From contig NZ_JANLCK010000001.1 in assembly GCF_024979315.1 (NCBI RefSeq), positions 372,001 to 436,000 on the forward strand: 64,000 nucleotides of DNA. The letters are read 5' to 3'. Each line of letters opens with the position of its first letter. Position 1 is the first letter of the stretch. Below, in pieces: positions 1 to 64,000 of this stretch. A program made the position numbers and the translations under genes. Origin of the DNA: Herbiconiux oxytropis (GTDB lineage: Bacteria; Actinomycetota; Actinomycetes; Actinomycetales; Microbacteriaceae). The notes beneath the pieces were generated by a model that saw only the letters and a program-made list of their open reading frames with translations, was not told the DNA's origin and ran no database searches.

Positions 1-501
1 GTGCAGCCCCGTGCGGATCACGAGGTTTCCGAATTCGACCCGATCGTCGCCCTGCGCCACGAACCGCGGATAGGCCGACGCCCGGCCCGCCGGCTGCGCG
101 ATCAGGGTCGGCAGCGGCGAGCCCGCGCGCGGCCGCGGCTCGAATCCGTTCGCGAGCGCGGTGAGAGTCTGGCGCCATTCGGCGAGCCGGGCCCGCGGCG
201 ACGGCGGACGCTTCGCCCAGCGCTGCAGCAGCAGGGCCCCACCGATCCACACCGCGAGCACGAGCACGGCGATGGCCAGGTCGCGGTAGTCGTCCGGCCC
301 GGTGTCGTTGTCGCCGTACCCGTCGACACGGATGCCGTTGGCCATGAACACGATGAAGCAGTACCAGAGCATGAGGCTCCAGGTGACGTGCACGAGCATC
401 TGTCGCCGGGTGGGAACCCAGGCCGGGCGGGCGCTCCGCCGCTGCGTCGCCATGGCCGCTGCCACCTCGGTGGGAGGGGCGGTGAGCCAGTGCGAATCCA
501 C
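1..501 (-). CDS. Membrane protein of unknown function, 3' end cut by the window
   Basis: The first 167 codons of a minus-strand gene are present; the rest lies beyond base 1. The GTG at 499-501 is the likely start (N-terminus VDSHWLTAPP). Two hydrophobic stretches follow at about residues 32-54 (LVHVTWSLMLWYCFIVFMA) and 70-88 (LAIAVLVLAVWIGGALLL), joined by a short acidic loop (DGYGDNDTGPDD). After them comes a soluble region containing YPRFVAQGDDRVEFGNL, which resembles actinobacterial two-helix membrane proteins with a cytoplasmic C-terminal domain. I cannot assign a role. It is divergent from the DUF2256/DUF3253 gene that begins 84 bases away. The plus strand is also open here, but only the minus-strand product has coherent membrane-protein composition. 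Confidence 0.7.
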   Translation of the reverse strand, partial: MDSHWLTAPPTEVAAAMATQRRSARPAWVPTRRQMLVHVTWSLMLWYCFIVFMANGIRVDGYGDNDTGPDDYRDLAIAVLVLAVWIGGALLLQRWAKRPPSPRARLAEWRQTLTALANGFEPRPRAGSPLPTLIAQPAGRASAYPRFVAQGDDRVEFGNLVIRTGLH

Positions 502-585
502 CGTCCCACCGTACCGAGATCAGGCCCTGACGGCCTGCTCCCGCGACCCACCGGGCTTGCGCGAAGAGCCGATGGAGGCTTGGTT

Positions 586-975
586 ATGACCATGGCACGA
601 TCGAGCACTCCCGAGCATCCGCCGAAGGTCTGCGCTTCCTGCGGGCGGACCATCGAGTGGCGGGCCAAGTGGGCGCGATCATGGGACGACGTGCGCTACT
701 GCTCCACCGGGTGCCGGCGGCGCGGCGTCACGGCCGGCGACCTCGAACTCGAGAAGACGATCCTCGATGCCCTCCACCGCCGACCCGGCGGAGCGACCCT
801 GGAACTCGACGACGTCCCGGGCCCATCGGCCGGTGCCGCCCACGGCCACCGGGAGCAGGTGCGCCGAGCTGCCCGCCGCCTCGCCGACCGTGACCTCGTC
901 GAGTGGCTGCAGCAGGGTCATCCTGTCGACCCCTCCACGGCCAGAGGTGCGGCCGCCATCCGCCTCCGGAGGTAG
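586..975 (+). CDS. DUF2256 plus DUF3253 fusion protein
   Basis: A 129-residue protein. Residues about 12-48 match the DUF2256 zinc-ribbon-like pattern: CASCGR, then WRAKWARSWDDVRYCS and a final Cys in TGCR. The rest (about 53-129, from LELEKTILDALHRR) matches DUF3253, a small winged-helix-like domain. Both domains usually occur as separate small proteins, often near photolyase or cryptochrome genes; no such gene is seen here. The ATG at 586 was chosen because the family N-terminus lies just before the CxxC motif; the same frame stays open far upstream, but that extension is arginine-rich noise opposite the neighbouring gene. The gene ends six bases before the convergent stress-protein gene. 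Biochemical role unknown. Confidence 0.85.
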   Translation: MTMARSSTPEHPPKVCASCGRTIEWRAKWARSWDDVRYCSTGCRRRGVTAGDLELEKTILDALHRRPGGATLELDDVPGPSAGAAHGHREQVRRAARRLADRDLVEWLQQGHPVDPSTARGAAAIRLRR

Positions 976-981
976 CCCGCG

Positions 982-1461
982 CTACAGGTCGATCTTCTCG
1001 TTCTCGATGTCCATCGGCGCGCCCGTGACCTTCGACTTCACGAAGCTGAACACCGTGGCGAGCGTGGAGCCGGGGGTGTCCCAGTACTCCGCCGAGTCGG
1101 CGTGCACGATCAGCGCGCGCACGGAGGGATCGGTGCGACCCCCGGGGAACCAGGCCTCCACGCTCGGGTCCCACATCTCGTCGATGTAGCTCTGCTCGGT
1201 GGTGAGCTCGGCGTGCCCGGTGACCGAGACCCAGGAGTCGTTCGAGCTGAAGGCCAGGTTCACGACAGGGCTCTTCTCGAGCCGGATCGCCGTCGAGGAC
1301 TCGGCGCTGACGAGGAACCAGAGGTCGCCGTCGAACCGGTGGTGCTGCTGCATGGCGAACGGCTGCGACACCGGGTGCCCGGCGTCGTCGAGGGTCACGA
1401 TCATCGTGAGCGGGAAGTCGTCGAGCAGGTCGGCCAGGGTCTCGAAGTCGGTGCCGGTCAT
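982..1461 (-). CDS. Pyridoxamine 5'-phosphate oxidase-fold general stress protein
   Basis: A 159-residue protein of the split-barrel flavin-binding fold (general stress protein 26 type). Visible family features are an N-terminal helix (FETLADLLDDFPLTMIVTLDDAGHPVSQPF), a central strand GDLWFLVSAESSTAIRLEKSPVVNLAF, then WVSVTGHAEL, and the C-terminal EYWDTPGS strand. Members bind FMN or FAD and are induced by stress, but most have no proven reaction. The length is normal for the family. It is divergent from the S4-domain gene at 1572. No operon partner is evident. Confidence 0.85.
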   Translation of the reverse strand: MTGTDFETLADLLDDFPLTMIVTLDDAGHPVSQPFAMQQHHRFDGDLWFLVSAESSTAIRLEKSPVVNLAFSSNDSWVSVTGHAELTTEQSYIDEMWDPSVEAWFPGGRTDPSVRALIVHADSAEYWDTPGSTLATVFSFVKSKVTGAPMDIENEKIDL

Positions 1462-1559
1462 GGGTGCTCCAATCGGTGGGTGAGAAATTTCACGCTACGC
1501 CCGGGCGCCCGGGCCGCCTAGGGGTGGCGGATGCCACCTCCGGGCCCCGCGACGACGGC

Positions 1560-1565
1560 TAGCAT
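1560..1565 (+). promoter_or_regulatory. Candidate -10 box (TAGCAT) for a leaderless S4-domain mRNA
   Basis: TAGCAT fits the actinobacterial -10 consensus TANNNT and ends six bases before the ATG at 1572, so transcription would start at or very near the start codon. No Shine-Dalgarno sequence precedes that ATG, which agrees with a leaderless transcript. No convincing -35 is visible. Confidence 0.4.
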
Positions 1566-1571
1566 TCCAGC

Positions 1572-1799
1572 ATGACGAACCCCGGTCCGATCGACGACGT
1601 CTCCATCGGCGGAGAGATGATCCGCCTCGGCCAGTTCGTGAAGTTCGCGGGCCTTCTCGACAGCGGCGGAACCGTGAAGGAGGCCATCGCCGACGGCGAC
1701 ATCACGGTGAACGGCGAGGTCGACCTCCGACGTGGCCGCCAGCTGCACCCCGGCGACGTCGTCGCCTTCGAGGAGCGTCGGGCCCGCGTCTGCGCCTGA
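1572..1799 (+). CDS. Small RNA-binding S4-domain protein
   Basis: A 75-residue stand-alone S4 domain of the YaaA/YbcJ type. The characteristic pattern is visible: IRLGQFVKFAGLLDSGGTVKEAIADGDI, VNGEVDLRRGRQLHPGDVV. The fold binds structured RNA and occurs in ribosome-associated or ribosome-quality-control proteins such as RqcP; the specific role of this one cannot be read from sequence. The start is fixed by the family N-terminus. It ends 22 bases before the convergent alcohol-dehydrogenase-like gene. Confidence 0.85.
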   Translation: MTNPGPIDDVSIGGEMIRLGQFVKFAGLLDSGGTVKEAIADGDITVNGEVDLRRGRQLHPGDVVAFEERRARVCA

Positions 1800-1821
1800 G
1801 GGCTCCCGACCGCGGCTGAGG

Positions 1822-2799
1822 TCAGAAGCGGAGGAGGATCTTGCCGGCGCGGCCGGGAGCCGCACTGGCCGCCGCCGCCTCGCGAGCCTCCTCGAACGGG
1901 AACACCGCCTCGACCGGCAGCTCCACCTGGCCGGAGCCGACGCGCTCGAAGAGCTCACCGAACAGCGCCGAGCGCTTGGCGGCATCCATCTCCCGGCTCA
2001 CGCGGCTGCCCCAGAAGCCCTTGACCGTGACGTCCTTGAAGATGAGGGCACCGGACGAGATCTGCAGGTCGCCCGATCCCATGGCGCCGAACGACACGAG
2101 AGTGCCGCCCTCTCCCAGCAGCCCGAGCAGGTCGGCCGACGCGCTGCCACCGACGGAGTCGACCGCCGCCACGGGGCTGCCGCCGTCGAGCACCGCCGCC
2201 GCGGCCTTCTCCCAGCCCGCGCTCTCGGTCGAGACCACGTCATGGATGCCGATGGCCGCGAGCTCGTCGACACCGGCGTCGCGGCGCACCAGTCCGAGCA
2301 CGCGCACTCCACGGAGCGCGCCGAACCGGGCCACGAGCCGGCCGACCGCACCGTTCGCCGTATTCTGCACGATCCAGTCGCCGGGCGAGACGCCGAGGTG
2401 GTCGAGCAGGCTGAGAGCGCTGAAGGGCATCGAGATGAGCTGCGCCGCGGTCTCGTCGGCGATGCCATCGGGCACCGGGATGAGACCGGCGGCCCTCGCC
2501 ACGAAGTGCTCCGCCCACACGCCGAAGGTTCCGCCCGTGACGACGCGCTGGCCGACCCGCAGCGACGTCACGCCCTCGCCGAGCGCGTCGACCACCCCGA
2601 CGGCCTCGGTTCCGGATGCCGCCGGCAGCGACGGCTTGAAGCCGTAGGTCCCGCGGATGGTCCACAGATCGTGGTTGTGGATGGGCGACAGCACGGTGCG
2701 CACGCGCACCTCTCCCGCACCGGGTTCGGGCAGAGGGAGGTCGGTGACCTCGAGGACATCGGTGGCTTCGCCGAAGGAGGAATGAGTGAGCGCGCGCAT
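1822..2799 (-). CDS. Zinc-independent MDR-family quinone/alcohol oxidoreductase
   Basis: A 325-residue medium-chain dehydrogenase/reductase. The N-terminal GroES-like domain starts MRALTHSSFGEATDVLEVTDLP. A nucleotide-binding fold follows (WIVQNTANGAVGRLVARFGALRGVRVLGL), close to the AxGxxG dinucleotide motif. The cysteine cluster of structural-zinc alcohol dehydrogenases is absent, so a quinone oxidoreductase or enoyl reductase type using NADPH is most likely. The ATG at 2797-2799 was chosen at the family N-terminus; the frame is open 432 bases further upstream, but that part is the antisense of the repeat-peptide gene. It is divergent from the repeat-peptide operon at 2971. Substrate unknown. 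Confidence 0.85.
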   Translation of the reverse strand: MRALTHSSFGEATDVLEVTDLPLPEPGAGEVRVRTVLSPIHNHDLWTIRGTYGFKPSLPAASGTEAVGVVDALGEGVTSLRVGQRVVTGGTFGVWAEHFVARAAGLIPVPDGIADETAAQLISMPFSALSLLDHLGVSPGDWIVQNTANGAVGRLVARFGALRGVRVLGLVRRDAGVDELAAIGIHDVVSTESAGWEKAAAAVLDGGSPVAAVDSVGGSASADLLGLLGEGGTLVSFGAMGSGDLQISSGALIFKDVTVKGFWGSRVSREMDAAKRSALFGELFERVGSGQVELPVEAVFPFEEAREAAAASAAPGRAGKILLRF

Positions 2800-2970
2800 G
2801 TCGCCACGGTACTGCGCCGGCCTGTACCCGGCCCGAGCACGGTGCACCGACCCGATGCACGACGCCCTCGGTCGTCCTACCCGGATGCGACAGGGAGAGG
2901 ATGCGGGCGGTCGGGGGCCGGGCGTACGCTTCGAGCGACGGCATCGAGCCGCCCTGTGAGAGGAGATCAG

Positions 2971-3228
2971 ATGGCAATCGACGACGACGACATCACGACC
3001 GACGCCGCCGCGGGCGGCGAGGGGACCGCCGACGGCGGAGCGAACCCGGGCGGGCACGACGGCGGAGCCGACGGCTCGGCTGCCGGCGGCGAGGGCCCGG
3101 CCGACGGCGGAGCCAACCCCGACGGCCACGACGGCGGAGCCGACGGCTCGGCCGACGAGGGAGAGGGTCCGGCCGACGGCGGAGCCAACCCCGGTGGCCA
3201 CGACGGCGGGGCCGACGGCTCGGCGTGA
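2971..3228 (+). CDS. Repeat-containing acidic small protein, possible modified-peptide precursor
   Basis: An 85-residue protein with an acidic leader (MAIDDDDITTDAA) followed by three tandem 24-residue units (residues 14-37, 38-61, 62-85). Each unit has the form GEG(T/P)ADGGANP(G/D)GHDGGADGSA, and the last ends exactly at the stop codon. It contains almost only Gly, Ala, Asp, Glu, Asn, Pro, His and Ser, with one His per repeat and no Cys. AGGAGA lies four bases before the ATG. The TGA overlaps the GTG of the JmjC-cupin gene (GTGA), implying coupled translation. It lacks any catalytic fold. The architecture, short leader plus identical cores next to an oxygenase, suggests a substrate peptide; that is inference. 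A disordered or structural protein is the alternative. Confidence 0.7.
   Translation: MAIDDDDITTDAAAGGEGTADGGANPGGHDGGADGSAAGGEGPADGGANPDGHDGGADGSADEGEGPADGGANPGGHDGGADGSA
3010..3225 (+). repeat. Three tandem 72-bp coding repeats
   Basis: Units at 3010-3081, 3082-3153 and 3154-3225 are in frame and encode the 24-residue repeat of the small protein. Divergence is greatest at the start of each unit (ACC/CCG at Thr/Pro; Ala-Gly against Asp-Glu). The second half of each unit, encoding GHDGGADGSA, is nearly invariant. The repeat array stops exactly at the termination codon. Confidence 0.9.
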
Positions 3229-4559
3229 CACTCGATTCCGTGCGCGGAACGACGGGCGGGCCGGGATCGGGTGACACCGACGCCCGGCCCGCGCTGTCGC
3301 GCTGCATAGACGTCTCCCCCGACACCTTCGCTGCGGAGTACTGGGGGCGCCGGGCGCTGCTCTCGCCCGCCTCGGGCCTGCACGCCGACTTCTCCGACCT
3401 GTTCAGCGCCTCGGCGGTCGACGAACTCGTGCGGGAGCGCGGCCTCCGCACCCCCTTCATCCGCATGGCGCACGAAGGATCGGTGCTGCCGCCCGCCTCG
3501 TTCACCGCCTCCGGGGGCTTCGGCGCCGAGGTCGGCGACCAGGTGAGCTCGGAGAAGGTGCTCGCCGAGTTCGCGGCCGGAGCCACCATCGTGCTGCAGG
3601 GGCTGCACCGCGTGTGGCCCCCGCTGATCGACTTCACGAGGCGCCTTGTCGACGACATCGGGCATCCGGCGCAGGTGAACGCGTATGTGACTCCGGCGTC
3701 GTCCCGCGGCTTCGACCCCCACTACGACGTGCACGACGTGTTCGTGCTGCAGATCGCCGGCGAGAAGCACTGGCGCATCCACGCTCCCGTGCACCCGGAT
3801 CCGCTCCGCGACCAGCCGTGGACCGACCACAAGGCCGCCGTCGCCGAAGCGGCGCTCGGCGAGCCCGTGATCGACGCTGTGCTGCGGCCGGGCGACGCGC
3901 TCTACCTGCCGCGCGGCTGGATCCACTCGGCGACGGCGCTCGGCGGCACCTCCGTGCACCTCACCGTGGGAATGTCGGCGTACACGCGGGCCGATGTGGT
4001 GCGGGCTCTGGTCTCGACGCTCGGCGCGCACGAGTCGCTCCGTGAGTCGCTGCCGCTCGGGGTCGACTGGGCCGATGCAGAGGCTGTGCGGCCTGTCGTC
4101 GAGCAGGTCGTGGGCGAGATGGTGGCGGCGCTCACCGGTGGCGGCACGCGCGTGAGCCCAGCCGCTGACTCCGGTGCCGGTGCTGGCGCTGATGCCCAGG
4201 ATGCTCTGGTCTCCCGCACGCTCGCACGCAGATTCGCCGAGGCGACTCGGCCCGAACCCGTCGCTCCGCTCGCCACGATCGATGCGATCGCGTCGCTCGG
4301 GGCGGCCTCGGTGGTGCGGTGGCGGGGATCGCTCGCCGCTCGCGTCGAGTCGCTGCCCGGTGACGACGGCGCATCCGGAAAGGTGCGGATAATCACGCCC
4401 TCGAAGTCGCTCACGCTCCCGGGAGAGACCGAGGCCGCCGTGCGCCGGCTGCACGAGGGCGGCCCCGTGCCGCTCGCCGAACTGCCGGGGCTCGACGACG
4501 CCGACGCCGTGGTGGTGGTGCGCCGGTTGCTGCGCGAGGGCATCCTGGTGCCGGCGTGA
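3225..4559 (+). CDS. JmjC-domain cupin oxygenase (ROX/NO66/YcfD-like)
   Basis: A 444-residue protein of the cupin_4/JmjC family, Fe(II)- and 2-oxoglutarate-dependent protein hydroxylases. The N-terminal part (FAAEYWGRRALL, about residues 35-46) matches the family. The metal triad is visible as H166 and D168 in FDPHYDVHDVF and H234 in LPRGWIHSA. KHWRIH at about 181-186 probably contacts the cosubstrate. A C-terminal winged-helix-like extension (VVVVRRLLREGILV) fits ribosomal oxygenases. Known relatives hydroxylate Arg or His of ribosomal proteins. The GTG start at 3225 overlaps the stop of the repeat-peptide gene, and a sucrase/ferredoxin-like gene follows after ten bases. Target protein unknown; the adjacent peptide is a candidate. 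Confidence 0.85.
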   Translation: MTLDSVRGTTGGPGSGDTDARPALSRCIDVSPDTFAAEYWGRRALLSPASGLHADFSDLFSASAVDELVRERGLRTPFIRMAHEGSVLPPASFTASGGFGAEVGDQVSSEKVLAEFAAGATIVLQGLHRVWPPLIDFTRRLVDDIGHPAQVNAYVTPASSRGFDPHYDVHDVFVLQIAGEKHWRIHAPVHPDPLRDQPWTDHKAAVAEAALGEPVIDAVLRPGDALYLPRGWIHSATALGGTSVHLTVGMSAYTRADVVRALVSTLGAHESLRESLPLGVDWADAEAVRPVVEQVVGEMVAALTGGGTRVSPAADSGAGAGADAQDALVSRTLARRFAEATRPEPVAPLATIDAIASLGAASVVRWRGSLAARVESLPGDDGASGKVRIITPSKSLTLPGETEAAVRRLHEGGPVPLAELPGLDDADAVVVVRRLLREGILVPA

Positions 4560-4569
4560 GAGCTGCGGC

Positions 4570-5472
4570 GTGACCATCGAGTGGCGGCCGTGCAGCGATC
4601 GCGCTCGCGAGCGCGACGATCCGCTCGTGGCCACCGGGTCGCGCGGGCTGCAGTGGTTCCTGGTCGAGATCTCGGGCGCCTGGGGCACGCGGGCGTTCCT
4701 CGATCCGCCGTTCGACACCGAGCTGGGGCGTGCGCTCGTGACGCGCATCGAGGCGGCCGGGATGCGACCGCTCGCCATCCGCCGCACCGGTCGTCGCGAG
4801 GCGCAGACCACGTGGCGCTGGGCCTTCGTCGACTCCCGTCCCGGCCACGAGGTGGTGCGCTGGGGCGAGGTCGGCTCCCCCGCCGAGCTGCTCGAGGTGC
4901 CGCTCGACGGGTCGACGGGCGCGGTCTCGGAGCGGCCGCTGTTCGCCGTCTGCGCCCATGCCCGGCACGACCAGTGCTGCGCCGTGCGGGGCCGGCAGGT
5001 GGTCACCCGGCTGGCCGAGGCGTTCCCCGACGAGACCTGGGAGTGCTCGCACCTCGGCGGCGACCGGTTCGCGGGAACGATGGTGCTCTTCCCGCACGGC
5101 CTCTACTACGGCAAGGTCGACGATGCGGATGCCGCGCACGTGGCCGAGGCGTATCTCGACGGGCGGGTGGTGGACGAGTTCTACCGCGGTCGCAGCTCGC
5201 TCACCCACCCCGTGCAGGCCGCGCAGCACTTCGCACGCGAGGAGTTCGGCGACGACGGGCTCGACGCCTATCCCCCACTCGACGAGCGCTGGCACGGAGA
5301 CGGCGATCCCGTCCTGGGGGCGGCGCACTGGACGGTGCGGCTGGGCGATGCGGCGGGGCCCATCACCGTCGAGCTCGCCGAGCACCTGTCGGAGCCCCTG
5401 CTGAGCACCTGCGCCGCCACCCGCTCGGGGCGGGTGCGCCAGTGGGAGCTGCGCGGAATCGCCCGCGACTGA
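4570..5472 (+). CDS. Sucrase/ferredoxin-like thioredoxin-fold [2Fe-2S] protein
   Basis: A 300-residue protein of the sucraseferredoxin-like family. The C-terminal half has the thioredoxin-like ferredoxin pattern: C128 in FAVCAHARHDQCC with C136/C137, and C159 in WECSHLGGDRFAGT, enough ligands for a [2Fe-2S] cluster. C8 in WRPCSD is also typical. The family name is misleading: sucrase activity is doubtful, and electron transfer is the more likely role. The GTG at 4570 begins ten bases after the JmjC-cupin stop, with no strong Shine-Dalgarno, which suggests coupled translation. In context it could supply electrons to the oxygenase, for example by keeping its iron ferrous; this is inference. Confidence 0.8.
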   Translation: MTIEWRPCSDRARERDDPLVATGSRGLQWFLVEISGAWGTRAFLDPPFDTELGRALVTRIEAAGMRPLAIRRTGRREAQTTWRWAFVDSRPGHEVVRWGEVGSPAELLEVPLDGSTGAVSERPLFAVCAHARHDQCCAVRGRQVVTRLAEAFPDETWECSHLGGDRFAGTMVLFPHGLYYGKVDDADAAHVAEAYLDGRVVDEFYRGRSSLTHPVQAAQHFAREEFGDDGLDAYPPLDERWHGDGDPVLGAAHWTVRLGDAAGPITVELAEHLSEPLLSTCAATRSGRVRQWELRGIARD

Positions 5473-5507
5473 CCCGGGACAGCCGGCTTCCCGGATCGAC
5501 TGAATGG

Positions 5508-5531
5508 TTGTTCCGACAAGGGATCTAGACT
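5508..5531 (+). promoter_or_regulatory. Candidate MarR operator and -10 box
   Basis: TTGTTCCGACAA at 5508-5519 is a perfect 4-bp-arm palindrome. It lies just upstream of TAGACT at 5526-5531, a TANNNT-type -10 box that ends six bases before the ATG of the MarR gene. A repressor bound here would block that promoter, as expected for autoregulation. The palindrome is short, so this is tentative. Confidence 0.35.
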
Positions 5532-5537
5532 CGGAGG

Positions 5538-6017
5538 ATGGACGGGGCGCGGTGGTTGACGGCTGAGCAGCTGCGGGCGTGGATCCGCCTCGAGGCCGTC
5601 GTCGAACTCCTGCCCGCCGTGCTCGACTCACAGCTCCAGCGAGACGCCCAGCTCACGCACTTCGAGTACATCGTGCTCGCGAAGCTCTCCGAGACCGACG
5701 GACGGGTGCTGCGGATGACGGCCCTCGCCGCCACCACCAACTCCACGCTCCCCCGCCTCTCCCACGTGGTGAGCCGCCTCGAGGCCCGCGGCTTCGTGGA
5801 GCGCCTCCCCTGCCCCGGCGACCGGCGCGCCACCAACGCCCACCTCACCGACGCCGGCTTCGAGAAGGTCGTCGCGACCGCCCCCGGACACGTGGAGAAC
5901 GTGCGCGAGCACGTGATCGACGCCCTCACCCCCGAGCAGGTCGCGCAGCTCGACACCATCATGGAGACCCTCCTCGAGCGCATCGACCCCGAGAACAGCC
6001 TCCGTCGCCTGCCCTGA
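5538..6017 (+). CDS. MarR-family transcriptional regulator
   Basis: A 159-residue winged-helix protein. The dimerisation helix comes first, then the DNA-binding helices with the family signature: LTHFEYIVLAKLSE, LRMTALAATTNSTLPRLSHVVSRLEARGFVERLPCPGDRRATNAHLTDAG. The wing motif GDRRATN is diagnostic. The ATG is preceded by GGAGG two bases away, so the mRNA may be leaderless. No adjacent enzyme on either side is an obvious target; the upstream ferredoxin-like gene ends 65 bases earlier in the same direction. Ligand unknown. Confidence 0.9.
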   Translation: MDGARWLTAEQLRAWIRLEAVVELLPAVLDSQLQRDAQLTHFEYIVLAKLSETDGRVLRMTALAATTNSTLPRLSHVVSRLEARGFVERLPCPGDRRATNAHLTDAGFEKVVATAPGHVENVREHVIDALTPEQVAQLDTIMETLLERIDPENSLRRLP

Positions 6018-6026
6018 CCGCCGAAA

Positions 6027-6064
6027 CGGCCCGCTCTCTCTCGCCGGAGCGGAGGAGCGGGCCG
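6027..6064. terminator. Bidirectional terminator-like hairpin
   Basis: CGGCCCGCTC (6027-6036) and its exact complement GAGCGGGCCG (6055-6064) form a 10-bp stem with an 18-base loop. It lies between the convergent MarR gene and the lamin-tail surface-protein gene. No T-run follows, as is common in high-GC actinobacteria. Confidence 0.55.
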
Positions 6065-6102
6065 CTGCTGCGGAGCCGTGTGCGAGGTGGGTCAGACCTG
6101 CG

Positions 6103-9100
6103 TCACACCGTGCGCCGTCGGCGGATCGCGAGACCCGAGAGTCCGGCGAGGAGCAGGGCGGCCGCGACGCCCGCCGGGACCAGCGGTTCGGCTCCGGTGG
6201 AGGCGAGCGTTCCTGTCGGTGTGCTCGACGCCGCGGTGATCGTGATGTCCGCCCAGCCGATGAGCGCGCCGTCGACGCCGACGACCGCGACGCGGTGAGC
6301 CCCGAGGGGAGCCGAGGCCGGGATGGTGACCGAGACCGTGCCCGCCGCCGAGACCACGTGGCGGCCGAGGTTGATCGGCGACGAGTGCAGCCACACGTCG
6401 ACCTGCTCACCCGCGTGGGCCGTGCCCACGGTGACCACCACCGACTGCCCCGCCTGCGCAGTGGCGACAACCGCCACCGAACCGCGCGAGCCCTCGGTGA
6501 GGGCGCTGCCGTCGACCGGCTGCGGCCCGGTCACCACGGGGGTGCCCGGTCCGGTCGGCGCCGGGTCGACCGGGGTCGGCGGAACCGGGGGGTCTGTGGG
6601 GAGGGTCGGTTCACCCGGATCGGTCGGGTCGGTGGGATCGGTCGGGTCAGTCGGGTCCACCGGCGCCTCCGCGCACTCCACAGTGCCGGTGCGCAGGGCG
6701 TGCCCGTCGGTGCCGTTGTCGTCGGACCAGAATGCGGTCTTCGATCCGTCGACGCACTGCGACTGGGGCGCGAGCGCGAACCCCTCGTTGTTGAGGTTCG
6801 GCATGCCCGCGGGCCGCTCGAGCACCTCGGTCACCGCGAACCGACCGCCGGCAGCACCCGCAGAAGCGCCCGCCACGTCGAGCAGTGCGCTGCGGCCGTC
6901 GCAGGTGTCATCGCAGACCGCCCACAGTTCCGAACGCTCCGCATCCCACTCGAGCTCCATCACTCCCGTGAAGCCGCTCGAGATGGTGGCCACGCGGTCG
7001 TGACCACCGGTCGCCTGGTCGAGCGCGTAGGCGTAGACCGTTCCGTTCGCCTCGAGCGCCACGAAGAAGAGGCCCTCGCCGTGGCCGGGGTACAGCGCCG
7101 GGTCGTAGAGCGTGTTCGTGCGCTCGTCGACGAAGCCCTTCTCCACGAGCTCGGCATCCGGAACCCAGGCGATGCCCTCGAGCCCCGCGTTCGCTCCCAC
7201 GACCGGCAGGTCGGCGGCGAGGTTCCACTCCATCGAGGCGGACAGGCCCGCACCGGAGACGGCACTCGCCACGTCGTAGCGCAGCACCGCGGGCCGGCTC
7301 GTGCCCGACACCGAGTTGTCGCGCTCGCTCGACACGAAGACTCCGCCCGCGGGCCCGGCCGAGGTGAATGCGACGCCCTCAGCATCGACGTCGCCCGTGC
7401 CGTCGGCGTAGTGCAGCGGTGTGCCCGCCGCCCAGCCGGCCTCGGCCGTAGGCGCCCACGCCGATCCGGTCCAGTCGAGACGGTAGAGGGTGCCTGGCCC
7501 GTTCTTCACGGCCCAGAGCGTGCCCTCTTCCACCGTCGACGGTGCCGTGCTGGAAGCCTGGTAGGCGAGTCCGCTCATGTTGGTGCCGAAGTACCCCGCC
7601 TCGTCGGCGGTCTCGATCGACACACCGCCGGGCCAGGGCAGCGTCACGAGGTCGCCCTCGCAGGCGTTGGTGGCGCCCTTCGTCGCGGCGGTCGTCACCG
7701 CGAACGGTCCGGTGCCGTCGGGGCAGCGGCCGTAGGTCGTGGCGGCGTGGCCCGCCCAGGTGTGCGAGTCGACGAGCGTCGTGCCGTCGGCGGCGAACAG
7801 CCGCACCGAGTCGTTGGCGCCGAGGCCGTAGCCCGTGTCACCGGCCTCGACATCGACCGCAAGGTAGCCGCCCGCCGCGATGCTCGTGCCGGCGGGGAGC
7901 ACGACGGCGTGGGTGTCGTCACTGTCCTTCAGCACGAAGCCCGAGACATCGACGGCGCCGGCGCCGTTGTTCTTCAGCTCCACCCAGTCGCCGGGCGTTC
8001 CGCCGGAGGACTCAATCTCGTTGATGCGCACGGGAGCGCTGCAGTCGTTCGGCGCGCCCTTCGTGGGCGAGGTCGTGGTGGTGAACTCGCCCGTGGCATC
8101 CGGGCAGCGGCCGTAGGTCGTGGCGGCGTGGCCGTTCCAGGTGTGGGAGTCGATGAGCGTCACGCCGTCGGGGGCGTAGAGGCGCACCGAGTCGGCCGAT
8201 CCGAGGCCGTAGCCGAGAGTGCTCTCGTCGATCGACAGGTAGGCACCGGCGGCGATCGTGGTGCCGGCCGGCAGGGCCGCCGCGTGATTGTCGTCGTTGT
8301 CCTTGACGATCCAGCCGCTCAGGTCGACCGCGTCGGCCGTCGGGTTGACGAGCTCGATCCAGTCGCCGGGCGTGCCGCCCGAAGACTCGACCTCGTTGAT
8401 GCGCACGGCGTCGCCCGGAACCACGACGGGGGCGCAGTCGTTGGCGGCGGCCTTCGTGGCGCTCTCGGTGAGCACGAACTCGCCCGAGCCGTCGGGGCAG
8501 CGGCCGGAGGTGGTGGCGGCGTGGGAGGTCCAGCTGGTGGCGTCGACGAGGGTCGCGCCGTCGGCGCTGAAGACGCGCGCGGTGTCGGCGCCGCCGAGGC
8601 CGAAGCCGCCCTCGACGTCGACGTCGACAGCGGCGAATCCGCCCGCCGGGATGACGGTGCCTGCGGGCACCTGCAGCGAGCGCGAGTCGTTGTCGTCCTT
8701 CAGCACGAGGCCCGACGCATCCACCGGAACGGAGCCGATGTTCATGAGCTCGATCCAGTCGCCGGGCGTGCCGCCGGAGGACTCGACCTCGTTGATGCGC
8801 ACGACCGCGGAGGGGTCGAGGGTGCAGTCGTTCGCGCCGCCGCGGGTGGGCGACACGGTGGCGATGAACTCGCCCACACCGTCGGGGCAACGGCCGTAGC
8901 TCGTGGGCGCGTGCTGGGTCCAGGCCCAGGAGTCGACGAGGGTCGCGCCGTCGGCCAGGTAGAGCCGCACGGTGTCGGCGCGGCCGAGGCCGAACGTCAT
9001 CTCGGGGTCGCCGAACGAGAGGAAGCCTCCCGGCTGGATGACGGAACCGGCAGGCAGCGCGTCGGTGCGCCCGTCGTTGTCGTCGCGCACGATCCAGCCC

Positions 9101-9342
9101 GAGACGTCGACCGCGGCGGATCCGGTGTTCGTGAACTCCACCCAGTCGCCCACGGCGTCGCCGTCGGACTCGATCTCGTTGATGCGGATGTCTGCTGCCC
9201 CGGAGGCTGCCCTCGAGTCAGCCACGGGAACGCCCGCGGCGGAGGCCGTCGAGGCGCCCAGCGGCGACAGCGCCGCCAGGAGCGGGACCGCGAGAGCGGT
9301 CGAGACGAGGAGCGCGGCGTTCTTCCGCCAGTGGTTTCGCAT
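6103..9342 (-). CDS. Secreted surface protein with four lamin-tail domains and an LAXTG-type anchor
   Basis: A 1079-residue exported protein. The signal peptide is residues 1-36 (RKNA, hydrophobic core LLVSTALAVPLLAAL, cleavage near ASA). Four lamin-tail (LTD) domains occupy about 51-173, 181-303, 313-434 and 438-561; each has (R)INEIES..G..GDWVEL near its start and YGRCPDG..GEF..T near its end. About 565-900 resembles an esterase-like/SdiA-regulated propeller (GVEGIAW-type and NLNNEGFALAPQS motifs). A Pro-Thr-Asp spacer (PTDPTDPTD) and an Ig-like stretch follow. The C-terminus has LASTG, a hydrophobic helix and RRRR, an LAXTG sorting signal suited to class E sortases. LTD proteins often accompany extracellular nucleases or phosphatases; a nutrient-binding or adhesive surface role is inferred. 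Confidence 0.85.
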   Translation of the reverse strand: MRNHWRKNAALLVSTALAVPLLAALSPLGASTASAAGVPVADSRAASGAADIRINEIESDGDAVGDWVEFTNTGSAAVDVSGWIVRDDNDGRTDALPAGSVIQPGGFLSFGDPEMTFGLGRADTVRLYLADGATLVDSWAWTQHAPTSYGRCPDGVGEFIATVSPTRGGANDCTLDPSAVVRINEVESSGGTPGDWIELMNIGSVPVDASGLVLKDDNDSRSLQVPAGTVIPAGGFAAVDVDVEGGFGLGGADTARVFSADGATLVDATSWTSHAATTSGRCPDGSGEFVLTESATKAAANDCAPVVVPGDAVRINEVESSGGTPGDWIELVNPTADAVDLSGWIVKDNDDNHAAALPAGTTIAAGAYLSIDESTLGYGLGSADSVRLYAPDGVTLIDSHTWNGHAATTYGRCPDATGEFTTTTSPTKGAPNDCSAPVRINEIESSGGTPGDWVELKNNGAGAVDVSGFVLKDSDDTHAVVLPAGTSIAAGGYLAVDVEAGDTGYGLGANDSVRLFAADGTTLVDSHTWAGHAATTYGRCPDGTGPFAVTTAATKGATNACEGDLVTLPWPGGVSIETADEAGYFGTNMSGLAYQASSTAPSTVEEGTLWAVKNGPGTLYRLDWTGSAWAPTAEAGWAAGTPLHYADGTGDVDAEGVAFTSAGPAGGVFVSSERDNSVSGTSRPAVLRYDVASAVSGAGLSASMEWNLAADLPVVGANAGLEGIAWVPDAELVEKGFVDERTNTLYDPALYPGHGEGLFFVALEANGTVYAYALDQATGGHDRVATISSGFTGVMELEWDAERSELWAVCDDTCDGRSALLDVAGASAGAAGGRFAVTEVLERPAGMPNLNNEGFALAPQSQCVDGSKTAFWSDDNGTDGHALRTGTVECAEAPVDPTDPTDPTDPTDPGEPTLPTDPPVPPTPVDPAPTGPGTPVVTGPQPVDGSALTEGSRGSVAVVATAQAGQSVVVTVGTAHAGEQVDVWLHSSPINLGRHVVSAAGTVSVTIPASAPLGAHRVAVVGVDGALIGWADITITAASSTPTGTLASTGAEPLVPAGVAAALLLAGLSGLAIRRRRTV
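7660..9192 (-). repeat. Four tandem lamin-tail domain repeats (about 370-390 bp each)
   Basis: Domain-length tandem repeats within the surface-protein gene, at roughly 9192-8824, 8802-8434, 8406-8041 and 8031-7660. The second to fourth share near-identical starts (RINE(V/I)ESSGGTPGDW) and ends (RCPDG and a TKGA/TKAA-N-x-C close). Each has one Cys in the RCPD motif and one near the end, probably forming a disulphide. Confidence 0.85.
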
Positions 9343-9458
9343 GGGGGCCCTTTCGCACGCCGAGAGGCGTCGACCGCAGTGTGGCGATCTGCGCCGAACA
9401 CCAGGTGAACGCCAGGCGAACGCGAGCGGATGTCGGCGGCCGGGCGCAGACTGGATGC

Positions 9459-10340
9459 GTGCCCGAACTGCCCGAAGTCGAAGCCCTGGTCACCGACCTG
9501 GGCGGGCGCCTGCGCGCACACGTGGTCGAGACGTTCCAAGCGGTCTCGTTCGCGGCGGTCAAGACGTTCGACCCGCCGCTGTCGGCTCTCAGCGGCGAGA
9601 CCGTCGAGGGGGTCCGCCGGCACGGCAAGTTCCTCGATCTCGAGATCGGCGGCCTCCATCTCGTCATCCACCTGGCGCGGGCCGGCTGGATCCGCTGGCG
9701 CGACGGCCCTCCTCCACCCCCCACCGGCACACCCTCGCGCGGTCCGCTCGCCGCCCGCCTCGTGCTCGAAGGCGGTAACGGGCTCGCGGCGGGATCGGGT
9801 CTCGACATCACCGAAGCGGGCACCAAGAAGAGCCTCGCGATCTCGCTCGTGCGCGATCCGGCCGACGTCCCCGGCATCGCCCGGCTCGGGCCCGATCCGC
9901 TCGACCCGGCCTTCACCGAGGAGGTCTTCGCCGGCATTCTCGCGGGGGCCGGCCGCGCCCAGATCAAGGGGGTGCTGCGCAACCAGTCCCTCATCGCGGG
10001 CATCGGCAACGCGTACTCCGACGAGATCCTGCACGCCGCCCGCATGTCGCCCTTCAAGCCAGCCGCCATGACCGCGCCCGAGACCGCCGCGCTCTACGCG
10101 TCGCTGCAGTCCACCCTCCGAGACGCGGTCGCTCGCGCCGACGGCCTCGCCGCGAGCGAGCTCAAGCGCGAGAAGAAGTCGAACCTCCAGGTGCACGGCC
10201 GCACCGGCGAGCCCTGCCCAGTCTGCGGCGACACGGTGCGCCAGGTCACCTACGCCGACTCCTCCCTGCAGTACTGCCCCACCTGCCAGACCGGGGGCAA
10301 GCCCCTCGCCGACCGCGTCCTCTCCCGCCTCCTCAAGTAG
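9459..10340 (+). CDS. Fpg/Nei-family DNA glycosylase (AP lyase)
   Basis: A 293-residue base-excision-repair enzyme. The GTG start gives the mandatory N-terminus PELPEVE, where P2 is the nucleophile and E3 the catalytic acid. K57 in RRHGKFL is the conserved beta-hairpin lysine. The helix-two-turn-helix motif is at about 168-192 (QIKGVLRNQSLIAGIGNAYSDEIL). The C-terminal zinc finger uses C253, C256, C273 and C276. It removes oxidised bases, probably oxidised purines or pyrimidines, and nicks the strand. It may be a second paralogue beside a housekeeping MutM, since it is not near typical DNA-repair partners. It is divergent from the surface-protein gene. Confidence 0.92.
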   Translation: MPELPEVEALVTDLGGRLRAHVVETFQAVSFAAVKTFDPPLSALSGETVEGVRRHGKFLDLEIGGLHLVIHLARAGWIRWRDGPPPPPTGTPSRGPLAARLVLEGGNGLAAGSGLDITEAGTKKSLAISLVRDPADVPGIARLGPDPLDPAFTEEVFAGILAGAGRAQIKGVLRNQSLIAGIGNAYSDEILHAARMSPFKPAAMTAPETAALYASLQSTLRDAVARADGLAASELKREKKSNLQVHGRTGEPCPVCGDTVRQVTYADSSLQYCPTCQTGGKPLADRVLSRLLK

Positions 10341-10513
10341 GCGCCCGCGCGGCAACGACCGCGAATCCGGGGTAGTTCCCCGCAACTGTGTCGTTGACGG
10401 GCGTGCTGGACGGTTCGTACGGTGGGCGCGACGAGGGGGCATCGGCGCCCCCGCGATCGGGGGTACGCGATGGCACTCATCCGCAGCACGCACCGGATGG
10501 CGGGAGCGGCCGC

Positions 10514-11395
10514 ATGACCCGGATCGAGGGCGCGGTCGCCGTGGTCACGGGCGGCGCCTCCGGGATCGGCCGCGGCATCGCCGAGCAGCTCATCGCCGAG
10601 GGGGCGGAGGTGGTGATCGCCGACGTGCAGCACGACGTCTGCGAGACCGCCGCGGCCGAGATCGGAGCGGTCGCGCTGCACGTCGACGTCACGAGCGCCA
10701 AGAGCGTCGAGTCCCTCGCGGCGGCGACGCTCGAGCGGTTCGGCCGCGTCGACATCGTGGTGAACAACGCCGGCATCGGCCCGCTCGCCCGCGTGGCGGA
10801 CCTCACGCTCGCCGACTGGCGCTGGATGATCGACGTCAACCTCTGGGGCGTCGTGCACGGCGTCACGACCTTCCTGCCCCTGCTCCGCGCGAACGAGCGC
10901 GGCGGTCACATCGTCAACACCGCCTCCAACGCGATGTTCTCGATCAACCCGGGACTCGGCGCCTACTCCGCCACCAAGTTCGCCGTCGCCGCCCTCACCG
11001 AGACGATGGCCGTGGAACTCGCCGAGGAGGGCTCCGACGTGCACGTCACGATCCTCACGCCCGGGCCTGTGCGCACGAACATCAAGGCGAGCTCGCGCAA
11101 CCGCCCCGCCGGCCTCGAGGGCGGGCTCACCGACGTCGACATCTCGCACGACCCCGCCTACAGCGGCCTCCGCTGGATCGACCCGATCGACGCGGGGCGC
11201 ATCACCACCCGCGCCATCCGCGGCGACGAGCTCTACGCGATCACCCACCCCGAGCTGTGGGACGCGGTCGGCGCCCGCCACGACGCCATCCGCGCCGCCT
11301 TCGACCGCCACCCCGTCGTCGCGCCCGACGCGGAGCCCGTCGCAGACGCATCCGCACGCCCCGCATCAGCACCGACGACGAAGGAGTCGCCATGA
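10514..11395 (+). CDS. Short-chain dehydrogenase/reductase
   Basis: A 293-residue classical SDR. TGGASGIGRG at about 12-21 binds NAD(P), NNAG lies in IVVNNAGIG, and the catalytic YSATK motif follows a Ser in IVNTASNAMFS. The ATG at 10514 has GGGAG seven bases upstream. The C-terminus is an Ala/Pro-rich tail. Its stop overlaps the start of the next gene (ATGA at 11392), so the pair is co-translated. The partner is a phenol-oxidising flavoprotein, so the SDR may process an aldehyde or alcohol made from the same phenolic substrate; this is inference. Confidence 0.88.
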   Translation: MTRIEGAVAVVTGGASGIGRGIAEQLIAEGAEVVIADVQHDVCETAAAEIGAVALHVDVTSAKSVESLAAATLERFGRVDIVVNNAGIGPLARVADLTLADWRWMIDVNLWGVVHGVTTFLPLLRANERGGHIVNTASNAMFSINPGLGAYSATKFAVAALTETMAVELAEEGSDVHVTILTPGPVRTNIKASSRNRPAGLEGGLTDVDISHDPAYSGLRWIDPIDAGRITTRAIRGDELYAITHPELWDAVGARHDAIRAAFDRHPVVAPDAEPVADASARPASAPTTKESP

Positions 11396-12954
11396 CCATC
11401 ACCACCCCCGGGTTCACCCTCACCGCCGAGACCGTCCGCCGCCTCGTGGCGGTCGTCGGCGACGACGCCGTGCACCTCGAGGACGCCGATCGCGACGAGT
11501 ACCGCGACCCCTACTGGTACCAGGGCGACCGCACCTACGACTCCTCCGCCGTGGTCTACCCCACGAGCACCGAGCAGGTGCAGCAGATCGTGCGCATCGC
11601 GAGCGACGCCGACGTGCCGATCTGGACGAGCTCCCAGGGCCGCAACAACGGCTACGGCGGCCCGTCGCCGCGGGTGAAGGGCTCGATCCTGCTGAGCTTC
11701 CGGCGCATGGACAAGGTGCTCGAGATCAACCGGGAGCTCGCCTACGCGGTGGTCGAGCCGGGCGTGCGCTGGTTCGACCTCGTCGACGCGCTCGAGGCCT
11801 CGGGCAACGAGGATCTCATCGTGAGCATCCCCGACATCGGCTGGGGCTCGGTGGTGGGGAACACTCTCGACTCGGGCGGCACATACCTCCCCTACGGCAT
11901 GGACTTCCAGGCCGCCACGGGCATGGAGGTCGTGCTCGCGAACGGCGAGCTGCTGCGCACCGGGATGGGCGGCGTGCCGGGCAACAAGTCGTGGCACCTC
12001 TACAAGCGGGGGCTCGGCCCTGTGCTCGATCCGCTCTTCGTGCAGTCGAACTACGGCATCGTCACCAGGATGGGCTACTGGCTCATGCGCCGCCCGGAGG
12101 CCTACGCACCGCTCTACCTCACCATCCCGAGAGGCGACCAGCTCGAGCAGGCGGTCGACATCATCCGGGAGCTCCGTCTCAGTGGCGTGCTCCGCGGTGT
12201 GCCGTGCTTCTACAACATCATCTCGCTCGCCTGGCAGTTCCCCGAGCTCGGCGAGTACCTCGGCGGCAAGGGCGCGCTCAGTGAGGAGCAGCTGCAGGAG
12301 CTCGCCGACAACTCGGGCCTCGGTCGCTGGGGGTTCCGCGCCGCCCTCTGGGGCGACGGCCCCGTGGTGGAGCACCAGCTCGCGAAGATCACCGAGGCGT
12401 GGGGCGCGATCGAGGGCTCGAGCATCGTGCACGACCACACCTACACGAAGGATCAGTGGGGCCCGTTCGAGAGCTTCACCGAGAAGGTGCACGCCGGAGT
12501 CCCGACCATGGACATGATGAACGCGGTGCCCACCGGCATCGGGCACCTCGCGTTCTCCCCCGTCATCCCGCTCGTCGGCAAGGAGGTCGTGGAGTTCGAG
12601 CGGCTCGCGAGCGAGTTCATCCGCGAGAACCTCGACGAGAACCTCTCGGCCGGCGTGCTGGTCACGAACGAGCGCTCGCTCATCTTCATCTGCAACCTCA
12701 CGCTCGTGCTCGACGACGAGGCGCAGGTGCGGCGCGCCCGCGACACCCTCAAGAAGATGGTCGAGCACTTCGGCACGCTCGGCTACGGCGAGTACCGGGC
12801 GCACCTCGACATCATGGATCTCGCCTCCGAGCAGTTCTCCTTCGGCGACCACTCCTACCGCCGCTTCTGCGAGGCCATCAAGGACGCGGTCGATCCGAAG
12901 GGCATCCTCTCGCCCGGCCGCCACGGCATCTGGCCCGCCGCCCACCGCGAGTGA
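11392..12954 (+). CDS. Vanillyl-alcohol-oxidase-type FAD oxidase (eugenol oxidase-like)
   Basis: A 520-residue flavoprotein closely resembling Rhodococcus eugenol oxidase in length and motif order. NNGYGG (Y88) is the FAD-domain PP-loop region and PDIGWGSVVGNTLDSGGTYLPYG is the central FAD-binding stretch. H385 in GIGHLAFSPV aligns with the histidine that binds FAD covalently. LGYGEYRAH carries Y468 and R469, the pair that stabilises the phenolate. The C-terminus DPKGILSPGRHGIWP is typical. The expected chemistry is oxidation of para-alkyl or para-alkoxymethyl phenols (for example vanillyl alcohol, eugenol) with O2. It is coupled to the SDR before it by an ATGA overlap. No regulator adjoins the pair. 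Confidence 0.85.
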   Translation: MTITTPGFTLTAETVRRLVAVVGDDAVHLEDADRDEYRDPYWYQGDRTYDSSAVVYPTSTEQVQQIVRIASDADVPIWTSSQGRNNGYGGPSPRVKGSILLSFRRMDKVLEINRELAYAVVEPGVRWFDLVDALEASGNEDLIVSIPDIGWGSVVGNTLDSGGTYLPYGMDFQAATGMEVVLANGELLRTGMGGVPGNKSWHLYKRGLGPVLDPLFVQSNYGIVTRMGYWLMRRPEAYAPLYLTIPRGDQLEQAVDIIRELRLSGVLRGVPCFYNIISLAWQFPELGEYLGGKGALSEEQLQELADNSGLGRWGFRAALWGDGPVVEHQLAKITEAWGAIEGSSIVHDHTYTKDQWGPFESFTEKVHAGVPTMDMMNAVPTGIGHLAFSPVIPLVGKEVVEFERLASEFIRENLDENLSAGVLVTNERSLIFICNLTLVLDDEAQVRRARDTLKKMVEHFGTLGYGEYRAHLDIMDLASEQFSFGDHSYRRFCEAIKDAVDPKGILSPGRHGIWPAAHRE

Positions 12955-12957
12955 GCA

Positions 12958-12978
12958 GCGACGCCGCTACGGCGTCGC
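12958..12978. terminator. Compact hairpin between convergent genes
   Basis: GCGACGCCG (12958-12966) and CGGCGTCGC (12970-12978) make a perfect 9-bp stem around the three-base loop CTA. That loop is the TAG stop codon of the minus-strand transglutaminase gene. It sits three bases after the oxidase stop and probably terminates transcription from both sides. Confidence 0.6.
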
Positions 12979-15222
12979 GTAGCCGGCGATCCGCAGGTCC
13001 GCCATCCACTCGGTGTTCTCGGCGCGTGCCGCCTGGTCGACGAACTCGCCGTCGGTGATGAGCAGGTAGGCCGACGGGTCGGATCCGTCGTTCCAGGTGG
13101 GGTCGACCGCCAGCCACTGCCCGTCGATCTTCACCTTGTTCCACGCGTGCCCGCCGCCGTCGAAGACGTCTCCGGTCACGACCACGCTCTCGAGCCCCGC
13201 TTCGTCGAGCAGCGCCTTGTACGCTGCGGCGTAGCTCGCGCAGACCCCGACGTTGCCGTTCTCCGGCAGCAGCACGCCGCTGGGGTCCCAGGCGTGCTCG
13301 AACCCGTCGGGGTAGCTCAAGAAGGAGGCCTCGAAGGCCGGGGTGTCGTACTCCGCGGTGTCGACCAGCCAGCCGTTCAGAGCCGTCGCCTTCTCGGCGT
13401 CGCTCATCCCCTCGGTCACGACGGAGGCCACGGCCGCAGCGGTCGCCGCATCGACCTCGGCCTGCAGGCGCACGGTCTCGTCGGGGTCGTTGGCGTAGCT
13501 GACGTAGACGACCTCGTCGCGCACGGAGTAGCCGCGGTAGCCGAGCACGTAGGGGTTCTGGTAGACCGCCTCGCCCATCGCGTCGTCGAGCTCCGGCATG
13601 CCCGGAGCGTCCTGGAACTCCGAGATGTCGATGGCGTCCTCGCGGGCGACGAGGTTGGCCGCGAGGTACTCGGTGAAGTCGTTGCTGCCGTAGACGGGGT
13701 AGTCGACGTCAGGCGCGACCGTCGAGGGCGTGTACTGGTCGAAGTCGGCGTCGACCCCTTCGGCCACGAGCGAGATCTCCGGCATGCCGGTCGTCGGCGC
13801 CTCGGCGGCGACGCGCGTGTTGTAGGCGGCGATCTGTGCATCGACGCTCGCCCGATCGGGCGCGTTCAGCCGCACCGGCCAGCTCAGCGCCGTGCCCTTC
13901 CCGATCAGGGCGAGGCGCCAGGAGGTCTCGTCGCCCGGCGTGACCATCGCGGGGTCGATGTAGCCGGCGGTCTGCCTCGTCGCACCGTCGAGGGATGTGA
14001 AGAGGAACCGGGTGGGGATCTGGTCGAGCGAGTCGACCCACTGGCCGTTCGGGAACTGCTGCTCCTTCGCGTCGAGGGGGATCTCCTTCGGCAGCGAGGC
14101 GGCGACCGCCTCGGCGTCGGTCGAGATGGTCGACGAGAACTGGGAGCCGTCCGTGGCGACAACGGCGTACTCGTACTCGCTCGTGTCGTTGTCGAGCGGG
14201 TTGACCGTGCCGCTCGATCCGGCGTCGGCGATCTGCGCGGCGCTCCAGATGGAGTAGGTCTGAAGGCCTTCGTTCTGAGCGATCTCGACCTCGACCTCCT
14301 CACCCGAGAACGGGTCGAGAAGCGGAGGAGACCACGACGTCTCGGTCGTGGTGCCCACGATGTCGACGCTCCGGCGGTCCCCGTCCCAGGACGAGACGGT
14401 CACGAGGTATTCGGTCGCCCCGTCGACGGGATCCCAGCTCACCTGCAGCGTGCCGTTCTCGTCGGCGGTGTAGACCGCTTCGGGTGCCGCGAGCGAGCGT
14501 TCGATGGTGAAGGGGTGCACGATGGGCTTCTCGAGGGGCTCGCCGGAACGGTCGAGCTTCTGCACGAGGAAGTACTCCTCGTTGAGGCCCCAGAAGAATC
14601 CGCCGTCCGGGTTGAACTCGAACTCGCGCTCGAGACTCTCGTCGTAACCGAGACCGGTGCCGGCGTAGAAGCGCCCGGTCGACAGCGCGTCGGGCGAGAC
14701 ATCGATCTCTCCCTTCCACTGGAAGGCGGAGAGGTCGGCGTGCTTCGTCAGCGCCGCATCGGTGAACACCTCGAAGGCGAAGCTGTTGTCGAACTCGTCG
14801 CCGTTCTCGCGCGCCATCGCCTCGAGGTCGTAGTCGGCCGGGAAGGTGAAGGTGTGGTCGGGCTCGACGTCTTCGAGCAAGGGCGCATAGGCGTAGGCCC
14901 AGCCCTCCTCGGTCACGAGCTTCGGGCCGGTGAGCGCCGGGATGCCCCACACGAAGAGTGCGGTCACTCCCACGGCGAGCGCCGCGCCTCCGGCCACCAG
15001 GCCGATGACGAGGCCGCGACGCTTCTTCTTGGGGCGCTGCGGGCCGCCGGGCCCACCCGTCGTAGCCGATCCCGGCTGGCCGTGCGCCTGCTGCGACGCT
15101 CCCGCCGGGGCGAGCGGATGCACGTGCTCGGTCCAGCGCTCCCCGTCCCAATAGCGCTGCTGGTTCGCCACGGCCGGATCCGGGTACCAGCCTGCAGGTG
15201 TCGTGGGGGCGGCGTCCGTCAT
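12967..15222 (-). CDS. DUF2510 membrane protein with C-terminal transglutaminase-like domain
   Basis: A 751-residue protein. Residues about 8-33 are DUF2510 (GWYPDP..QQRYWDGERWTEH), a short domain found before transmembrane helices in actinobacteria. A basic KKKRR cluster and one helix (about 70-95, LVIGLVAGGAALAVGVTALFVW) anchor it, with the large C-terminal part outside. The middle has fibronectin-III-like strands (AVYTADENGTLQVSWDPVDGATEYLVTV). The transglutaminase-like core near the C-terminus has the triad C661 (GVCASYA), H692 (GGGHAWNKV) and D707 (LAVDPTWND). The start at 15222 has AGGA seven bases upstream. It may act as a protease or cross-linking enzyme on cell-surface proteins; substrate unknown. 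Confidence 0.85.
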   Translation of the reverse strand: MTDAAPTTPAGWYPDPAVANQQRYWDGERWTEHVHPLAPAGASQQAHGQPGSATTGGPGGPQRPKKKRRGLVIGLVAGGAALAVGVTALFVWGIPALTGPKLVTEEGWAYAYAPLLEDVEPDHTFTFPADYDLEAMARENGDEFDNSFAFEVFTDAALTKHADLSAFQWKGEIDVSPDALSTGRFYAGTGLGYDESLEREFEFNPDGGFFWGLNEEYFLVQKLDRSGEPLEKPIVHPFTIERSLAAPEAVYTADENGTLQVSWDPVDGATEYLVTVSSWDGDRRSVDIVGTTTETSWSPPLLDPFSGEEVEVEIAQNEGLQTYSIWSAAQIADAGSSGTVNPLDNDTSEYEYAVVATDGSQFSSTISTDAEAVAASLPKEIPLDAKEQQFPNGQWVDSLDQIPTRFLFTSLDGATRQTAGYIDPAMVTPGDETSWRLALIGKGTALSWPVRLNAPDRASVDAQIAAYNTRVAAEAPTTGMPEISLVAEGVDADFDQYTPSTVAPDVDYPVYGSNDFTEYLAANLVAREDAIDISEFQDAPGMPELDDAMGEAVYQNPYVLGYRGYSVRDEVVYVSYANDPDETVRLQAEVDAATAAAVASVVTEGMSDAEKATALNGWLVDTAEYDTPAFEASFLSYPDGFEHAWDPSGVLLPENGNVGVCASYAAAYKALLDEAGLESVVVTGDVFDGGGHAWNKVKIDGQWLAVDPTWNDGSDPSAYLLITDGEFVDQAARAENTEWMADLRIAGYATP

Positions 15223-15359
15223 CGTCGTCCTGTTTCTCGCTGAGACCGCGGCCATCGGCGCGGTGAACTGACACGTGTCGATCAACGATAACCCGCTCGA
15301 CCCACCTCCTGTGGACGCCGGCGAGCCCGGGTCGGCCCGCGCGCGACCGGATCGCCCGA

Positions 15360-15728
15360 CTACGCGCGGTCGTGCAGGGTGATGCGGTAGCCGTCCGGGT
15401 CGGCGAAGGTGAAGGTGCGGCCGAAGGGGCCGTCGATCGGAGCAGCGACGATGGGGTGACCGTCGGCCGCCAGCGCGTCGTGGATCTCCTGCACGTCGGT
15501 GGCGTGCAGCCAGATCGCCGCGCCGATGCCGGGCTGCTCGGCGGCGTCGAGGTCGGTGCCTGCAACGAGGTCGCGCAGGGCGAAGGCGATCGGCGTCGTC
15601 TCGAACACGACGGCGTGGGGCGGGCCGGCCTGCGAGCGGACGAGTCCGAGGTACTGCTCGTAGAAGGCCTGGGAGGCGGCGAGGTCGCGGGTCTGCAGGG
15701 AGATGAAGTCGGGGCCGGTGACGGGCAC
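15360..15728 (-). CDS. VOC-superfamily (glyoxalase/bleomycin-resistance fold) protein
   Basis: A 122-residue protein with paired beta-alpha-beta-beta-beta modules: FISLQTRDLAASQAFYEQYLGL at the N-terminus and GPFGRTFTFADPDGYRITLHD at the C-terminus. Metal ligands of active glyoxalases are not complete, so the reaction is unclear. The GTG at 15728 is chosen because AAAGGA lies six bases upstream. It is divergent from a MarR gene, and the 61-bp gap carries two matched palindromes, so it is the likely repressed target. It may detoxify an electrophile or sequester a drug. Confidence 0.85.
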   Translation of the reverse strand: MPVTGPDFISLQTRDLAASQAFYEQYLGLVRSQAGPPHAVVFETTPIAFALRDLVAGTDLDAAEQPGIGAAIWLHATDVQEIHDALAADGHPIVAAPIDGPFGRTFTFADPDGYRITLHDRA

Positions 15729-15745
15729 GGTGTTCCTTTCGAATT

Positions 15746-15763
15746 GTGTCAGTTTTCTGACAC
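15746..15763. promoter_or_regulatory. MarR operator 1
   Basis: GTGTCAG-TTTT-CTGACAC is a perfect inverted repeat with 7-bp arms, 18 bases before the VOC-protein start codon. It shares its TGTCAG/CTGACA core with operator 2, whose centre lies 28 bp away. Confidence 0.7.
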
Positions 15764-15773
15764 GAGTCAATCT

Positions 15774-15791
15774 ATGTCAGAATACTGACAT
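15774..15791. promoter_or_regulatory. MarR operator 2, overlapping the marR start codon
   Basis: ATGTCAG-AATA-CTGACAT is a perfect inverted repeat with 7-bp arms. Its right arm contains the first two bases of the regulator's ATG (15790). A bound dimer would block its own gene directly. Confidence 0.7.
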
Positions 15792-16236
15792 GAGTCAAGA
15801 CGACGCCGGAATCGACCTCGACACTTCGCTCGGCTATCTCCTCAAGGAGGCCTCGAGCGCCCTCCGCGTCGCCATGGAGGCCGTGCTGCGCCCCCTGAAC
15901 ATGACCATCACGCACTACTCGTGCCTCGAGCTCCTCTCCCAGCGGCCCGGACTGTCCAACTCCGAGCTCGCGCGGGGCACCTTCGTCACCCGCCAGTCCA
16001 TGAACGTCCTGCTGCAGTCCCTGGAACGGGACGGCCAGGTCATCCGCCCCGCCGAGGCGCCCGCCGGGAAAGCGCTCCCCGCCCGGCTGACCGACAGAGG
16101 ACGCAGGAGCCTGCAGTCCGCGACGGCAGCGGTGCGCTCCGTGGAAGTGCGCATGCTCGAGAGCCTGACTCCCACCGAGCAGGCCGCGGCCCGCGCGGCG
16201 CTCCGCAGCATGGTCGCGTCGCTGAAGGCCGGCTAG
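15790..16236 (+). CDS. MarR-family transcriptional regulator
   Basis: A 148-residue winged-helix regulator: LRPLNMTITHYSCLELLSQRPGLSNSELARGTFVTRQSMNVLLQSLERDG is the recognition-helix region, followed by a wing (PAEAPAGKALPARLTDRG) lacking the usual DxRxR pattern. It probably represses itself and the divergent VOC gene through the two TGTCAG-N4-CTGACA sites. Its stop codon shares CTAG with the stop of the convergent cebR gene, a 4-base tail-to-tail overlap. Inducer unknown. Confidence 0.9.
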   Translation: MSQDDAGIDLDTSLGYLLKEASSALRVAMEAVLRPLNMTITHYSCLELLSQRPGLSNSELARGTFVTRQSMNVLLQSLERDGQVIRPAEAPAGKALPARLTDRGRRSLQSATAAVRSVEVRMLESLTPTEQAAARAALRSMVASLKAG

Positions 16237-17261
16237 CTCGATCCGCGCCGCACGAGCTCGATCGGAACCGGCGTCATCGCCTCCACGTGCTCCCCCCGGA
16301 TGAGCCGCTCGAGCGTGGCCACCATCGTCGCCCCCTTGCCCGCCGTGTGCAGGTCGACAGTCGTGAGCGGCGGAGTGGTCGTCGTGGTGAAGACGTTGTT
16401 GTCGATGGTGGCCACGGCCACGTCCTCGGGCACCCGGATGCCCCGGCTCGAGAGCACCTCGAGCGCACCCGCGGCCATCTGGGCCGAGGCGGCGAAGACG
16501 GCGTCGAATCCGCCTGCTCCGGCGAGCAGTCGCTCCATGGCCGCGGCTCCGCTGGCGGGCGTGTAGTCACCCTCCTCGCACCCCGCCTCGCCGAGTCCGG
16601 CGTCCGCCAGCGCCCGGTGCCAGCCCCGCTGCCGCTCCCGGCCGGCCGAGGTCGACTGCGGGCCCGAGATCGTCGCGATGCGCGTGCGGCCGGTCTCGAT
16701 GAGGTGCTCCGTCGCGAGGGCGGCGGCACTGTCGTTGTCGACGTCGACGATGTGGATCTCGGCGTCGATGCCTCCGGCGGGCCGCACACCGAACACCACC
16801 GGCAGCGAGCGCGAGAGCTCGAGGTAGTCCGACGACGCGCTGTAGTGCGAGAGCACGAGCGCGCCGTCGACGTTGCCGCGGCGCAGGAACCGGTGGGCCT
16901 TGGCGGGATCGGACTCCGACTCGATCAGCAGGGTCAGGGAGTAGTCGGTGCTCGACGCGTACATCGCGGCACCCTGGATGACCTCGGCGAAGTACGGATC
17001 GGCGAAGAACTCCGCGGTGCGCTCGGGGATCACCATCGCGATGGTCTGGGTGCGGCGACGGACGAGGCTGCGCGCAGCGCGGTTGGGCACGTAGCCGAGC
17101 CGCGCGATCGCCTCGTTGACCCTGGCGACCGTCTCCTCGGTGACGTTGGGAGATCCGTTGATGACCCGCGACGCGGTCGAGCGGGAGACGCCGGCGAGCT
17201 CCGCGACCCCCACCAGGGTCGGGCCCGAGAGCGCGTCGCTTCCGGTCGCCTCAGTCGTCAT
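16233..17261 (-). CDS. cebR: LacI-family repressor, CebR orthologue
   Basis: A 342-residue LacI/GalR protein. The N-terminal helix-turn-helix is VGVAELAGVSRSTASRVINGSPNVTEETVARV (about residues 17-48), followed by the hinge and a periplasmic-binding-like sensor domain (TIAMVIPERTAEFFADPYF). It is the last gene of a cebE-cebF-cebG-bglC-cebR array, the arrangement of the cellobiose operon in Streptomyces. The 14-bp palindromes before cebE match the CebR box TGGGAGCGCTCCCA. It should bind those boxes and release them on cellobiose or cellotriose. It is 80 bases downstream of bglC. Confidence 0.88.
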   Translation of the reverse strand: MTTEATGSDALSGPTLVGVAELAGVSRSTASRVINGSPNVTEETVARVNEAIARLGYVPNRAARSLVRRRTQTIAMVIPERTAEFFADPYFAEVIQGAAMYASSTDYSLTLLIESESDPAKAHRFLRRGNVDGALVLSHYSASSDYLELSRSLPVVFGVRPAGGIDAEIHIVDVDNDSAAALATEHLIETGRTRIATISGPQSTSAGRERQRGWHRALADAGLGEAGCEEGDYTPASGAAAMERLLAGAGGFDAVFAASAQMAAGALEVLSSRGIRVPEDVAVATIDNNVFTTTTTPPLTTVDLHTAGKGATMVATLERLIRGEHVEAMTPVPIELVRRGSS

Positions 17262-17341
17262 GTCCGAGCTCCTGCACAGCGCCATTGTAGGGGGACGCCG
17301 CGGTCGGGCCACTGGGCGGGCTCCGCGGACACCCCCGGAGT

Positions 17342-18781
17342 TCAGAGCGGGATCGCGTGACCCTGCACGAGCTCGGCCAGCCACCGCCCGCTGTCCTTGA
17401 CCGTGCGCCGCTGGGTCGCGTAGTCGACGTGCACGATGCCGAACCGCTTGCTGTAGCCGTAGGCCCATTCGAAGTTGTCGAGGAACGACCAGACCAGGTA
17501 GCCGCGCAGGTCGACGCCGCGCTCGATCGCACGGTGGGCGGCCGTGAAGTGCCGCCTCAAGTAATCGATGCGCAGGGTGTCGGCCACGCGGTCGCCGGTC
17601 ACCTCGTCGTCGAACGCCGCCCCGTTCTCCGTGATCACGAGCGGCAGCCCCGGGAACTGCTCGCCGAGCGACACGAGGAGCTCCTCGAGCCCGTCGGGCG
17701 CGATGTTCCACCCCATGGCCGTGTGCGGCCCCTCCTGCTGCAGGAACTCGACGTGCTCGCTCCCGGGCCACGGCGACCCCCCGGCCGACTTGTGTCCGTC
17801 GGCGCGCTCACGGGGCGACACCCCGTCCCACAGTCGCACCCTGGCGGTGGAGTAGTAGTTCACGCCGAGGAAGTCGAGCGGCTGATGGATGATCGCGTCG
17901 TCGCCCGGCAGCACGAACGACCAGTCCGTGACGCCCCCCGTATCCTCGATCAGATCGGCGGGGTAGGCCCCGCGCAGCAAGGGCCCGGTGAACGCGCGGT
18001 TGGCGAGCGCGTCGATCCGCCGCACCGCGTCGGAGGCGCCGTCGCCGTCGCCGCGCACGACGTGGAAGTTGAGCGTGATCGAGACCTCGGCCCGAGGGAC
18101 GACCTCCCGGAGCACCTGCACCGCGAGGCCGTGGGCGAGGTTGAGGTGGTGCACGGCGCGGAGCGCTGCCTCCCCGTCGGTGCGGCCGGGCGCATGGGCC
18201 CCCGATCCGTAGCCCAGGAACGCGCTGCACCACGGCTCGTTGAGCGTGGTCCAGACGGGCACGCGGTCGCCGAGTGCCTCGGCGACGATGCGGGTGTACT
18301 CCGCGAAGCGGTGCGCGGTCTCCCGCTCGGTCCAGCCCCCGGCCTCCTCGAGGGCCTGCGGCAGATCCCAGTGGTACAGGGTCGCGATGGGGCGGATGCC
18401 CCGCGCGAGGAGTCCGTCGACCAGTCGCCCGTAGAAGGCGAGACCCGCCTCGTTGACCGCTCCGGAACCGGTGGGCTGGATGCGCGGCCAGGCGATCGAG
18501 AACCGGTAGGCCTCGAGTCCCAGTTCGGCCATCAGATCGAGATCGGCGTCGAGCCGGTTGTAGTGGTCCACCGCCACGGCACCCGTGTCGCCCCCGGCGA
18601 CCTTCCCGGGAGTCGCGCTGAAGGTGTCCCAGATCGAGGGGCCCCGCCCGTCGTCGGCGGCGGCGCCCTCGATCTGGTAGGCCGCCGTCGCCGATCCGAT
18701 CAGGAACCCGGGCGGGAAGACGAGCCCTGCGTCGCGGTAGTCGGGGCTCTCCCGGGTGTGGGGTGCGATGTCGAGGGTCAT
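17342..18781 (-). CDS. bglC: GH1 beta-glucosidase
   Basis: A 479-residue glycoside hydrolase family 1 enzyme. E182 in TTLNEPW is the acid/base and E385 in VITENGAAF the nucleophile. QIEGA near residue 36 and the C-terminal [18 protein letters not shown] motif are diagnostic. No signal peptide is present, so it acts in the cytoplasm on imported cellobiose or cello-oligosaccharides. The start lies two bases after the cebG stop, so the two genes are translationally linked. Regulation by CebR is inferred from the upstream operators. Confidence 0.92.
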
Positions 18782-18782
18782 G

Positions 18783-19721
18783 TCAGCCTTTCACTGCGCC
18801 TTGCATGATTCCGGCCACGAGCTGCTTGCCCGCGACGAAGAAGAGGATGAGAAGGGGGATCACCGACAGCACGGCCCCGGCGAGCACCATCGAGTTGTCG
18901 GGCGTCTGCCCGCCGCTGGCGCTCAGTGCGGCGAGCGCGGTCTGCACGCTGGGGTTGCGGGGGCTGAGCGCGAGCGAGGGCCAGAGGTAGTCCGTCCACG
19001 CCGCCATGAAGGTGAAGAGGGCGAGCACGGCCATGGCGGGCCTTGCCGCCGGCAGCGCGACGTGCCGGAAGGTGCCCCACATGCTCGCGCCGTCCATCCG
19101 GGCCGCTTCGATGAGCTCGTCGGGGATCACGTCGACGAGGTACTGCCGCATGAAGAACACGCCGAACGCCGTCACCATGCCCGGCACGATCACCGCCTGA
19201 AGGGTGCCGATCCACTGCCACTCCGCCATCAGCATGAACAGCGGGATGATTCCGAGCTGGGTCGGGATCGCCATGGTCGCGATCACCCCGACCAGCAGCC
19301 CGTTGCGCGCCCGGAACTTCAGCTTCGCGAAGGAGTAGCCGGCGAGGGTCGAGAAGAAGACCACCGAGACGGTGATGGCCCCCGAGATGATGATGCTGTT
19401 CAGGAGCGCCTGGAAGAAGGGCACCGTCTCGAACACCTCGAGGGCGTGGGTGAGGAAGTTGGGCCCCGGCAGCACTGCGGGCGGCACCAGGTTGGTGTCG
19501 GAGGACTGGCGGCTGCCGATGACGAACGACCACCACAGCGGGAACGCCGAACCCGCGAAGAACGCGGCGAGGAGGGCGTAGGTGAGCATGCCCGGGCGCT
19601 CGTAGGCGCGTCGTCGTCGGCTCCGTCGTTCGGAATCGATGATCCGGCGTTCCTCGACCGTGGGCGTCGAGGAGGCGCGGGCCGGCTTGGGTGGCTTCGG
19701 CGTCTTGATGAGGGTGCTCAT
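18783..19721 (-). CDS. cebG: Cellobiose ABC transporter permease (CebG type)
   Basis: A 312-residue CUT1 inner-membrane permease of the MalG type. Six hydrophobic segments start at about residue 44 ([21 protein letters not shown]). The EAA loop is [25 protein letters not shown]. The long basic N-terminus ([13 protein letters not shown]) is cytoplasmic. Its ATG overlaps the stop of cebF (ATGA). The partner ATPase is absent; CUT1 systems of actinobacteria usually share the ATPase MsiK encoded elsewhere. Confidence 0.9.
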
Positions 19722-20809
19722 GATTCTCCCTGCTGGGCGCCGACCGACGCCCCGGTGACGGTGAGCGGTGCCGGCTTGCTGCCCGTGCCGCTCGCGCTGC
19801 CTTGACCGCCTGGGCCGCTCCGGCGGAACCTGCCCATCCGCCCGAGGGCCGCGGGTCTCGCGTCGGCGGTGCGGATGGCCCGCGAGATGGCGAAGTTGAT
19901 GAGCCCCGCCAGGATGATGATGAGGAAGAGGATCCACGCGGTCGCCGAGGCCCGGCCGAAGTCGCGACGGGGAAAGGCGAGCTCGTAGAGGTAGAGCACG
20001 ATCGTCTGGAACTGGCGATCGCCTCCGCCGTTAGTGCGGCCGTCGAACAGCTTCGGCTCGGTGAAGATCTGCAGCCCGCCGATGGTCGAGGTGATCACCA
20101 CGAAGATCAGGGTGGGGCGGATCATGGGCACCGTGATCGACCAGAAGCGGCGGATCTTGTTGGCGCCGTCGAGCGCCGCGGACTCGTAGACGTCGCGCGG
20201 GATGGCCTGCATGGCGGCCAGCAGGATGAGGGCGTTGTAGCCCGTCCACCGCCAGTTGACCATGCTCGCGATGGCGATGTGGGAGGGCAGCACGTCGAAC
20301 GCCCAGCGGATGGGCTCGAGCCCCAGCGTCTCCAGGAGGCCCGCGATCGGCCCGTGGTACTGGTTGAAGATCTGCAGGAAGATGACAGCCACCGCCACCG
20401 GGGCCACGATGTAGGGCAGCAGGATGCTCATGCGCCAGAACGTGCGGCCTCGCAGCGTCTGGTCGAGCAGGGCGGCGATGCCCGTCGCGATCACCAGCTG
20501 GGGGATGGCCGAGAGCAGGAAGATGCTGACGGTGTTGCCGAAGGCGTTCCAGAAGAACGGATCGCCGAGCACCGAGGCGTAGTTGTCCAGCCCGACGAAG
20601 TCGCCCTGGCCCTTCAGCAGGTGCCAGTCGTAGAGCGAGACGTTGAGGGTGTAGGCGATCGGGAAGATCCCGATGAGCGCGAACAGGATGAAGAAGGGTG
20701 CGATGTAGAGGTAGGGCGAGAAGCGGTGGTCGAAGCGGCCGACCTTCTGCCGGAAGGTCAGCACGGGGCGGGGCGGTCGAGCCGCGCGGCCGAGTGTGGA
20801 GCTGGTCAT
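19718..20809 (-). CDS. cebF: Cellobiose ABC transporter permease (CebF type)
   Basis: A 363-residue CUT1 permease of the MalF type. A first helix at about 33-53 (YLYIAPFFILFALIGIFPIAY) is followed by five more; the EAA-like loop is YESAALDGANKIRRFWSITVPMIRPT. The C-terminal 50 residues form an unusual basic, Gly-rich tail (RFRRSGPGGQGSASGTG). The gene is separated from cebE by a strong stem-loop and overlaps cebG by four bases. Confidence 0.9.
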   Translation of the reverse strand: MTSSTLGRAARPPRPVLTFRQKVGRFDHRFSPYLYIAPFFILFALIGIFPIAYTLNVSLYDWHLLKGQGDFVGLDNYASVLGDPFFWNAFGNTVSIFLLSAIPQLVIATGIAALLDQTLRGRTFWRMSILLPYIVAPVAVAVIFLQIFNQYHGPIAGLLETLGLEPIRWAFDVLPSHIAIASMVNWRWTGYNALILLAAMQAIPRDVYESAALDGANKIRRFWSITVPMIRPTLIFVVITSTIGGLQIFTEPKLFDGRTNGGGDRQFQTIVLYLYELAFPRRDFGRASATAWILFLIIILAGLINFAISRAIRTADARPAALGRMGRFRRSGPGGQGSASGTGSKPAPLTVTGASVGAQQGES

Positions 20810-20854
20810 CTGTGAGCCAATCCGCGAGACGAAGCGTGCAGGGCGGGGAAGGGG

Positions 20855-20887
20855 GGGGCGGCTCGGCGGGGTGCGCCGAGCCGCCCC
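20855..20887 (-). terminator. Strong intra-operon stem-loop between cebE and cebF
   Basis: GGGGCGGCTCGGC (20855-20867) and GCCGAGCCGCCCC (20875-20887) form a perfect 13-bp stem with a seven-base loop, starting eight bases after the cebE stop. A C-rich tract rather than a U-run follows on the transcript. It may partly terminate transcription or protect the 3' end of the cebE message, giving more binding protein than permease. Confidence 0.65.
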
Positions 20888-20894
20888 GGGGGAG

Positions 20895-22193
20895 CTAGCC
20901 GACGAGCTGGTCGAGGAGCACGAGCGCCTCGTCCCAGGCCTCATCGCCACTGGTGATCTCGCCCTGGCTGACGCGGTCGAAGACGGGGCCGAACACGTTG
21001 TCCTGGATGTTGGAGTCCTCGGGGCCCTTGACCTGCGCGATGACGCCCTCGGAGCGAGCGGCGAAGATCTCGCCGACGGGGGCTTCGTTGAAGAACGCGC
21101 TGGTGGTGTCGGCCACGAGCTCCTGGCCCTCGACCGTGCTCGGGAAGGGGCCTGCGAGCTCGAACGATGCGGCCTGCTGCTCGGGGGCCGCGAGCCAGAG
21201 GGCGAGCTTCGCGGCCTCCTCCTTGTGCTCGGACGACTCCGAGACACCGAGGAACGCGCCACCCCAGTTGGCCGCCCCGCCGGGGAGCACGTCGGCGAAG
21301 TCCCAGCCGCTGTCGGTCGTTCCCTCGTCGTAGTAGCCCTGCACGATGCCGAGCATCCAGCTCGGGCACATGTAGACCGCGAACTTGTCCTCCTTGGCTT
21401 CCGGGCCCACGTCCCAACCGGGGAGACCTGCACCGAGGCCGGACTGCTCGGCCTCGACGATCTTCTCGAACTGGGCCTTCAGCACGTCGTTGCCCTCGAT
21501 GTTGAGCGTCTCGCCGTCCTTCTTGTAGTAGCCCTCCTCCTGCTGGTTCACGAAGGAGTTCCAGAAGAAGCGAGGGCTGTGGTAGAACGCCTTGCCACTG
21601 GCGTCGACGTACTCCTTGCCGACCTCGAAGAAGCGGTCCCACGTCGCATCCTCACCGCCGAAGTAGGCGGCGACCTCGGCTCGCTCGCTCGGCAGCCCTG
21701 CGGCTTCGAACAGGTCTCCGCGGTAGCACAGGCCCTGTGGGCCGATGTCGAGCCCGGCGCCGATGACGCGCCCCTCGGCGTCGGTGCCCTGGTCGTACTT
21801 CCACTCGAGCCATGTGTCCTTGGCGTCCTCGATCCCGTAGTCGCGCAGGTCCACGAACGAGTCGGAGACCTCGGCGATCGTGCCGAGCCAGCCCTCCTCG
21901 ATCGCGACGATGTCGCTCAGTCCGGTGCCGGCCGCGATCTTCGCGTAGGCGTCGTCCCTGGCGGCACCGCCGCCTTCGAGGTTTGTCGCCTCGATGGTGA
22001 TGTTCGGGTTCTCCTCCATGTACTTCTCGTAGTTGGCGTCGACTCCCATGGTGCCGAAGGTGGTGATCGACAGGGTGATGTTCTCGTCACCGCCGCCCGC
22101 GGCTTCACCGGACGACGAGCATCCGGTGGCGATGAGGGCCAGAGCGGCGGCGCCGGCGATGGATGCTGCGATCCTGCTGCGTGATGATGTCAC
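20895..22193 (-). CDS. cebE: Cellobiose-binding lipoprotein (CebE type)
   Basis: A 432-residue extracellular solute-binding protein family 1 lipoprotein. The signal peptide ends in a lipobox (ALIATGC), with the lipidated Cys at about residue 25, followed by a Ser/Gly linker. SBP motifs include the NPNITIEATN strand, and GTGLSDIVAIEEGW. I chose the GTG at 22193 rather than the in-frame GTG at 22199 because AAGGGAG then sits five bases upstream; at 22199 it would touch the start codon. Operators and a promoter lie immediately upstream. Confidence 0.88.
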   Translation of the reverse strand: MTSSRSRIAASIAGAAALALIATGCSSSGEAAGGGDENITLSITTFGTMGVDANYEKYMEENPNITIEATNLEGGGAARDDAYAKIAAGTGLSDIVAIEEGWLGTIAEVSDSFVDLRDYGIEDAKDTWLEWKYDQGTDAEGRVIGAGLDIGPQGLCYRGDLFEAAGLPSERAEVAAYFGGEDATWDRFFEVGKEYVDASGKAFYHSPRFFWNSFVNQQEEGYYKKDGETLNIEGNDVLKAQFEKIVEAEQSGLGAGLPGWDVGPEAKEDKFAVYMCPSWMLGIVQGYYDEGTTDSGWDFADVLPGGAANWGGAFLGVSESSEHKEEAAKLALWLAAPEQQAASFELAGPFPSTVEGQELVADTTSAFFNEAPVGEIFAARSEGVIAQVKGPEDSNIQDNVFGPVFDRVSQGEITSGDEAWDEALVLLDQLVG

Positions 22194-22224
22194 GGTCACT
22201 CCCTTGTGTGCGTGGTCTGAACCG

Positions 22225-22238
22225 TGGGAGCGCTCCCA
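22225..22238. promoter_or_regulatory. CebR box 1
   Basis: TGGGAGCGCTCCCA, a perfect 14-bp palindrome identical to the CebR consensus known in Streptomyces. It lies 32-45 bases before the cebE start. Confidence 0.85.
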
Positions 22239-22245
22239 TGCTGAG

Positions 22246-22265
22246 CCGTGGGAGCGCTCCCACGG
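22246..22265. promoter_or_regulatory. CebR box 2 (20-bp perfect palindrome)
   Basis: The same TGGGAGCGCTCCCA core extended to a perfect 20-bp palindrome by CCG/CGG flanks. Its centre is 24 bp from that of box 1, just downstream of the predicted -10. Confidence 0.85.
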
Positions 22266-22275
22266 GATTGACGAA

Positions 22276-22305
22276 ACCCTACGTCGAACTTCTGTCTGCG
22301 GTCAA
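22276..22305 (-). promoter_or_regulatory. Predicted cebE promoter
   Basis: On the minus strand TTGACC (22305-22300) and TAGGGT (22281-22276) are separated by 18 bases. The start point would fall near 22269, so both CebR boxes lie in the transcribed start region where a repressor would block initiation. Confidence 0.55.
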
Positions 22306-22314
22306 GGGGTGTGA

Positions 22315-22326
22315 GAGAGCGCTCTC
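22315..22326. promoter_or_regulatory. Degenerate third LacI-type palindrome
   Basis: GAGAGCGCTCTC is a perfect 12-bp palindrome sharing the central GAGCGCTC with the CebR boxes. It is 65 bp from box 2, upstream of the -35, and touches the last codon of the Gfo/Idh gene. It could be a weaker auxiliary site. Confidence 0.4.
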
Positions 22327-23377
22327 ACGAGATGTGTCGCGCGGCGTCATCGCCGTGCAGCTGTCGGCGGGCTTCATCGATCGTGGTGAGGACGTCGATC
22401 GACGTCTGAAGAGGGTGCAGCGGTGATTCGAGGAGGCCGTCGGCGACGTGCTGGGCCACGGCCGCGGTCTGCCAGGCCATGCCCTCACGGAGCAGCAGCC
22501 CCGACTCGTCGGTGAAGCGGAGCACCGACGATTCGGGGTCGACGGGAGCCCACTCCAGGCCACCGGCGAAGATGAACCACGGATCGACGTCGACGCGCCC
22601 GCGGCTGCCGGAGATGCTCGCCCGCCCCGCCGACCGCACACGGATGCCGGTGGAGAGTTCGGCGAGGGCGCCCGAGTCGTGCTGCAGCACGAGGGCGCTC
22701 TGCTCGTCGACCCCGGTCGCCGAGAGCGAACCCACCGCGGTGACGGAGGCCGGCGCCCCGAGCCACAGGTGACTCAGCCAGACCGGGTAGACCCCGAGGT
22801 CGAGGAGCGCTCCCCCGCCGAGAGCCGGGTCGTGGATGCGCCCGCCCGGCTCGGCCGCGAACCCGAGATCCGCGGTCAGGAGCCCCACGTCCCCCAGCAC
22901 CCCGTCGTCGCGGAGCTGCACCATCACGTCGGTCTGCGGCAGGAACCGCGTGAACATGGCTTCCATGGCGAACACCCCGGCAGCGCGGGCGGCATCCCGG
23001 ATGTCCCCGGCCTCGGCCGCCGAGAGCGCGATCGGCTTCTCGATCAGCACGTGCTTGCCCGCCGCCACGGCGGCGAGCGCGATCGTGCGGTGCTCGCTGT
23101 GGGGTGCCGCCACGTACACGATCTGCACGCCCGGATCCTCGAACAGCTGCGTGTACGAGCCGTGGTTCCGCGCGATGCCGTGCCGGCGCGCGAACTGCTC
23201 GGCTCTCTCCGCCGAGCGCGAGCCCACCGCCACCACGCGCTGATCGGTGTGCGTGTGCAGGGCGTGCACGAAGTCGGCGGCGATCCCTCCCGGGGCGGCG
23301 ATCCCCCAGCGGAGGGTGGGGCCGCCGCGGAGCGGAGACGTGCGGGGCGGTGGCAGCGTGCGAAACGTGTTGTTCAT
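22325..23377 (-). CDS. Gfo/Idh/MocA-family NAD(P)-dependent oxidoreductase
   Basis: A 350-residue oxidoreductase. The N-terminal Rossmann fold begins TLRWGIAAPGGIAADFVHAL; the family motif EKPIALS holds the catalytic Lys (HVLIEKPIAL, about residue 119). The C-terminal sheet domain includes GGGALLDLGVYPV, with the DxGxY pattern. Substrates are usually sugars, inositols or trans-dihydrodiols. It ends in the cebE promoter region and starts 61 bases after pcaF, so it could belong to either neighbouring locus. Only the weak third palindrome hints at CebR control. Confidence 0.88.
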   Translation of the reverse strand: MNNTFRTLPPPRTSPLRGGPTLRWGIAAPGGIAADFVHALHTHTDQRVVAVGSRSAERAEQFARRHGIARNHGSYTQLFEDPGVQIVYVAAPHSEHRTIALAAVAAGKHVLIEKPIALSAAEAGDIRDAARAAGVFAMEAMFTRFLPQTDVMVQLRDDGVLGDVGLLTADLGFAAEPGGRIHDPALGGGALLDLGVYPVWLSHLWLGAPASVTAVGSLSATGVDEQSALVLQHDSGALAELSTGIRVRSAGRASISGSRGRVDVDPWFIFAGGLEWAPVDPESSVLRFTDESGLLLREGMAWQTAAVAQHVADGLLESPLHPLQTSIDVLTTIDEARRQLHGDDAARHIS

Positions 23378-23438
23378 GGGCACTGAACTTAGTGCGACGG
23401 CAGAGGAGTCGCCGTCACGGCGCGGCAGGTCGGCCTCT

Positions 23439-24611
23439 CTATCGCTCCAGCACGACGGCGAGGCCCTGCCCAACGCCGATGCAGATGGCCGCCACGGCGA
23501 CTCCCTTGCCGCGGCGTGCGAGCTCGTGAGCAGCGTGCCCGATGATGCGCCCGCCGGAGGCCCCCAACGGATGGCCCATGGCTATGGCGCCACCGTGGAT
23601 GTTCACACTCTCGGGATCGAGTTCGGGCCACAGCCGAAGACAGGCGAGGCTCTGCGCGGCGAAGGCCTCGTTCAACTCGACGAAGTCGACGTCGGCCCAG
23701 GTCTTGCCCGCATTCTCGAGCGCGTGGTTCACGGCTTCGACCGGTCCGATTCCGAAGACGTCCGGAGCGACCGCCGCAGCACCTCGGCCGATGATGCGCG
23801 CCAGGGGCTCGGCTTCGAGGGGAGCATCCTCCGATCCGACGATCACGAGCGAGGCACCGTCGTTGAGGGGCGAGGCGTTTCCGGCGGTGATCGATCCGTC
23901 AGCCCTGAAGACGGGCGTGAGCTGCGCCAGCACGTCGACCGTCGAATCGGGCCGGATGCCCTCGTCACGCTCGAGGTCGACTCCCGGCACCTGCACGATC
24001 TCGCCGTCGTAGACGCCGGCGCTCCACGCGGCGTCGGCCTTCCTGTGACTGTCCGCCGCGAACGCATCCTGCTCCTGGCGTGTGATGGCGTACCGCTCGG
24101 CCAGGATCTCGTTCGACTCCCCCAGAGAGATCGTCCACTCCTTCGGCATCCTCGGGTTGACGAGGCGCCAGCCGAGGGTGGTCGAGTGCAGTGTCGCGTC
24201 ACCGGCTGGGAAGCTGCGATCCGGCTTCTGCATCACCCAGGGGGCCCGGCTCATCGACTCGACTCCCCCGGCGAGCACGAGGTGCGAATCACCCGCCTCG
24301 ATCGCGCGGCTGGCGTCGATCACGGCCTGCAGGCTCGAACCGCAGAGCCTGTTGACGGTGACGCCGGGAACCGAAGTCGGCAGACCCGCGAGTAGCACCG
24401 CCATGCGCGCCACGTCACGATTGTCCTCACCGGCCTGATTGGCGGCTCCGGCGACCACGTCATCGATCCTGGCCGGGTCGACATCCGGATGCCGGGCGAG
24501 AGCGCCGCGCAGCACCGTCGCGAACAGGTCATCGGGTCGCACACCGGCAAGGGACTTGCCGAATCGCCCGAACGGCGTTCGGACGGCGTCGTAGACGAAG
24601 CTGGCGATCAC
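23439..24611 (-). CDS. pcaF: 3-oxoadipyl-CoA thiolase
   Basis: A 390-residue thiolase. C90 in NRLCGSSLQAV is the acyl-accepting nucleophile; GGAIAMGHPLGASGGR supplies the His and CIGVGQG the second Cys. It would cleave 3-oxoadipyl-CoA with CoA to succinyl-CoA and acetyl-CoA, the last step of the beta-ketoadipate route. The GTG start overlaps the pcaJ stop. The family cannot be told from acetoacetyl-CoA thiolases by motif alone; the assignment rests on its place after pcaIJ in an aromatic cluster. Confidence 0.85.
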   Translation of the reverse strand: MIASFVYDAVRTPFGRFGKSLAGVRPDDLFATVLRGALARHPDVDPARIDDVVAGAANQAGEDNRDVARMAVLLAGLPTSVPGVTVNRLCGSSLQAVIDASRAIEAGDSHLVLAGGVESMSRAPWVMQKPDRSFPAGDATLHSTTLGWRLVNPRMPKEWTISLGESNEILAERYAITRQEQDAFAADSHRKADAAWSAGVYDGEIVQVPGVDLERDEGIRPDSTVDVLAQLTPVFRADGSITAGNASPLNDGASLVIVGSEDAPLEAEPLARIIGRGAAAVAPDVFGIGPVEAVNHALENAGKTWADVDFVELNEAFAAQSLACLRLWPELDPESVNIHGGAIAMGHPLGASGGRIIGHAAHELARRGKGVAVAAICIGVGQGLAVVLER

Positions 24612-25303
24612 GACGCACTCCCGACGGCCGTGGCGGCCGGGTGCTTGGGCACCGCATCGATGAGGTCGAGGCCCGTCACCTCTCGGAGGTGCTCGACAGA
24701 GGAGTCGCCCAGCACCTCGATGACTGCCAGCCCGTACCGGGTGACGTCGAAGATGGCGCGATCGGTGTAGACGCGGCTCACGCAGCGCGCGGCGGTGAGG
24801 GGGTAGCTGCACTCGGCCACGAGCTTCGACGTGCCGTCGCGGCCCAGGAGATCCATCATGACGAACACCTGCTTCGCGCCGATCGCCAGGTCCATGGCGC
24901 CTCCGACGGCGGGCACCGCCCCGGCATCGCCGGTGTGCCAGTTCGCGAGATCGCCTGCTTGCGACACCTGGAAGGCACCGAGAACGCAGATGTCGAGGTG
25001 TCCCCCACGCATCATGCCGAACGAATCGGCGTGATGGAAGTACGCGGCTCCCGGCAGCTCGGTGACCGGGAGCTTTCCGGCGTTGATCAAGTCGGGGTCG
25101 ACCTCGGCGGCAGTGGGCTCGGGCCCCATTCCGAGCAGCCCGTTCTCGGTGTGCAGGACGATGTCGAGATCGCCGGGGAGGTAGTTCGAGATCAGCGTCG
25201 GCGCTCCTATGCCCAGATTGACGTAGGAGCCTTCGGGGATGTCCTGCGCGATGCGCGCAGCGAGCACCCGGCGGTCGACTCCCCGGCACGATGCGCCCTT
25301 CAT
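24608..25303 (-). CDS. pcaJ: 3-oxoadipate CoA-transferase, beta subunit
   Basis: A 231-residue CoA-transferase subunit B. E53 in HTENGLLG is the catalytic glutamate that carries CoA. GAPTLISNYLP and GGAMDLAIGAKQVFVMMDL are family motifs. With the alpha subunit it moves CoA from succinyl-CoA to 3-oxoadipate. Overlaps with both neighbours (ATGA with pcaI, GTGA with pcaF) show a tightly coupled pcaI-J-F block. An acetoacetate-specific SCOT is possible by family but fits the context less well. Confidence 0.85.
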   Translation of the reverse strand: MKGASCRGVDRRVLAARIAQDIPEGSYVNLGIGAPTLISNYLPGDLDIVLHTENGLLGMGPEPTAAEVDPDLINAGKLPVTELPGAAYFHHADSFGMMRGGHLDICVLGAFQVSQAGDLANWHTGDAGAVPAVGGAMDLAIGAKQVFVMMDLLGRDGTSKLVAECSYPLTAARCVSRVYTDRAIFDVTRYGLAVIEVLGDSSVEHLREVTGLDLIDAVPKHPAATAVGSAS

Positions 25304-26010
25304 ACGGCCACCTCTGCCGGGGCCACATCGTCGTGCAGCCGATGGCGTTCGCCTGTGGCCACGACCCTGTCGACGAAGATGCCGGGTGTCACCACGGTCT
25401 CGGGATCGAGTTCCCCGAGACCCACCACCCGGTCGACCTGCGCCACGGTGATCCGCGCCGCCGTGGCCATGACCGGGCCGAAGTTGCGAGCGGTCTTGCG
25501 GTAGACGAGGTTGCCCCAGCGATCGGCCCTGAACGCCCCGATCAACGCGTAGTCACCATGGAGCGGGTATTCGAGGATGTAGCCGCGGCCCCCGATGGTG
25601 CGCGTCTCCTTGCCCGCCGCCACTGAGGTGCCGTACCCCGTCGGTGTGTAGAAGGCGCCGATCCCGGCGCCTGCCGCGCGGAGCCGCTCGGCGAGATTTC
25701 CCTGCGGCACGAGCTCCAGTTCGATCTCTCCGGAGCGGTAGAGACCGTCGAACACCCACGAGTCGCTCTGGCGGGGGAACGAACAGATCACCTTCCTGAC
25801 GCGACCGGCCTTGAGGAGCGCGGCCAGGCCGGTGTCACCGTTGCCGGCGTTGTTGCTCACGACGGTGAGATCGCCTGCACCCTGGTCGAGGAGCGCATCG
25901 ATCAGAGCGACCGGGTGCCCGGCCATCCCGAAGCCGCTCATCAGGATGGTCGAACCGTCTTCGATGCCGCTCACGGCGTCATCCGGGTCGGAGACCACTT
26001 TGGAGATCAT
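25300..26010 (-). CDS. pcaI: 3-oxoadipate CoA-transferase, alpha subunit
   Basis: A 236-residue CoA-transferase subunit A with SGFGMAGHPVALIDALLD (glycine-rich CoA loop) and NAGNGDTGLAALLKAGRVRKVICSF. The ATG at 26010 has AGAGAGG seven bases upstream; an upstream in-frame ATG at 26037 lacks such a site. It overlaps pcaJ by four bases and is 64 bases downstream of the SDR gene in the same direction, so read-through from the catabolic operon is likely. Confidence 0.85.
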   Translation of the reverse strand: MISKVVSDPDDAVSGIEDGSTILMSGFGMAGHPVALIDALLDQGAGDLTVVSNNAGNGDTGLAALLKAGRVRKVICSFPRQSDSWVFDGLYRSGEIELELVPQGNLAERLRAAGAGIGAFYTPTGYGTSVAAGKETRTIGGRGYILEYPLHGDYALIGAFRADRWGNLVYRKTARNFGPVMATAARITVAQVDRVVGLGELDPETVVTPGIFVDRVVATGERHRLHDDVAPAEVAV

Positions 26011-26074
26011 CGGCCAGCCTCTCTCATCGTTCTGCATTCGTGCTCGGGTACGGCGTCCACCGGGCTCGGCGACC

Positions 26075-26830
26075 TCACGGGTACCAGTCACCGTCGACGG
26101 TCAAGCCGCCATCGGCGCAGAGGATCTGGCCCGTCACGAAGGAGGCCGCGGGTGAGGCGAGGAAGGCGAGGCACTCGGTGATCTCACGGGCATCCGCGAA
26201 GCGCCGCATCGGGGTGCGCACGACGATCGGGTCGAGGTCGAGTTGCCCCGACGCCACCAGACCGTCCGTCATCGCCGACCTCACATATCCCGGAGCCACC
26301 GCGTTCACTCTGATCCCCTGTCCAGCCCACTCCACGGCCAACGTGCGGGTGAGTCCCTCGATGCCGGCCTTGGCCGCTCCGTAACTGGCCCTCCCCGGCA
26401 TGCCGACCGCCGCGGCCACGGATGACACGTTCACGATCGAGGCTCGGTCGCTCGCGAGGAGATGGGGGTAAGCGGCCCGGCACACCCGCATGGTTCCGTT
26501 GAGGTGGATGTCGATCATGGTCATCCACTCGTCGTCGGAGACCTGCGACGACGGCGCCGGCCTCGCGATCCCGGCACAGTTCACGACCGCGTCGATGCGA
26601 CCATCACTGCCGTGTGCCGCGCGGTCGACCGCGGCGGTCACACCGTCGACGTCACGGACGTCGACTACGTGGCCCGAGGCGTCCGCTCCCAGGAACGCCA
26701 CCGCCTCGTCGACCGCAGCCTGTCGGAGATCGAGCACCGCGACCTTTCCGCCGCGCTCGATCCAGTGTCGGCCGAAGTCCCTGCCGATGCCCGACGCGCC
26801 TCCGCTGACCACTGCCAGCGGCGGCCTCAT
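26075..26830 (-). CDS. Short-chain dehydrogenase/reductase in the aromatic cluster
   Basis: A 251-residue SDR: SGGASGIGRDFG for cofactor binding, VNCAGIARP, Ser in VNVSSVAA, and the YGAAK catalytic motif. The C-terminal FVTGQILCADGGLTVDG is typical of FabG-like enzymes. Its start overlaps the hydrolase stop (ATGA). It probably oxidises an alcohol in the upper pathway feeding hydroxyquinol; substrate unknown. Confidence 0.87.
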   Translation of the reverse strand: MRPPLAVVSGGASGIGRDFGRHWIERGGKVAVLDLRQAAVDEAVAFLGADASGHVVDVRDVDGVTAAVDRAAHGSDGRIDAVVNCAGIARPAPSSQVSDDEWMTMIDIHLNGTMRVCRAAYPHLLASDRASIVNVSSVAAAVGMPGRASYGAAKAGIEGLTRTLAVEWAGQGIRVNAVAPGYVRSAMTDGLVASGQLDLDPIVVRTPMRRFADAREITECLAFLASPAASFVTGQILCADGGLTVDGDWYP

Positions 26831-27837
26831 GAGGCGCTCCACTGCGTGTCGCGGGCTACGGCTCGGACGATCCAGTCCAAGACGGGCACGAGGGCCTCGG
26901 CGGAGTTCGCCTCGAAGATGAGCCCGTGTCCGTTCCCCCGCACGCCGTGATCGCCAAGATCGACGACCTCCGCGGCGGCACCGAGTTCTCTCAGGAATTC
27001 GGCCGTCGCCGGCGCCCATTCGACGAACTGCGACGCCGAGCCGACGACGACGGCGATGGGAAGACCCTCGAAGGCGCGCAGCCTCGGAACGGCCTCGCGG
27101 AAACGAGCGCTCGTGATCGACGCCTCCGCGTCGAGTGGCTCGTAGGTGAGCCCCCAGGTCAACTCTCCGAGACCCCCCACATCGGCGAACGGCGGGCCGA
27201 ACGGCTCGATCGCCACGATAGCCCGCACCAGGCCCGGCCGTCTGGCCGCCGCGAACCACCCCGCGGGCGCTCCCGCGGAGTGGGTGACGAGCACGGCAGG
27301 CCCGATCACGTCGAGCAGTCGGGCGACGCGGTCCCCATCCAGCGCCTGACTCGCTGCGAGGTCGGACGCCAAGGCCCCGGACGATGCCATGTACTGGTCG
27401 AACACAGGATCTCCGACCACCGGCTCACCGACCCATTGCGTCTGGGACGCCTCACCCCGTGCGAAAAGTCGCTGCGCGAACTCATAGCTGAACGGCGGTC
27501 GCGTCGACCCGAGCACGTCGGGGTGCCGAGGGGATCGCCCGTGACCGGGCCGATCGAGGTTGTACGCGGCGTACCCGGCGTCGACGACGTGGTCGAACCA
27601 GCCTGGTCGGCCATCCGGAGTGCCTTTGAAGTCCGTGCCCTGGCCGCCGCCGCCGTGCACGAACACGATCGGCAGGGAGTGGGCCGGATGCTCGTGCGCC
27701 TCCCATTCCACGTAGGCGGAACCCTTCTGCACGGTCCCCGCCGGCGTCTGCACGATGTCGCCGGGAACGAAGAAGAATCCTTTCCTCGATGTCGTCGTGG
27801 GGCGGTCCTCGAGATGCGGTGGGCGGTGGCCGGTCAT
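26827..27837 (-). CDS. Alpha/beta hydrolase resembling esterase 713
   Basis: A 336-residue hydrolase. FVHGGGGQGTDFKGTPDGRPGW forms the oxyanion-hole region and matches the unusual pattern of Alcaligenes esterase 713. The nucleophile Ser is in VTHSAGAPAGW, and the His in GNGHGLIFEANS. No signal peptide, so it is cytoplasmic. It is embedded between the ABC permease and the SDR with ATGA overlaps on both sides. It could hydrolyse an ester or lactone imported by the ABC system before aromatic breakdown; this is inference. Confidence 0.82.
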   Translation of the reverse strand: MTGHRPPHLEDRPTTTSRKGFFFVPGDIVQTPAGTVQKGSAYVEWEAHEHPAHSLPIVFVHGGGGQGTDFKGTPDGRPGWFDHVVDAGYAAYNLDRPGHGRSPRHPDVLGSTRPPFSYEFAQRLFARGEASQTQWVGEPVVGDPVFDQYMASSGALASDLAASQALDGDRVARLLDVIGPAVLVTHSAGAPAGWFAAARRPGLVRAIVAIEPFGPPFADVGGLGELTWGLTYEPLDAEASITSARFREAVPRLRAFEGLPIAVVVGSASQFVEWAPATAEFLRELGAAAEVVDLGDHGVRGNGHGLIFEANSAEALVPVLDWIVRAVARDTQWSAS

Positions 27838-28931
27838 CGCCCGGCCCTCCCGACCGCAGCGGCCCTTCGGCTCGTGACCCGCCGGATCGCTCCCGCCCGC
27901 CTGCCCGTGCGCTCCCAGCGTGAGAGCCCGACGGCCAGAAGCAGGGCCACTCCGTTGAACAGCGCGTTGATCCACGACGGAGCACCCACCAGTTGCAGTC
28001 CCTTGATGCCCGCTGCCAGCACGTAGACCGCGAGCACCGTGCCCCACACGTTGAATCTGCCGCCCCTGAACTGGGTCGAGCCCAGGAACACCGCCGTGAG
28101 CGCAGGCAGGAGCAACGACGGCCCGACCGTGGGGTCTCCCGTGTTGATGCGCGAGGTGAGGAGCACACCGGCGAGTGCGGCGACGACGCCACCCGCCACC
28201 AACGAACCGATCTGCATCCGGGCGATGTTCACCCCGGCCAGTCGTGCCCCGTCGGGATTGAACCCGGTGGCGTACATACGACGCCCGACGGGTGTGCGCT
28301 CGAGCACGTACCAGCTGACGATCGCGACTGCGAAGAGAATATAGACAGGCAGAGTGACGCCGAGGAGCGATGTCGTCGCCAGCTCATTGAGGCCCTGACC
28401 CAGGTCGAGGATCTGTTGACTCCCCGACACCCAGGCGACGCCCGCGAGCAGGATCGAACTCATCCCGAGCGTCGCGATGAAGGAATCGATCTTCACCTTC
28501 GTGATCAGCAACCCCGAGACCAAGCCGATCAGCGCACCCGCGAGCAAAGCCAGAGGAACCGAGACGGTCACCGGCAGATCGGCTCTGGCGAGCAACCACG
28601 CGGTCAGGATGCCGGCGAAGGCCACCTCGGCACCCACCGCGAGGTTGAACGAACCGGTCACGAGCGGGATGAGCGCCGCGATCGCCGCAAGGGCCGTGAC
28701 GGATTGCGCATCGAGCAACGTGCGCCAGACCCCGGCCGTGAGAAAGGTCTGAGGTGTCCAGATCGCGAAGACGACGAAGATCGCGATGAAGATGTAGATC
28801 GCGCTGATGTTGCGGAACGACAGCAATCTCGCCACCACGGCCCCGCGTGACGCCGTCGCGGGGCCGGGCGCACCCGGATCGCCGATCGGATGCCGATCGG
28901 GTGTGGTCTCGGGGTCTCTCGTCGTGGTCAT
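27834..28931 (-). CDS. CUT2 (ribose-type) ABC transporter permease
   Basis: A 365-residue RbsC-family permease with about ten hydrophobic helices starting near residue 40 (ISAIYIFIAIFVVFAIWTP). Family motifs include LVTGSFNLAVGAEVAFAG and GRRMYATGFNPDGARLAGVN. AGGAG is close to the ATG at 28931. It forms an importer with the ATPase and binding protein upstream. The short basic C-terminus overlaps the hydrolase start. CUT2 systems mostly take up sugars and polyols, so the substrate may be a hydroxylated ring compound rather than a plain aromatic acid. Confidence 0.88.
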   Translation of the reverse strand: MTTTRDPETTPDRHPIGDPGAPGPATASRGAVVARLLSFRNISAIYIFIAIFVVFAIWTPQTFLTAGVWRTLLDAQSVTALAAIAALIPLVTGSFNLAVGAEVAFAGILTAWLLARADLPVTVSVPLALLAGALIGLVSGLLITKVKIDSFIATLGMSSILLAGVAWVSGSQQILDLGQGLNELATTSLLGVTLPVYILFAVAIVSWYVLERTPVGRRMYATGFNPDGARLAGVNIARMQIGSLVAGGVVAALAGVLLTSRINTGDPTVGPSLLLPALTAVFLGSTQFRGGRFNVWGTVLAVYVLAAGIKGLQLVGAPSWINALFNGVALLLAVGLSRWERTGRRAGAIRRVTSRRAAAVGRAGR

Positions 28932-28962
28932 GGGTCTCCTGATGGAAATCGGATGCTGAGGG

Positions 28963-30477
28963 TCAGATGGACGGATGCGGGACGGCTTGTTCGTCGACAA
29001 GGCCGTAGCCTTCGAGCACCAGACGGCGCTCGGTGAGCTCGTCGCCCGAGAGCTCGGCGGCGACGCGGCCCTCCCGGAGCACAAGCACCCGGTCGCACAG
29101 GCGCACCAGCTCCTTGGCGTCCGATGAGCAGACGAGAACCGCAGCACCCGCGGCGCTCGCTCCGTCGACCGCAGCGTAGATCGCCGCCTTGGCTCCGATG
29201 TCGACACCTTGGGTCGGTTCTTCGAGCAGCAGCACGCTCGGAGTGTTGCGCAGCCACTTGGCCATCACGATCTTCTGCTGATTGCCGCCGCTGAACAGCC
29301 CGAAGCGCTGCTCGGTGCGGGCCGGCTTCACATCGAACACCGCGGCGAGCCTCGCTGCCTCGGCTCGCTCCCGCCGGATGCTGATGGCTCCCATGCGCGA
29401 CCGATGCGCCCCGAGGCGCGGGAGCGTGATGTTCTCGCGAGCGTTCAGCTGGGGCACCGAGCCGAACCGGGCACGGTCGCCGGCGACGAAGGCCAACCCG
29501 TTGCGGATGCTCGCCGCCGCGGAGCGCCGTTCGTACGGACGACCGTGGAGGAGGTACTCCGCGCTCGTGCCGCCGTCGGCGCCGAAGACGAGCGACGGCA
29601 CCTCCTCCCGGCCCGAGCCCAGCACACCTGCCACGCCGACCGTCTCCCCCGGGCGGAGGTCGAGGTCGAGACCATCGACCACGGCCCCGCGCAGGCCTCG
29701 GATGCGGAGCACCGCATCGGCACCCCGCTCCCGCCGCACGTGCTCGCGCTGCTCGCTGAGCGCTGAGCCCGTGACGAGTTCGACCAGCCGGCCGTGGTCG
29801 AGATCCTGGGCCCGCTCGTCGGCCACTTTCACACCGTCACGCAGAACGACCACGCGGTCGGCGAGATCGAGCACCTCGTCGAGCCGGTGCGAGATGAAGA
29901 TGACGCCCGCCCCGTCGCCGGCGACGCTGCGCACAGCGGAGAAGAGGATGTCGACCTCGTTCTTGTGCAGTGCCTCGGTGGGCTCGTCGAGAACGAGCAC
30001 GTTGTGCGGGCCCGCCCAGCCCTCGAGAGCACGGGCGATGGCAACTATCGCGCGCTGGGCCGGCGTGAGCTCGGAGACCTTGGCGTGCACGTCGAACTGC
30101 TGACCGAATCGCGAGAGCAGTGAGCGGGCGCGCCGCGTCTCCCCCTTCGTGCGCAGCGGGGCTAGCGCACCCGACGACGCCTGGACCAGGTTGAGGTTCT
30201 CCACAGCCGACAGCGCGGGAACCAGTCCGAGGTCTTGATGGATGAAGTGGAGCTCGGCCGTCTGCCCGGCCATGGTCTCGAGTGCGACCGTGCCGGCATC
30301 CTGCTGGTAGATGCCGGCCAGCACTTTGACGAGTGTCGACTTGCCCGAGCCGTTGTGCCCGACCACCGCCACGACCTCGCCGCTCCGCACGTCGAGCGAG
30401 ACCCCGTCCAAGGCCATCAGGCCGGGGAACGCCTTCACGATCCCCTCGACCCGGAGGAGGAGTTGACGCGTCTGCAT
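28963..30477 (-). CDS. CUT2 ABC transporter ATPase with two nucleotide-binding domains
   Basis: A 504-residue RbsA-type protein. Domain 1 has the Walker A GHNGSGKSTLV and Walker B VLVLDEPT; its signature region reads LTPAQRAIVAIARAL instead of LSGGQ. Domain 2 has the degenerate Walker A (GVLGSGREEV) usual in this family but a proper FSGGNQQKIVMAKWL signature. It lies between the permease and binding-protein genes (gaps of 31 and 6 bases). Confidence 0.9.
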   Translation of the reverse strand: MQTRQLLLRVEGIVKAFPGLMALDGVSLDVRSGEVVAVVGHNGSGKSTLVKVLAGIYQQDAGTVALETMAGQTAELHFIHQDLGLVPALSAVENLNLVQASSGALAPLRTKGETRRARSLLSRFGQQFDVHAKVSELTPAQRAIVAIARALEGWAGPHNVLVLDEPTEALHKNEVDILFSAVRSVAGDGAGVIFISHRLDEVLDLADRVVVLRDGVKVADERAQDLDHGRLVELVTGSALSEQREHVRRERGADAVLRIRGLRGAVVDGLDLDLRPGETVGVAGVLGSGREEVPSLVFGADGGTSAEYLLHGRPYERRSAAASIRNGLAFVAGDRARFGSVPQLNARENITLPRLGAHRSRMGAISIRRERAEAARLAAVFDVKPARTEQRFGLFSGGNQQKIVMAKWLRNTPSVLLLEEPTQGVDIGAKAAIYAAVDGASAAGAAVLVCSSDAKELVRLCDRVLVLREGRVAAELSGDELTERRLVLEGYGLVDEQAVPHPSI

Positions 30478-30483
30478 CCGCTG

Positions 30484-31662
30484 CTACTCGCCGGTCCAGA
30501 GCTTGGTGAACTGCTCCTTGTAGTCGGGGATGGCCTCGTAACCGAGCTGCGGGTCGCTCACCGGCGAGTCCTCGGTCACGAGCCCCTGCAGAACCGGTGC
30601 GACGATCTCGCCGCTCGGGAACTCGACCGGCTGGCCGGCCAGCTCGCGGGCGGCCTGGTCCATGAGCGTCCACACGAAGAGGTTGACGTCGAGCCCGAGT
30701 GCCGCATCCTGCTGTCCGTCGGCGATGGCCTGATAGTTCGCGGCGATAGGCGAGTTGCCGATGCCCTTCACGTCGAGGCCGGAGAGCTGCAGCTTCTGGT
30801 GCAGCCCGACCTGCACCTCGTCGAGGGTGGAGATGAAGTAGTCGGTGTCGGGATTGGCCTGGAGGTCGCTGACCACGGCGTCGGCCGCCGTGCTCCCGAG
30901 CGCGGTGATGGGGATCTGGACGACCCGCACCGTGCACTCCGCGCAGAGCGACTCGAGCTGCTTCTGCGCGCCCTCGAGGATGACACCGCTGAAAGCGAGT
31001 TCCGGAACGGTGTAGAGCACGAAGCTGTCGGCTTCGCCGTTCGTGCGCACGACTGCGGCAGAGGCGAGCGCTGCGCCCGTCGCCTCGAGCTCGTCGTTGC
31101 CGTTGACGATGGTGTCGATGCCGAACTTCTCGGCATCGACGATCGACGCATTGATGACCGGGATGCCCGCGCCCTGCAGCTGATCGAGCTGCGACTGGAA
31201 GAGGGTCGGGTCGAGGCCGATGTTGATGACCGCCGACGGGTCGCCCTCCACGACGGAGTTGAGCGCAGTGTTGATGCTCTGGGCGTCCTGACCGGCCTGC
31301 ACGCGGGTCATCTCCACGTCGAGCACGGCTCCGGCCTCCTGCAACCCCGCCCAGAAGGCTTCGGAGATGGGTGTTCCGACGTCGATCACGGTGATCGAGG
31401 TTCCGGCCGGCGGCAGCGCGGCGAGCGGTTCGGAGATGAGCACGTCGTTCGGATGCTCCGTGTAGGGCTGCAGATAGGCGGTCGCGGCGGCGAGGTCGGC
31501 GACCTGCTCGCCTGACGCCGTGGTCGCACTCGGTCCGCCGGAGGAGCAGCCCGCCAGGGCGACGGCGGTGGTTGCGAGGAGGGTGAACGACAGGAGGGCG
31601 GAGCGGGGGCTGCGCGATGTGGACGAGCGGTCATGTGTGGACAAGGGGAACCTCTTTTTCAT
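30484..31662 (-). CDS. CUT2 ABC transporter substrate-binding lipoprotein
   Basis: A 392-residue periplasmic-binding-protein-like lipoprotein. The signal peptide ends with the lipobox VALAGC (Cys at about residue 38). The sensor domain has typical strands (SITVIDVGTPISEAFWAGLQEAG, DPSAVINIGLDP). The ATG at 31662 fits the KKR-rich signal start; the frame extends to an ATG at 31716 that would overlap the dioxygenase gene and is less likely. Ligand not predictable; it sits directly behind the hydroxyquinol genes. Confidence 0.85.
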   Translation of the reverse strand: MKKRFPLSTHDRSSTSRSPRSALLSFTLLATTAVALAGCSSGGPSATTASGEQVADLAAATAYLQPYTEHPNDVLISEPLAALPPAGTSITVIDVGTPISEAFWAGLQEAGAVLDVEMTRVQAGQDAQSINTALNSVVEGDPSAVINIGLDPTLFQSQLDQLQGAGIPVINASIVDAEKFGIDTIVNGNDELEATGAALASAAVVRTNGEADSFVLYTVPELAFSGVILEGAQKQLESLCAECTVRVVQIPITALGSTAADAVVSDLQANPDTDYFISTLDEVQVGLHQKLQLSGLDVKGIGNSPIAANYQAIADGQQDAALGLDVNLFVWTLMDQAARELAGQPVEFPSGEIVAPVLQGLVTEDSPVSDPQLGYEAIPDYKEQFTKLWTGE

Positions 31663-31699
31663 CTGGACGTCGTTGTCTTCTGAGTGGAGCGGGTGATGG

Positions 31700-32593
31700 T
31701 CAGGCTGCTGCGTCACCCCCTGGGGCGAGCACGATGTCGAAGCGGGTGCGGCTCCATGAGGCGCCGAGCTCGCGACCGTCCGGCGTGGGCGCGCCGGGCA
31801 CCTGACGATCGAAGTCCATCACCAGCGAGTCCTTCACCCCGAACACCGAATCGCTCGCGAGCAGCTCGTCGCCGCGCACGAAGATGTGGGTGATCAGTGT
31901 GCGGAAGCCAGGGGCGGTGACCATGAAGTGCAGGTGGGATGCGCGCATCGGTGAGCGGTCGACCGCAGTCAGCAGCGCCCCCACCGGGCCGTCGTCGGGA
32001 ATGGGATAGGGGGTCGGGGTCAACCCCCAGAATCGGTAGTCGCCGTTGCCGTCGGTGAAGAAGTGGGCCCGGCCCGCGACCCGGTCGTCGCCGTACTGCA
32101 CGTCGTACAGTCCCTCCGAGTCGGCCTCCCACACCTCGACCCGGGCTCCGGGAACCGGGATGCCTGCGAGGTCGGTGACCCGACCCTCGACCCAGCACGG
32201 CTCGCCCGGCGCTCCCCCGCCGATGTCGCCCCCCAGGGGGATGAGTGGGGCGTCGTCGACGAAGAACGGGCCGAAGACCGTCGACTCCGTCGCGTCGCCG
32301 TCGGCCTCGTTGTTGACCGAGACCGTCATCATCGACACTCCCAGCACGTCTGAGAGCAGCACGAACTCCTGCCTGCGGTCATCCGTGATGTGGCCGACTG
32401 CTGTCAGGAACGCGATCGCTGCATCCCACTCCGCCTCGGTCAACCGGACTTCCCGCACGAAGGCGTGCGAGTGGCGCACCAGGGCCTGCATGATCTCCCG
32501 GGTGCGGGCATCGGGAGCAGTGTCGAACGATCTCTCGACCGTCTCGGTGAGCTGCGCCTCGCGGCGGCTCTGTTCGTCGGACACGGTCGTCAC
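31700..32593 (-). CDS. Hydroxyquinol 1,2-dioxygenase (intradiol)
   Basis: A 297-residue intradiol ring-cleavage enzyme. The non-haem Fe(III) ligands are Y163 (GLYDVQY), Y196 (TPTPYPIP), H220 and H222 (RASHLHF), one residue off the numbering known for the Nocardioides simplex hydroxyquinol enzyme. The N-terminal helical dimerisation domain ([23 protein letters not shown]) is also typical. It opens hydroxyquinol to maleylacetate. The maleylacetate reductase gene overlaps it by four bases, which supports hydroxyquinol over catechol as substrate. Confidence 0.9.
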
Positions 32594-33657
32594 GGCTCTT
32601 CCAACTCCCTGGGTGGGATGCCCGCCCAGGCGGCCTCGAGCAGTCTCGTCAGGGTGTCGAGCGTCACTCGGCGCGGGTTCGAGGAGGGGATCGTCGGCAG
32701 GATCGACATGGCGGCCGCCGGGATGTCGTCGGCCCGCATCCCGCAGTCGCGGAGCGTACGGGGCGCCTCCGTGAGCGTGAGCAGCTCGTCCACCGCCGCG
32801 AGGGCATCGGGATGCCCGAGCGCGGCGGTGATGCGCCGCCGGGATTCCGGTGCTGCCGCGAGGTTGTAGGCGAGCACGTACGGCAGCACGGTCGCGTGCG
32901 TCGCCGAATGCGGCAGGTCGAAAGCACCCCCCAGTGCGTGACAGATCTTGTGGTGCATCCCGGAACCGGCCGACGCGAAGGCCACGCCCGCCAGGTAGGC
33001 ACCGTATTGGAGTGCCTGGAGCCCCTCGACATCGCCGGGCCGGTCCGTCACCCGTCGCAAACCGCCACTAATCGACCGGATGGCCTCCTCCGCCAGGAGG
33101 GCTGCGACAGGATCGGCGTCCGGCGCCCAGAAGCTGTCCACACAATGCGCCAGCGCATTGAAAGCCGAGGCCGTGGCGGTCTTCACCGGCAGTCCGACGA
33201 CGAGTTCGCTGTCGTAGATCACGGCGGATGGCAGCACCCGGTCGTCGACGCCGGTGGTCTTGCGGTTCGACTCGGTCGTTCCCCACACGTTCGTGGCCTC
33301 GGACCCGGCGAAGGTGGTCGGCACGGCGATGATGGGCAGCGCAGTTGTCAGTGCCACCGCTTTGGCCAACCCGATCGCCGAACCGCCGCCGATGGCTACG
33401 AGGCAATCGGCCCCCACCTCAGCGGCGGCACCGCGCGCTCTGACTGCGGTGCCGACAGGGACGTGCTCGACGACCTCGGTCCAGCTCACGACGGCGTCAC
33501 TGCCCCCGACCAGCCGCGAGACGACAGCCGGCCGGCCGCTGATGACGAACAACCGATGCGCATCCAGCCGGCCCGTCTCGCGCCTGAGAGCGGCGGCGGC
33601 CGTGCCGTGGCCGAACGACACCCGTTGTCCCAGGGTCCGGTGGGTGATCTCAGGCAT
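32590..33657 (-). CDS. Maleylacetate reductase
   Basis: A 355-residue iron-type alcohol dehydrogenase family enzyme. [37 protein letters not shown] carries the NAD(P) loop and the GSE(A)T motif of maleylacetate reductases. Potential metal ligands lie in [11 protein letters not shown] and [12 protein letters not shown]. It reduces maleylacetate to 3-oxoadipate, linking the ring-cleavage dioxygenase to PcaIJ. It overlaps the luciferase-like gene by eight bases at its start and the dioxygenase by four at its end. Confidence 0.9.
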
Positions 33658-34753
33658 GCGCGGCGACACCTGCGCGTTCGTCGCTGTTCCGAGCGCTGCG
33701 TGCGCGGAGCACGGGCATGACCTCGGTGGCGAACAGCACGGTCTCCTCTCGGGAGAACGTCTCGACGAGGATGCGGCGCGCCCCCGACTCGTCGATCGTC
33801 TCCTGCAACGAGTCGATGATCTCCTCGGGAGTCCCACCGACCGCCAGCGCCGGTCGGCCCTTCGAGCCTTTGTCGATCTGGAACTCGCCGTCGGTCTCGG
33901 GCACGGCCCGCCGGCCGTCAGCGGTGTAGAGCGAGATGAAGCGACCGAAGTTGCTCGCAAGGTTCGAGAGACGTTGCTCGGCCTGCGCGGAGTCCTCCCC
34001 GATGGCGACGAAGCGTTCGATCATCATGTTCTCGCCCGAGCGCTCGAAACCGTGCGCCGATGCCGACTCGAGGTAGGCGTCGAGCGCCTCTCGATGATCG
34101 GCATTGCTGCCGAAGTTGCGCATGATGTTCCAGCCGTGGCGGCCTGCGAGCTGCATGGTCTCACGGCTCGCGCCGCCCAGCCAGATCGGAAGCGTCGGCT
34201 GCAGGGAGCGGGTCGCGATGGTGGTGGGGCGCTCGACCGTGAAGAATTCGCCGTCGAAGGTGACGTCGCGTCCGGTCAGCATCCGGTTCAGCAGGTCGAG
34301 GGATTCCGACCAGGCGCGTCGGGACGAGTCCTGGTCCATCTCACGGACGCCGGCGAGAAGAGCCTCGCCGGGCACGCCGCGGCCGAGGCCGAGTTCGAAA
34401 CGCCCTCCGCTCAGCAGGTCGAGCAGTCCCGCCTCCTCGGCCACCCTGACCGGGTGGTAAAGCGGCAAGACGGTCACGGCCGTACCCAGCCGGATGGTCG
34501 ACGTCTTCATCGCGGCGGCGGCGATGAGCAGGTGCGGCGAAGGACAGGTCATCTGCGGCGCGTGGTGTTCAGTCACCGTCAGACCGTCGAAGCCGAGATC
34601 TTCGGCCAGCACGGCGAATTCGATGAAGTCGTCCACCTGGCGCTTCTGCCACGCAGGATCGTGGACGTCGTACTCGTGCTCGGGCGAGTGCAGTCCCACA
34701 CCGTACTGGTGCACGAACTTCACGGCCTCGGCAGGAAAGGCTTCATTGCTCAT
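33650..34753 (-). CDS. Luciferase-like (LLM) flavin-dependent monooxygenase
   Basis: A 367-residue bacterial-luciferase-family protein: EDLGFDGLTVTEHHAPQMTCPSPHLLIAAAAMKTSTIRLGTAVTVLPLYHPVRVAEE is the diagnostic N-terminal barrel region; GRFELGLGRG follows. Such enzymes use FMNH2 from a separate reductase, and a flavin-reductase gene lies in the divergent arm. It is first in the catabolic operon and likely hydroxylates the ring or performs an oxygenation that leads to hydroxyquinol. No Shine-Dalgarno precedes the ATG; a predicted -10 six bases upstream suggests a leaderless mRNA. Confidence 0.87.
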   Translation of the reverse strand: MSNEAFPAEAVKFVHQYGVGLHSPEHEYDVHDPAWQKRQVDDFIEFAVLAEDLGFDGLTVTEHHAPQMTCPSPHLLIAAAAMKTSTIRLGTAVTVLPLYHPVRVAEEAGLLDLLSGGRFELGLGRGVPGEALLAGVREMDQDSSRRAWSESLDLLNRMLTGRDVTFDGEFFTVERPTTIATRSLQPTLPIWLGGASRETMQLAGRHGWNIMRNFGSNADHREALDAYLESASAHGFERSGENMMIERFVAIGEDSAQAEQRLSNLASNFGRFISLYTADGRRAVPETDGEFQIDKGSKGRPALAVGGTPEEIIDSLQETIDESGARRILVETFSREETVLFATEVMPVLRARSARNSDERAGVAAHA

Positions 34754-34759
34754 GCCGTC

Positions 34760-34819
34760 ACGCTAGGAGCGTGCAGGGAGCCGCCTCATCCGACGAGCGT
34801 CAGTTCCATCCGATTCGCG
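34760..34819 (-). promoter_or_regulatory. AraC-type direct repeats and promoter before the monooxygenase operon
   Basis: On the minus strand CGCGAATCGGATG (34819-34807) and CGCTCGTCGGATG (34799-34787) are direct repeats 20 bp apart. Exactly 21 bases after the second comes TAGCGT (34765-34760), a TANNNT -10 box six bases before the ATG. The layout matches that of the flavin-reductase arm and suits an activator overlapping the -35. Confidence 0.6.
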
Positions 34820-34827
34820 TCACGGGT

Positions 34828-35853
34828 TCAGTCGAAGGGCGATGCCCGGCCCCGGTTGCGCAGACCCTTGAGCGTCTGGGACGGGGTCTCGCCGTAGAGC
34901 TCCTGGTACGAGGCGGCGAATCTCGGGAGATGGACGAAGCCCTGGCCGTAGGCGATCTCCGCGACCGTCCGGCCCGCGCCGGCCACGAGCTCTGTGCGGG
35001 CCCGGGCCAATCGCACGCGCTCCACGTAGACGCGCGGCGAGACGCCGAGGTGAACCTGGAAGTCCCTCTGCAACGAGCGGGGCGCGATGCCGGCAGCCTC
35101 TGCGAGGCGATCGAGGCCGAGCTCCTCGTGCGACGCCTCGTCGATCAGCTGGGTCACCCTCCGGAGCCGCGCCGGGATGCGTCTGGCGGATTCGCCTCGG
35201 GCGAGCTGCTCGGTGTAGTTGTGCGGCTGGGCGAGAAGCAATCCCGAGGTCAGGAAATCCGACCAGGCTGCGGCACCGCTCTCACCGGAGCTCAGCCCGT
35301 CGGGCAGCTCGAGATCGCGCACGAGCAGCCCGAGCGTGTTCACCCACGACCGCACGGCGGGACGTTCGAGATCCATCCGCATCGAGAAGGTGAGCGGCTC
35401 GACGATGCGACGGCCGAGCATCCGCTCGAGCTGGGCCTCGAGGGCGAAGCGCTCGATCCGCAGGTGAAGCTGCGCGTATTCGTCACTCAGGTGCATCGCG
35501 GCGCGCATCGAGGGCGACAGGATCGCCGCGGCCCGATGGTCGAGCGTGACCTGCTGGTCGCCGGATGAGACGTGGTTCCACCCCGAGACGGCGAGATTGA
35601 TGTCGTAGTAGTCGACCTCGGCGGTGAAACGCGTGTCGATCTCGGTGCCGAAGTGCTGGGCGTAGACCAGCGAGAGCGGACCGAGCTCGGCCACCGCGAC
35701 GCTCGCCGTGTAGTCGAGGCTCTCGGCCAGCGGGGTCGAGCGATGCGGCGTCAGCGCCCGGGTCATCACCGAACGGACACTGTCACCGTCGGCTCGATGC
35801 AGGACGAAGAATCGTTCGGGCAGCACGGGCACGAGAGCGTCGTCCGATGTCAT
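34828..35853 (-). CDS. AraC-family regulator with AraC-binding-like sensor domain
   Basis: A 341-residue protein. Residues about 20-190 form a cupin-like sensor (YDINLAVSGWNHVSSGDQQVTLDHRAAAILSP) of the AraC_binding_2 type. The C-terminal hundred residues are two helix-turn-helix motifs: LGLDRLAEAAGIAPRSLQRDFQVHLGVSPRVYVERVRLARAR and TVAEIAYGQGFVHLPRFAASYQELYGETP. AGGAGG precedes the ATG at 35853. It sits between the two catabolic arms and probably activates both through the CGCGAATCGGATG repeats. The effector is likely the pathway substrate. Confidence 0.9.
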   Translation of the reverse strand: MTSDDALVPVLPERFFVLHRADGDSVRSVMTRALTPHRSTPLAESLDYTASVAVAELGPLSLVYAQHFGTEIDTRFTAEVDYYDINLAVSGWNHVSSGDQQVTLDHRAAAILSPSMRAAMHLSDEYAQLHLRIERFALEAQLERMLGRRIVEPLTFSMRMDLERPAVRSWVNTLGLLVRDLELPDGLSSGESGAAAWSDFLTSGLLLAQPHNYTEQLARGESARRIPARLRRVTQLIDEASHEELGLDRLAEAAGIAPRSLQRDFQVHLGVSPRVYVERVRLARARTELVAGAGRTVAEIAYGQGFVHLPRFAASYQELYGETPSQTLKGLRNRGRASPFD

Positions 35854-35927
35854 CGCGCGCCTCCTGTTCCGCCGGCCCGCGGTGACACCGCAGTCCCGAG
35901 CCTCCATGATGCACTACAAACCCGCGG

Positions 35928-35988
35928 CGCGATCCGGATGCGTTCAGGCGCGAATCGGATGACGTGCGGTCGCGGCACCGCATAGGTT
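35928..35988 (+). promoter_or_regulatory. AraC-type direct repeats and promoter before the flavin-reductase operon
   Basis: CGCGATCCGGATG (35928-35940) and CGCGAATCGGATG (35949-35961) are direct repeats 21 bp apart. The second is identical over 13 bases to the distal repeat before the monooxygenase operon. TAGGTT (35983-35988) follows 21 bases later as the likely -10, giving a short leader before the ATG at 36041. Confidence 0.6.
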
Positions 35989-36040
35989 CGCCCTGCCTCC
36001 GCGCCATGGAGTGCTGAGGTCAGTGCCGACAGGAGCCCAG

Positions 36041-36607
36041 ATGATGCCTGAATCACCCCGTGCAGGGGCCACCGCCCCGGAGGCCGCAGCAGAAGATGCC
36101 ACCAAGCTCTCACCTGAAGCGTTCCGGATGGCCTTCCGCAATCACCCTGCCGGTGTCGCCGTGATCACGTCAGACGATGGAACCGGCCCGGTGGCGATGA
36201 CCGCGACCTCGGTCATCTCGGTAAGTGCGACACCGCCGTTGATCGTCTTCTCTGCCTCCGCGATGTCCTCCAGCACACCGACCCTGCGGCGGTCGTCATC
36301 GGTGGTCGTGCACCTGCTCACCGCCGACGAGCTTCCTCTCGCGCAGCGTGCCGCGACGAGCGGCATCGACCGCTTCGCGGGGATCGCGTGGCATCAACTC
36401 TCCACCGGAGAGCCCGTGTTCACCGAGGCGTCGATGTGGTTGCGCTGCCGGATCGTCGACCGGATCGACGCAGGCATGGCGACCGTCTTCGTCGCCGAGG
36501 CGCTGCAGGTGCACTCGGCGGGCGAGGAGGCGGCGGACCGCCAGCCCCTGGTCTATCAGAACCGCACGTGGCACCGCCTGAACGCCGCGTCGGCGGTCCT
36601 CCTGTGA
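36041..36607 (+). CDS. Flavin reductase (HpaC/NtaB type)
   Basis: A 188-residue split-barrel flavin reductase: FRNHPAGVAVITS, VAMTATSVISVSATPPLIVFSAS and the C-terminal HRL. It would reduce FMN with NAD(P)H and pass it to the luciferase-like monooxygenase. CAGGAG lies five bases before the ATG at 36041; a second ATG follows immediately. Its stop overlaps the next SDR start (GTGA). Being in the opposite arm, it relies on shared AraC-type regulation to be made with its partner. Confidence 0.87.
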   Translation: MMPESPRAGATAPEAAAEDATKLSPEAFRMAFRNHPAGVAVITSDDGTGPVAMTATSVISVSATPPLIVFSASAMSSSTPTLRRSSSVVVHLLTADELPLAQRAATSGIDRFAGIAWHQLSTGEPVFTEASMWLRCRIVDRIDAGMATVFVAEALQVHSAGEEAADRQPLVYQNRTWHRLNAASAVLL

Positions 36608-37338
36608 GCCCCAAGACCATCCTCGTCACCGGTGCGGCCGGTGCCATCGGGAGAGCCTCGGTGGGCGAGCTCGCGCGCCGCGGATTCGGCATCGTCGTGG
36701 CCGACCTGAACCTGGAGGCCTGCCGCGCGGTAGCTCGGCACATCACCTCCGGGGGTGGCATTGCCCGCGCGGTGGAACTCGATGTGACGGATGCGGACAG
36801 CATCGACGCGGCCGTGGCGGCGACGGTCGAGCTGGGCGAATTCAACGGAGTCGTCAACTGCGCCGGCGTGGTGCATCTCGGCGGTATCGCCGATGTCTCG
36901 CACGAGATCTGGACGAGGGTGACCTCCATCAACCTGACCGGGACCTTCGCCGTGTGCCGCGCCGCCGTCCCCCATCTTGCGGCCCCTGGCGGGACCATCG
37001 TCAATGTCGCATCGACGTCGGGTCGCACCGCCTCGACCCTCACCTCGCCGGCTTATGTCGCCTCGAAAGCGGGGGTGATCGGCCTCACGATGACGTTGGC
37101 CAAGGAGCTCGCCCCGCGGGGAATCCGAGTGAATGCTGTCGCCCCCGGCATCATCGACACCGCGATGGTCGATTCCCTCGGCGCAGATCGACAGGACGAC
37201 CTCATCGAGGGCATCCCCTTCGGCCGCAAGGGGACCGCGAAGGAGGTGGCCTCGACGATCGCCTTCCTCGCGACCGGGGACAGCTCGTACGTGACCGGCC
37301 AGACGATCGCCGTCAACGGCGGCACGTTCATCAGTTGA
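36604..37338 (+). CDS. Short-chain dehydrogenase/reductase
   Basis: A 244-residue FabG-like SDR: TGAAGAIGRASVGEL, VNCAGVV, Ser in VNVASTSG, YVASK, and SYVTGQTIAVNGGT at the C-terminus. The GTG start overlaps the flavin-reductase stop. Its role is probably oxidation of a ring or side-chain alcohol in the upper pathway. It is about as far from the other cluster SDR as SDRs commonly are, so they likely act on different intermediates. Confidence 0.87.
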   Translation: MSPKTILVTGAAGAIGRASVGELARRGFGIVVADLNLEACRAVARHITSGGGIARAVELDVTDADSIDAAVAATVELGEFNGVVNCAGVVHLGGIADVSHEIWTRVTSINLTGTFAVCRAAVPHLAAPGGTIVNVASTSGRTASTLTSPAYVASKAGVIGLTMTLAKELAPRGIRVNAVAPGIIDTAMVDSLGADRQDDLIEGIPFGRKGTAKEVASTIAFLATGDSSYVTGQTIAVNGGTFIS

Positions 37339-37370
37339 CGACGACGATGCTCCAGAGAAATCGGTGACCC

Positions 37371-38186
37371 ATGATCGACGGAAACACGAGAACGGTCCTG
37401 GTGGCGGCCGACCCGGTCGCCCACCTGCGCACGCCCCAGGCCCTGAATGAGATCTGGGAAGCGGAGGGGCGCGATCTGATCACCGTGCCTGCTCAGGTGA
37501 CTCCTCACCACCTCGCCGACTTCGTGGCGGGGATGCGTGCGAACGCCAGCGTCTGCGGCGCCGTCATCACCGTTCCGCACAAGCAGAGCATCGCTGCGCT
37601 GTGCGACGACCTCCTGCCTCAGGCGACGATCGTGGGTGCGGTCAACGTGGTCCGACGAGAGTCGGACGGAACCCTCGTCGGTGAGACCTTCGACGGACTG
37701 GGTTTCGTGCACGGGCTGAGGAGTGCCGGGATCGACCCGACCGGGATGCGCGTGGTCATCCTCGGGGCCGGGGGTGCGGCCAGCGCGGTCGCCGTCGCGC
37801 TGCTCGAAGCGGGCGTCCGACGCCTCGACGTGCACAACCGCACCGCGTCGAGAGCGATCGACCTCGCCGACCGGCTGAGGGGCGAGCATCCGGACCGCGA
37901 CGTCGGCACCGGCCTGGGTCACCTGGCCGATGCCGATCTGGTGGTCAACGCGACGTCGTCCGGCTTGAACGCTGCGGATCGATCCCCGCTTCCCGGCGCA
38001 GCGTTCCCCGCCGCCGCCATAGCGGCCGACGTCGTGATCAGCGATCGACCGACCCCCTTCCTCGCCGCCGCGGCCGGACGGGGTCTTCGCCTGCACGGTG
38101 GCCATCACATGCTCGTCGGCCAGATCCGCTTGATCGCCGACTTCCTCACCGGGATCCCGGTGCACGCAGAGAAGGGGACGAAGTGA
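37371..38186 (+). CDS. Shikimate dehydrogenase-family protein
   Basis: A 271-residue protein. The N-terminal substrate domain has VCGAVITVPHKQSI (the conserved Lys of the shikimate site) and AVNVVRRESDGTLVGETFDGLGF (conserved Asp). The NADP domain has VVILGAGGAASAVAVALLEAG and NRT. The very N-terminus (RTVLVAADPVAHLRTPQALNEIW) replaces the usual SP-S shikimate-binding serines with VAHLRTP, as in quinate/shikimate dehydrogenase-like paralogues. A catabolic role on an alicyclic hydroxy acid or polyol is likely rather than aromatic amino-acid synthesis. Confidence 0.85.
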   Translation: MIDGNTRTVLVAADPVAHLRTPQALNEIWEAEGRDLITVPAQVTPHHLADFVAGMRANASVCGAVITVPHKQSIAALCDDLLPQATIVGAVNVVRRESDGTLVGETFDGLGFVHGLRSAGIDPTGMRVVILGAGGAASAVAVALLEAGVRRLDVHNRTASRAIDLADRLRGEHPDRDVGTGLGHLADADLVVNATSSGLNAADRSPLPGAAFPAAAIAADVVISDRPTPFLAAAAGRGLRLHGGHHMLVGQIRLIADFLTGIPVHAEKGTK

Positions 38187-38509
38187 TCGTCGATATGCGC
38201 ACCTACACGATCAAGCCTGGCCGCACCGAAGAACTGATCAGGCTGTTCACCGACCACGGCCTACCGCTGTACCAGAAGTACTGCGGCTCCCTGGTCGGGT
38301 ACTACACGTCGGAGAGCGGAACGCTGAATCAGGTCGTCCATCTGTGGGCCTACCGCGATGTGCTGGATCGCGAGGTCCGTCGGGCGCGTCTGGCCGAGGA
38401 CCCGCTCTGGCGGGTCTACCTCGATCAGAGCCTCCCGCTCGTCGAGCACCAGGAGAGCCGCATCCTCCGACCGACCTCGTTCTCTCCGACCATCGAGCTC
38501 GCCGAATGA
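38183..38509 (+). CDS. NIPSNAP-family small protein
   Basis: A 108-residue ferredoxin-like-fold protein: MRTYTIKPGRTEELIRLFTDHGLPLYQKY and LVGYYTSESGTLNQVVHLWAYRD are the family signature. Bacterial members often sit in catabolic operons with unknown function, perhaps as isomerases or ligand carriers. The GTG start overlaps the shikimate-dehydrogenase-like stop. It ends 11 bases before the convergent rhamnulokinase gene. Confidence 0.88.
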   Translation: MIVDMRTYTIKPGRTEELIRLFTDHGLPLYQKYCGSLVGYYTSESGTLNQVVHLWAYRDVLDREVRRARLAEDPLWRVYLDQSLPLVEHQESRILRPTSFSPTIELAE

Positions 38510-38520
38510 CCGCAACACTC

Positions 38521-39978
38521 TCAGCGCGGTGTCGGAGAGTAGCGCGTGGGCGGGAAGACCCGCGCCACGAGCGCGCGCAGTGACTCCAGACTCGAGTCCG
38601 CGGGCACGAGTCCCTGCGCCCGCGCCTGGATCAGCACGTTGCCGACGGCCGTGGCCTCCACGGGCCCCGCCAGCACCGGCAGGCCCGTGCGGTCCGCGGT
38701 GAGCTGGCACAGCAGCGCGTTCTGCGAGCCCCCACCCACCACGTGCACGACCCTCACCGGATGGCCCGAGAGCTCCGCGGCCAGGCGGATGGCGTGCGAA
38801 TACGCCTCGGCGAGGCTCTCGAGGATGACCCGGGTCAGTTCGGCCCGGCTGCGCGGAGCGTCGAGACCTCGCGAGGTGAACCAGGCCGAGATGCGCGCCG
38901 GCATGTCGCCCGGGGGGATGAACTCGGGGTCTCCGGCGTCGAACACCGCCGCGGGAGCGGGCGCCTCTGCGGCCGCCGCGAGCAGAGCAGGGAGCGAGAT
39001 GGTCTCGCCCGACTCCTTCTCCCAGTGCCGCACCGACTCGCTCAGCAGCCACAGGCCCGAGACGTTCTGCAGGAAGCGGATCCGCCCGTCGACCCCGCTC
39101 TCGTTGGTGAAGTTCGCGGCGCGGCTGGCATCGGTGATCACCGGTTGCTCGAGCTCCACACCCACGAGCGACCAGGTGCCGCTCGAGATGTAGGCGAACT
39201 CCGGCTCGGTGGCCGGCACTGCGACGACCGCCGAGGCGGTGTCGTGCGAGCCGATGGCGGTCACGGGCAGGGCTGACGGGGCCCCGAGCTCGGCCACGAC
39301 GGCCGGCAGCAGGGTCCCCACGATCGTTCCCGGTTCGGCCAGGGGCGGCAGGATGCGGGGCGGGATGCCGAGCCGCTCGGCCAGAGCGGTGTCCCACCGG
39401 CCGGTGCGCGCATCCAGCAGCCCCGTGGTGGAGGCGTTGGTGTGTTCTGCGCGCCGGGCGCCCGTGAGCCAGAACGCGAGCAGGTCGGGGATGAGCAGCA
39501 TGCTGTCGGCACGGTCGAGCCAGCCGCCCTCGCGCTCGGCGGCGAGCTGGTAGAGCGTGTTGATGGGGAGGAACTGCAGCCCGTTCACGCCGTAGAGCTC
39601 CTCGAACCCGGTGACGGCGTGCACGGCGTCGATCCCGCGGGAGGTGCGCTCGTCGCGGTAGTGGAATGGCGTGCCCAGCATGCGGTCGCCCGCGACGAGG
39701 GCGTAGTCGACCGCCCAGGAGTCGATGCCGATGCTGCTGAGGTCCGGCTCGTCGTGCAGCGCCTGCCCGAGACCGGCGAGCACGTTGCGGTAGAGCTCGA
39801 GGATGTTCCAGTGCAATCCGTCGATCGTCCGCACCGGATGGTTCGGGAACCTCGCCACGGGCTCCAGCCGCAGCTCGTCGCGCCCGACATAGCCGAGCAT
39901 CACCCGCCCACTCGTCGCCCCCAGGTCGACGGCGGCCACCGCCCCGCCCGTGCTCGTCAGCGCCCCGCCCGCGTTCAT
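38521..39978 (-). CDS. rhaB: Rhamnulokinase
   Basis: A 485-residue FGGY-family kinase. AAVDLGATSGRVMLGYV is the first phosphate loop, IGIDSWAVDYALV follows, AIGSHDTASAVVAVP holds the catalytic Asp, and YISSGTWSLVGVE and HVVGGGSQNALLCQLTADRTGLPVLAGPVEATAVGN complete the ATP site; these are RhaB-specific patterns. It phosphorylates L-rhamnulose. The ATG overlaps the stop of the aldolase/dehydrogenase gene by one base. Last gene of the long rhamnose array. Confidence 0.92.
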   Translation of the reverse strand: MNAGGALTSTGGAVAAVDLGATSGRVMLGYVGRDELRLEPVARFPNHPVRTIDGLHWNILELYRNVLAGLGQALHDEPDLSSIGIDSWAVDYALVAGDRMLGTPFHYRDERTSRGIDAVHAVTGFEELYGVNGLQFLPINTLYQLAAEREGGWLDRADSMLLIPDLLAFWLTGARRAEHTNASTTGLLDARTGRWDTALAERLGIPPRILPPLAEPGTIVGTLLPAVVAELGAPSALPVTAIGSHDTASAVVAVPATEPEFAYISSGTWSLVGVELEQPVITDASRAANFTNESGVDGRIRFLQNVSGLWLLSESVRHWEKESGETISLPALLAAAAEAPAPAAVFDAGDPEFIPPGDMPARISAWFTSRGLDAPRSRAELTRVILESLAEAYSHAIRLAAELSGHPVRVVHVVGGGSQNALLCQLTADRTGLPVLAGPVEATAVGNVLIQARAQGLVPADSSLESLRALVARVFPPTRYSPTPR

Positions 39979-42014
39979 CAGCGGAGGAAGGCTGCGGCGA
40001 CGCCGGCGTCGACGGGGATGTGCAGCCCGGTCGTATGGGTGAGGTCGCCGCCCGTGAGCACCGCGACCGCGTTGGCCACGTGCGAGGGCAGCACCTCGCG
40101 CTTCAGCAGTGTCCGCTTCGCGTAGTAGGCCCCGAGCTCCTCCTCCGGCACACCGTAGACCGCGGCCCGCTTCGCGCCCCACCCGCCCGCGAAGATCCCG
40201 GATCCGCGCACCACGCCGTCGGGGTTGATGCCGTTGACCTTGATGCCGTGCTCCCCCAGCTCGGCTGCGAGCAGCCGCACCTGGTGCGACTGGTCGGCCT
40301 TGGTGGCCGAGTAGGCGATGTTGTTGGGGCCGGCGAACACCGAGTTCTTCGACGAGATGTAGATGATGTCGCCGCCGAGCTCCTGCTCCACCATCACCCG
40401 CGCCGCCGCCTTCGACACCAGGAACGAGCCCTTCGCCATGACGTTGTGCTGCAGATCCCAATCGGCCGTCGTGGTGTCCAGCAGCGGCTTCGAGATCGAG
40501 AGGCCGGCGTTGTTGACCACGAGGTCGAGGCCGCCGAAGGCCAGCACGGCCGCGTCGACGGCCTTCTGCACCTCAGCCTCGACCGTGACATCGGCCTTCA
40601 CACCGATGGCCACGTCGGTCGAGCCGAGCTCGGCCGCCGCATCCTGCGCCTTGGCGAGGTCGAGGTCGGCGATCACCACGCAGGCTCCTTCGGCGGCGAG
40701 CCGGGTGGCGATGGCCTTGCCGATCCCGGATGCCGCACCGGTCACCAGCGCGATGCGCGTCGCGTGCGATTTCGGCTGGGGCAGGCGCTGCAGCTTCGCC
40801 TCTTCGAGCGCCCAGTACTCGATGCGGAACTTCTCCGCCTCGTCGATCGGCGCGTAGGTCGACAGGGCCTCGGCACCGCGCATCACGTTGATGGCGTTGA
40901 TGTAGAACTCCCCCGCGACCCGCGCGGTCTGCTTGTTGGCGCCGTAGCTGAACATGCCGACCCCTGGGATGAGCACGATCGCCGGATCGGCCCCGCGCAG
41001 CGCCGGCGAGTCGGGCGAGGCGTTGCGCTCGTAGTAGGCCCGGTAGTCCTCGCGGTAGGCCGCGTGCAGCTCCTTCAGGCGGGCGATCGACTCCTCCACG
41101 GAGGCATCGGCCGGGAGGTCGAGCACGAGGGGCTTCACCTTCGTGCGCAGGAAGTGGTCCGGGCAGCTCGTGCCGAGCGCCGCCAGCCGCGGGTGCTCGC
41201 TCGAGGCGAGGAAGTCGAGCACCACGTCGGCATCGGTGAACGATCCCACCTGCGCGCGGTCGGTCGAGGCGAGACCCCGGATGGCTGGTGCCAGCGCGGC
41301 CGCCTTCGCACGGCGCTCGCTCTCGTCGAGGGCGGCGAAGCCCTCGAGTGCCGGCCCGAACGGCTCCGGCCGGCCGTGCTCCTCGATGTAGGCAGCGGCG
41401 GTGTCGATGATCCAGAGCGAGTTGGCCTCGGCCTCGTCGCTCGTGTCGCCCCACGCGGTGATGCCGTGCCCGCCGAGGATGCAGCCCACCGCATCCGGGT
41501 TCGACCGCTTGATCCGGGCGATGTCGAGCCCGAGCTGGAAGCCCGGTCGGCGCCACGGCACCCACACCACCTTGTCGCCGAAGATCGTCTGCGTGAGGGC
41601 CTCGCCGTCGACAGCCGTGGCGATGGCGATGCCCGAGTCGGGGTGCAGGTGGTCGACGTGCGCGGCATCGACGAGGCCGTGCATGGCGGTGTCGATCGAG
41701 GGCGCGGCCCCGCCCTTCCCGAAGAGGGTGTGGTCGAACGCGGCCACCATCTCGTCTTCGCGGTCGATGCCCGGGTAGACGTTCTGCAGCGCCCGCAGCC
41801 GGTCGACGCGGAGCACCGCCAGTCCCCCTTCGGTGAGAGTCCCGAGGTCACCGCCCGAGCCCTTCACCCACATCAGCTCGACGGGCTCGCCCGTGACCGG
41901 GTCGGTCTCGTGCCCCTTCGCGGAGGTGTTCCCCCCGGCGTAGTTCGTGTTCTTGGGGTCGGAGCCGAGGCGGTTCGACCGCGCGATCAGGTCGGCAGCA
42001 GCAGGATTGGTCAT
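39978..42014 (-). CDS. Bifunctional rhamnulose-1-phosphate aldolase / lactaldehyde dehydrogenase (RhaD-SDR fusion)
   Basis: A 678-residue fusion. The N-terminal class II aldolase domain (about 1-420) begins LIARSNRLGSDPKNTNYAGGNTSAKG and carries HLHPDSGIAIA zinc-binding histidines. From about 425 an SDR domain follows (RIALVTGAASGIGKAIATRL, VVNNAGLS, YSATK). It splits L-rhamnulose-1-phosphate to DHAP and L-lactaldehyde and oxidises the aldehyde, avoiding release of a toxic intermediate. I chose the ATG at 42014 by the family N-terminus; one at 42032 is also possible. It is 24 bases from the isomerase gene. Confidence 0.9.
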   Translation of the reverse strand: MTNPAAADLIARSNRLGSDPKNTNYAGGNTSAKGHETDPVTGEPVELMWVKGSGGDLGTLTEGGLAVLRVDRLRALQNVYPGIDREDEMVAAFDHTLFGKGGAAPSIDTAMHGLVDAAHVDHLHPDSGIAIATAVDGEALTQTIFGDKVVWVPWRRPGFQLGLDIARIKRSNPDAVGCILGGHGITAWGDTSDEAEANSLWIIDTAAAYIEEHGRPEPFGPALEGFAALDESERRAKAAALAPAIRGLASTDRAQVGSFTDADVVLDFLASSEHPRLAALGTSCPDHFLRTKVKPLVLDLPADASVEESIARLKELHAAYREDYRAYYERNASPDSPALRGADPAIVLIPGVGMFSYGANKQTARVAGEFYINAINVMRGAEALSTYAPIDEAEKFRIEYWALEEAKLQRLPQPKSHATRIALVTGAASGIGKAIATRLAAEGACVVIADLDLAKAQDAAAELGSTDVAIGVKADVTVEAEVQKAVDAAVLAFGGLDLVVNNAGLSISKPLLDTTTADWDLQHNVMAKGSFLVSKAAARVMVEQELGGDIIYISSKNSVFAGPNNIAYSATKADQSHQVRLLAAELGEHGIKVNGINPDGVVRGSGIFAGGWGAKRAAVYGVPEEELGAYYAKRTLLKREVLPSHVANAVAVLTGGDLTHTTGLHIPVDAGVAAAFLR

Positions 42015-42038
42015 GGTCTCGTCTCTCGTCATCGGTCT

Positions 42039-43205
42039 CTACGCGCCCCAGCCGGCCTGCACGCCGCCGGCGCGCTCGGCCACGATGCGCTCCTGGTAGC
42101 CGGAGGCCTTGAAGGCGGCTATGGGGTCGGCCGGGAGGCCCCGCGACTCGCGCCAGGCGGCCAGGTGCGGGCGCACGTCGGTGTAGAACGCATCCATCAG
42201 GATGCCGTTGGCCCCGAGCACGTCGTTGTCGTTCTGGGCGGCCAGCAGGGCATCCCGGTCGACGAGCAGCGCCCGCGCCGTCATCTCCTGCACGTTGAGC
42301 ACCGAGCGCAGCTGACCGACGATCTTGTCCTCGATGTTGTGGCACTGGTCGAGCATGAAGGCCACGGGCGAGCCCACGTCGTAGCCGCCGCCGCGCACCA
42401 CCTCGAACAGGATGCGGAACAGCTGGAACGGATCGGCCGATCCCACGATGAGGTCGTCGTCGGCGTAGAAACGGGAGTTGAAGTCGAACGAGCCGAGCTT
42501 CCCGAGCCGCAGCAGCTGAGCCACGATGAACTCGATGTTCGTGCCCGGCGCGTGGTGGCCGGTGTCGAGGCAGGTGAGGGCCTTCGGGCCGAGGGCGCTG
42601 ACGTGGGCGTAGCTCGTTCCCCAGTCGGGCACATCGGTGTGGTAGAACGCGGGCTCGAAGAACTTGTACTCCAGCACGAGCCGCTGGTCGTCGCCGAGAC
42701 CGTCGTAGATCTCCTGCAACGACTCATGCAGCCGGTCCTGGCGCGAGCGGATGTCACCCTGACCGGGATAGTTCGTGCCGTCGGCGAGCCAGATCTTGAG
42801 GTCCTGCGACCCCGTGCGGTGCATCACGTCGATGCACTCGAGGTGGTGGTCGACCGCTTTCCGGCGCGTGGCCGGGTCGCTCGAGGTGAGCGAGCCGAAC
42901 TTGTAGGCGTCGTCCTGGAAGGTGTTGGAGTTCACCGTGCCGAGCTCCACGCCGAGGTCGTTCGCGTAGGAGCGGAGCGCTGCGTAGTCGTCGACGGCGT
43001 CCCAGGGGATGTGGATCGCGACCTTCGGAGCGAGTCCGGTGTAGCGGTTCACCTGGGCCGCGTCTGCGATCTTCTCCTCGGGCGTGCGGGGCGTGCCCGG
43101 CGTGCCGAACACCTTGAAGCGCGTGCCGGAGTTGCCGAAGGCCCAGGAGGGCAGTTCGATGGCCTGCCGCTCGAGGTCGGCTGCGATGTCGTTGAACGTC
43201 ACCAT
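42039..43205 (-). CDS. rhaI: L-rhamnose isomerase (RhaI type)
   Basis: A 388-residue TIM-barrel isomerase of the Pseudomonas stutzeri RhaI group. VAIHIPWD, LGTVNSNTFQDDAYKFGS, KIWLADGTNYPGQGDI, LEYKFFEPAFYHTDVPDWG and CLDTGHHAPGTNIEFIVAQLL contain the metal-binding Glu, Asp and His residues. It converts L-rhamnose to L-rhamnulose. Its start overlaps the end of the second FGGY kinase gene by seven bases. Confidence 0.92.
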   Translation of the reverse strand: MVTFNDIAADLERQAIELPSWAFGNSGTRFKVFGTPGTPRTPEEKIADAAQVNRYTGLAPKVAIHIPWDAVDDYAALRSYANDLGVELGTVNSNTFQDDAYKFGSLTSSDPATRRKAVDHHLECIDVMHRTGSQDLKIWLADGTNYPGQGDIRSRQDRLHESLQEIYDGLGDDQRLVLEYKFFEPAFYHTDVPDWGTSYAHVSALGPKALTCLDTGHHAPGTNIEFIVAQLLRLGKLGSFDFNSRFYADDDLIVGSADPFQLFRILFEVVRGGGYDVGSPVAFMLDQCHNIEDKIVGQLRSVLNVQEMTARALLVDRDALLAAQNDNDVLGANGILMDAFYTDVRPHLAAWRESRGLPADPIAAFKASGYQERIVAERAGGVQAGWGA

Positions 43206-44704
43206 GATGAGGGGCCTTTCGGTTCGGAGGTCGTGGAGAGGAGTCGGGGGGAGGTGCGTTCCGAGGTGCGCTCGTCGAGCGCAGCGAGGAAGACGCGGTA
43301 GCGCGCCTCCAGGGGCTCGGTCAGCACCGGGTCGGGGTCGATCGTGTGCCGACGTCCGGCGAACCGCTCGGCCGCCTCGGCGAGCGGCTCGCCGCTCCAG
43401 GCCGATGCGGCGAGCGCGGCCGCACCCCGAGCGCTGCCGGCGCCCTCGGCGACGACGACGGGCCGGCCGAGGGCGGAGGCGCGGAGGAGGTTCCACAGGC
43501 CGCTGGCCGAGGCGCCGCCGGCCAGGTGGTGCCGCTGCTGCTCCACGCCGAGGGCAGCGAGCCGCTCGAGTCCGAAGCGCTCGACGAAGGCGACGCCCTC
43601 GTAGACGGCCCGCACGCGCGCTGCGACGGAGTCGGGGCGGGAGCCCGGGCCGGTCGATCCATCGAAGGGCACAGCGAACCCTTCGAAGGAGTGGTCGGCG
43701 ACCGGGAAGCGCTCCCCCGGTCCGGCCAGGGGGTAGGACACGGAGGACGCCGGGCCGGTGTCGGCGACGGCGGTGGTCCCGGAGACGGGTTCGAAGCCCG
43801 CGGTCGCACCGTGGCGCAGCACACCGGCACCCGTGTTGGAGGCCCCACCCGGCCAGAACAGTCCGTCGGGGGCTACGTGGGAGTAGACGCCCGCGACGTC
43901 GTCGACGACATCGACCGACGAGACGGCCTTGAGCACGAGCGTGGTGCCGAGCACCCCCACGGTGTCGCCGAGCGAGACGGCTCCCGTGGCGATCTGGCCG
44001 GTGGAGCCGTCGGTCATTCCCGAGACGATCAGCACCCCGTGAGGAAGGCCGAGAAGGGCGGTGACCGGCGCCTGAACCTCGCCGATCACGCGGCCGGGCG
44101 CCACCAGCTCGGGCAGGCACTCCACCGGAAGGCCGAGGAGGGCCAGCGCGCGCTCGTCCCACCGGCCCGCCACCGGGTCGATGCCGCTCTTCAGTGCGTG
44201 CGAGGTGTCCGAGGGCAGCGGCCGCCCGGCCAGCGCGGCGACCACCAGGTCGGGTGTGAAGACGTACCGGGTCGACGAGGCGGCGTGCGATGCGGCCGCG
44301 TGCATCCAGGCCGCGCGAGCCAGTGCGGCGCGGGGCCGCTTGTCGAAGCCTTCATCCGCCAGCAGGTCGAGGAGCTCGGCGCCCCGGGGGTCGTCGTAGA
44401 GCACGGCGTCACCGACGGGCGAACCCGCGGGGTCGACCGGCACGACGGTGCCCGAGGTGCCGGTGACCGCGAGGGCCCGCACCTCACGGGCCCGCTCGCC
44501 GAGGTCGGCGACCACCGCGGCCACGAGATCGAGGGCCACCCGTCCGTGCACGGCCGGCTGCTCGCGCCGTCCGGCTGCTCGTGCGGCTGCGCCGACGACG
44601 GTCAGCGGCTGCCGCCGTTCCGCGAGCGGGGCACCCGTCTCCGCGTCGACCGCCTGCACGCGGGCCTCTGCGGTGGCCAGATCGATGCCCAGCACGATGC
44701 TCAC
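43199..44704 (-). CDS. FGGY-family carbohydrate kinase, second kinase of the locus
   Basis: A 501-residue kinase of the xylulokinase/gluconokinase group: VLGIDLATAEARVQAVDA at the N-terminus, ALAVTGTSGTVVPVD, IVSGMTDGSTGQIATGAV (catalytic Asp region) and HHLAGGASASGLWNLLRASALGRPVVVAEGAGSARGAAALA. It is clearly different from rhaB. The GTG start overlaps the HAD stop. With the HAD and class II aldolase genes beside it, it may serve a second deoxy- or keto-sugar route. Substrate not identifiable. Confidence 0.87.
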   Translation of the reverse strand: MSIVLGIDLATAEARVQAVDAETGAPLAERRQPLTVVGAAARAAGRREQPAVHGRVALDLVAAVVADLGERAREVRALAVTGTSGTVVPVDPAGSPVGDAVLYDDPRGAELLDLLADEGFDKRPRAALARAAWMHAAASHAASSTRYVFTPDLVVAALAGRPLPSDTSHALKSGIDPVAGRWDERALALLGLPVECLPELVAPGRVIGEVQAPVTALLGLPHGVLIVSGMTDGSTGQIATGAVSLGDTVGVLGTTLVLKAVSSVDVVDDVAGVYSHVAPDGLFWPGGASNTGAGVLRHGATAGFEPVSGTTAVADTGPASSVSYPLAGPGERFPVADHSFEGFAVPFDGSTGPGSRPDSVAARVRAVYEGVAFVERFGLERLAALGVEQQRHHLAGGASASGLWNLLRASALGRPVVVAEGAGSARGAAALAASAWSGEPLAEAAERFAGRRHTIDPDPVLTEPLEARYRVFLAALDERTSERTSPRLLSTTSEPKGPSSW

Positions 44705-45393
44705 GCGCGCGCCTCCATCAGCGAGAACAACTCGGGTGCGAGGCCGTCGAGCGTCGGCACGGCGAGGTCGGGCTCGCTCAGCTGCTCGGGCGTGGGCGAC
44801 GGCGCCGCCTCTCCGCGGAGCAGCCACACCGTGGCGAGTCCGAGCGCCGCAGCCGGCCGCACATCGGTGTCGAGCCGGTTGCCGATGTGCACCGCCCCCG
44901 AGGCCTCCACGCCCGCCTGCTCGAGGCACCACCGGAACAGCTCGGGAGAGGGCTTCTCGAACCCCACGATCGCCGACACTCCCCACACGTCGATGAAGGG
45001 GGCGACCCCGTCGCGCTCGAGCGCCCGCACCACGCGCTCCTCCTGGTTGGCGAGCACGCCCACGCGCACCCGGCACTCGAGCGAACGCAGGAACGGCAGC
45101 ACGTCGGGGTACAGGGTGCCGGCGGGGTGCACCCAGTGCTCCCTCGTGCGCTCGTGCAACTCGGCCCGGCGTGCGCGGTCGCCCAGGAACTCCCCGGCCA
45201 GCGCCGATCGCAGGGATCCGCCCTGCGCCGCGCGCACCTCGTCGTAGAGCAGGCGGAAGGTCGCGCGATCCGCCGCTCCCCGGCCGTCGGCGGCACGCAG
45301 CTCGTCGAGCGCCGTGAGCACGGCGGCGACGTAGTTCTCGTCGTCGTAGATCGGCCCTCCGACGTCGAGGAACACGGCCTGCAGCATGCCCAT
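44701..45393 (-). CDS. HAD-superfamily hydrolase
   Basis: A 230-residue phosphatase-like HAD protein. Motif I reads AVFLDVGGPIYDD: the nucleophile Asp is present, but the second Asp is replaced (DVGGP instead of DxDGT), as in haloacid-dehalogenase and some phosphatase branches. Motif II is VGVLANQEE, motif III the Lys in GFEKPSPELF, motif IV VHIGNRLDTDV. The start overlaps the aldolase stop by one base (TGATG). It may remove phosphate from a sugar intermediate. Confidence 0.85.
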   Translation of the reverse strand: MGMLQAVFLDVGGPIYDDENYVAAVLTALDELRAADGRGAADRATFRLLYDEVRAAQGGSLRSALAGEFLGDRARRAELHERTREHWVHPAGTLYPDVLPFLRSLECRVRVGVLANQEERVVRALERDGVAPFIDVWGVSAIVGFEKPSPELFRWCLEQAGVEASGAVHIGNRLDTDVRPAAALGLATVWLLRGEAAPSPTPEQLSEPDLAVPTLDGLAPELFSLMEARA

Positions 45394-46184
45394 CAGGTCG
45401 TGCCCGCCAGGTTGCGGCGCCGCTCGATCATGTCGGTGCGCTCGAAGTAGTGCGACACGGTGTCGCCGCCGAGCCCCTGCACGCCCCCGGCTGAGAGGGC
45501 GTCGATCCTCACCCGGGCGCCCTTCACCGTCATGAGGGTGATGGCCTCGGCTGCTCGCGCACTGTCGGCGATCGCCAGCATGCCGTGGTTGCCGAGCAGC
45601 ACCGCCGACGGCAGCGCCCCGCGCTCGTCGGCGTAGCTCCGCAGGCGCGCGAGGAAGAGCCTTCCGAGGTCTATGCCCGGAGCGGCATACGGCACGAACA
45701 GCGGCGTGCCGATCACGATGGCCTCGTCCGAGTAGACCCACTCGTCGAATGCCGTCGCCGCGTGCACGCTCGCCAGCAGGCCCACGACGGGAGTCGGATG
45801 CGTGTGCGCCACGAAGGCGGCCGGCTGCTCCGACAGTCCGGCCTGCACGGACTGCACGGCGGCGTGCACGAGGGTCTCGATCGAGCCGCGACGACGTGCG
45901 CCGTCGTGCACACCGGCATCCAGGAGCGCCGTCAGATCCTCCTGGTCGGCACGCTCGTCCTCCATCACGGCGATGAGCGGTTCGATCTCGGTGACGACGA
46001 AGTCGGCACGGGTGGTCTCGGAGAGGTAGGCGCCCGAGGCCTTCACCGCGATGCGCCCGTCACCGAGCAGTTCGGAGGTGTTGCCCTCGGCCAGGATCAC
46101 CAGGTCCTTGGCGGGATCCCCGAGTGAGCGGGAGAGCGCGATGAGCTCGTCGCTGACGAGGTCGGGGTGCCAGGTGGTGGTCAT
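45393..46184 (-). CDS. Class II aldolase/adducin-domain protein
   Basis: A 263-residue zinc aldolase-like protein: LVILAEGNTSELLGDGRIAVKASGAYL (phosphate/substrate loop), FVAHTHPTPVVGLLAS (zinc histidines), LLGNHGMLAIADSARAAEAITL (third His). GGAGG precedes the ATG at 46184. It resembles fuculose-phosphate or tetronate-phosphate aldolases and would cleave the product of the neighbouring kinase. Its start overlaps the LacI stop. Confidence 0.85.
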   Translation of the reverse strand: MTTTWHPDLVSDELIALSRSLGDPAKDLVILAEGNTSELLGDGRIAVKASGAYLSETTRADFVVTEIEPLIAVMEDERADQEDLTALLDAGVHDGARRRGSIETLVHAAVQSVQAGLSEQPAAFVAHTHPTPVVGLLASVHAATAFDEWVYSDEAIVIGTPLFVPYAAPGIDLGRLFLARLRSYADERGALPSAVLLGNHGMLAIADSARAAEAITLMTVKGARVRIDALSAGGVQGLGGDTVSHYFERTDMIERRRNLAGTT

Positions 46185-47233
46185 CTGCTGCCTCCAGGGG
46201 CGACGTCGTGGGCGGAGACCGCGAGGTCGTCGCGGGGTGCACCGGAGCTCGAGCGCACCACGAGCTCCGGTTCGAGCAGCTCGTGGCGGTGCACGTGGGT
46301 CTCGCCGCGGTCGATCTCGTCGAGCAGCATCCGCACCGCGCGCCGGCCGAGCTCGGCGCGGGGCTGCCGGACGGTCGTGAGCGGCACCATGGCCGTCGCC
46401 GCCCAGGTGAGGTCGTCGAACCCCACCACCGAGACATCGTCGGGCACCCGGATGCCGTGCTCGGCGAACGCGATCAGCAGCCCCATGGCGATGAGGTCGT
46501 TGATGCACATCACGGCGGTGGGCAGATCGTCGCGAGGTCGTGCGGCGAGGGCGGCGCCGGCCTCCCTTCCGTCGTCGATGCGCCAGGAGAGCGTGGCGAG
46601 TCGTTCGGGCCGGCTGCCGACCGCAGCGAGCGCTGTGGCGAAGCCCTCGAACCGGTGGTCGGCCTGGGTGGTGCCGCCGAAGCTGCCCACGAAGGCGACC
46701 CGTCGGTGGCCGAGGCCCAGGAGGTGCCGGCCGGCGAGGCCGCCCCCCGCCAGATCGTCGGTCCTCACCCAGCAGCCCTCGGAACCGTCCGAGACCCGGT
46801 CGACGTAGACCAGCGGGATGCCGCGACCGTCGAGCCTGTCGGCCTGCGCCTGCTCCTCGTGCACAGGGGCGATCATGATGCCGTGCACGCGCTGCTGCAC
46901 GAGCACGTCGAGATTGTGCTGCTCCCGCGTCGCGTCCTCGCCGTTGTGGATGACGACGACCCCCACTCCGAGCTCCTTCGCCTCGGCCTCGGCACCGAGT
47001 GCCACGTCGACGAAGAACGGGTTCGCGAGATCCGCGACCGCGAGCCCCAGGGTGCGTCCGCGGCCGGTGCGGAACTTCCGCGCCTCCTGCGTGGGGGTGA
47101 AGCCGAGATCAGCGATGGAGGCGAGCACGCGCTCGCGGGTCACCGCGGCGACGTAGCCCGGCCGGTTGAGCACGTTGCTCACGGTGCCCGCCGAGACACC
47201 GGCGTGCCGCGCGACATCCTTGATGGTCGCCAT
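46181..47233 (-). CDS. LacI-family transcriptional regulator of the rhamnose locus
   Basis: A 350-residue LacI/GalR protein: TIKDVARHAGVSAGTVSNVLNRPGYVAAVTRERVLASIADLGF is the helix-turn-helix and hinge region; the ligand domain starts LGLAVADLANPFF. GGAGGTGA lies upstream of the ATG at 47233. It is placed in mid-operon, between rhaS and the aldolase/HAD/kinase/isomerase genes, with ATGA overlap to the aldolase. It probably responds to rhamnose, rhamnulose or a related sugar. Confidence 0.9.
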   Translation of the reverse strand: MATIKDVARHAGVSAGTVSNVLNRPGYVAAVTRERVLASIADLGFTPTQEARKFRTGRGRTLGLAVADLANPFFVDVALGAEAEAKELGVGVVVIHNGEDATREQHNLDVLVQQRVHGIMIAPVHEEQAQADRLDGRGIPLVYVDRVSDGSEGCWVRTDDLAGGGLAGRHLLGLGHRRVAFVGSFGGTTQADHRFEGFATALAAVGSRPERLATLSWRIDDGREAGAALAARPRDDLPTAVMCINDLIAMGLLIAFAEHGIRVPDDVSVVGFDDLTWAATAMVPLTTVRQPRAELGRRAVRMLLDEIDRGETHVHRHELLEPELVVRSSSGAPRDDLAVSAHDVAPGGSR

Positions 47234-47259
47234 CGATCTCACCTCCTTCGTCGTCAGTC

Positions 47260-47291
47260 GGGGGCCCGCGCCGCGAACGGCGCCGGCCCCC
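47260..47291 (-). terminator. Long GC-rich stem-loop between rhaS and the LacI gene
   Basis: Bases 47260-47273 pair with 47278-47291 over 14 positions with one C-C mismatch, closing on a CGAA tetraloop. It follows the rhaS stop by 30 bases and precedes the LacI start by 27. It could attenuate transcription so that transporter genes exceed catabolic genes. Confidence 0.6.
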
Positions 47292-47320
47292 GGGTGTCGC
47301 TTCTCGCTCCGATCCGAGGA

Positions 47321-48379
47321 TCAGAAGGAGAAGTCGCCGACGTTCTCCTTGTTGAACACGAACATCGGTCCGAGGACGATCTCGCCGCCCTCGCCGACCG
47401 TGTACTCGCCGAGCTTGCCCGCCTCGAAGGTGTCTCCCTCTTCACCGGTGATGGTGCCGGCGATCAGGGCGTCGGCGGCGTAGGAGGCCAGGTAGCCGAG
47501 GTCCTCGGGGTTCCAGAGGCCGAACTCCTCCACGATGCCGCTCTCGACGTACTCCGCCATCTCGCTGGGGAGGCCGAGACCGGTGACCCAGACCTTGCCC
47601 TGGTACTCGGGGGTGTCGGCGAGATAGTGGGCCGCCTCCTTCACCGAGACGGTGTCGGGAGCGATGATGGCCTTGAGGTCGGGAATCGACTGCATGAGGC
47701 CCTGGGCCTCCTGGTAGGCCTTCTCGTCGACGTCGTCGCCGTAGGCGACCTTCGCGACCGTGATGTTCGGGTGGTCCTTCTTGATCAGGGCCTGGATGGC
47801 GTCGACCCACGCGTTCAGGTTGGCCGCGTTCGCGCCGCCCGAGAGGATGGCGATGGTGCCGCCCTCCTCGCCCAGGTGGTCGGCGGTCAGCTTGACGAGG
47901 CCCTCGGCGATGCCGTCGACCGTCGCCTGGTTCACGAACACGTCGCGGCAGTCGGTGTCGGTGTCGTAGGCGACGACCTTCACTCCCTGGCTGCGGGCCT
48001 GCTCGAGGTCGTTGCAGACGGCGGTGGGGTCGTTCGCCGCGATGGCGATCGACTTCTGGCCGGTCTGGATGGCCGTCTGGATGAAGGGCACCTGGTCGGC
48101 CGAACCGGTCGCGGTCGGGCCCTCCTCCTTGAAGGTCATCCCGAGCTCGTCGGCCGCCTCGGCGGCGCCCTTGTCGGAGGCCTCGAAGTACTTGTTGCCG
48201 AGGCTCTTCGGAATGAAGGTGACGCTCGTGTCACCACCGCCGCCGGCGGCTGCGCCATCGGTCGAGGGGGCGGTGCCGGAGCCGCCGGCGCAGCCGGTGA
48301 GCAGCAGCGCCGTGGCGGCGAGGGTCGCCGTCGCGACGGCCAGTTTCTTGCGGGAGAACCCGCTGGTTGTGAACCTCAT
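47321..48379 (-). CDS. rhaS: Rhamnose ABC transporter substrate-binding lipoprotein
   Basis: A 352-residue CUT2 sugar-binding lipoprotein. Lipobox LLLTGC, Cys at about residue 30. The mature part (TFIPKSLGNKYFEASDKGAAEAADELG, DPTAVCNDLEQARSQGVKVVAYDTDTDCRDVFVNQ) matches the RhaS-type binding proteins. Two Cys residues (CNDLEQ and DCRDV) may pair. It is last of the four transporter genes, 48 bases after the second permease. Confidence 0.85.
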   Translation of the reverse strand: MRFTTSGFSRKKLAVATATLAATALLLTGCAGGSGTAPSTDGAAAGGGGDTSVTFIPKSLGNKYFEASDKGAAEAADELGMTFKEEGPTATGSADQVPFIQTAIQTGQKSIAIAANDPTAVCNDLEQARSQGVKVVAYDTDTDCRDVFVNQATVDGIAEGLVKLTADHLGEEGGTIAILSGGANAANLNAWVDAIQALIKKDHPNITVAKVAYGDDVDEKAYQEAQGLMQSIPDLKAIIAPDTVSVKEAAHYLADTPEYQGKVWVTGLGLPSEMAEYVESGIVEEFGLWNPEDLGYLASYAADALIAGTITGEEGDTFEAGKLGEYTVGEGGEIVLGPMFVFNKENVGDFSF

Positions 48380-48427
48380 TGTTCTGCCTTCCTTGGTGAT
48401 TGTGGTGCAGGGATAGAAGAGGAGTGC

Positions 48428-49495
48428 TCAGGTGCCGACCGCGACGACCGCGGTGGCCTTCGACCGTCGCCGGCGGGAGATGAATCCCGCCACACTCGCC
48501 ACGACGACGGAGAAGATGAGGGCAGCACCGGTGACGATGCTGATGGTGTCGGAGCCGATGCCCGCGAGCTGGAGGGTCTTGTTCAGCGCTGCGATGAGCA
48601 CGCCGCCGGCGAGGGCGCCGAGGATGGTGCCGCGACCGCCCCAGATCGAGACGCCTCCCAGCACGATCGCGGTCACCACCTGCAGCTCGAAGCCGAACCC
48701 GTTCGTGCCGATCGCATTCGAGTACTGCAGCGTGAAGTAGACGCCCGTCGCGCCGGCCACGAGGCTGCTCATGACGAACAGGATGAGGCGGGTGCGGTTC
48801 ACCCGCACCCCCGAGAAGGCCGCGTTCTCGGGGCTCTGCCCGATCGCGAACACCCCCCGGCCGAACGGGGTGAAGTGCAGGAGGGCGCCGAAGAGCAGGG
48901 CGAGGACGACGATGGCGAGCGTCACCACGGGAACGGGCAGTCCGCCGAGCGGCGCCGTCATCGCGCGGGTGATGTCGGTCGGGAAGTCGGTGACCGATGT
49001 GGTGCCGAGAAGCCCGACCGCGATGCCGCGGAACAGCGCGAGCGTTCCGATCGTCACCGCGAGCGAAGGCAGCCCGACGATCGTCACGAGCACCCCGTTC
49101 AACACCCCGACGAGCCCGCCGGCGAGCACGCCGAGCACCGCCGCGACCCCGATCGGGATGCCGGCCTGGAAGGCCAGGCCGAAGATCGCGCTCGAGAACC
49201 CGAGCACGCTGCCCACCGAGAGGTCGATGTCGCCGGTGATGATGATGAGCGTCACCGGCAGCAGCATGAGCAGCACCGGCGCCGAATTCAGGATCATCGT
49301 CTGGTAGGTGTACGGCTGGGCGAAGAACGGCACCGTGAAGGTGGCGATCACGAGCAGCAGCACGATGGCGAGGATGATGGCCGACTCGGTGCGCAGCAGT
49401 GTCCGTCTCCACAGCGGCTTGTCGTGCCGCTGGTACTGCCGCTCGGCCGGGGCCGGCACAGGGGCGGATGACGGTGTCAGTGTGGCCTGGCTCAT
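48428..49495 (-). CDS. rhaQ: Rhamnose-type CUT2 ABC permease
   Basis: A 355-residue RbsC-family permease with about ten helices. LIIITGDIDLSVGSVLGFSSAIFG and LFGALLHFTPFGRGVFAIGQSPENAAFSGVRVNR are the family motifs. The two permeases of this locus are paralogous, as in RhaP/RhaQ systems; which one corresponds to P or Q is assigned by order only. It overlaps the other permease by four bases. Confidence 0.82.
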   Translation of the reverse strand: MSQATLTPSSAPVPAPAERQYQRHDKPLWRRTLLRTESAIILAIVLLLVIATFTVPFFAQPYTYQTMILNSAPVLLMLLPVTLIIITGDIDLSVGSVLGFSSAIFGLAFQAGIPIGVAAVLGVLAGGLVGVLNGVLVTIVGLPSLAVTIGTLALFRGIAVGLLGTTSVTDFPTDITRAMTAPLGGLPVPVVTLAIVVLALLFGALLHFTPFGRGVFAIGQSPENAAFSGVRVNRTRLILFVMSSLVAGATGVYFTLQYSNAIGTNGFGFELQVVTAIVLGGVSIWGGRGTILGALAGGVLIAALNKTLQLAGIGSDTISIVTGAALIFSVVVASVAGFISRRRRSKATAVVAVGT

Positions 49496-50520
49496 GACTC
49501 ACTCCCCTTTCGCTTGGCGCGCCGTGTTCGGCTGAGGAACAGCACGCGGTCGAGCAGGATCGCACCGACGATGAAGATGCCGACGATGGCCTGCTGCCAG
49601 AGGCTCGGCACACCCAGCACCGGCAGCGCGGAGCTGATGGTGGCGAGGAAGAAGGCACCGAGGGCGACTCCCCAGATGGTTCCGGATCCGCCCACGATGG
49701 CGACCCCTCCGACCACCGCGGCGGCGACGGCCTCGAGCTCGTAGCCCGTGCCCACCCGCGCATCCCCGGTGGCGTAGATCGAGAGGTAGACGAGCCCGCC
49801 GAGGCCGGCCAGCGCGCCGCTCGTGACGAAGGCGTTGAGGGTGAGGCGCCGTTCGCTGAGGCCGAAGAGCTTGGCGGCCTCGGGGTTCGAGCCGAGGGCG
49901 TAGAGGTCACGGCCCGCGCGCCGACTGGTCATGAACCAGCCCACGATGAGCACCACGATCAGCACGAGGATCAGCAGCACCGGGATGGATGCCCACTGCA
50001 TCGTGCCGAGTGCCCGGAACTCCGGCGGCAACCAGCTCGAACGGATGAACTGCGGCCCGATCCAGAGGATGGCGATGCCGCGGTAGGCGTAGAGCGTGCC
50101 CAGCGTGATGACCAGCGACGGCACCTTGAGGAACGCCACGAGCAGCCCGTTGATGAGACCGAGGAACGCTCCGAGTGCCACACCGATCACCACGACCAGG
50201 ACGATCGGGATGCCCTCGACGTTCGCGAACAGCCAGCCCGAGGTGTACGTCGACAGGCACAGGATCGACCCGATCGACAGGTCGATGTTGCGCGTGATGA
50301 TGACGATCGCTTCACCGAGCGCGATCAGGATGAGGATGGTCGGCTGCCGCAGCAGCTCGCGCCAGCCCCCGTCGCTGAAGAGGAAGGTGGGCTGCACGGC
50401 CGTGGTCACCGCTATGAGCGCGACGATGAGCACCACGAGCCCGAACTCGCGTGCCCGCAGCACCTTCTGAAGGGGGGAACGCCCCGCCTCGATCGGGGGG
50501 ACGGTGTGCGTGACGCTCAT
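49492..50520 (-). CDS. rhaP: Rhamnose-type CUT2 ABC permease
   Basis: A 342-residue RbsC-family permease: AIVIITRNIDLSIGSILCLSTYTSG, SRRAGRDLYALGSNPEAAKLFGLSERRL. Charged KRKGSES tail. The ATG at 50520 overlaps the ATPase stop (ATGA), and its own stop overlaps the next permease start. It should form a heterodimeric channel with the neighbouring permease. Confidence 0.82.
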   Translation of the reverse strand: MSVTHTVPPIEAGRSPLQKVLRAREFGLVVLIVALIAVTTAVQPTFLFSDGGWRELLRQPTILILIALGEAIVIITRNIDLSIGSILCLSTYTSGWLFANVEGIPIVLVVVIGVALGAFLGLINGLLVAFLKVPSLVITLGTLYAYRGIAILWIGPQFIRSSWLPPEFRALGTMQWASIPVLLILVLIVVLIVGWFMTSRRAGRDLYALGSNPEAAKLFGLSERRLTLNAFVTSGALAGLGGLVYLSIYATGDARVGTGYELEAVAAAVVGGVAIVGGSGTIWGVALGAFFLATISSALPVLGVPSLWQQAIVGIFIVGAILLDRVLFLSRTRRAKRKGSES

Positions 50521-52037
50521 GCGGCGGTCTCCGTGCTGTTGTCGGCCGGGGCGTGGGTGGCGGCGTACATCACGTTCTCGGGGGTGGCTTGCTCGCGGGC
50601 GATCTCGGCCGTGATGCGGCCCTCGCGCACGACGAGCACGCGGTCGGCCATGCCGAGCACCTCGGGCAGCTCCGACGAGATCATCAGCACGGCGACGCCG
50701 GTGCCGGCGAGTTCGGAGAGCAGCCGGTGCACTTCCGCCTTGGTACCGACGTCGATGCCGCGGGTGGGCTCGTCGACGATGAGGATGGAGGGCTGGGTGG
50801 CGAGCCACTTGCCCAGCACCACCTTCTGCTGGTTGCCGCCCGAGAGCATCGAGGCCTCGGTGTCGAGAGCGTGCGTCTTCACCTGCAGGCGCGAGGCCCA
50901 GGTGCGGGCGCTCGGCTCCTCGAGCGAGCTGGTGATGAAGCCGAACTTCGACAGACTGTCGCGGATGGCGAGGGTGATGTTCGACTGCACCCCCGCATCC
51001 ATCGCCAGCCCCTGCTTGCGACGGTCCTCGGGAACGAAGCCCATGCCGAGCCGCATCGCGGCCGCCGGGTTCTTGGGCGGAACGGCCTTGCCGCCGATGC
51101 GCACCGAACCGGAGTCGTAGCGATCGACACCGAACACGGCACGCGCGATCTCGCTCCGGCCGGCCCCGACGAGCCCTGCGAAACAGACGATCTCTCCCGA
51201 GCGCACGGTGAAGCTCACGTTCTCGAACACGCCGACGCTGGTGAGGTCGGTCACCTCGAGCACCGCTTCGCCGACCGTCGTCTCCTGCTTCGGGAAGAGG
51301 TTCTCGACGCTGCGGCCCACCATCTGGCGGATGATCGCATCTTCGGTGGTCTCGGTGGTGGTGTTGGTGGCGATGTAGGTGCCGTCCCGCATCACGGTGA
51401 TGGTGTCGCAGAGCGAGAACACTTCGTCGAAGCGATGCGAGATGAAGATCAGGCCCTTGCCCTCGTCGCGCAGCTGGCGGGCGATGCCCATCAGCCGGTC
51501 GACCTCGACGCCCGAGAGGGCGGCGGTGGGCTCGTCCATGATGATCACCTTGGCGCCCACGGAGATCGACTTGGCGATCTCCACCACCTGCTGGTCGGCG
51601 ATCGAGAGGCCGCGCGCTTCGCGGTCGGGGTCGATCGGCACACCGAGTCGCTGGGTGAGCTCGCGTGTCTCACGGCGCATCTTCGCCCGGTCGAGCAGGC
51701 CGAGCTTCGTGTAGGGCTGGCGCCCCACGAAGATGTTCTCGGCCACCGTGAAGTCGGGGAAGAGCGTGGGCTCCTGGTAGATGACCGCGATGCCCGCCTC
51801 TTTGGCGTCGCGCGTGCTGTGGAAGTCGACGCTCTCTCCCTCGAGGGTGAATTCTCCGCCGTCGCGCTGATACAGCCCGCCGATGATCTTCACCAGGGTC
51901 GACTTGCCCGCGCCGTTCTCGCCGACGAGGGCGTGGATGCTGCCGGCCTCCAGGGCGAGATCGGCGCGCACCAGAGCGGCGACCGCGCCGAACGACTTGC
52001 TCACGCCGTCGAGCTGCAGAAGGGGGGCCTCGGTCAT
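50517..52037 (-). CDS. rhaT: Rhamnose-type CUT2 ABC ATPase
   Basis: A 506-residue protein with two ABC domains. Domain 1: GENGAGKSTLVKI, LSIADQQVVEIAKSI, VIIMDEPTAAL. Domain 2: GLVGAGRSEIAR (degenerate Walker A, normal in the family), LSGGNQQKVVLGKWL, LIVDEPTRGIDVG. All core motifs look functional. It overlaps the DUF4432 gene upstream (52034-52037) and the permease downstream. Confidence 0.88.
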   Translation of the reverse strand: MTEAPLLQLDGVSKSFGAVAALVRADLALEAGSIHALVGENGAGKSTLVKIIGGLYQRDGGEFTLEGESVDFHSTRDAKEAGIAVIYQEPTLFPDFTVAENIFVGRQPYTKLGLLDRAKMRRETRELTQRLGVPIDPDREARGLSIADQQVVEIAKSISVGAKVIIMDEPTAALSGVEVDRLMGIARQLRDEGKGLIFISHRFDEVFSLCDTITVMRDGTYIATNTTTETTEDAIIRQMVGRSVENLFPKQETTVGEAVLEVTDLTSVGVFENVSFTVRSGEIVCFAGLVGAGRSEIARAVFGVDRYDSGSVRIGGKAVPPKNPAAAMRLGMGFVPEDRRKQGLAMDAGVQSNITLAIRDSLSKFGFITSSLEEPSARTWASRLQVKTHALDTEASMLSGGNQQKVVLGKWLATQPSILIVDEPTRGIDVGTKAEVHRLLSELAGTGVAVLMISSELPEVLGMADRVLVVREGRITAEIAREQATPENVMYAATHAPADNSTETAA

Positions 52038-53041
52038 GTGCGGTTCACCTCGATCTCGATGGAGTAGCTCCGGCTCTCGCCGGGCTCGAGCCGGGGCAGG
52101 ATGCCGTGCTCGCGCGCGGCGGCCCTGCCCTGGATCTCAGGGGTGTTCGCGGGCTCCAGCCCGAGAACGAAGTGCTTGGTGGCGGTGAGCTTCCACTGGA
52201 AGACCGCCGGCAGGCTCTCGGAGTAGCGCAGGGTGAACTGCAGACCGCGGATCGGGTTGGTCACCCGAGCGACCCGCTCGTCGCCCGCGGTGTGCACGTA
52301 GACCTGCTCGCGGAAGCCGGCGGTGGGCTCGCCGATCGCGGCGCGCTCGGCGAAGCCGGCCACCGCATCCGGGTCTCTCGGTTCGACGCTCACGGCCGGG
52401 ATGTCGACGGTCGATCCGGTGTCGAGCAGGGGCCAGCCGAGGTTCACGTGGTAGAGCACCATGTGCGGGCTGGCGGTCTCGGCCTCGTTCGTGACGGTGT
52501 CGTCGACGACGAATGTGGAGGAGCCGACGCGCGAGGTGATGGTGCGGCGGAGCACGAGGTTCTCGCCGAAGACGGAGGTCTGGCGCACCTCGCCCACGAC
52601 GGTCACGGCCTCGGGGGTCGCGCTGGTCTCGATCAGGCGGGCCGAGAGATTGCCGATCGGTCCGTGCATCCCCACGACACCGTCCTCGTCGTCGGCGGGC
52701 GGGCCGAAGCTGTTCAGGCCGCAGGTGGTGACGAGGCCGCCGCCGAACGAGCGCAGCCAGCCGCGGCCCTCGGGCTCGTAGGCGTCGGGCCGGGTGAAGC
52801 CGGTCGAGGAGAGCCAGGCCAGCGGAAGGCCCTCGAAGGAGGCGGCGCCGATGTCGAGGCCGCGGTCTGGATGCACGTCGAACTCGAGTCCGCCGCCGTT
52901 CACCACCCGCAGACGACGGGCCCCCCGAGAGGGACCGTCGTCGTCGATGAAGCGGTCGACGCGGGCGACCTGATCGAGAGAGCCCGCGCGCAGGAGGGCC
53001 TCGTCGATCGGTGTGCCGTAGGCGGTGGTTGCGCTACTCAA
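52034..53041 (-). CDS. DUF4432 aldose-1-epimerase-like protein
   Basis: A 335-residue galactose-mutarotase-fold protein of the DUF4432 family: RRLRVVNGGGLEFDVHPDRGLDIGAASFEGLPLAW and GLVTTCGLNSFGPP are typical. FVLGLEPANTPEIQGRAAAREHG lies near the C-terminus. It probably interconverts anomers or binds the imported sugar. The only in-frame start near the family N-terminus is TTG at 53039-53041, which overlaps the stop of the preceding cupin gene. It is translationally linked on both sides. Confidence 0.83.
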   Translation of the reverse strand: MSSATTAYGTPIDEALLRAGSLDQVARVDRFIDDDGPSRGARRLRVVNGGGLEFDVHPDRGLDIGAASFEGLPLAWLSSTGFTRPDAYEPEGRGWLRSFGGGLVTTCGLNSFGPPADDEDGVVGMHGPIGNLSARLIETSATPEAVTVVGEVRQTSVFGENLVLRRTITSRVGSSTFVVDDTVTNEAETASPHMVLYHVNLGWPLLDTGSTVDIPAVSVEPRDPDAVAGFAERAAIGEPTAGFREQVYVHTAGDERVARVTNPIRGLQFTLRYSESLPAVFQWKLTATKHFVLGLEPANTPEIQGRAAAREHGILPRLEPGESRSYSIEIEVNRT

Positions 53042-54275
53042 CGGGACCGAGCTCCACGTTGCCGGGGCCGAAGTGCTTCAGCACCACGAGGTCGTCGGTG
53101 CTGCTGCGGTTCGTGATGGTCACTCCCGCCTGGGCCGCGGGGGCCGAGACGAAGAACTCGTCCTGGCTGAGCTGGCCGAAGCGGATGACGGTGGCCGCCT
53201 GCGTCTCGTGGCCGCCGAACGTGCCTGCGCCCTGCACCACGATGGCGCCATAGGCATCCTGCTCGGTGATGACGACGGTCTGGCCGGGGCGCACCGTGAG
53301 CTCCTTGGCGCTGAAGGCGTCGGAGCGGAAGACGATCCAGTTCTCGACGTAGGCCGAACCGCCGTCGGCCGCCGAGGCCTCGGTGGCGTAGGGCTGCATG
53401 AAGCGGTGGGGCACGAAGTCGGTGTCGACGTTCTTCTCCCAGTCGAGGAGGTCGATCAAGAAGTCGAAGTCGCCGTGATGCTCGTGCGGCACGTCCTTCC
53501 AGAGCAGTTCGGCGGGCACCTCGCGGTTGTTGCTCCACGACTCGCACATGCAGAACACGTCGCTCGCGGCCTGCGGCTCGTAGGTGCAGATGCTGGCGGG
53601 GGCGTGCAGCACTCCGGCCGGGATGTCCCAGCCCGTGCCGAGCCGGGTGCGGTAGCCGAGGGAGTAGTCGGTGATGCGGTTGTCGCCGCCCTCGATGAAC
53701 CGCTCGAGCCGCTCCTTGAGCTCGGCGCGGGTGGTGCCCGGCTGCAGGCCGAGGAACGAGATGGCCTGGTCGGCGGTGTAGTTGTTCATGTGCGGCGAGT
53801 AGTAGTAGGCCTCGGGCTTGCCCACCTTGCCCACCAGAGCGGCCTTCTCGTCGGAGTGGTGCACGTGGAAGGGCAGGGGCTGCAGGTTGTCGTAGAACTT
53901 CGAGTACATGGTCCAGCCGCCGAAGCGGTCCCAGAGCCGGTCGCCGATGACGTCGGCCTTGTGGTGCTCCACGAACTCGTCGAAGGGCAGCAGGCCGCCC
54001 TCGGGGTCGACCACGAGGCTCAACCCCTCGTGTGCTCCCGTGAGCGGACCGTTGTCGGCGCGGATGGTGCTGGCGAGCCACCGCTCGTCGATGCCCCCGC
54101 GGGTCTGCTCGAACGGGAAGTAGTCGTCGGGATGCAGGCGGATGCGTCGCCCGGGAGTGCAGAAGGCCCTCGGGACCCAGGCGGGGGCGAACCTCACGAC
54201 GCCTTCGCCTGCGGCGAGCACGCGGTCGAATGCGGCCGTCTGGGAGACGATGTTCTCGTAAGCCTCGGAGGTCAT
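53034..54275 (-). CDS. ManA-like cupin sugar isomerase or binding protein
   Basis: A 413-residue protein with a zinc-cupin pattern similar to class I mannose-6-phosphate isomerases: LPFHVHHSDEKAALVGKVGKPEAYYY (metal histidines and Glu), GWDIPAGVLHAPASICTYEPQ (third His). A second cupin domain occupies the C-terminus (LTVRPGQTVVITEQDAYGAIVVQGAGTFGG). First gene of the rhamnose array, so it may isomerise an early sugar such as lyxose/rhamnose-type pentoses or aldoses. The ATG at 54275 has only a weak ribosome site (AAGGG). Confidence 0.8.
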   Translation of the reverse strand: MTSEAYENIVSQTAAFDRVLAAGEGVVRFAPAWVPRAFCTPGRRIRLHPDDYFPFEQTRGGIDERWLASTIRADNGPLTGAHEGLSLVVDPEGGLLPFDEFVEHHKADVIGDRLWDRFGGWTMYSKFYDNLQPLPFHVHHSDEKAALVGKVGKPEAYYYSPHMNNYTADQAISFLGLQPGTTRAELKERLERFIEGGDNRITDYSLGYRTRLGTGWDIPAGVLHAPASICTYEPQAASDVFCMCESWSNNREVPAELLWKDVPHEHHGDFDFLIDLLDWEKNVDTDFVPHRFMQPYATEASAADGGSAYVENWIVFRSDAFSAKELTVRPGQTVVITEQDAYGAIVVQGAGTFGGHETQAATVIRFGQLSQDEFFVSAPAAQAGVTITNRSSTDDLVVLKHFGPGNVELGPVE

Positions 54276-54299
54276 CTTCGACACCCTTCGTCGTTTCAG

Positions 54300-54325
54300 G
54301 CGTCGCCGCAGAGGCGCGGCGACGC
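54300..54325 (-). promoter_or_regulatory. Leader hairpin in front of the rhamnose operon
   Basis: GCGTCGCCGC (54300-54309) pairs perfectly with GCGGCGACGC (54316-54325) around a six-base loop. It lies 24 bases before the first start codon, inside the leader of the predicted transcript. It could stabilise the 5' end or control translation. Confidence 0.5.
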
Positions 54326-54359
54326 TGCCGGTGATCGGGTTCAATGAACCACCCGGGGA

Positions 54360-54388
54360 ATGTAACACCGCGTTTTCGCGTGTGTCAA
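54360..54388 (-). promoter_or_regulatory. Predicted promoter of the rhamnose operon
   Basis: On the minus strand a perfect -35 TTGACA (54388-54383) is followed after 17 bases by TTACAT (54365-54360). The spacer contains CGCG-AAAA-CGCG, flanked by ACAC and GTGT, a plausible operator for the LacI or DeoR protein. Confidence 0.6.
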
Positions 54389-54500
54389 CGATTTGTGAGG
54401 AGACATATTCTCACCCCTGGAATCCGGGGCGAATCGCTCCGAAATGTTAGATAATGACGAGAGGTAACACGAACATCACAGACTTGTAACGGAGGCGGAG

Positions 54501-55256
54501 ATGCCCGGTCCCACCGAATCCGGCCGGCGGCGGGAGCAGCTGCTGGCCATCCTCGAGCGCGACAACATCGTGCGGCTGACGGAGGCCGCGAGCGACCTCG
54601 GTGTGTCGGTCATGACCATCCGTCGCGACCTCGCCGACCTCGAGGGCGAAGGAATGCTCCGCCGGGTGCGCGGTGGGGCGATCTCCGTCATCGGCCCGCG
54701 CCCCTTCGACGAACGCCAGTCCGAGCACTCCCGGGCCAAGGAGGTCATCGCCGAGAAGGCGCTCGCGCTCGTGCCCCGGTTCGGTTCGATCGCGTTCGAC
54801 GCCTCCACCACGGTGGGCACGCTGGCCGAGCGGCTGGGGCCGCGCTCCGGCCTCACGGTCACCACCAACTCCTACCCGACGTATGCGGTGCTGAAGGGCA
54901 CGACGGGGGTCACTCCCATCCTGATCGGCGGAGAGACCGAGGAGACCACCGACACCTTCGTCGGCCCGCTCGCGGTGCAAGCGGCGGAATCGCTGCGCTA
55001 CCTCCGGTTCTTCGCCTCGGCGAGCGCCATCGACTCCGGCTTCGGCACCACCGAGGTGTCGCTCGCCGAGGCACAGATGAAGCGGGCCTTCTTCCGGGTG
55101 TCGAAGGAGCTCGTCCTGTGCATCGACTCGTCGAAGCTGCAGCAGCAGTCGACCGCCGCCTCGTTCGAGCTCTCCCGGGCGTCCGTGCTCATCACGGAGC
55201 TCTCCCCCGCCGACCCGCGCCTCGACGACTTCCGCGACCTCGTCGAACTGCGCTGA
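54501..55256 (+). CDS. DeoR-family transcriptional regulator
   Basis: A 251-residue DeoR/GlpR protein. RREQLLAILERDNIVRLTEAASDLGVSVMTIRRDLADLEGEGMLRRVRGGAI is the winged helix-turn-helix; the C-terminal sensor starts FDERQSEHSRAKEVIAEKALALV and has the DASTT and TNS phosphate-binding motifs. GGAGGCGGAG precedes the ATG. It is divergent from the rhamnose operon over 225 bases and is probably its second regulator, sensing a phosphorylated sugar. GTAACAC recurs at 54362-54368 and 54464-54470 as a possible half-site. Confidence 0.9.
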   Translation: MPGPTESGRRREQLLAILERDNIVRLTEAASDLGVSVMTIRRDLADLEGEGMLRRVRGGAISVIGPRPFDERQSEHSRAKEVIAEKALALVPRFGSIAFDASTTVGTLAERLGPRSGLTVTTNSYPTYAVLKGTTGVTPILIGGETEETTDTFVGPLAVQAAESLRYLRFFASASAIDSGFGTTEVSLAEAQMKRAFFRVSKELVLCIDSSKLQQQSTAASFELSRASVLITELSPADPRLDDFRDLVELR

Positions 55257-55257
55257 C

Positions 55258-56307
55258 ATGTGGGCTCGGATCGTTCTGCTCGTCGCATGCGCGTGCGCTG
55301 CGCTCCTCGTGAGTGCTCCCGGCCTGTTGGGGCTGCAGCGTCAGCTCGTCTTCGCGCAGCTGATCGCGTTCCGCGGACTTCTCGCCCTCGGCTTCGCGGT
55401 GCTCGGCCTCGTCGGCGCGCTGCTGTTCTGGCTGCTCCGGGGCCGGGCTCGAACGGCGCGCCCCGTCGTTGCGGGCCTGGCCGCGATCGCGCTTCTCGCG
55501 GCGGGCGCTCACGTGGTCGTGCAGGCCGGGCGAGGCTTTGGATCGGGAGCCCGACCCGAGACGGCCGCGCGATCCGCCGAGGGTGAATCCCGATCCGCCC
55601 GCCCAGGCGCCGTTTCCACCGACCCCGCCACGAGCATCCGGATCCTCACCTGGAACACCTACGACACGGTCACCGCCGACGAGATCGCCCGCGTCGCCCT
55701 CGCCCAGGGTTCGACCGTGCTGACGCTGCCCGAGACCTCGCGCAGCACGGCCGAGTCCGTCGCCCGGGTCATGGATGCCTCGGGCCAGCCCATGCAGGTG
55801 TTCACGGCCGAGCGCGGCGACCCTTCCGACGTTCCACCGACGGCGATGCTCGTCTCGGAAGGGTTGGGCGACTACGAGGTCACCGGTGAACTGGGCGATA
55901 CCGGCACGATGCCGAGCATCGTGGCGCGTCCCGCCGACGGAACCGGCCCCGTGCTCGTCGCGGCGCATCCGATGCCCCCGCTGCCATCGATCATGACGTC
56001 GTGGCGAAGCGACCTCGGCTGGGTGCTGTCGCTCTGCGACGAGCCCGACCTCGTTCTCGGCGGCGACCTCAACGCGACGCTCGATCACCTCGGCCCGCTG
56101 GGCGGATGCTCGGACGCGCTCGGCGAGGCGGGCGCCGGCGCACAGGGAAGCTGGCCCACGTCTTTGCCGCCACTTCTCGGGGCCCCGATCGATCATGTGC
56201 TGATGACGGGCGACTGGCGTGCCGACGCCTCGGAGGTGCTCAGCGCTGAGGATTCCGCCGGCAGCGACCACCGCCCGGTCGTCGCCACCCTGCTCATCCG
56301 CGGCTAG
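55258..56307 (+). CDS. Membrane-anchored endonuclease/exonuclease/phosphatase (EEP) family protein
   Basis: A 349-residue protein with three hydrophobic helices in the first 90 residues, then an external EEP domain from about 125. Motifs: ILTWNTYD, TLPETSR (metal Glu), GGDLNATLDH (Asp and Asn), GAPIDHVL and SDHRPVV (catalytic Asp-His). EEP domains act as nucleases or as phospholipid/sugar-phosphate phosphatases. The topology is common in actinobacteria. The ATG follows the DeoR stop after one base, so the two are co-transcribed, though no functional tie to rhamnose is apparent. Confidence 0.87.
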   Translation: MWARIVLLVACACAALLVSAPGLLGLQRQLVFAQLIAFRGLLALGFAVLGLVGALLFWLLRGRARTARPVVAGLAAIALLAAGAHVVVQAGRGFGSGARPETAARSAEGESRSARPGAVSTDPATSIRILTWNTYDTVTADEIARVALAQGSTVLTLPETSRSTAESVARVMDASGQPMQVFTAERGDPSDVPPTAMLVSEGLGDYEVTGELGDTGTMPSIVARPADGTGPVLVAAHPMPPLPSIMTSWRSDLGWVLSLCDEPDLVLGGDLNATLDHLGPLGGCSDALGEAGAGAQGSWPTSLPPLLGAPIDHVLMTGDWRADASEVLSAEDSAGSDHRPVVATLLIRG

Positions 56308-56347
56308 AACGCAGTCGACCCAGCGACGACGCGCAGCTCAACGTGGG

Positions 56348-56782
56348 ATGAAGCCGAAAGAGTTCTTGCTGCGTTGCCAGGTGACCGGTACCTTTGGCAC
56401 ATTGCTGGCCCCAGACCCGGCCGGTGCGCAGATGACATTCACCGCGCCGAAGGGGTGCCCCGTGGACCTGATCTCAATGCCTGTCCTTCCTATCGATCTG
56501 GGTGACAGGGTCGCGTTCTCGCACGAGTCCAGGCGCTTCTTCATCACCCGCACCGGGGCGGACTTGTGGATCGTCGGGCAGCACGGAAGCGGCTACACGC
56601 TTGCGGTGCTGCAGCGGCTCGAGCTGATGCACTTCCGGTTGCACGGCCCGGGCATCGACCTGACGAGTGAGAGCTGGCTCCTTCTTCTTGCTCGTCTCGG
56701 TTGGCACGCGATGCGCACCGGAAGGCCCCTCAACCCGCCATCTCGACCAGGGTTCGCTGATCGTGAAGCGGGAGGATCGTGA
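56348..56782 (+). CDS. Hypothetical protein
   Basis: A 144-residue protein I do not recognise. It starts MKPKEFLLRCQVTGTF, has beta-rich segments (GDRVAFSHESRRFFITRTGADLWIVG) and ends in a helical region with ESWLLLLARLGWHAMRTGRP. There is no signal peptide or clear membrane helix. No strong ribosome site precedes the ATG at 56348. It is the first gene of the accessory-looking stretch, 40 bases after the EEP gene. Confidence 0.6.
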   Translation: MKPKEFLLRCQVTGTFGTLLAPDPAGAQMTFTAPKGCPVDLISMPVLPIDLGDRVAFSHESRRFFITRTGADLWIVGQHGSGYTLAVLQRLELMHFRLHGPGIDLTSESWLLLLARLGWHAMRTGRPLNPPSRPGFADREAGGS

Positions 56783-56830
56783 CCGGGGCCAGGCAACCTG
56801 GGTTCAGGTAGTCCGAGAAAAAGCCGACAT

Positions 56831-56865
56831 GAGGGCTTGCTTTATCGAGGCGAGGGCTTGCTTTA
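56831..56865 (+). repeat. 14-bp direct repeat upstream of a GAF-ANTAR gene
   Basis: GAGGGCTTGCTTTA occurs at 56831-56844 and again at 56852-56865, a period of 21 bp or two helical turns. It lies in the 185-bp gap before the GAF-ANTAR gene and could be a regulator binding site. Confidence 0.5.
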
Positions 56866-56967
56866 GTGTGGTGGTTCGTTCAGGTGTGAGGGCTAGGGTC
56901 GGTGGGTAGGTAGTCCTGGACCCAGGCCGCTCACGCCGGTGATCACCGGCACGGTCAGGAGGACGCC

Positions 56968-57615
56968 ATCACGTCGGCCCATGCAACTTCGCAGCCCGAT
57001 TTCTGTACACCCTTCGTCCAGACGCTTCCCGTCGACCGAGCAGCGATCTCCACGCTGGGTGCCCCGTTCGACGTCGAAACCGTCAGCACGAGCGACGACG
57101 TCGCTGCGCGGCTGAGTGAGATGCAGCTCGATGTCGGGGAGGGCCCCGGGTGGGAGTCTCACGCCACTCAAACCCCCGTTCTCGTTCCCAATCTCTCGGA
57201 GGCCAGTGCAGGCCGGTGGCCGCTATTCGTCCATGGGGTGTCAGGTCTTGACGTCAACGCGGTCTACTCATTGCCGCTCACCATCGGCACCCTTCGAATC
57301 GGCGCCGTCGATCTCTACGCCATGGCAACGAACACGCTCACACCTACAGCACTCGTCGAGGCGTGTGCTCTGGCTGTGATGACAGCAACCGATGTGCTCC
57401 GGCATGCCCTGGAACACCGGCACGACGCACCCGGAGAAGACGGCCCCCACTCTCGCCGCGAGGTGCATCAAGCGACCGGGATGGTTATCGCGCAGATGCG
57501 TGTCAACGCCGCGGACGCTCTGCTCCTCATCCGTGCCCATGCCTACGCCTCAGGTCGCTCGGTGAGAGAAACGGCGGCCGACATCACGGCCCGGCGAATC
57601 ACGCTGCAGCCGTGA
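56968..57615 (+). CDS. GAF-ANTAR protein with no ordinary start codon
   Basis: A frame of 215 codons encoding a GAF sensor domain (DFCTPFVQTLPVDRAAIST, VGEGPGWESHATQTPVLVPNLSE, IGTLRIGAVDLYAM) and a C-terminal ANTAR RNA-binding domain (VHQATGMVIAQMRVNAADALLLIRAHAYASGRSVRETAADI). Between the in-frame stop at 56911 and the GAF core there is no ATG, GTG, TTG or CTG. AGGAGG at 56957-56962 stands five bases before ATC at 56968, the best-placed start. The next ATG (57121) would cut through the GAF domain. Its paralogue at 63582 starts with ATG at an equivalent position. Either ATC is used, or the gene has lost its start. Confidence 0.65.
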   Translation: MTSAHATSQPDFCTPFVQTLPVDRAAISTLGAPFDVETVSTSDDVAARLSEMQLDVGEGPGWESHATQTPVLVPNLSEASAGRWPLFVHGVSGLDVNAVYSLPLTIGTLRIGAVDLYAMATNTLTPTALVEACALAVMTATDVLRHALEHRHDAPGEDGPHSRREVHQATGMVIAQMRVNAADALLLIRAHAYASGRSVRETAADITARRITLQP

Positions 57616-57634
57616 CCGCCCCAGACGCAGGGCG

Positions 57635-57640
57635 TAAGTT
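57635..57640 (+). promoter_or_regulatory. Candidate -10 box for a leaderless GAF-ANTAR mRNA
   Basis: TAAGTT ends six bases before the ATG at 57647, and no Shine-Dalgarno lies between. This fits the TANNNT-N6-ATG pattern seen at other genes of the window. Confidence 0.4.
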
Positions 57641-57646
57641 AGGCGC

Positions 57647-58363
57647 ATGACTGTCCCCGCACGAGAAGAACTGATCACCGAAACGTTCGTCGATCTCGCC
57701 GACACCCTCGTGGACGACTACGACGTCATCGACCTCCTCCACACCCTGGTCGAACGGGCGGCCGGCATTCTCGAAGCGGCCGACGCCGGCATCCTGCTGC
57801 CGAACGCCTCGGGATCGCTGGAGGTCGTCGCCTCGACCAGCGAACGCAGCCACCTCATCAGCATCCTCCAACTCCGGGCAGAGGAAGGCCCCTGCGTCGA
57901 CGCGTACACGACCGGAAAGATCGTCGCCGTCGACAACATCGCCTCGACGTACGCCCGCTGGCCCACGTTCGCCACGAGCGCCGCGAGCGTCGACTACCAG
58001 TCGATGTATGCCATCCCCATGCGGCTGCGGAACCAGACGATCGGGTCGATGAATCTGTTCAGCGACCGACTCGGGCCGATGGAGCCCAAGGACACCGCGG
58101 TCGCAAAAGCTCTGACCGATGTCGCCACGATCAGCATCCTGCAGGAACGTGCGCTGCGGGAATCCGACATCGCCCGGGAACAGTTGCAGCACGCCCTGGA
58201 CAGCCGTGTCGTGATCGAACAGGCCAAGGGGGTGCTGGCACAGACCGAACGGGTCGATATGCACGAAGCGTTCACGTTGCTGCGCAATCGCGCCCGCCAC
58301 AGCGGCCGCCGCCTTTCCGTGGTGGCCCAAGAGATCATCGACGCCAGCGCTCACCGCGCCTAG
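57647..58363 (+). CDS. GAF and ANTAR domain protein
   Basis: A 238-residue cytoplasmic sensor. The GAF domain covers about 25-165 (YDVIDLLHTLVERAAGILEAADAGILL, LRAEEGPCVDAYTTGKIVAVDNI, YAIPMRLRNQTIGSMNLFS). The ANTAR domain is about 178-235 (ALDSRVVIEQAKGVLAQTERVDMHEAFTLLRNRARHSGRRLSVVAQEII). Such proteins bind paired RNA hairpins and prevent termination once their sensor is triggered. It starts 32 bases after another GAF-ANTAR gene. Signal and RNA target unknown. Confidence 0.9.
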   Translation: MTVPAREELITETFVDLADTLVDDYDVIDLLHTLVERAAGILEAADAGILLPNASGSLEVVASTSERSHLISILQLRAEEGPCVDAYTTGKIVAVDNIASTYARWPTFATSAASVDYQSMYAIPMRLRNQTIGSMNLFSDRLGPMEPKDTAVAKALTDVATISILQERALRESDIAREQLQHALDSRVVIEQAKGVLAQTERVDMHEAFTLLRNRARHSGRRLSVVAQEIIDASAHRA

Positions 58364-58677
58364 CGCGCGTTGCACACGACCTCCCCGTAAATCTACCCTC
58401 GAGGATTCGTTCCAGACCCGTGACACGGCCGCCAGGTGCGCGTACGGTCAGCAGTACCCACCCCCGGCTCAAAGGGTTAGTCGGCGGGGGGAAACCTCAG
58501 GTCCCGGTCCCGGATTGTTGTCTCATTGCGAGAAACAGGGTGGTCTTCGGGTGGGTTATCTACATATTGGCAACAGCGGCTGGGCGGTCGGCCGACGCCT
58601 GCATTGCCGGCACCGGCCTCTACCTCATGGATGAACCGGCCGAGCTTCAACGCGTGTCGGCCTGAGCGGCTCACCTC
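58364..58677. other. 314-bp gap without a convincing gene
   Basis: Between the GAF-ANTAR gene and a small-protein gene. One plus frame (58420-58665) is open, but its start has no ribosome site and its product has no family pattern. TCTC-ATTGC-GAGA near 58530 is a weak hairpin. AT-richer bases around 58555-58575 (TTATCTACATATTGG) could hold a promoter for the genes that follow. No repeat or tRNA is visible. Confidence 0.5.
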
Positions 58678-58917
58678 ATGAGAACACACGTCGACGTCGT
58701 CGAGATCATGCCAGTCGTCGACGCAGGGTGGCGGCTCTGGGACAGTTCGATGCCCGAATCAGACTCCCGCGGCCTGCTCGGATTCGTGGAAGCGGACGGT
58801 GCCGGCTTCCATGCAGTCTGGCTGACCCCCCGTCTGGCGAGCGAATACTTCGATTCGCTCGAGGACGCGGCCCGTGCAGCCCGCCAACAGTGCCTCGAAC
58901 GAGGTGACCATGCCTGA
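58678..58917 (+). CDS. Small hypothetical protein
   Basis: A 79-residue soluble protein: GWRLWDSSMPES..GLLGFVEADGAGFHAVWL..EYFDSLEDAARAARQQC. I do not recognise a named family. Its strand-strand-helix layout resembles the 85-residue protein at 60400, suggesting related small proteins within this stretch. It overlaps the next gene by eight bases. The ATG at 58678 lacks a clear ribosome site; a later ATG at 58708 is possible. Confidence 0.6.
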   Translation: MRTHVDVVEIMPVVDAGWRLWDSSMPESDSRGLLGFVEADGAGFHAVWLTPRLASEYFDSLEDAARAARQQCLERGDHA

Positions 58918-59311
58918 GATCGAAATCCTCCACGAGCTCACCGCGATGGGAAGCCACTTCGTGCTTCAACATCCCTACGACCTGTCCGGTATGGACTGCG
59001 AGAACCTCGAAACCACCTACCTGGACCAAGCATCCGCCGAAAGCGCAGCGACTCTCGCACTGCTCAGCCTGCTCCGCGCCGGCAAGAGCATCGCGTTCTC
59101 CTTCGAACGCGCCCCCGACCTCGGCAGCGGCCGCGAGACGCTCTGGGTCTGCCCATCCACCGACATCCGATTCCGCTTCAACGGCAGCCGCCCACCCCGA
59201 ATCGATGAGCAATGGGTGAGGGCGATCATCGCAACCGCGGAATCACCCACCGGGCTCCGACTGATCGACGAAGCCGAAGTCATGTCCGCATCCAATCTCA
59301 TCAAGGCGTGA
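58910..59311 (+). CDS. Hypothetical protein
   Basis: A 133-residue acidic protein (MPEIEILHELTAMGSHFVLQHPYDLSGMDC..., WVRAIIATAESPTGLRLIDEAEVM) with no motif I can place. GAGGTGA precedes the ATG at 58910, within the end of the preceding small gene, so the two are probably co-translated. No membrane segments. Confidence 0.65.
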   Translation: MPEIEILHELTAMGSHFVLQHPYDLSGMDCENLETTYLDQASAESAATLALLSLLRAGKSIAFSFERAPDLGSGRETLWVCPSTDIRFRFNGSRPPRIDEQWVRAIIATAESPTGLRLIDEAEVMSASNLIKA

Positions 59312-59488
59312 CCAGCCACAGGGGACATCGAGTTCACCGTCGACCCGCGAAAGTGCACCCCTCGCTCGACGACGCTGCGCATATGGTGTCGAGCGGCAGA
59401 AGTCCAGCCCCTCGTCGCCTCAAGAGCAGGTCGTAGGTTCGCGACCAACACGCCCCGACCTGCGGAGCGCGGAACAGGAGGACGATTC

Positions 59489-60370
59489 ATGTTTTTCCAC
59501 AAGCAAGAACTGCAATTCACAGCATCACCCTCGAAGCCTGACGCGGTCTACGCACGCCGGCTGCAAGAAGTGCTCGGAGGTCAGTACGGGGAGATCTCCG
59601 TGGCGATGCAGTACGGATTCCAGGCCTGGAACTCCCACAAGCCCGGCAAATACCGCGACCTGCTCTTCGGCATCGGAGCCGAGGAGTTCGGTCACGTCGA
59701 GATGCTGGCGATCATGATCGCCCAACTCCTCGAGAAGGCTCCCGTGGAGCAGTCCGAAGCCGCGATGGCCGCCGACCCCGTGCTCGGTGCAGTCATCGGC
59801 GGCACGGACGTGCAGGCCGCGATCGTCGCCGGTGCGGGCGCCCGCCCGGTCGACAGCAACGGCAACCCCTGGCAGGGCTCCTACGTCACCGCCAGCGGCA
59901 ACCTCCTCGCCGACTTCACCGCCAATGCCAACGCCGAGATGCAGGGCCGTGTGCAGGCCGCACGCCTCTACAACATGACCGACGACAAGGGCGTCCGCGA
60001 CCTGTTGTCGTTCCTCATCGCCCGCGACACGATGCACCAGAACCAGTGGCTGGCTGCGGTCGCCGAGCTGCAGGCCGAGGGCACCGAGACGCTGCCGGTG
60101 CCGAGCAATTTCCCCATCAACCAGGAGCACCGCGAGTTCTCCTACGAGTACATCAACTTCTCCGACGGCAAGACCGCCGCAGAGGGTTCGTGGGCGTCGG
60201 GTCCGACCCCGGATGGGAAGGGCGAGTTCAGCTACCGCGACGGCCCGGAGACCTCGGTGCCGATGCCGCCGCCCACACAGCCGGACCCGCGGTTCTTCGG
60301 TACCGATGCGAAGCCGAACCTGGTCGACAAGGCCACCGGTGTGATCAAAGACAAGCTCAGCACCAAGTAA
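59489..60370 (+). CDS. Manganese catalase
   Basis: A 293-residue di-manganese catalase. The five metal ligands are visible at E35, E66, H69, E150 and H183 (GGQYGEISVAMQY, AEEFGHVEML, NAEMQG, RDTMHQNQW), matching the Lactobacillus plantarum enzyme with a small offset. It breaks down hydrogen peroxide in the cytoplasm without haem. AGGAGG lies a few bases before the ATG. The C-terminal tail (GKGEFSYRDGPETSVPMPPPTQPDP) is typical. It anchors the view that this stretch is a stress island. Confidence 0.93.
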   Translation: MFFHKQELQFTASPSKPDAVYARRLQEVLGGQYGEISVAMQYGFQAWNSHKPGKYRDLLFGIGAEEFGHVEMLAIMIAQLLEKAPVEQSEAAMAADPVLGAVIGGTDVQAAIVAGAGARPVDSNGNPWQGSYVTASGNLLADFTANANAEMQGRVQAARLYNMTDDKGVRDLLSFLIARDTMHQNQWLAAVAELQAEGTETLPVPSNFPINQEHREFSYEYINFSDGKTAAEGSWASGPTPDGKGEFSYRDGPETSVPMPPPTQPDPRFFGTDAKPNLVDKATGVIKDKLSTK

Positions 60371-60399
60371 GCGATGACGCGGACAGGAAGGGGGGCGTC

Positions 60400-60657
60400 G
60401 TGACCGGCACCCGGTTCGGAGGGGTCATCGTCGACGTCGAGGTCGCGCATCCCACGAGGGATGAGTGGGAGGTGCACCTGACGTCGAGTTGGGCATGCGT
60501 GGGGTTCGTGACCAGGATGGGTTCCGTCTTCGAAAGCATCGACGTGCTCCCACCGTACGAGGTGGGCCTGTGCGGGGATCTCGAGGAAGCCCTCCAGGTG
60601 ATCTACGCCACCCTCGGCGACAGCAACGCCCCCCTCCTGTCCGCATACAGCGCATGA
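60400..60657 (+). CDS. Small hypothetical protein
   Basis: An 85-residue protein: GVIVDVEVAHPTRDEWEVHLTSSWACVGFVTRMGSVFESIDVLPP..GDLEEALQVIYATLG. Layout resembles the protein at 58678. The GTG at 60400 follows AGGAAGGGGGG, a good ribosome site, 29 bases after the catalase stop. The stop overlaps the ATG of the metallo-hydrolase gene, so it belongs to one operon with catalase and hydrolase. Function unknown. Confidence 0.7.
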   Translation: MTGTRFGGVIVDVEVAHPTRDEWEVHLTSSWACVGFVTRMGSVFESIDVLPPYEVGLCGDLEEALQVIYATLGDSNAPLLSAYSA

Positions 60658-61442
60658 ACGAGCCAGCCATGAGGCAGCTGACACGGCGGTCACGAGCCGT
60701 ACTGACGCGATCTGTGGCGCCCGGAGTGCACCGACTCGAGCATGCTCACGTCAACTGCTACCTCCTCGAAGAGGGCGGAAAACTGACCCTGATCGATGCC
60801 GGGCTACCGGACAGTCACCGGTTCATACTCGCCGCGATTCACGCTCTCGGGCACCGACCAGAAGATGTCGAGGCCCTGGTGCTCACACACGCGCATTTTG
60901 ACCACATCGGGGCGGCGAAGCGCCTGCACCGCGACATCGGATGCCCCGTCCACGTGCACCCTGACGATGCCTACATCGCCCGGCACCCCTACCGGTACGC
61001 ACACGAGCGTTCACGGTTGCTCTACCCCGCCATGTACCCGCGAGCCGTCCCAGTTCTCGCAGGGATGGCGGCCGCCGGTGCACTGTGGGTGCGCGGCATC
61101 TCGGATGTCGTCCCCTACGAAGGCACCGGCACGCTTGACGTGCCAGGGCGTCCCGTCGTCGTTGAAACACCCGGCCACACATTCGGGCATTGCGCGCTGA
61201 ACCTCCCCAACGCCGACGCCGTCATCACCGGCGACGCGCTGGTGACTCTCGATCCCTACACGGGTGCGGAGGGGCCGAGAATCGTCGCCGGCGCAGCTAC
61301 CGCCAACTCCGAACAAGCACTGAGTTCCCTCGGTCGCCTCGATGCGACTGGAGCACGCATCGTCCTACCCGGCCACGGCGCACCTTTCACAGGCGGCATC
61401 CACTCCGCGGTGGCCATCGCCCGCACTACCGGAGCGAGCTGA
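60654..61442 (+). CDS. Metallo-beta-lactamase-fold hydrolase
   Basis: A 262-residue MBL-fold protein. LVLTHAHFDHIGA (H79, H81, D83, H84), then ETPGHTFGHCALN (third His), GDALV (bridging Asp) and LPGHG supply two metal sites. This is the generic glyoxalase-II-like branch; substrates range from thioesters and lactones to RNA. Operon context with manganese catalase suggests detoxification. The ATG at 60654 overlaps the previous stop. Confidence 0.88.
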   Translation: MNEPAMRQLTRRSRAVLTRSVAPGVHRLEHAHVNCYLLEEGGKLTLIDAGLPDSHRFILAAIHALGHRPEDVEALVLTHAHFDHIGAAKRLHRDIGCPVHVHPDDAYIARHPYRYAHERSRLLYPAMYPRAVPVLAGMAAAGALWVRGISDVVPYEGTGTLDVPGRPVVVETPGHTFGHCALNLPNADAVITGDALVTLDPYTGAEGPRIVAGAATANSEQALSSLGRLDATGARIVLPGHGAPFTGGIHSAVAIARTTGAS

Positions 61443-61489
61443 CCTTTCTCACCCGGCGCCGCAGCTCCCGGCCAGCGTCGGACGGTGGG

Positions 61490-61909
61490 TCAGGTTGCGA
61501 TGGATGGAACGATCACGACCGGGATGCCAGTCTGGATCGGGACACCGTCGATGATGCAGAACGCGACCGGCGAACGGCCGGACCTGTCCCGCTGAACAGG
61601 CAGGCGCGCCGTCACGCTCACCGCGCCATCGGAGTACGCGACACAGGCCCCGTGCAGCGCCGTCAACGCATCACCTGAGGTCGTGCAGGCGCTGAACCCC
61701 GTCCTATCGAACCGCGCGAGAAACGTGAGCGCATCCCCGGACTCGCCCGCCAGGAGGTCGATGCCGAGCACGACGGGGCCGATGTCAGCGTCGGGAGCTA
61801 CGTCGGACACCGCGAAGGTGATGCGATCCATCTCTCCGTATTCGATCAGAGCGGCCAGAAGCGGCCAGGGCACGTCAGCAGCGACGGCACGGGGCCTGGG
61901 ATCCGTCAT
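61490..61909 (-). CDS. Hypothetical protein
   Basis: A 139-residue protein with alternating strands (MDRITFAVSDVAPDADIGPVVLGIDLL, AVSVTARLPVQRDRSGRSPVAFCIIDGVPIQTGIPVVIVPS). I recognise no family. It is co-translated with the small membrane protein before it (ATGA overlap at 61906-61909). It is convergent with the metallo-hydrolase gene, 47 bases apart. Confidence 0.65.
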   Translation of the reverse strand: MTDPRPRAVAADVPWPLLAALIEYGEMDRITFAVSDVAPDADIGPVVLGIDLLAGESGDALTFLARFDRTGFSACTTSGDALTALHGACVAYSDGAVSVTARLPVQRDRSGRSPVAFCIIDGVPIQTGIPVVIVPSIAT

Positions 61910-62313
61910 CTGCGGGCAGCGGGAAGCCCGCTGGGAGCACGGGTGTCAACTTCTTCACGTCGCGGCACGAACGCGGCGATCAGGGCGAGCAGGCCCGCGA
62001 CGATGTGGAACGCGATGTCGAAGCCGGTGAACCCGGTGGGCAGGATGCCTAACAGGTCAGCGTCGAAGATCGCGATCACGCCCATCAGCAGATAGACGAT
62101 GCCGACGAGTGCGAGGACCGTGGAGAGAGCTGCACGGCGGACGTGAGCGAATCCGACCCAGAGCAGCGCGATCGCAATCACGATGCGGGCGATGTCCAGC
62201 GGCAGATCGACGTTTGCGAAGCCGCCGAAATGCTCACCCTCGACGAACAGGCCGGCCACCGCCAGCAACGCGACGACGATTCCGAGGATACGAGCGATCC
62301 ATTTTGCGAACAT
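61906..62313 (-). CDS. Small membrane protein, DUF4383-like
   Basis: A 135-residue protein with four hydrophobic helices at about 7-27, 40-58, 65-86 and 98-116 (WIARILGIVVALLAVAGLF, IVIAIALLWVGFAHV, VLALVGIVYLLMGVIAIF, FDIAFHIVAGLLALIAAFV). NVDLP and the overall spacing resemble DUF4383 proteins. Role unknown. It heads a two-gene minus-strand unit. Confidence 0.75.
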   Translation of the reverse strand: MFAKWIARILGIVVALLAVAGLFVEGEHFGGFANVDLPLDIARIVIAIALLWVGFAHVRRAALSTVLALVGIVYLLMGVIAIFDADLLGILPTGFTGFDIAFHIVAGLLALIAAFVPRREEVDTRAPSGLPAARR

Positions 62314-62542
62314 GAAGTGCCTCCAATGGCGGTAGTGGTTCCGGCGCGGCCCCGCCGCACGCGGCGACCTGGTTTGGTCAGCACGCTACGACCGGCCCTG
62401 GCTACCGCTTGGGGCTTGACAGCCTGACCAACCCTCATTGCGCAGGTCGTTTCGCTCACCGCCGGACGGATGCGTTCTGTCAACCCACTCGTCCGATCCG
62501 GCATCCGACCGAGAGTGAGAATCCATCCACACGAGAGGACGC

Positions 62543-63091
62543 ATGATGTCAGAACGCAACACGCTGGTTCGGGGAATGCACGACGTCGGCCTGGCCGCCT
62601 GGTTCGGAGGCACACTCATGGGCGCCGTCGGCCTGAACGGGGCGACCGCCACAGCGAACGACCCCACCGAGCGGCTCCGTCTCTCATCGCTGGGTTGGGC
62701 GAAATGGGCGCCCGTCCAGCTGGTGGCCATCATCACCCACGGTATCGGCGGCATCGGCCTGATCACGGGCAACAAAGCACGCCTCGCAGGCCAGCCCGAG
62801 GCCCGATCGAACACGAAGGTGAAACTCGTGATCACCGGATTGGCCGGAGCCGCGAGTCTCTACTCGGCCATCCTCGGCGCAACGATCGGCAAGCACGCCG
62901 ACGAAGGCGGAGAAGGTGTCACCGAGCCCGGCCCCACCGCATCGAAAGCTCTCGCCGCAGCCCAGCGGAAGCAGCGGATACTGCAGTGGGTGATTCCGGC
63001 CCTCACGGGAACCCTGATCGTGCTGGCGTCCCAGCAAGGCGAGCAACAGCGTCCCGTCGCCGGCTTCCTCCGCAAAGTCACGGGCAAATAG
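62543..63091 (+). CDS. Hypothetical membrane protein
   Basis: A 182-residue protein with hydrophobic stretches near 17-36, 55-75, 93-114 and 147-163 (VGLAAWFGGTLMGAVGLNG, APVQLVAIITHGIGGIGLI, VKLVITGLAGAASLYSAILG, ILQWVIPALTGTLIVLAS). GAGAGGAC lies before two adjacent ATG codons (62543, 62546). It is divergent from the DUF4383-like gene over 229 bases. I cannot assign a function, but proteins of this layout occur in actinobacterial stress islands. Confidence 0.7.
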   Translation: MMSERNTLVRGMHDVGLAAWFGGTLMGAVGLNGATATANDPTERLRLSSLGWAKWAPVQLVAIITHGIGGIGLITGNKARLAGQPEARSNTKVKLVITGLAGAASLYSAILGATIGKHADEGGEGVTEPGPTASKALAAAQRKQRILQWVIPALTGTLIVLASQQGEQQRPVAGFLRKVTGK

Positions 63092-63528
63092 GCTGCAGAG
63101 TTCCTCCGCGCTCGTCCGCACCCAAGGCCCACTGGTGCGGCCGATATCGAGTCAGCGGCGAAGCGGTGCGTCCTTGGGTGACTCGGAGAAGGCCTCGGCA
63201 TCGGCAAAGCCCTCGCTGACGTGCTGAAGAAGCGCACGCGGAGACAGACATCTGCCATGCGCTTCCGCTCATACCGAGGCGTCAGACGGGGCCGCGCTAC
63301 CGCCACGGCCCTGGCGCCCATGGTCATCGTCATGCCGCTGGGCTGCAACGTGTCCGAGGACCAGGCACATGGCGATGCGAAGCACCAGGGCCACGCTCGT
63401 TCTGTAGGAGGCTTGGTGTTGTTAAGATGGGTCTCGTCTTGAAGCGGGGCCGAGCCTAGTTCGGCGTCGGCCCGAATCTCAGTGCGGGACACACGGACAA
63501 CTGCTGGGTGACAGGCCGGGAGGACACG
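63092..63528. other. 437-bp gap without a convincing gene
   Basis: No frame here has both a ribosome site and family-like composition. CACCCAAGG (63119-63127) and CCTTGGGTG (63172-63180) are 9-bp inverted arms 44 bases apart. Around 63400-63428 a weak promoter is possible: TTCTGT, 17 bases, TAAGAT. It may hold the leader of the GAF gene that follows, including an antitermination target, but I could not recognise one. Confidence 0.45.
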
Positions 63529-63585
63529 ATGACAAGAATCTCGACAATGAACCCGCCCTCGCCGATGACCGGGGATCGATTATGA
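63529..63585 (+). CDS. 18-codon upstream ORF coupled to the GAF gene
   Basis: MTRISTMNPPSPMTGDRL begins after a good ribosome site (GGGAGGACACG) and ends in TGA that overlaps the GAF start codon (ATGA at 63582). The GAF ATG itself has no separate ribosome site, so translation of this short peptide could be needed for GAF synthesis. Its last sense codon is TTA, rare in such GC-rich genomes. It could alternatively be an accident of spacing. Confidence 0.4.
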   Translation: MTRISTMNPPSPMTGDRL

Positions 63586-64000
63586 CACCGACTTTCTGCG
63601 CTCCGTTCCTCGCATCCTTGCCGATCTCCAGAGCAGCCGTCTCGACACTGAAGAATCCCTTCGATGTCCAGACCATCTGCGCGAGTGACGACCTCGCCGC
63701 CCGCCTGGATGAGTTGCAATTGGATCTCGGGGAAGGGCCGTGCTGGGAGGCCTTGAACACCCGCGCCCCCGTGCTGGTCCCGGACGTGCAGAGCACCCAG
63801 AATCCGGCGTGGCCGAGTCTTCACAACGCCATCGCTGCCAGCGGCATTCACGGAGTGTTTGCGTTTCCTCTTGTTGTCGGAACCCTCGAGATCGGGGCGG
63901 TAGACCTCTACGTCGACACCAAGCACCCGTTCACAGTGGCCAACGTGGAAAGGGCCTCCGCGTTGGCCAACGTCGCGGCCGTGCTCATTCTGGATCGGGA
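63582..64000 (+). CDS. GAF-domain protein, 3' end cut by the window
   Basis: The first 139 codons of a protein paralogous to that at 56968: TFCAPFLASLPISRAAVST, FDVQTICASDDLAARLDELQLDLGEGPCWEALNTRAPVLVPDVQ, LVVGTLEIGAVDLYVD. It contains a Cys in GEGPCWEA where the paralogue has Gly, as in the second GAF protein (EEGPCVDA). An ANTAR domain probably follows beyond base 64000 but is not seen. Its start is set by an ATGA overlap with a short upstream ORF. Confidence 0.85.
   Translation, partial: MTPTFCAPFLASLPISRAAVSTLKNPFDVQTICASDDLAARLDELQLDLGEGPCWEALNTRAPVLVPDVQSTQNPAWPSLHNAIAASGIHGVFAFPLVVGTLEIGAVDLYVDTKHPFTVANVERASALANVAAVLILDR

Follow-up and report, generated by a model that had tools for sequence, protein, structure and literature searches.

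An acidic Asp-repeat peptide encoded in overlap with an NO66-like JmjC cupin: a conserved bacterial gene pair and candidate substrate-oxygenase system

To our knowledge, the JmjC ribosomal oxygenases NO66 and MINA target His and YcfD targets Arg, all in ribosomal proteins and none at Asp, and few substrates are known for the bacterial relatives of the human enzymes. Hydroxylation of Asp in a ribosomal peptide, the chemistry proposed here, is carried out by CanE, an Fe/2OG hydroxylase that acts on a lasso peptide and is likened to the present system by description, not by sequence. FIH, a human JmjC hydroxylase, modifies Asn, Asp, and His residues (PMC9994133), with some of its targets in repeat domains. 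In the biphenomycin systems, BipG (a JmjC protein predicted and tested as an Orn hydroxylase) and the cupin-like PbsQ act on Orn of a RiPP precursor and are encoded with the very peptide whose residue they hydroxylate (PMC12707348, PMC12257519). There, the oxygenase is one of several tailoring enzymes (with an MNIO, an arginase, a radical SAM enzyme, and a protease) and the precursor is short, whereas in the system described below no modifying enzyme other than the cupin is obvious, and the peptide is built as an array of Asp-rich repeats; this likeness, too, is one of description and not of sequence. In contrast to the folded ankyrin repeats targeted by FIH, the repeats of this peptide are Gly-rich and probably disordered. 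The earlier note on this DNA knew of no described system with exactly this trio of genes, and searches of an open-access library yielded none either.

The window (the whole 64,000-nucleotide stretch of Herbiconiux oxytropis DNA analysed) carries the three genes in close succession (Table 1). The GTG start codon of the cupin overlaps the stop codon of the peptide (GTGA), and the Suc_Fer-like gene starts ten bases past the cupin stop codon, as the earlier note had read; its description of the peptide, of the intact HxD...H triad, and of the sucrase/ferredoxin-like gene was likewise borne out.

Table 1. Coordinates of the three genes and of the parts of the peptide within the window
Feature	Position	Strand	Basis
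Acidic repeat peptide, 85 aa, putative precursor/substrate	2971..3228	+	ORF translation, family comparison, pN/pS
N-terminal segment MAIDDDDITTDAA, 13 residues, leader-like	2971..3009	+	Motif common to most relatives
Three 24-residue repeats, core-like, EGxADGGANPxGHDGGADGSA	3010..3225	+	Tandem Repeats Finder, translation, alignment
NO66-like JmjC cupin, 444 aa, predicted Fe(II)/2-oxoglutarate oxygenase	3225..4559	+	Pfam, profile matches, residue alignment
Suc_Fer-like (sucrase/ferredoxin-like) protein, predicted [2Fe-2S]	4570..5472	+	PF06999 match

The cupin matches Pfam JmjC_2 at 6e-30, and a profile of 70 aligned cupins matches NO66 at 1e-53 over nearly the full length (chain positions 15–414 of 417), MINA at 5e-39, and YcfD at 2e-15. 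Judged from sequence only, this near-complete match fits the layout of the ribosomal oxygenase type, in which a JmjC domain is followed by dimerisation and winged-helix regions. The Fe(II) triad (H166-x-D168...H234), the 2OG lysine (K181), and the equivalents of Asn326 and Tyr328 are kept in common with NO66 (RIOX1), MINA53 (RIOX2), and YcfD; all 70 cupins are identical in the triad, in the lysine, and at the positions of NO66 N326, Y328, H340, D342, K355, and H405. These features support assignment of the cupin to the JmjC protein-hydroxylase type. Unlike NO66, the cupin has replaced two substrate contacts, Arg297 (Val in 69 of 70 cupins) and Ser421 (Gly in 67 of 70), the correspondence being read by eye from alignments, and its gene overlaps that of an Asp-repeat peptide of its own. 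We know of no ribosomal target for the cupin. An AlphaFold2 run on the cupin with 9 sequences gave a mean pLDDT of 46.

The peptide consists of the acidic segment MAIDDDDITTDAA and three repeats that run up to the stop codon, and Tandem Repeats Finder reported the array at 3013–3224 with a score of 319, 88% matches, 2.9 copies, and a period of 72. A search of Pfam and NCBIfam with the peptide gave no match up to E 1. Comparison of 13 genes revealed a pN/pS of 0.178 in the peptide frame, values of 2.2–2.7 in four alternative frames, and 0.28 in the fifth, a minus frame that shares its third codon positions with the peptide frame; the peptide is a protein under purifying selection. Across 18 relatives the peptides are 74–99% identical to that of the window, compared with 46–74% for the cupins of 18 relatives at largely the same loci. 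A leader motif, L/I/V-x-D/E-D/E-...-I/M-x-T, was defined after inspection of the sequences. Of the 75 class-set peptides, 48 contain it (shuffles, 1.8%), although in L080, L125, and L126 the first match lies beyond the actual peptide; it is also present in all 10 peptides from outside the class (shuffles, 3.1%). The number of repeats, which the earlier note had proposed to compare, varies from two (L021, L060, and L065) to many (L086 and L091). Together with the candidate modifying enzyme next to it, this leader-plus-repeat layout in a small gene supports the RiPP-like architecture that had been suggested.

Within the window's family, every peptide candidate in 100 genomes was scored; the peptide was found in 13, a close cupin in exactly those 13, and the two were adjacent in all 13. 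The peptide is more than a chance ORF, because it is conserved as a protein and lies beside the same cupin in other genomes. The named loci overlap partly with the genome set, L007 and L014 sharing their sequence. At 20 family loci, only the peptide, cupin, and Suc_Fer-like genes recur widely, with a MarR-type gene at five of the 20, and no recurrent protease or transporter was seen among ORFs of at least 90 aa in about 4 kb on each side. The operon is therefore not a classical secreted RiPP cluster; protease and transporter genes in the cluster are no strict requirement for RiPPs.

Analysis of 394 genomes of the class identified cupin matches in 129, comprising a high group of 63 (at least 328 bits), one cut by the contig end (G195), and 65 others. 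An acidic ORF lies upstream of all 63 close cupins, with DGGAD repeats in 58, other Asp repeats in three, and a non-repetitive sequence in two (G180 and G370). The peptide profile matched in 53 class genomes, in each beside the cupin on the same strand (median gap, 47 bases), although 14 of its 15 rows were taken from those 53 genomes, so that their matches are built in, and the remaining row is the window peptide; the class scans scored part of the first-look candidates per genome and could overlook a peptide standing on its own. Outside the class, 10 cupins were matched, and each has an Asp-repeat ORF upstream. Among 25 of the 65 lower-scoring class genomes, taken at one locus each, 12 have Asp repeats, six have a 35–38-aa peptide, two have RiPP-precursor-like ORFs (L113 and L117), and one has a weak acidic ORF (L138), while four (L114, L131, L133, and L137) have no acidic ORF beside the cupin. 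Homologous cupins that regularly lack the peptide, named by the earlier note as evidence against its reading, are thus not seen in the close clade, and four of the 25 more distant cupins are of this kind. A FhuF-like protein lies near distant cupins of the f24 type at two of six loci, the other four having short flanks only. Cupin matches occurred in 167 plasmid records, with at most 34.3% identity among the best 30 of the 167, and no Asp-repeat operon was present at the three matching records examined (H1, H23, and H26). Relatives of a Streptomyces clavuligerus peptide were found in none of 148 genomes (P0004 search, run with no positive control). The peptide and cupin, commonly with the Suc_Fer-like gene, form a conserved unit, as the earlier note's single coupled operon implied. 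The pair is found in numerous distantly related members of the phylum, which points to chemical modification of the peptide by the enzyme.

We consider it somewhat probable that the overlapping NO66-type 2OG/Fe(II) oxygenase has this peptide as its dedicated substrate, either a RiPP-like precursor or a small modified repeat protein. The cupin would recognise the peptide, probably through the acidic N-terminal leader, and would then hydroxylate side chains of the repeats, most likely converting Asp to beta-hydroxyaspartate. The main competing explanation, which we regard as unlikely but worth serious attention, is that the peptide, acidic and disordered, is a partner that regulates or stabilises the cupin, mimics its substrate, or acts as an Fe/Ca chaperone, and that the true substrate, for example a ribosomal protein, lies elsewhere. 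Such a partner predicts the same gene linkage, and the two non-repetitive acidic ORFs count against a substrate, as do the distant cupins with no acidic ORF (four) or a weak one (one); the nearest solved relatives of the cupin are ribosomal oxygenases, low-complexity Asp/Gly repeats resemble an ion-binding or disordered tail, acidity stays while repeat number and sequence drift widely, and no protease or transporter recurs at the 20 family loci. Yet within the family the repeats are strongly conserved residue by residue, more so than the cupin, the Arg297 and Ser421 contacts of NO66 with the ribosomal peptide are not kept, and two of the more distant cupins lie next to other RiPP-precursor-like peptides, accompanied by transporter and peptidase genes. 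That the repeat ORF is a GC-rich DNA repeat or an attenuator-like leader of the cupin, with no gene product of interest, is very improbable: the ORF is small, of low complexity, and lacks a database family, but its purifying selection is frame-specific, its start region and leader motif are conserved, and it recurs with different DNA and amino-acid repeats at constant acidity.

If the peptide is the substrate, the modified residue could instead be the His (or Asn) of NPxGHDGGADGSA, as in NO66 and MINA, a reading we consider improbable. All 19 aligned family peptides carry His-Asp in both of their first two repeats (H29, D30, H53, and D54), including the G014 variant, from which Asn is missing. 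In the family this pair is conserved as strongly as the other Asp residues, which, like the His and Arg targets known for NO66, MINA, and YcfD, counts against the Asp reading; in the third repeat, Asn stands at this position in L019, whereas L021 has two repeats only. Both MINA and NO66 hydroxylate His, the latter in a Gly-rich peptide (PMC9994133, PMC4556315), and NO66 Tyr328, a contact of the substrate His, is conserved in all 70 cupins. However, Ser421, which hydrogen-bonds the substrate His of NO66 (PMC4556315), is the contact replaced by Gly, and comparison across the close clade revealed HDGG in 41 of 63 peptides and its absence from 22, among them a pure DGGA array (L091), QDGG (L085), and SDGG; this comparison uses the DGGAD and HDGG counts only, as the automatic assignment of starts added foreign residues to L055, L080, and L102 and truncated L105. 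The other clades examined likewise lack HDGG in their Asp repeats, and Asn is confined to some lineages. On the cupin tree, which omits L068, L071, L073, L108, and L111 (internal stops, fewer than 300 aa, or cut) and whose long branches are unsure, HDGG is present in 37 of 59 high-group rows and requires 12 changes, at least five of them forced. His as a universal site was therefore rejected; the His-Asp core proposed by the earlier note holds within the family but not in the class, and its His or Asn target does not generalise. Asp, mostly in the repeats, is common to the family's peptides, and for this reason we infer that Asp is the residue most likely to be hydroxylated.

A large clade of bacterial relatives of the ribosomal oxygenases thus carries a likely substrate in the same operon, so that two small genes are enough for a direct test of what the enzyme acts on. 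Should the repeats prove to be hydroxylated, the pair would constitute a widespread, minimal RiPP-like system of one precursor and one enzyme, and would also offer naturally occurring repeat substrates for 2OG oxygenases. A bolder proposal, which we hold to be doubtful, is that phylum-wide ribosomal poly-(beta-hydroxyaspartate) peptides exist, in which Asp-Gly arrays would carry many beta-hydroxy-Asp residues made by an NO66-type oxygenase and serve, alongside a ferredoxin-like protein dedicated to them, as a gene-encoded, tunable intracellular Fe/Ca binder, perhaps an iron buffer that depends on both oxygen and 2OG. Multiple beta-hydroxy-Asp residues, if true, would represent a new gene-encoded metal-binding polymer.

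The Suc_Fer-like protein matches PF06999 at 1.3e-17 (65 bits against a cut-off of 34.9), and a phmmer search of solved structures with it found no match (best E 0.79, unrelated). Its gene is adjacent in 52 of the 63 close-cupin operons of the class. Among the 100 family genomes, Suc_Fer-like genes occur in only 12, all with peptide and cupin and each beside the operon, whereas a hand count placed PF06999 in 214 of 394 class genomes (60 of 63 operon genomes and 154 of 331 others), three operon genomes lacking it genome-wide; PF06999 as an exclusive operon partner is thus true of the family set and false in the class. 2OG oxygenases draw electrons from 2-oxoglutarate, and the Suc_Fer-like protein may be an accessory partner in redox or iron handling rather than an electron source needed by the cupin. 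Alignment of 10 Suc_Fer-like sequences revealed that C128, C136, C137, C159, and H161 are invariant, making them candidate cluster ligands.

The earlier note described an acidic repeat peptide, a JmjC cupin, and a Suc_Fer-like gene in one operon, and this observation was correct: the open reading frames, the repeat period (72, Tandem Repeats Finder score 319), the GTGA overlap between the peptide stop and the cupin GTG start, and the ten-base gap from the cupin to the Suc_Fer-like gene agree with it, as do the Pfam matches now obtained. Neither Pfam nor NCBIfam has a family that matches the peptide at E values up to 1, and a search of the window's genome returned a single match each for peptide, cupin, and Suc_Fer. 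The minus strand at 6103-9342 encodes a 1079-residue protein in which four Lamin Tail Domains (PF00932, 2e-55) are joined by a phytase-like domain; its C-terminus, judged by eye, has a LASTG-like anchor and a basic tail.

Features of the window and of two loci with distant cupins (window positions unless a locus is named)
Feature	Position	Strand	Description
Acidic repeat peptide, 85 residues	2971-3228	+	13 residues (MAIDDDDITTDAA), then three 24-residue repeats up to the stop codon
Cupin, 444 residues, GTG start	3225-4559	+	Pfam JmjC_2, 6e-30
Suc_Fer-like protein	4570-5472	+	PF06999, 1.3e-17
MarR-family regulator gene	5538-6017	+	Directly after the trio
L173 cluster (genome G451)	L173:7928-14267		45-aa precursor-like ORF (MAETKTLKMDEIQVETAPAADPQFLICDPDPSDDCWIVCNPNYCY; ends CDPDPSDDCWIVCNPNYCY), JmjC_2 cupin, ABC transporter, S9 peptidase
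L190 cluster (Streptomyces clavuligerus plasmid NZ_CP065235.1)	L190:3772-9095		48-aa ORF before JmjC_2 cupin; S9 peptidase and ABC transporter nearby

Peptide, cupin, and Suc_Fer form one unit in the Microbacteriaceae. The peptide is present in 13/100 family genomes (even draw, all candidates scored), and exactly these 13 carry the strong cupin-profile matches (524-732 bits); a distant cupin also matched in genome G034 (117 bits). PF06999 occurs in 12/100, always adjoining the operon, with G055 the operon genome lacking it. The peptide ORF lies directly upstream of the cupin in 13/13 genomes, as it does at nine loci of named organisms (Herbiconiux and Agromyces among them) that are partly the same as those genomes; in L002, the peptide is cut by the start of the contig. 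When 20 family loci were compared for recurring ORFs (minimum 90 aa), all 20 had the cupin and 19 had Suc_Fer; 12 had a frame that contains the peptide, and five (the window's and four others) had a MarR-type gene, with no recurring protease or transporter near the operon. The peptide ORF is a real gene and selection acts on the translated peptide: in a gap-free alignment of 13 family genes, the annotated frame has a pN/pS of 0.178; of the other five, four have values of 2.2-2.7 and one, a minus frame sharing third positions, has 0.28. Identity to the window's sequence is 74-99% for the peptide (18 relatives) and 46-74% for the cupin (18 largely overlapping relatives).

The linkage extends across the class, where 129/394 genomes have a cupin match (E≤1e-15). 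Upstream of the 63 closest cupins (at least 328 bits, all loci opened), a DGGAD peptide is found in 58, other Asp repeats in three (L106, L109, L110), and in the other two (L102, L105) an acidic ORF that lacks repeats and overlaps the cupin. The peptide profile, of whose 15 peptides 14 come from the same class draw and so match by construction (the other being the window's), matches 53/394 genomes, in all 53 adjoining a cupin on the same strand at a gap of -50 to 234 bases (median 47). The 25 lower-scoring loci opened, from 65, comprise 12 with Asp repeats such as (SDGTD)n, 11 from a single family (f34) and all 12 with Suc_Fer, six with a conserved 35-38-aa peptide, two with precursor-like ORFs, one weak case, and four with none. 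Beyond the class, a draw of 198 phylum genomes gave 10 further cupins (E≤1e-60), with Asp repeats beside 10/10 (e.g., DADGTDGDATDGTDGD) and Suc_Fer at 9/10. Suc_Fer adjoins 52/63 close operons (single-query search and profile agree), and PF06999 is also common without the operon, being present in 214/394 class genomes and 60/63 operon genomes. At L108 (genome G371), the cupin match falls in two pieces in different frames, and the upstream repeat peptide stays open.

Comparison of the peptides bore out the variation in repeat number raised in the earlier note (two to many), and the conserved His-Asp core held within the family, where repeats one and two keep it without exception, but not in the class, where HDGG occurs in 41/63 peptides and others have QDGG, SDGG, or plain DGGA arrays. 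On the cupin tree of 59 rows, the presence of HDGG requires twelve changes, and strongly supported branches force at least five of them. Asn is confined to some lineages, and the constant feature is Asp, with mostly Gly, Ala, Ser, or Thr as spacers. An N-terminal motif, L/I/V-x-D/E-D/E-...-I/M-x-T, was found in 48/75 class-set peptides versus 1.8% of shuffles, by a pattern written after the sequences were seen and with 3 of the 48 first matches outside the peptide proper; by this pattern it is missing in 27/75, and it is present in 10/10 peptides from beyond the class versus 3.1% of shuffles. The architecture looks like a leader plus a repetitive core.

A profile of 70 cupins matched the ribosomal oxygenase NO66 along nearly its whole length (1e-53), as well as MINA (5e-39) and YcfD (2e-15). 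For comparison, we took His340, Asp342, Lys355, and His405 as reference positions of NO66. On printed alignments judged by eye, equivalents of these and of Asn326 and Tyr328 are identical in 70/70 cupins, because of which the cupin should be an active 2OG oxygenase. Asn326, Tyr328, Arg297, and Ser421 are taken from PMC4556315, where Ser421 hydrogen-bonds the substrate His and Arg297 contacts Asn215 of the ribosomal peptide. Whereas the catalytic equivalents are kept, these two substrate contacts are replaced in the same alignments, by Gly in 67/70 (Ser421) and Val in 69/70 (Arg297); therefore, the pocket differs from that of NO66, as expected if it fits a substrate other than ribosomal His. 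A structure model of the cupin reached a mean pLDDT of only 46, too low for use.

Arg R80 is invariant in 70/70 cupins and R129 is present in 65/70, and both may bind the acidic peptide. The main rival explanation is that the peptide is an acidic partner of the cupin and not its substrate; our best reading is that the peptide is hydroxylated by its cupin. Translation of the two would be coupled, given the GTGA overlap, and the cupin would recognize the leader and hydroxylate residues of the repeats, C-beta of Asp being the likeliest site, with the Suc_Fer protein as an accessory. The operon, its linkage, the selection on the peptide, and the conserved catalytic residues are observed, and we infer the substrate relation, the site, the order of steps, the Suc_Fer role, and the fate of the product. 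There are precedents in BipG and PbsQ, JmjC/cupin-like hydroxylases of a RiPP precursor whose target is Orn (PMC12707348, PMC12257519), and in FIH, which acts on Asp beside Asn and His (PMC9994133). Searches of the open-access literature gave no account of the peptide-cupin pair or the trio under the motif, JmjC with RiPP precursors, cupin with hydroxyaspartate, or Suc_Fer with cupin, in agreement with the earlier note, to which no such trio was known. Each part is of a known kind; what seems new is to find them combined in a minimal two-gene system built on an Asp-repeat peptide. This system is of high interest, since two small genes allow a test of what the substrate of a ribosomal-oxygenase-like clade is.

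Two of the more distant cupins, at L173 and L190, each have a different precursor-like peptide next to them. Both loci look like RiPP clusters, L190 perhaps of a related type; the L190 ORF contains DNDPSDPP...DPDPFDPVI, and Asp is again on offer in both peptides (DPDPSD, DNDPSD). The conserved 35-38-aa peptide is that of six family f24 loci (L115, L130, L132, L134, L135, L136), where it ends like TAGGDNDGTDSSSDFI and lies 74-141 bases ahead of a distant cupin; 6/6 also have an upstream gene for a prolyl oligopeptidase. In G034 (L174:8474-12002), the distant cupin is flanked by a nitroreductase-family protein, which by eye resembles SagB, and by an MFS transporter; this may be a RiPP cluster. 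On a plasmid of Streptomyces sp. NBC_00435 (L192:3956-8768), a tandem pair of cupin-domain genes precedes genes for an MFS transporter and an M13 metallopeptidase.
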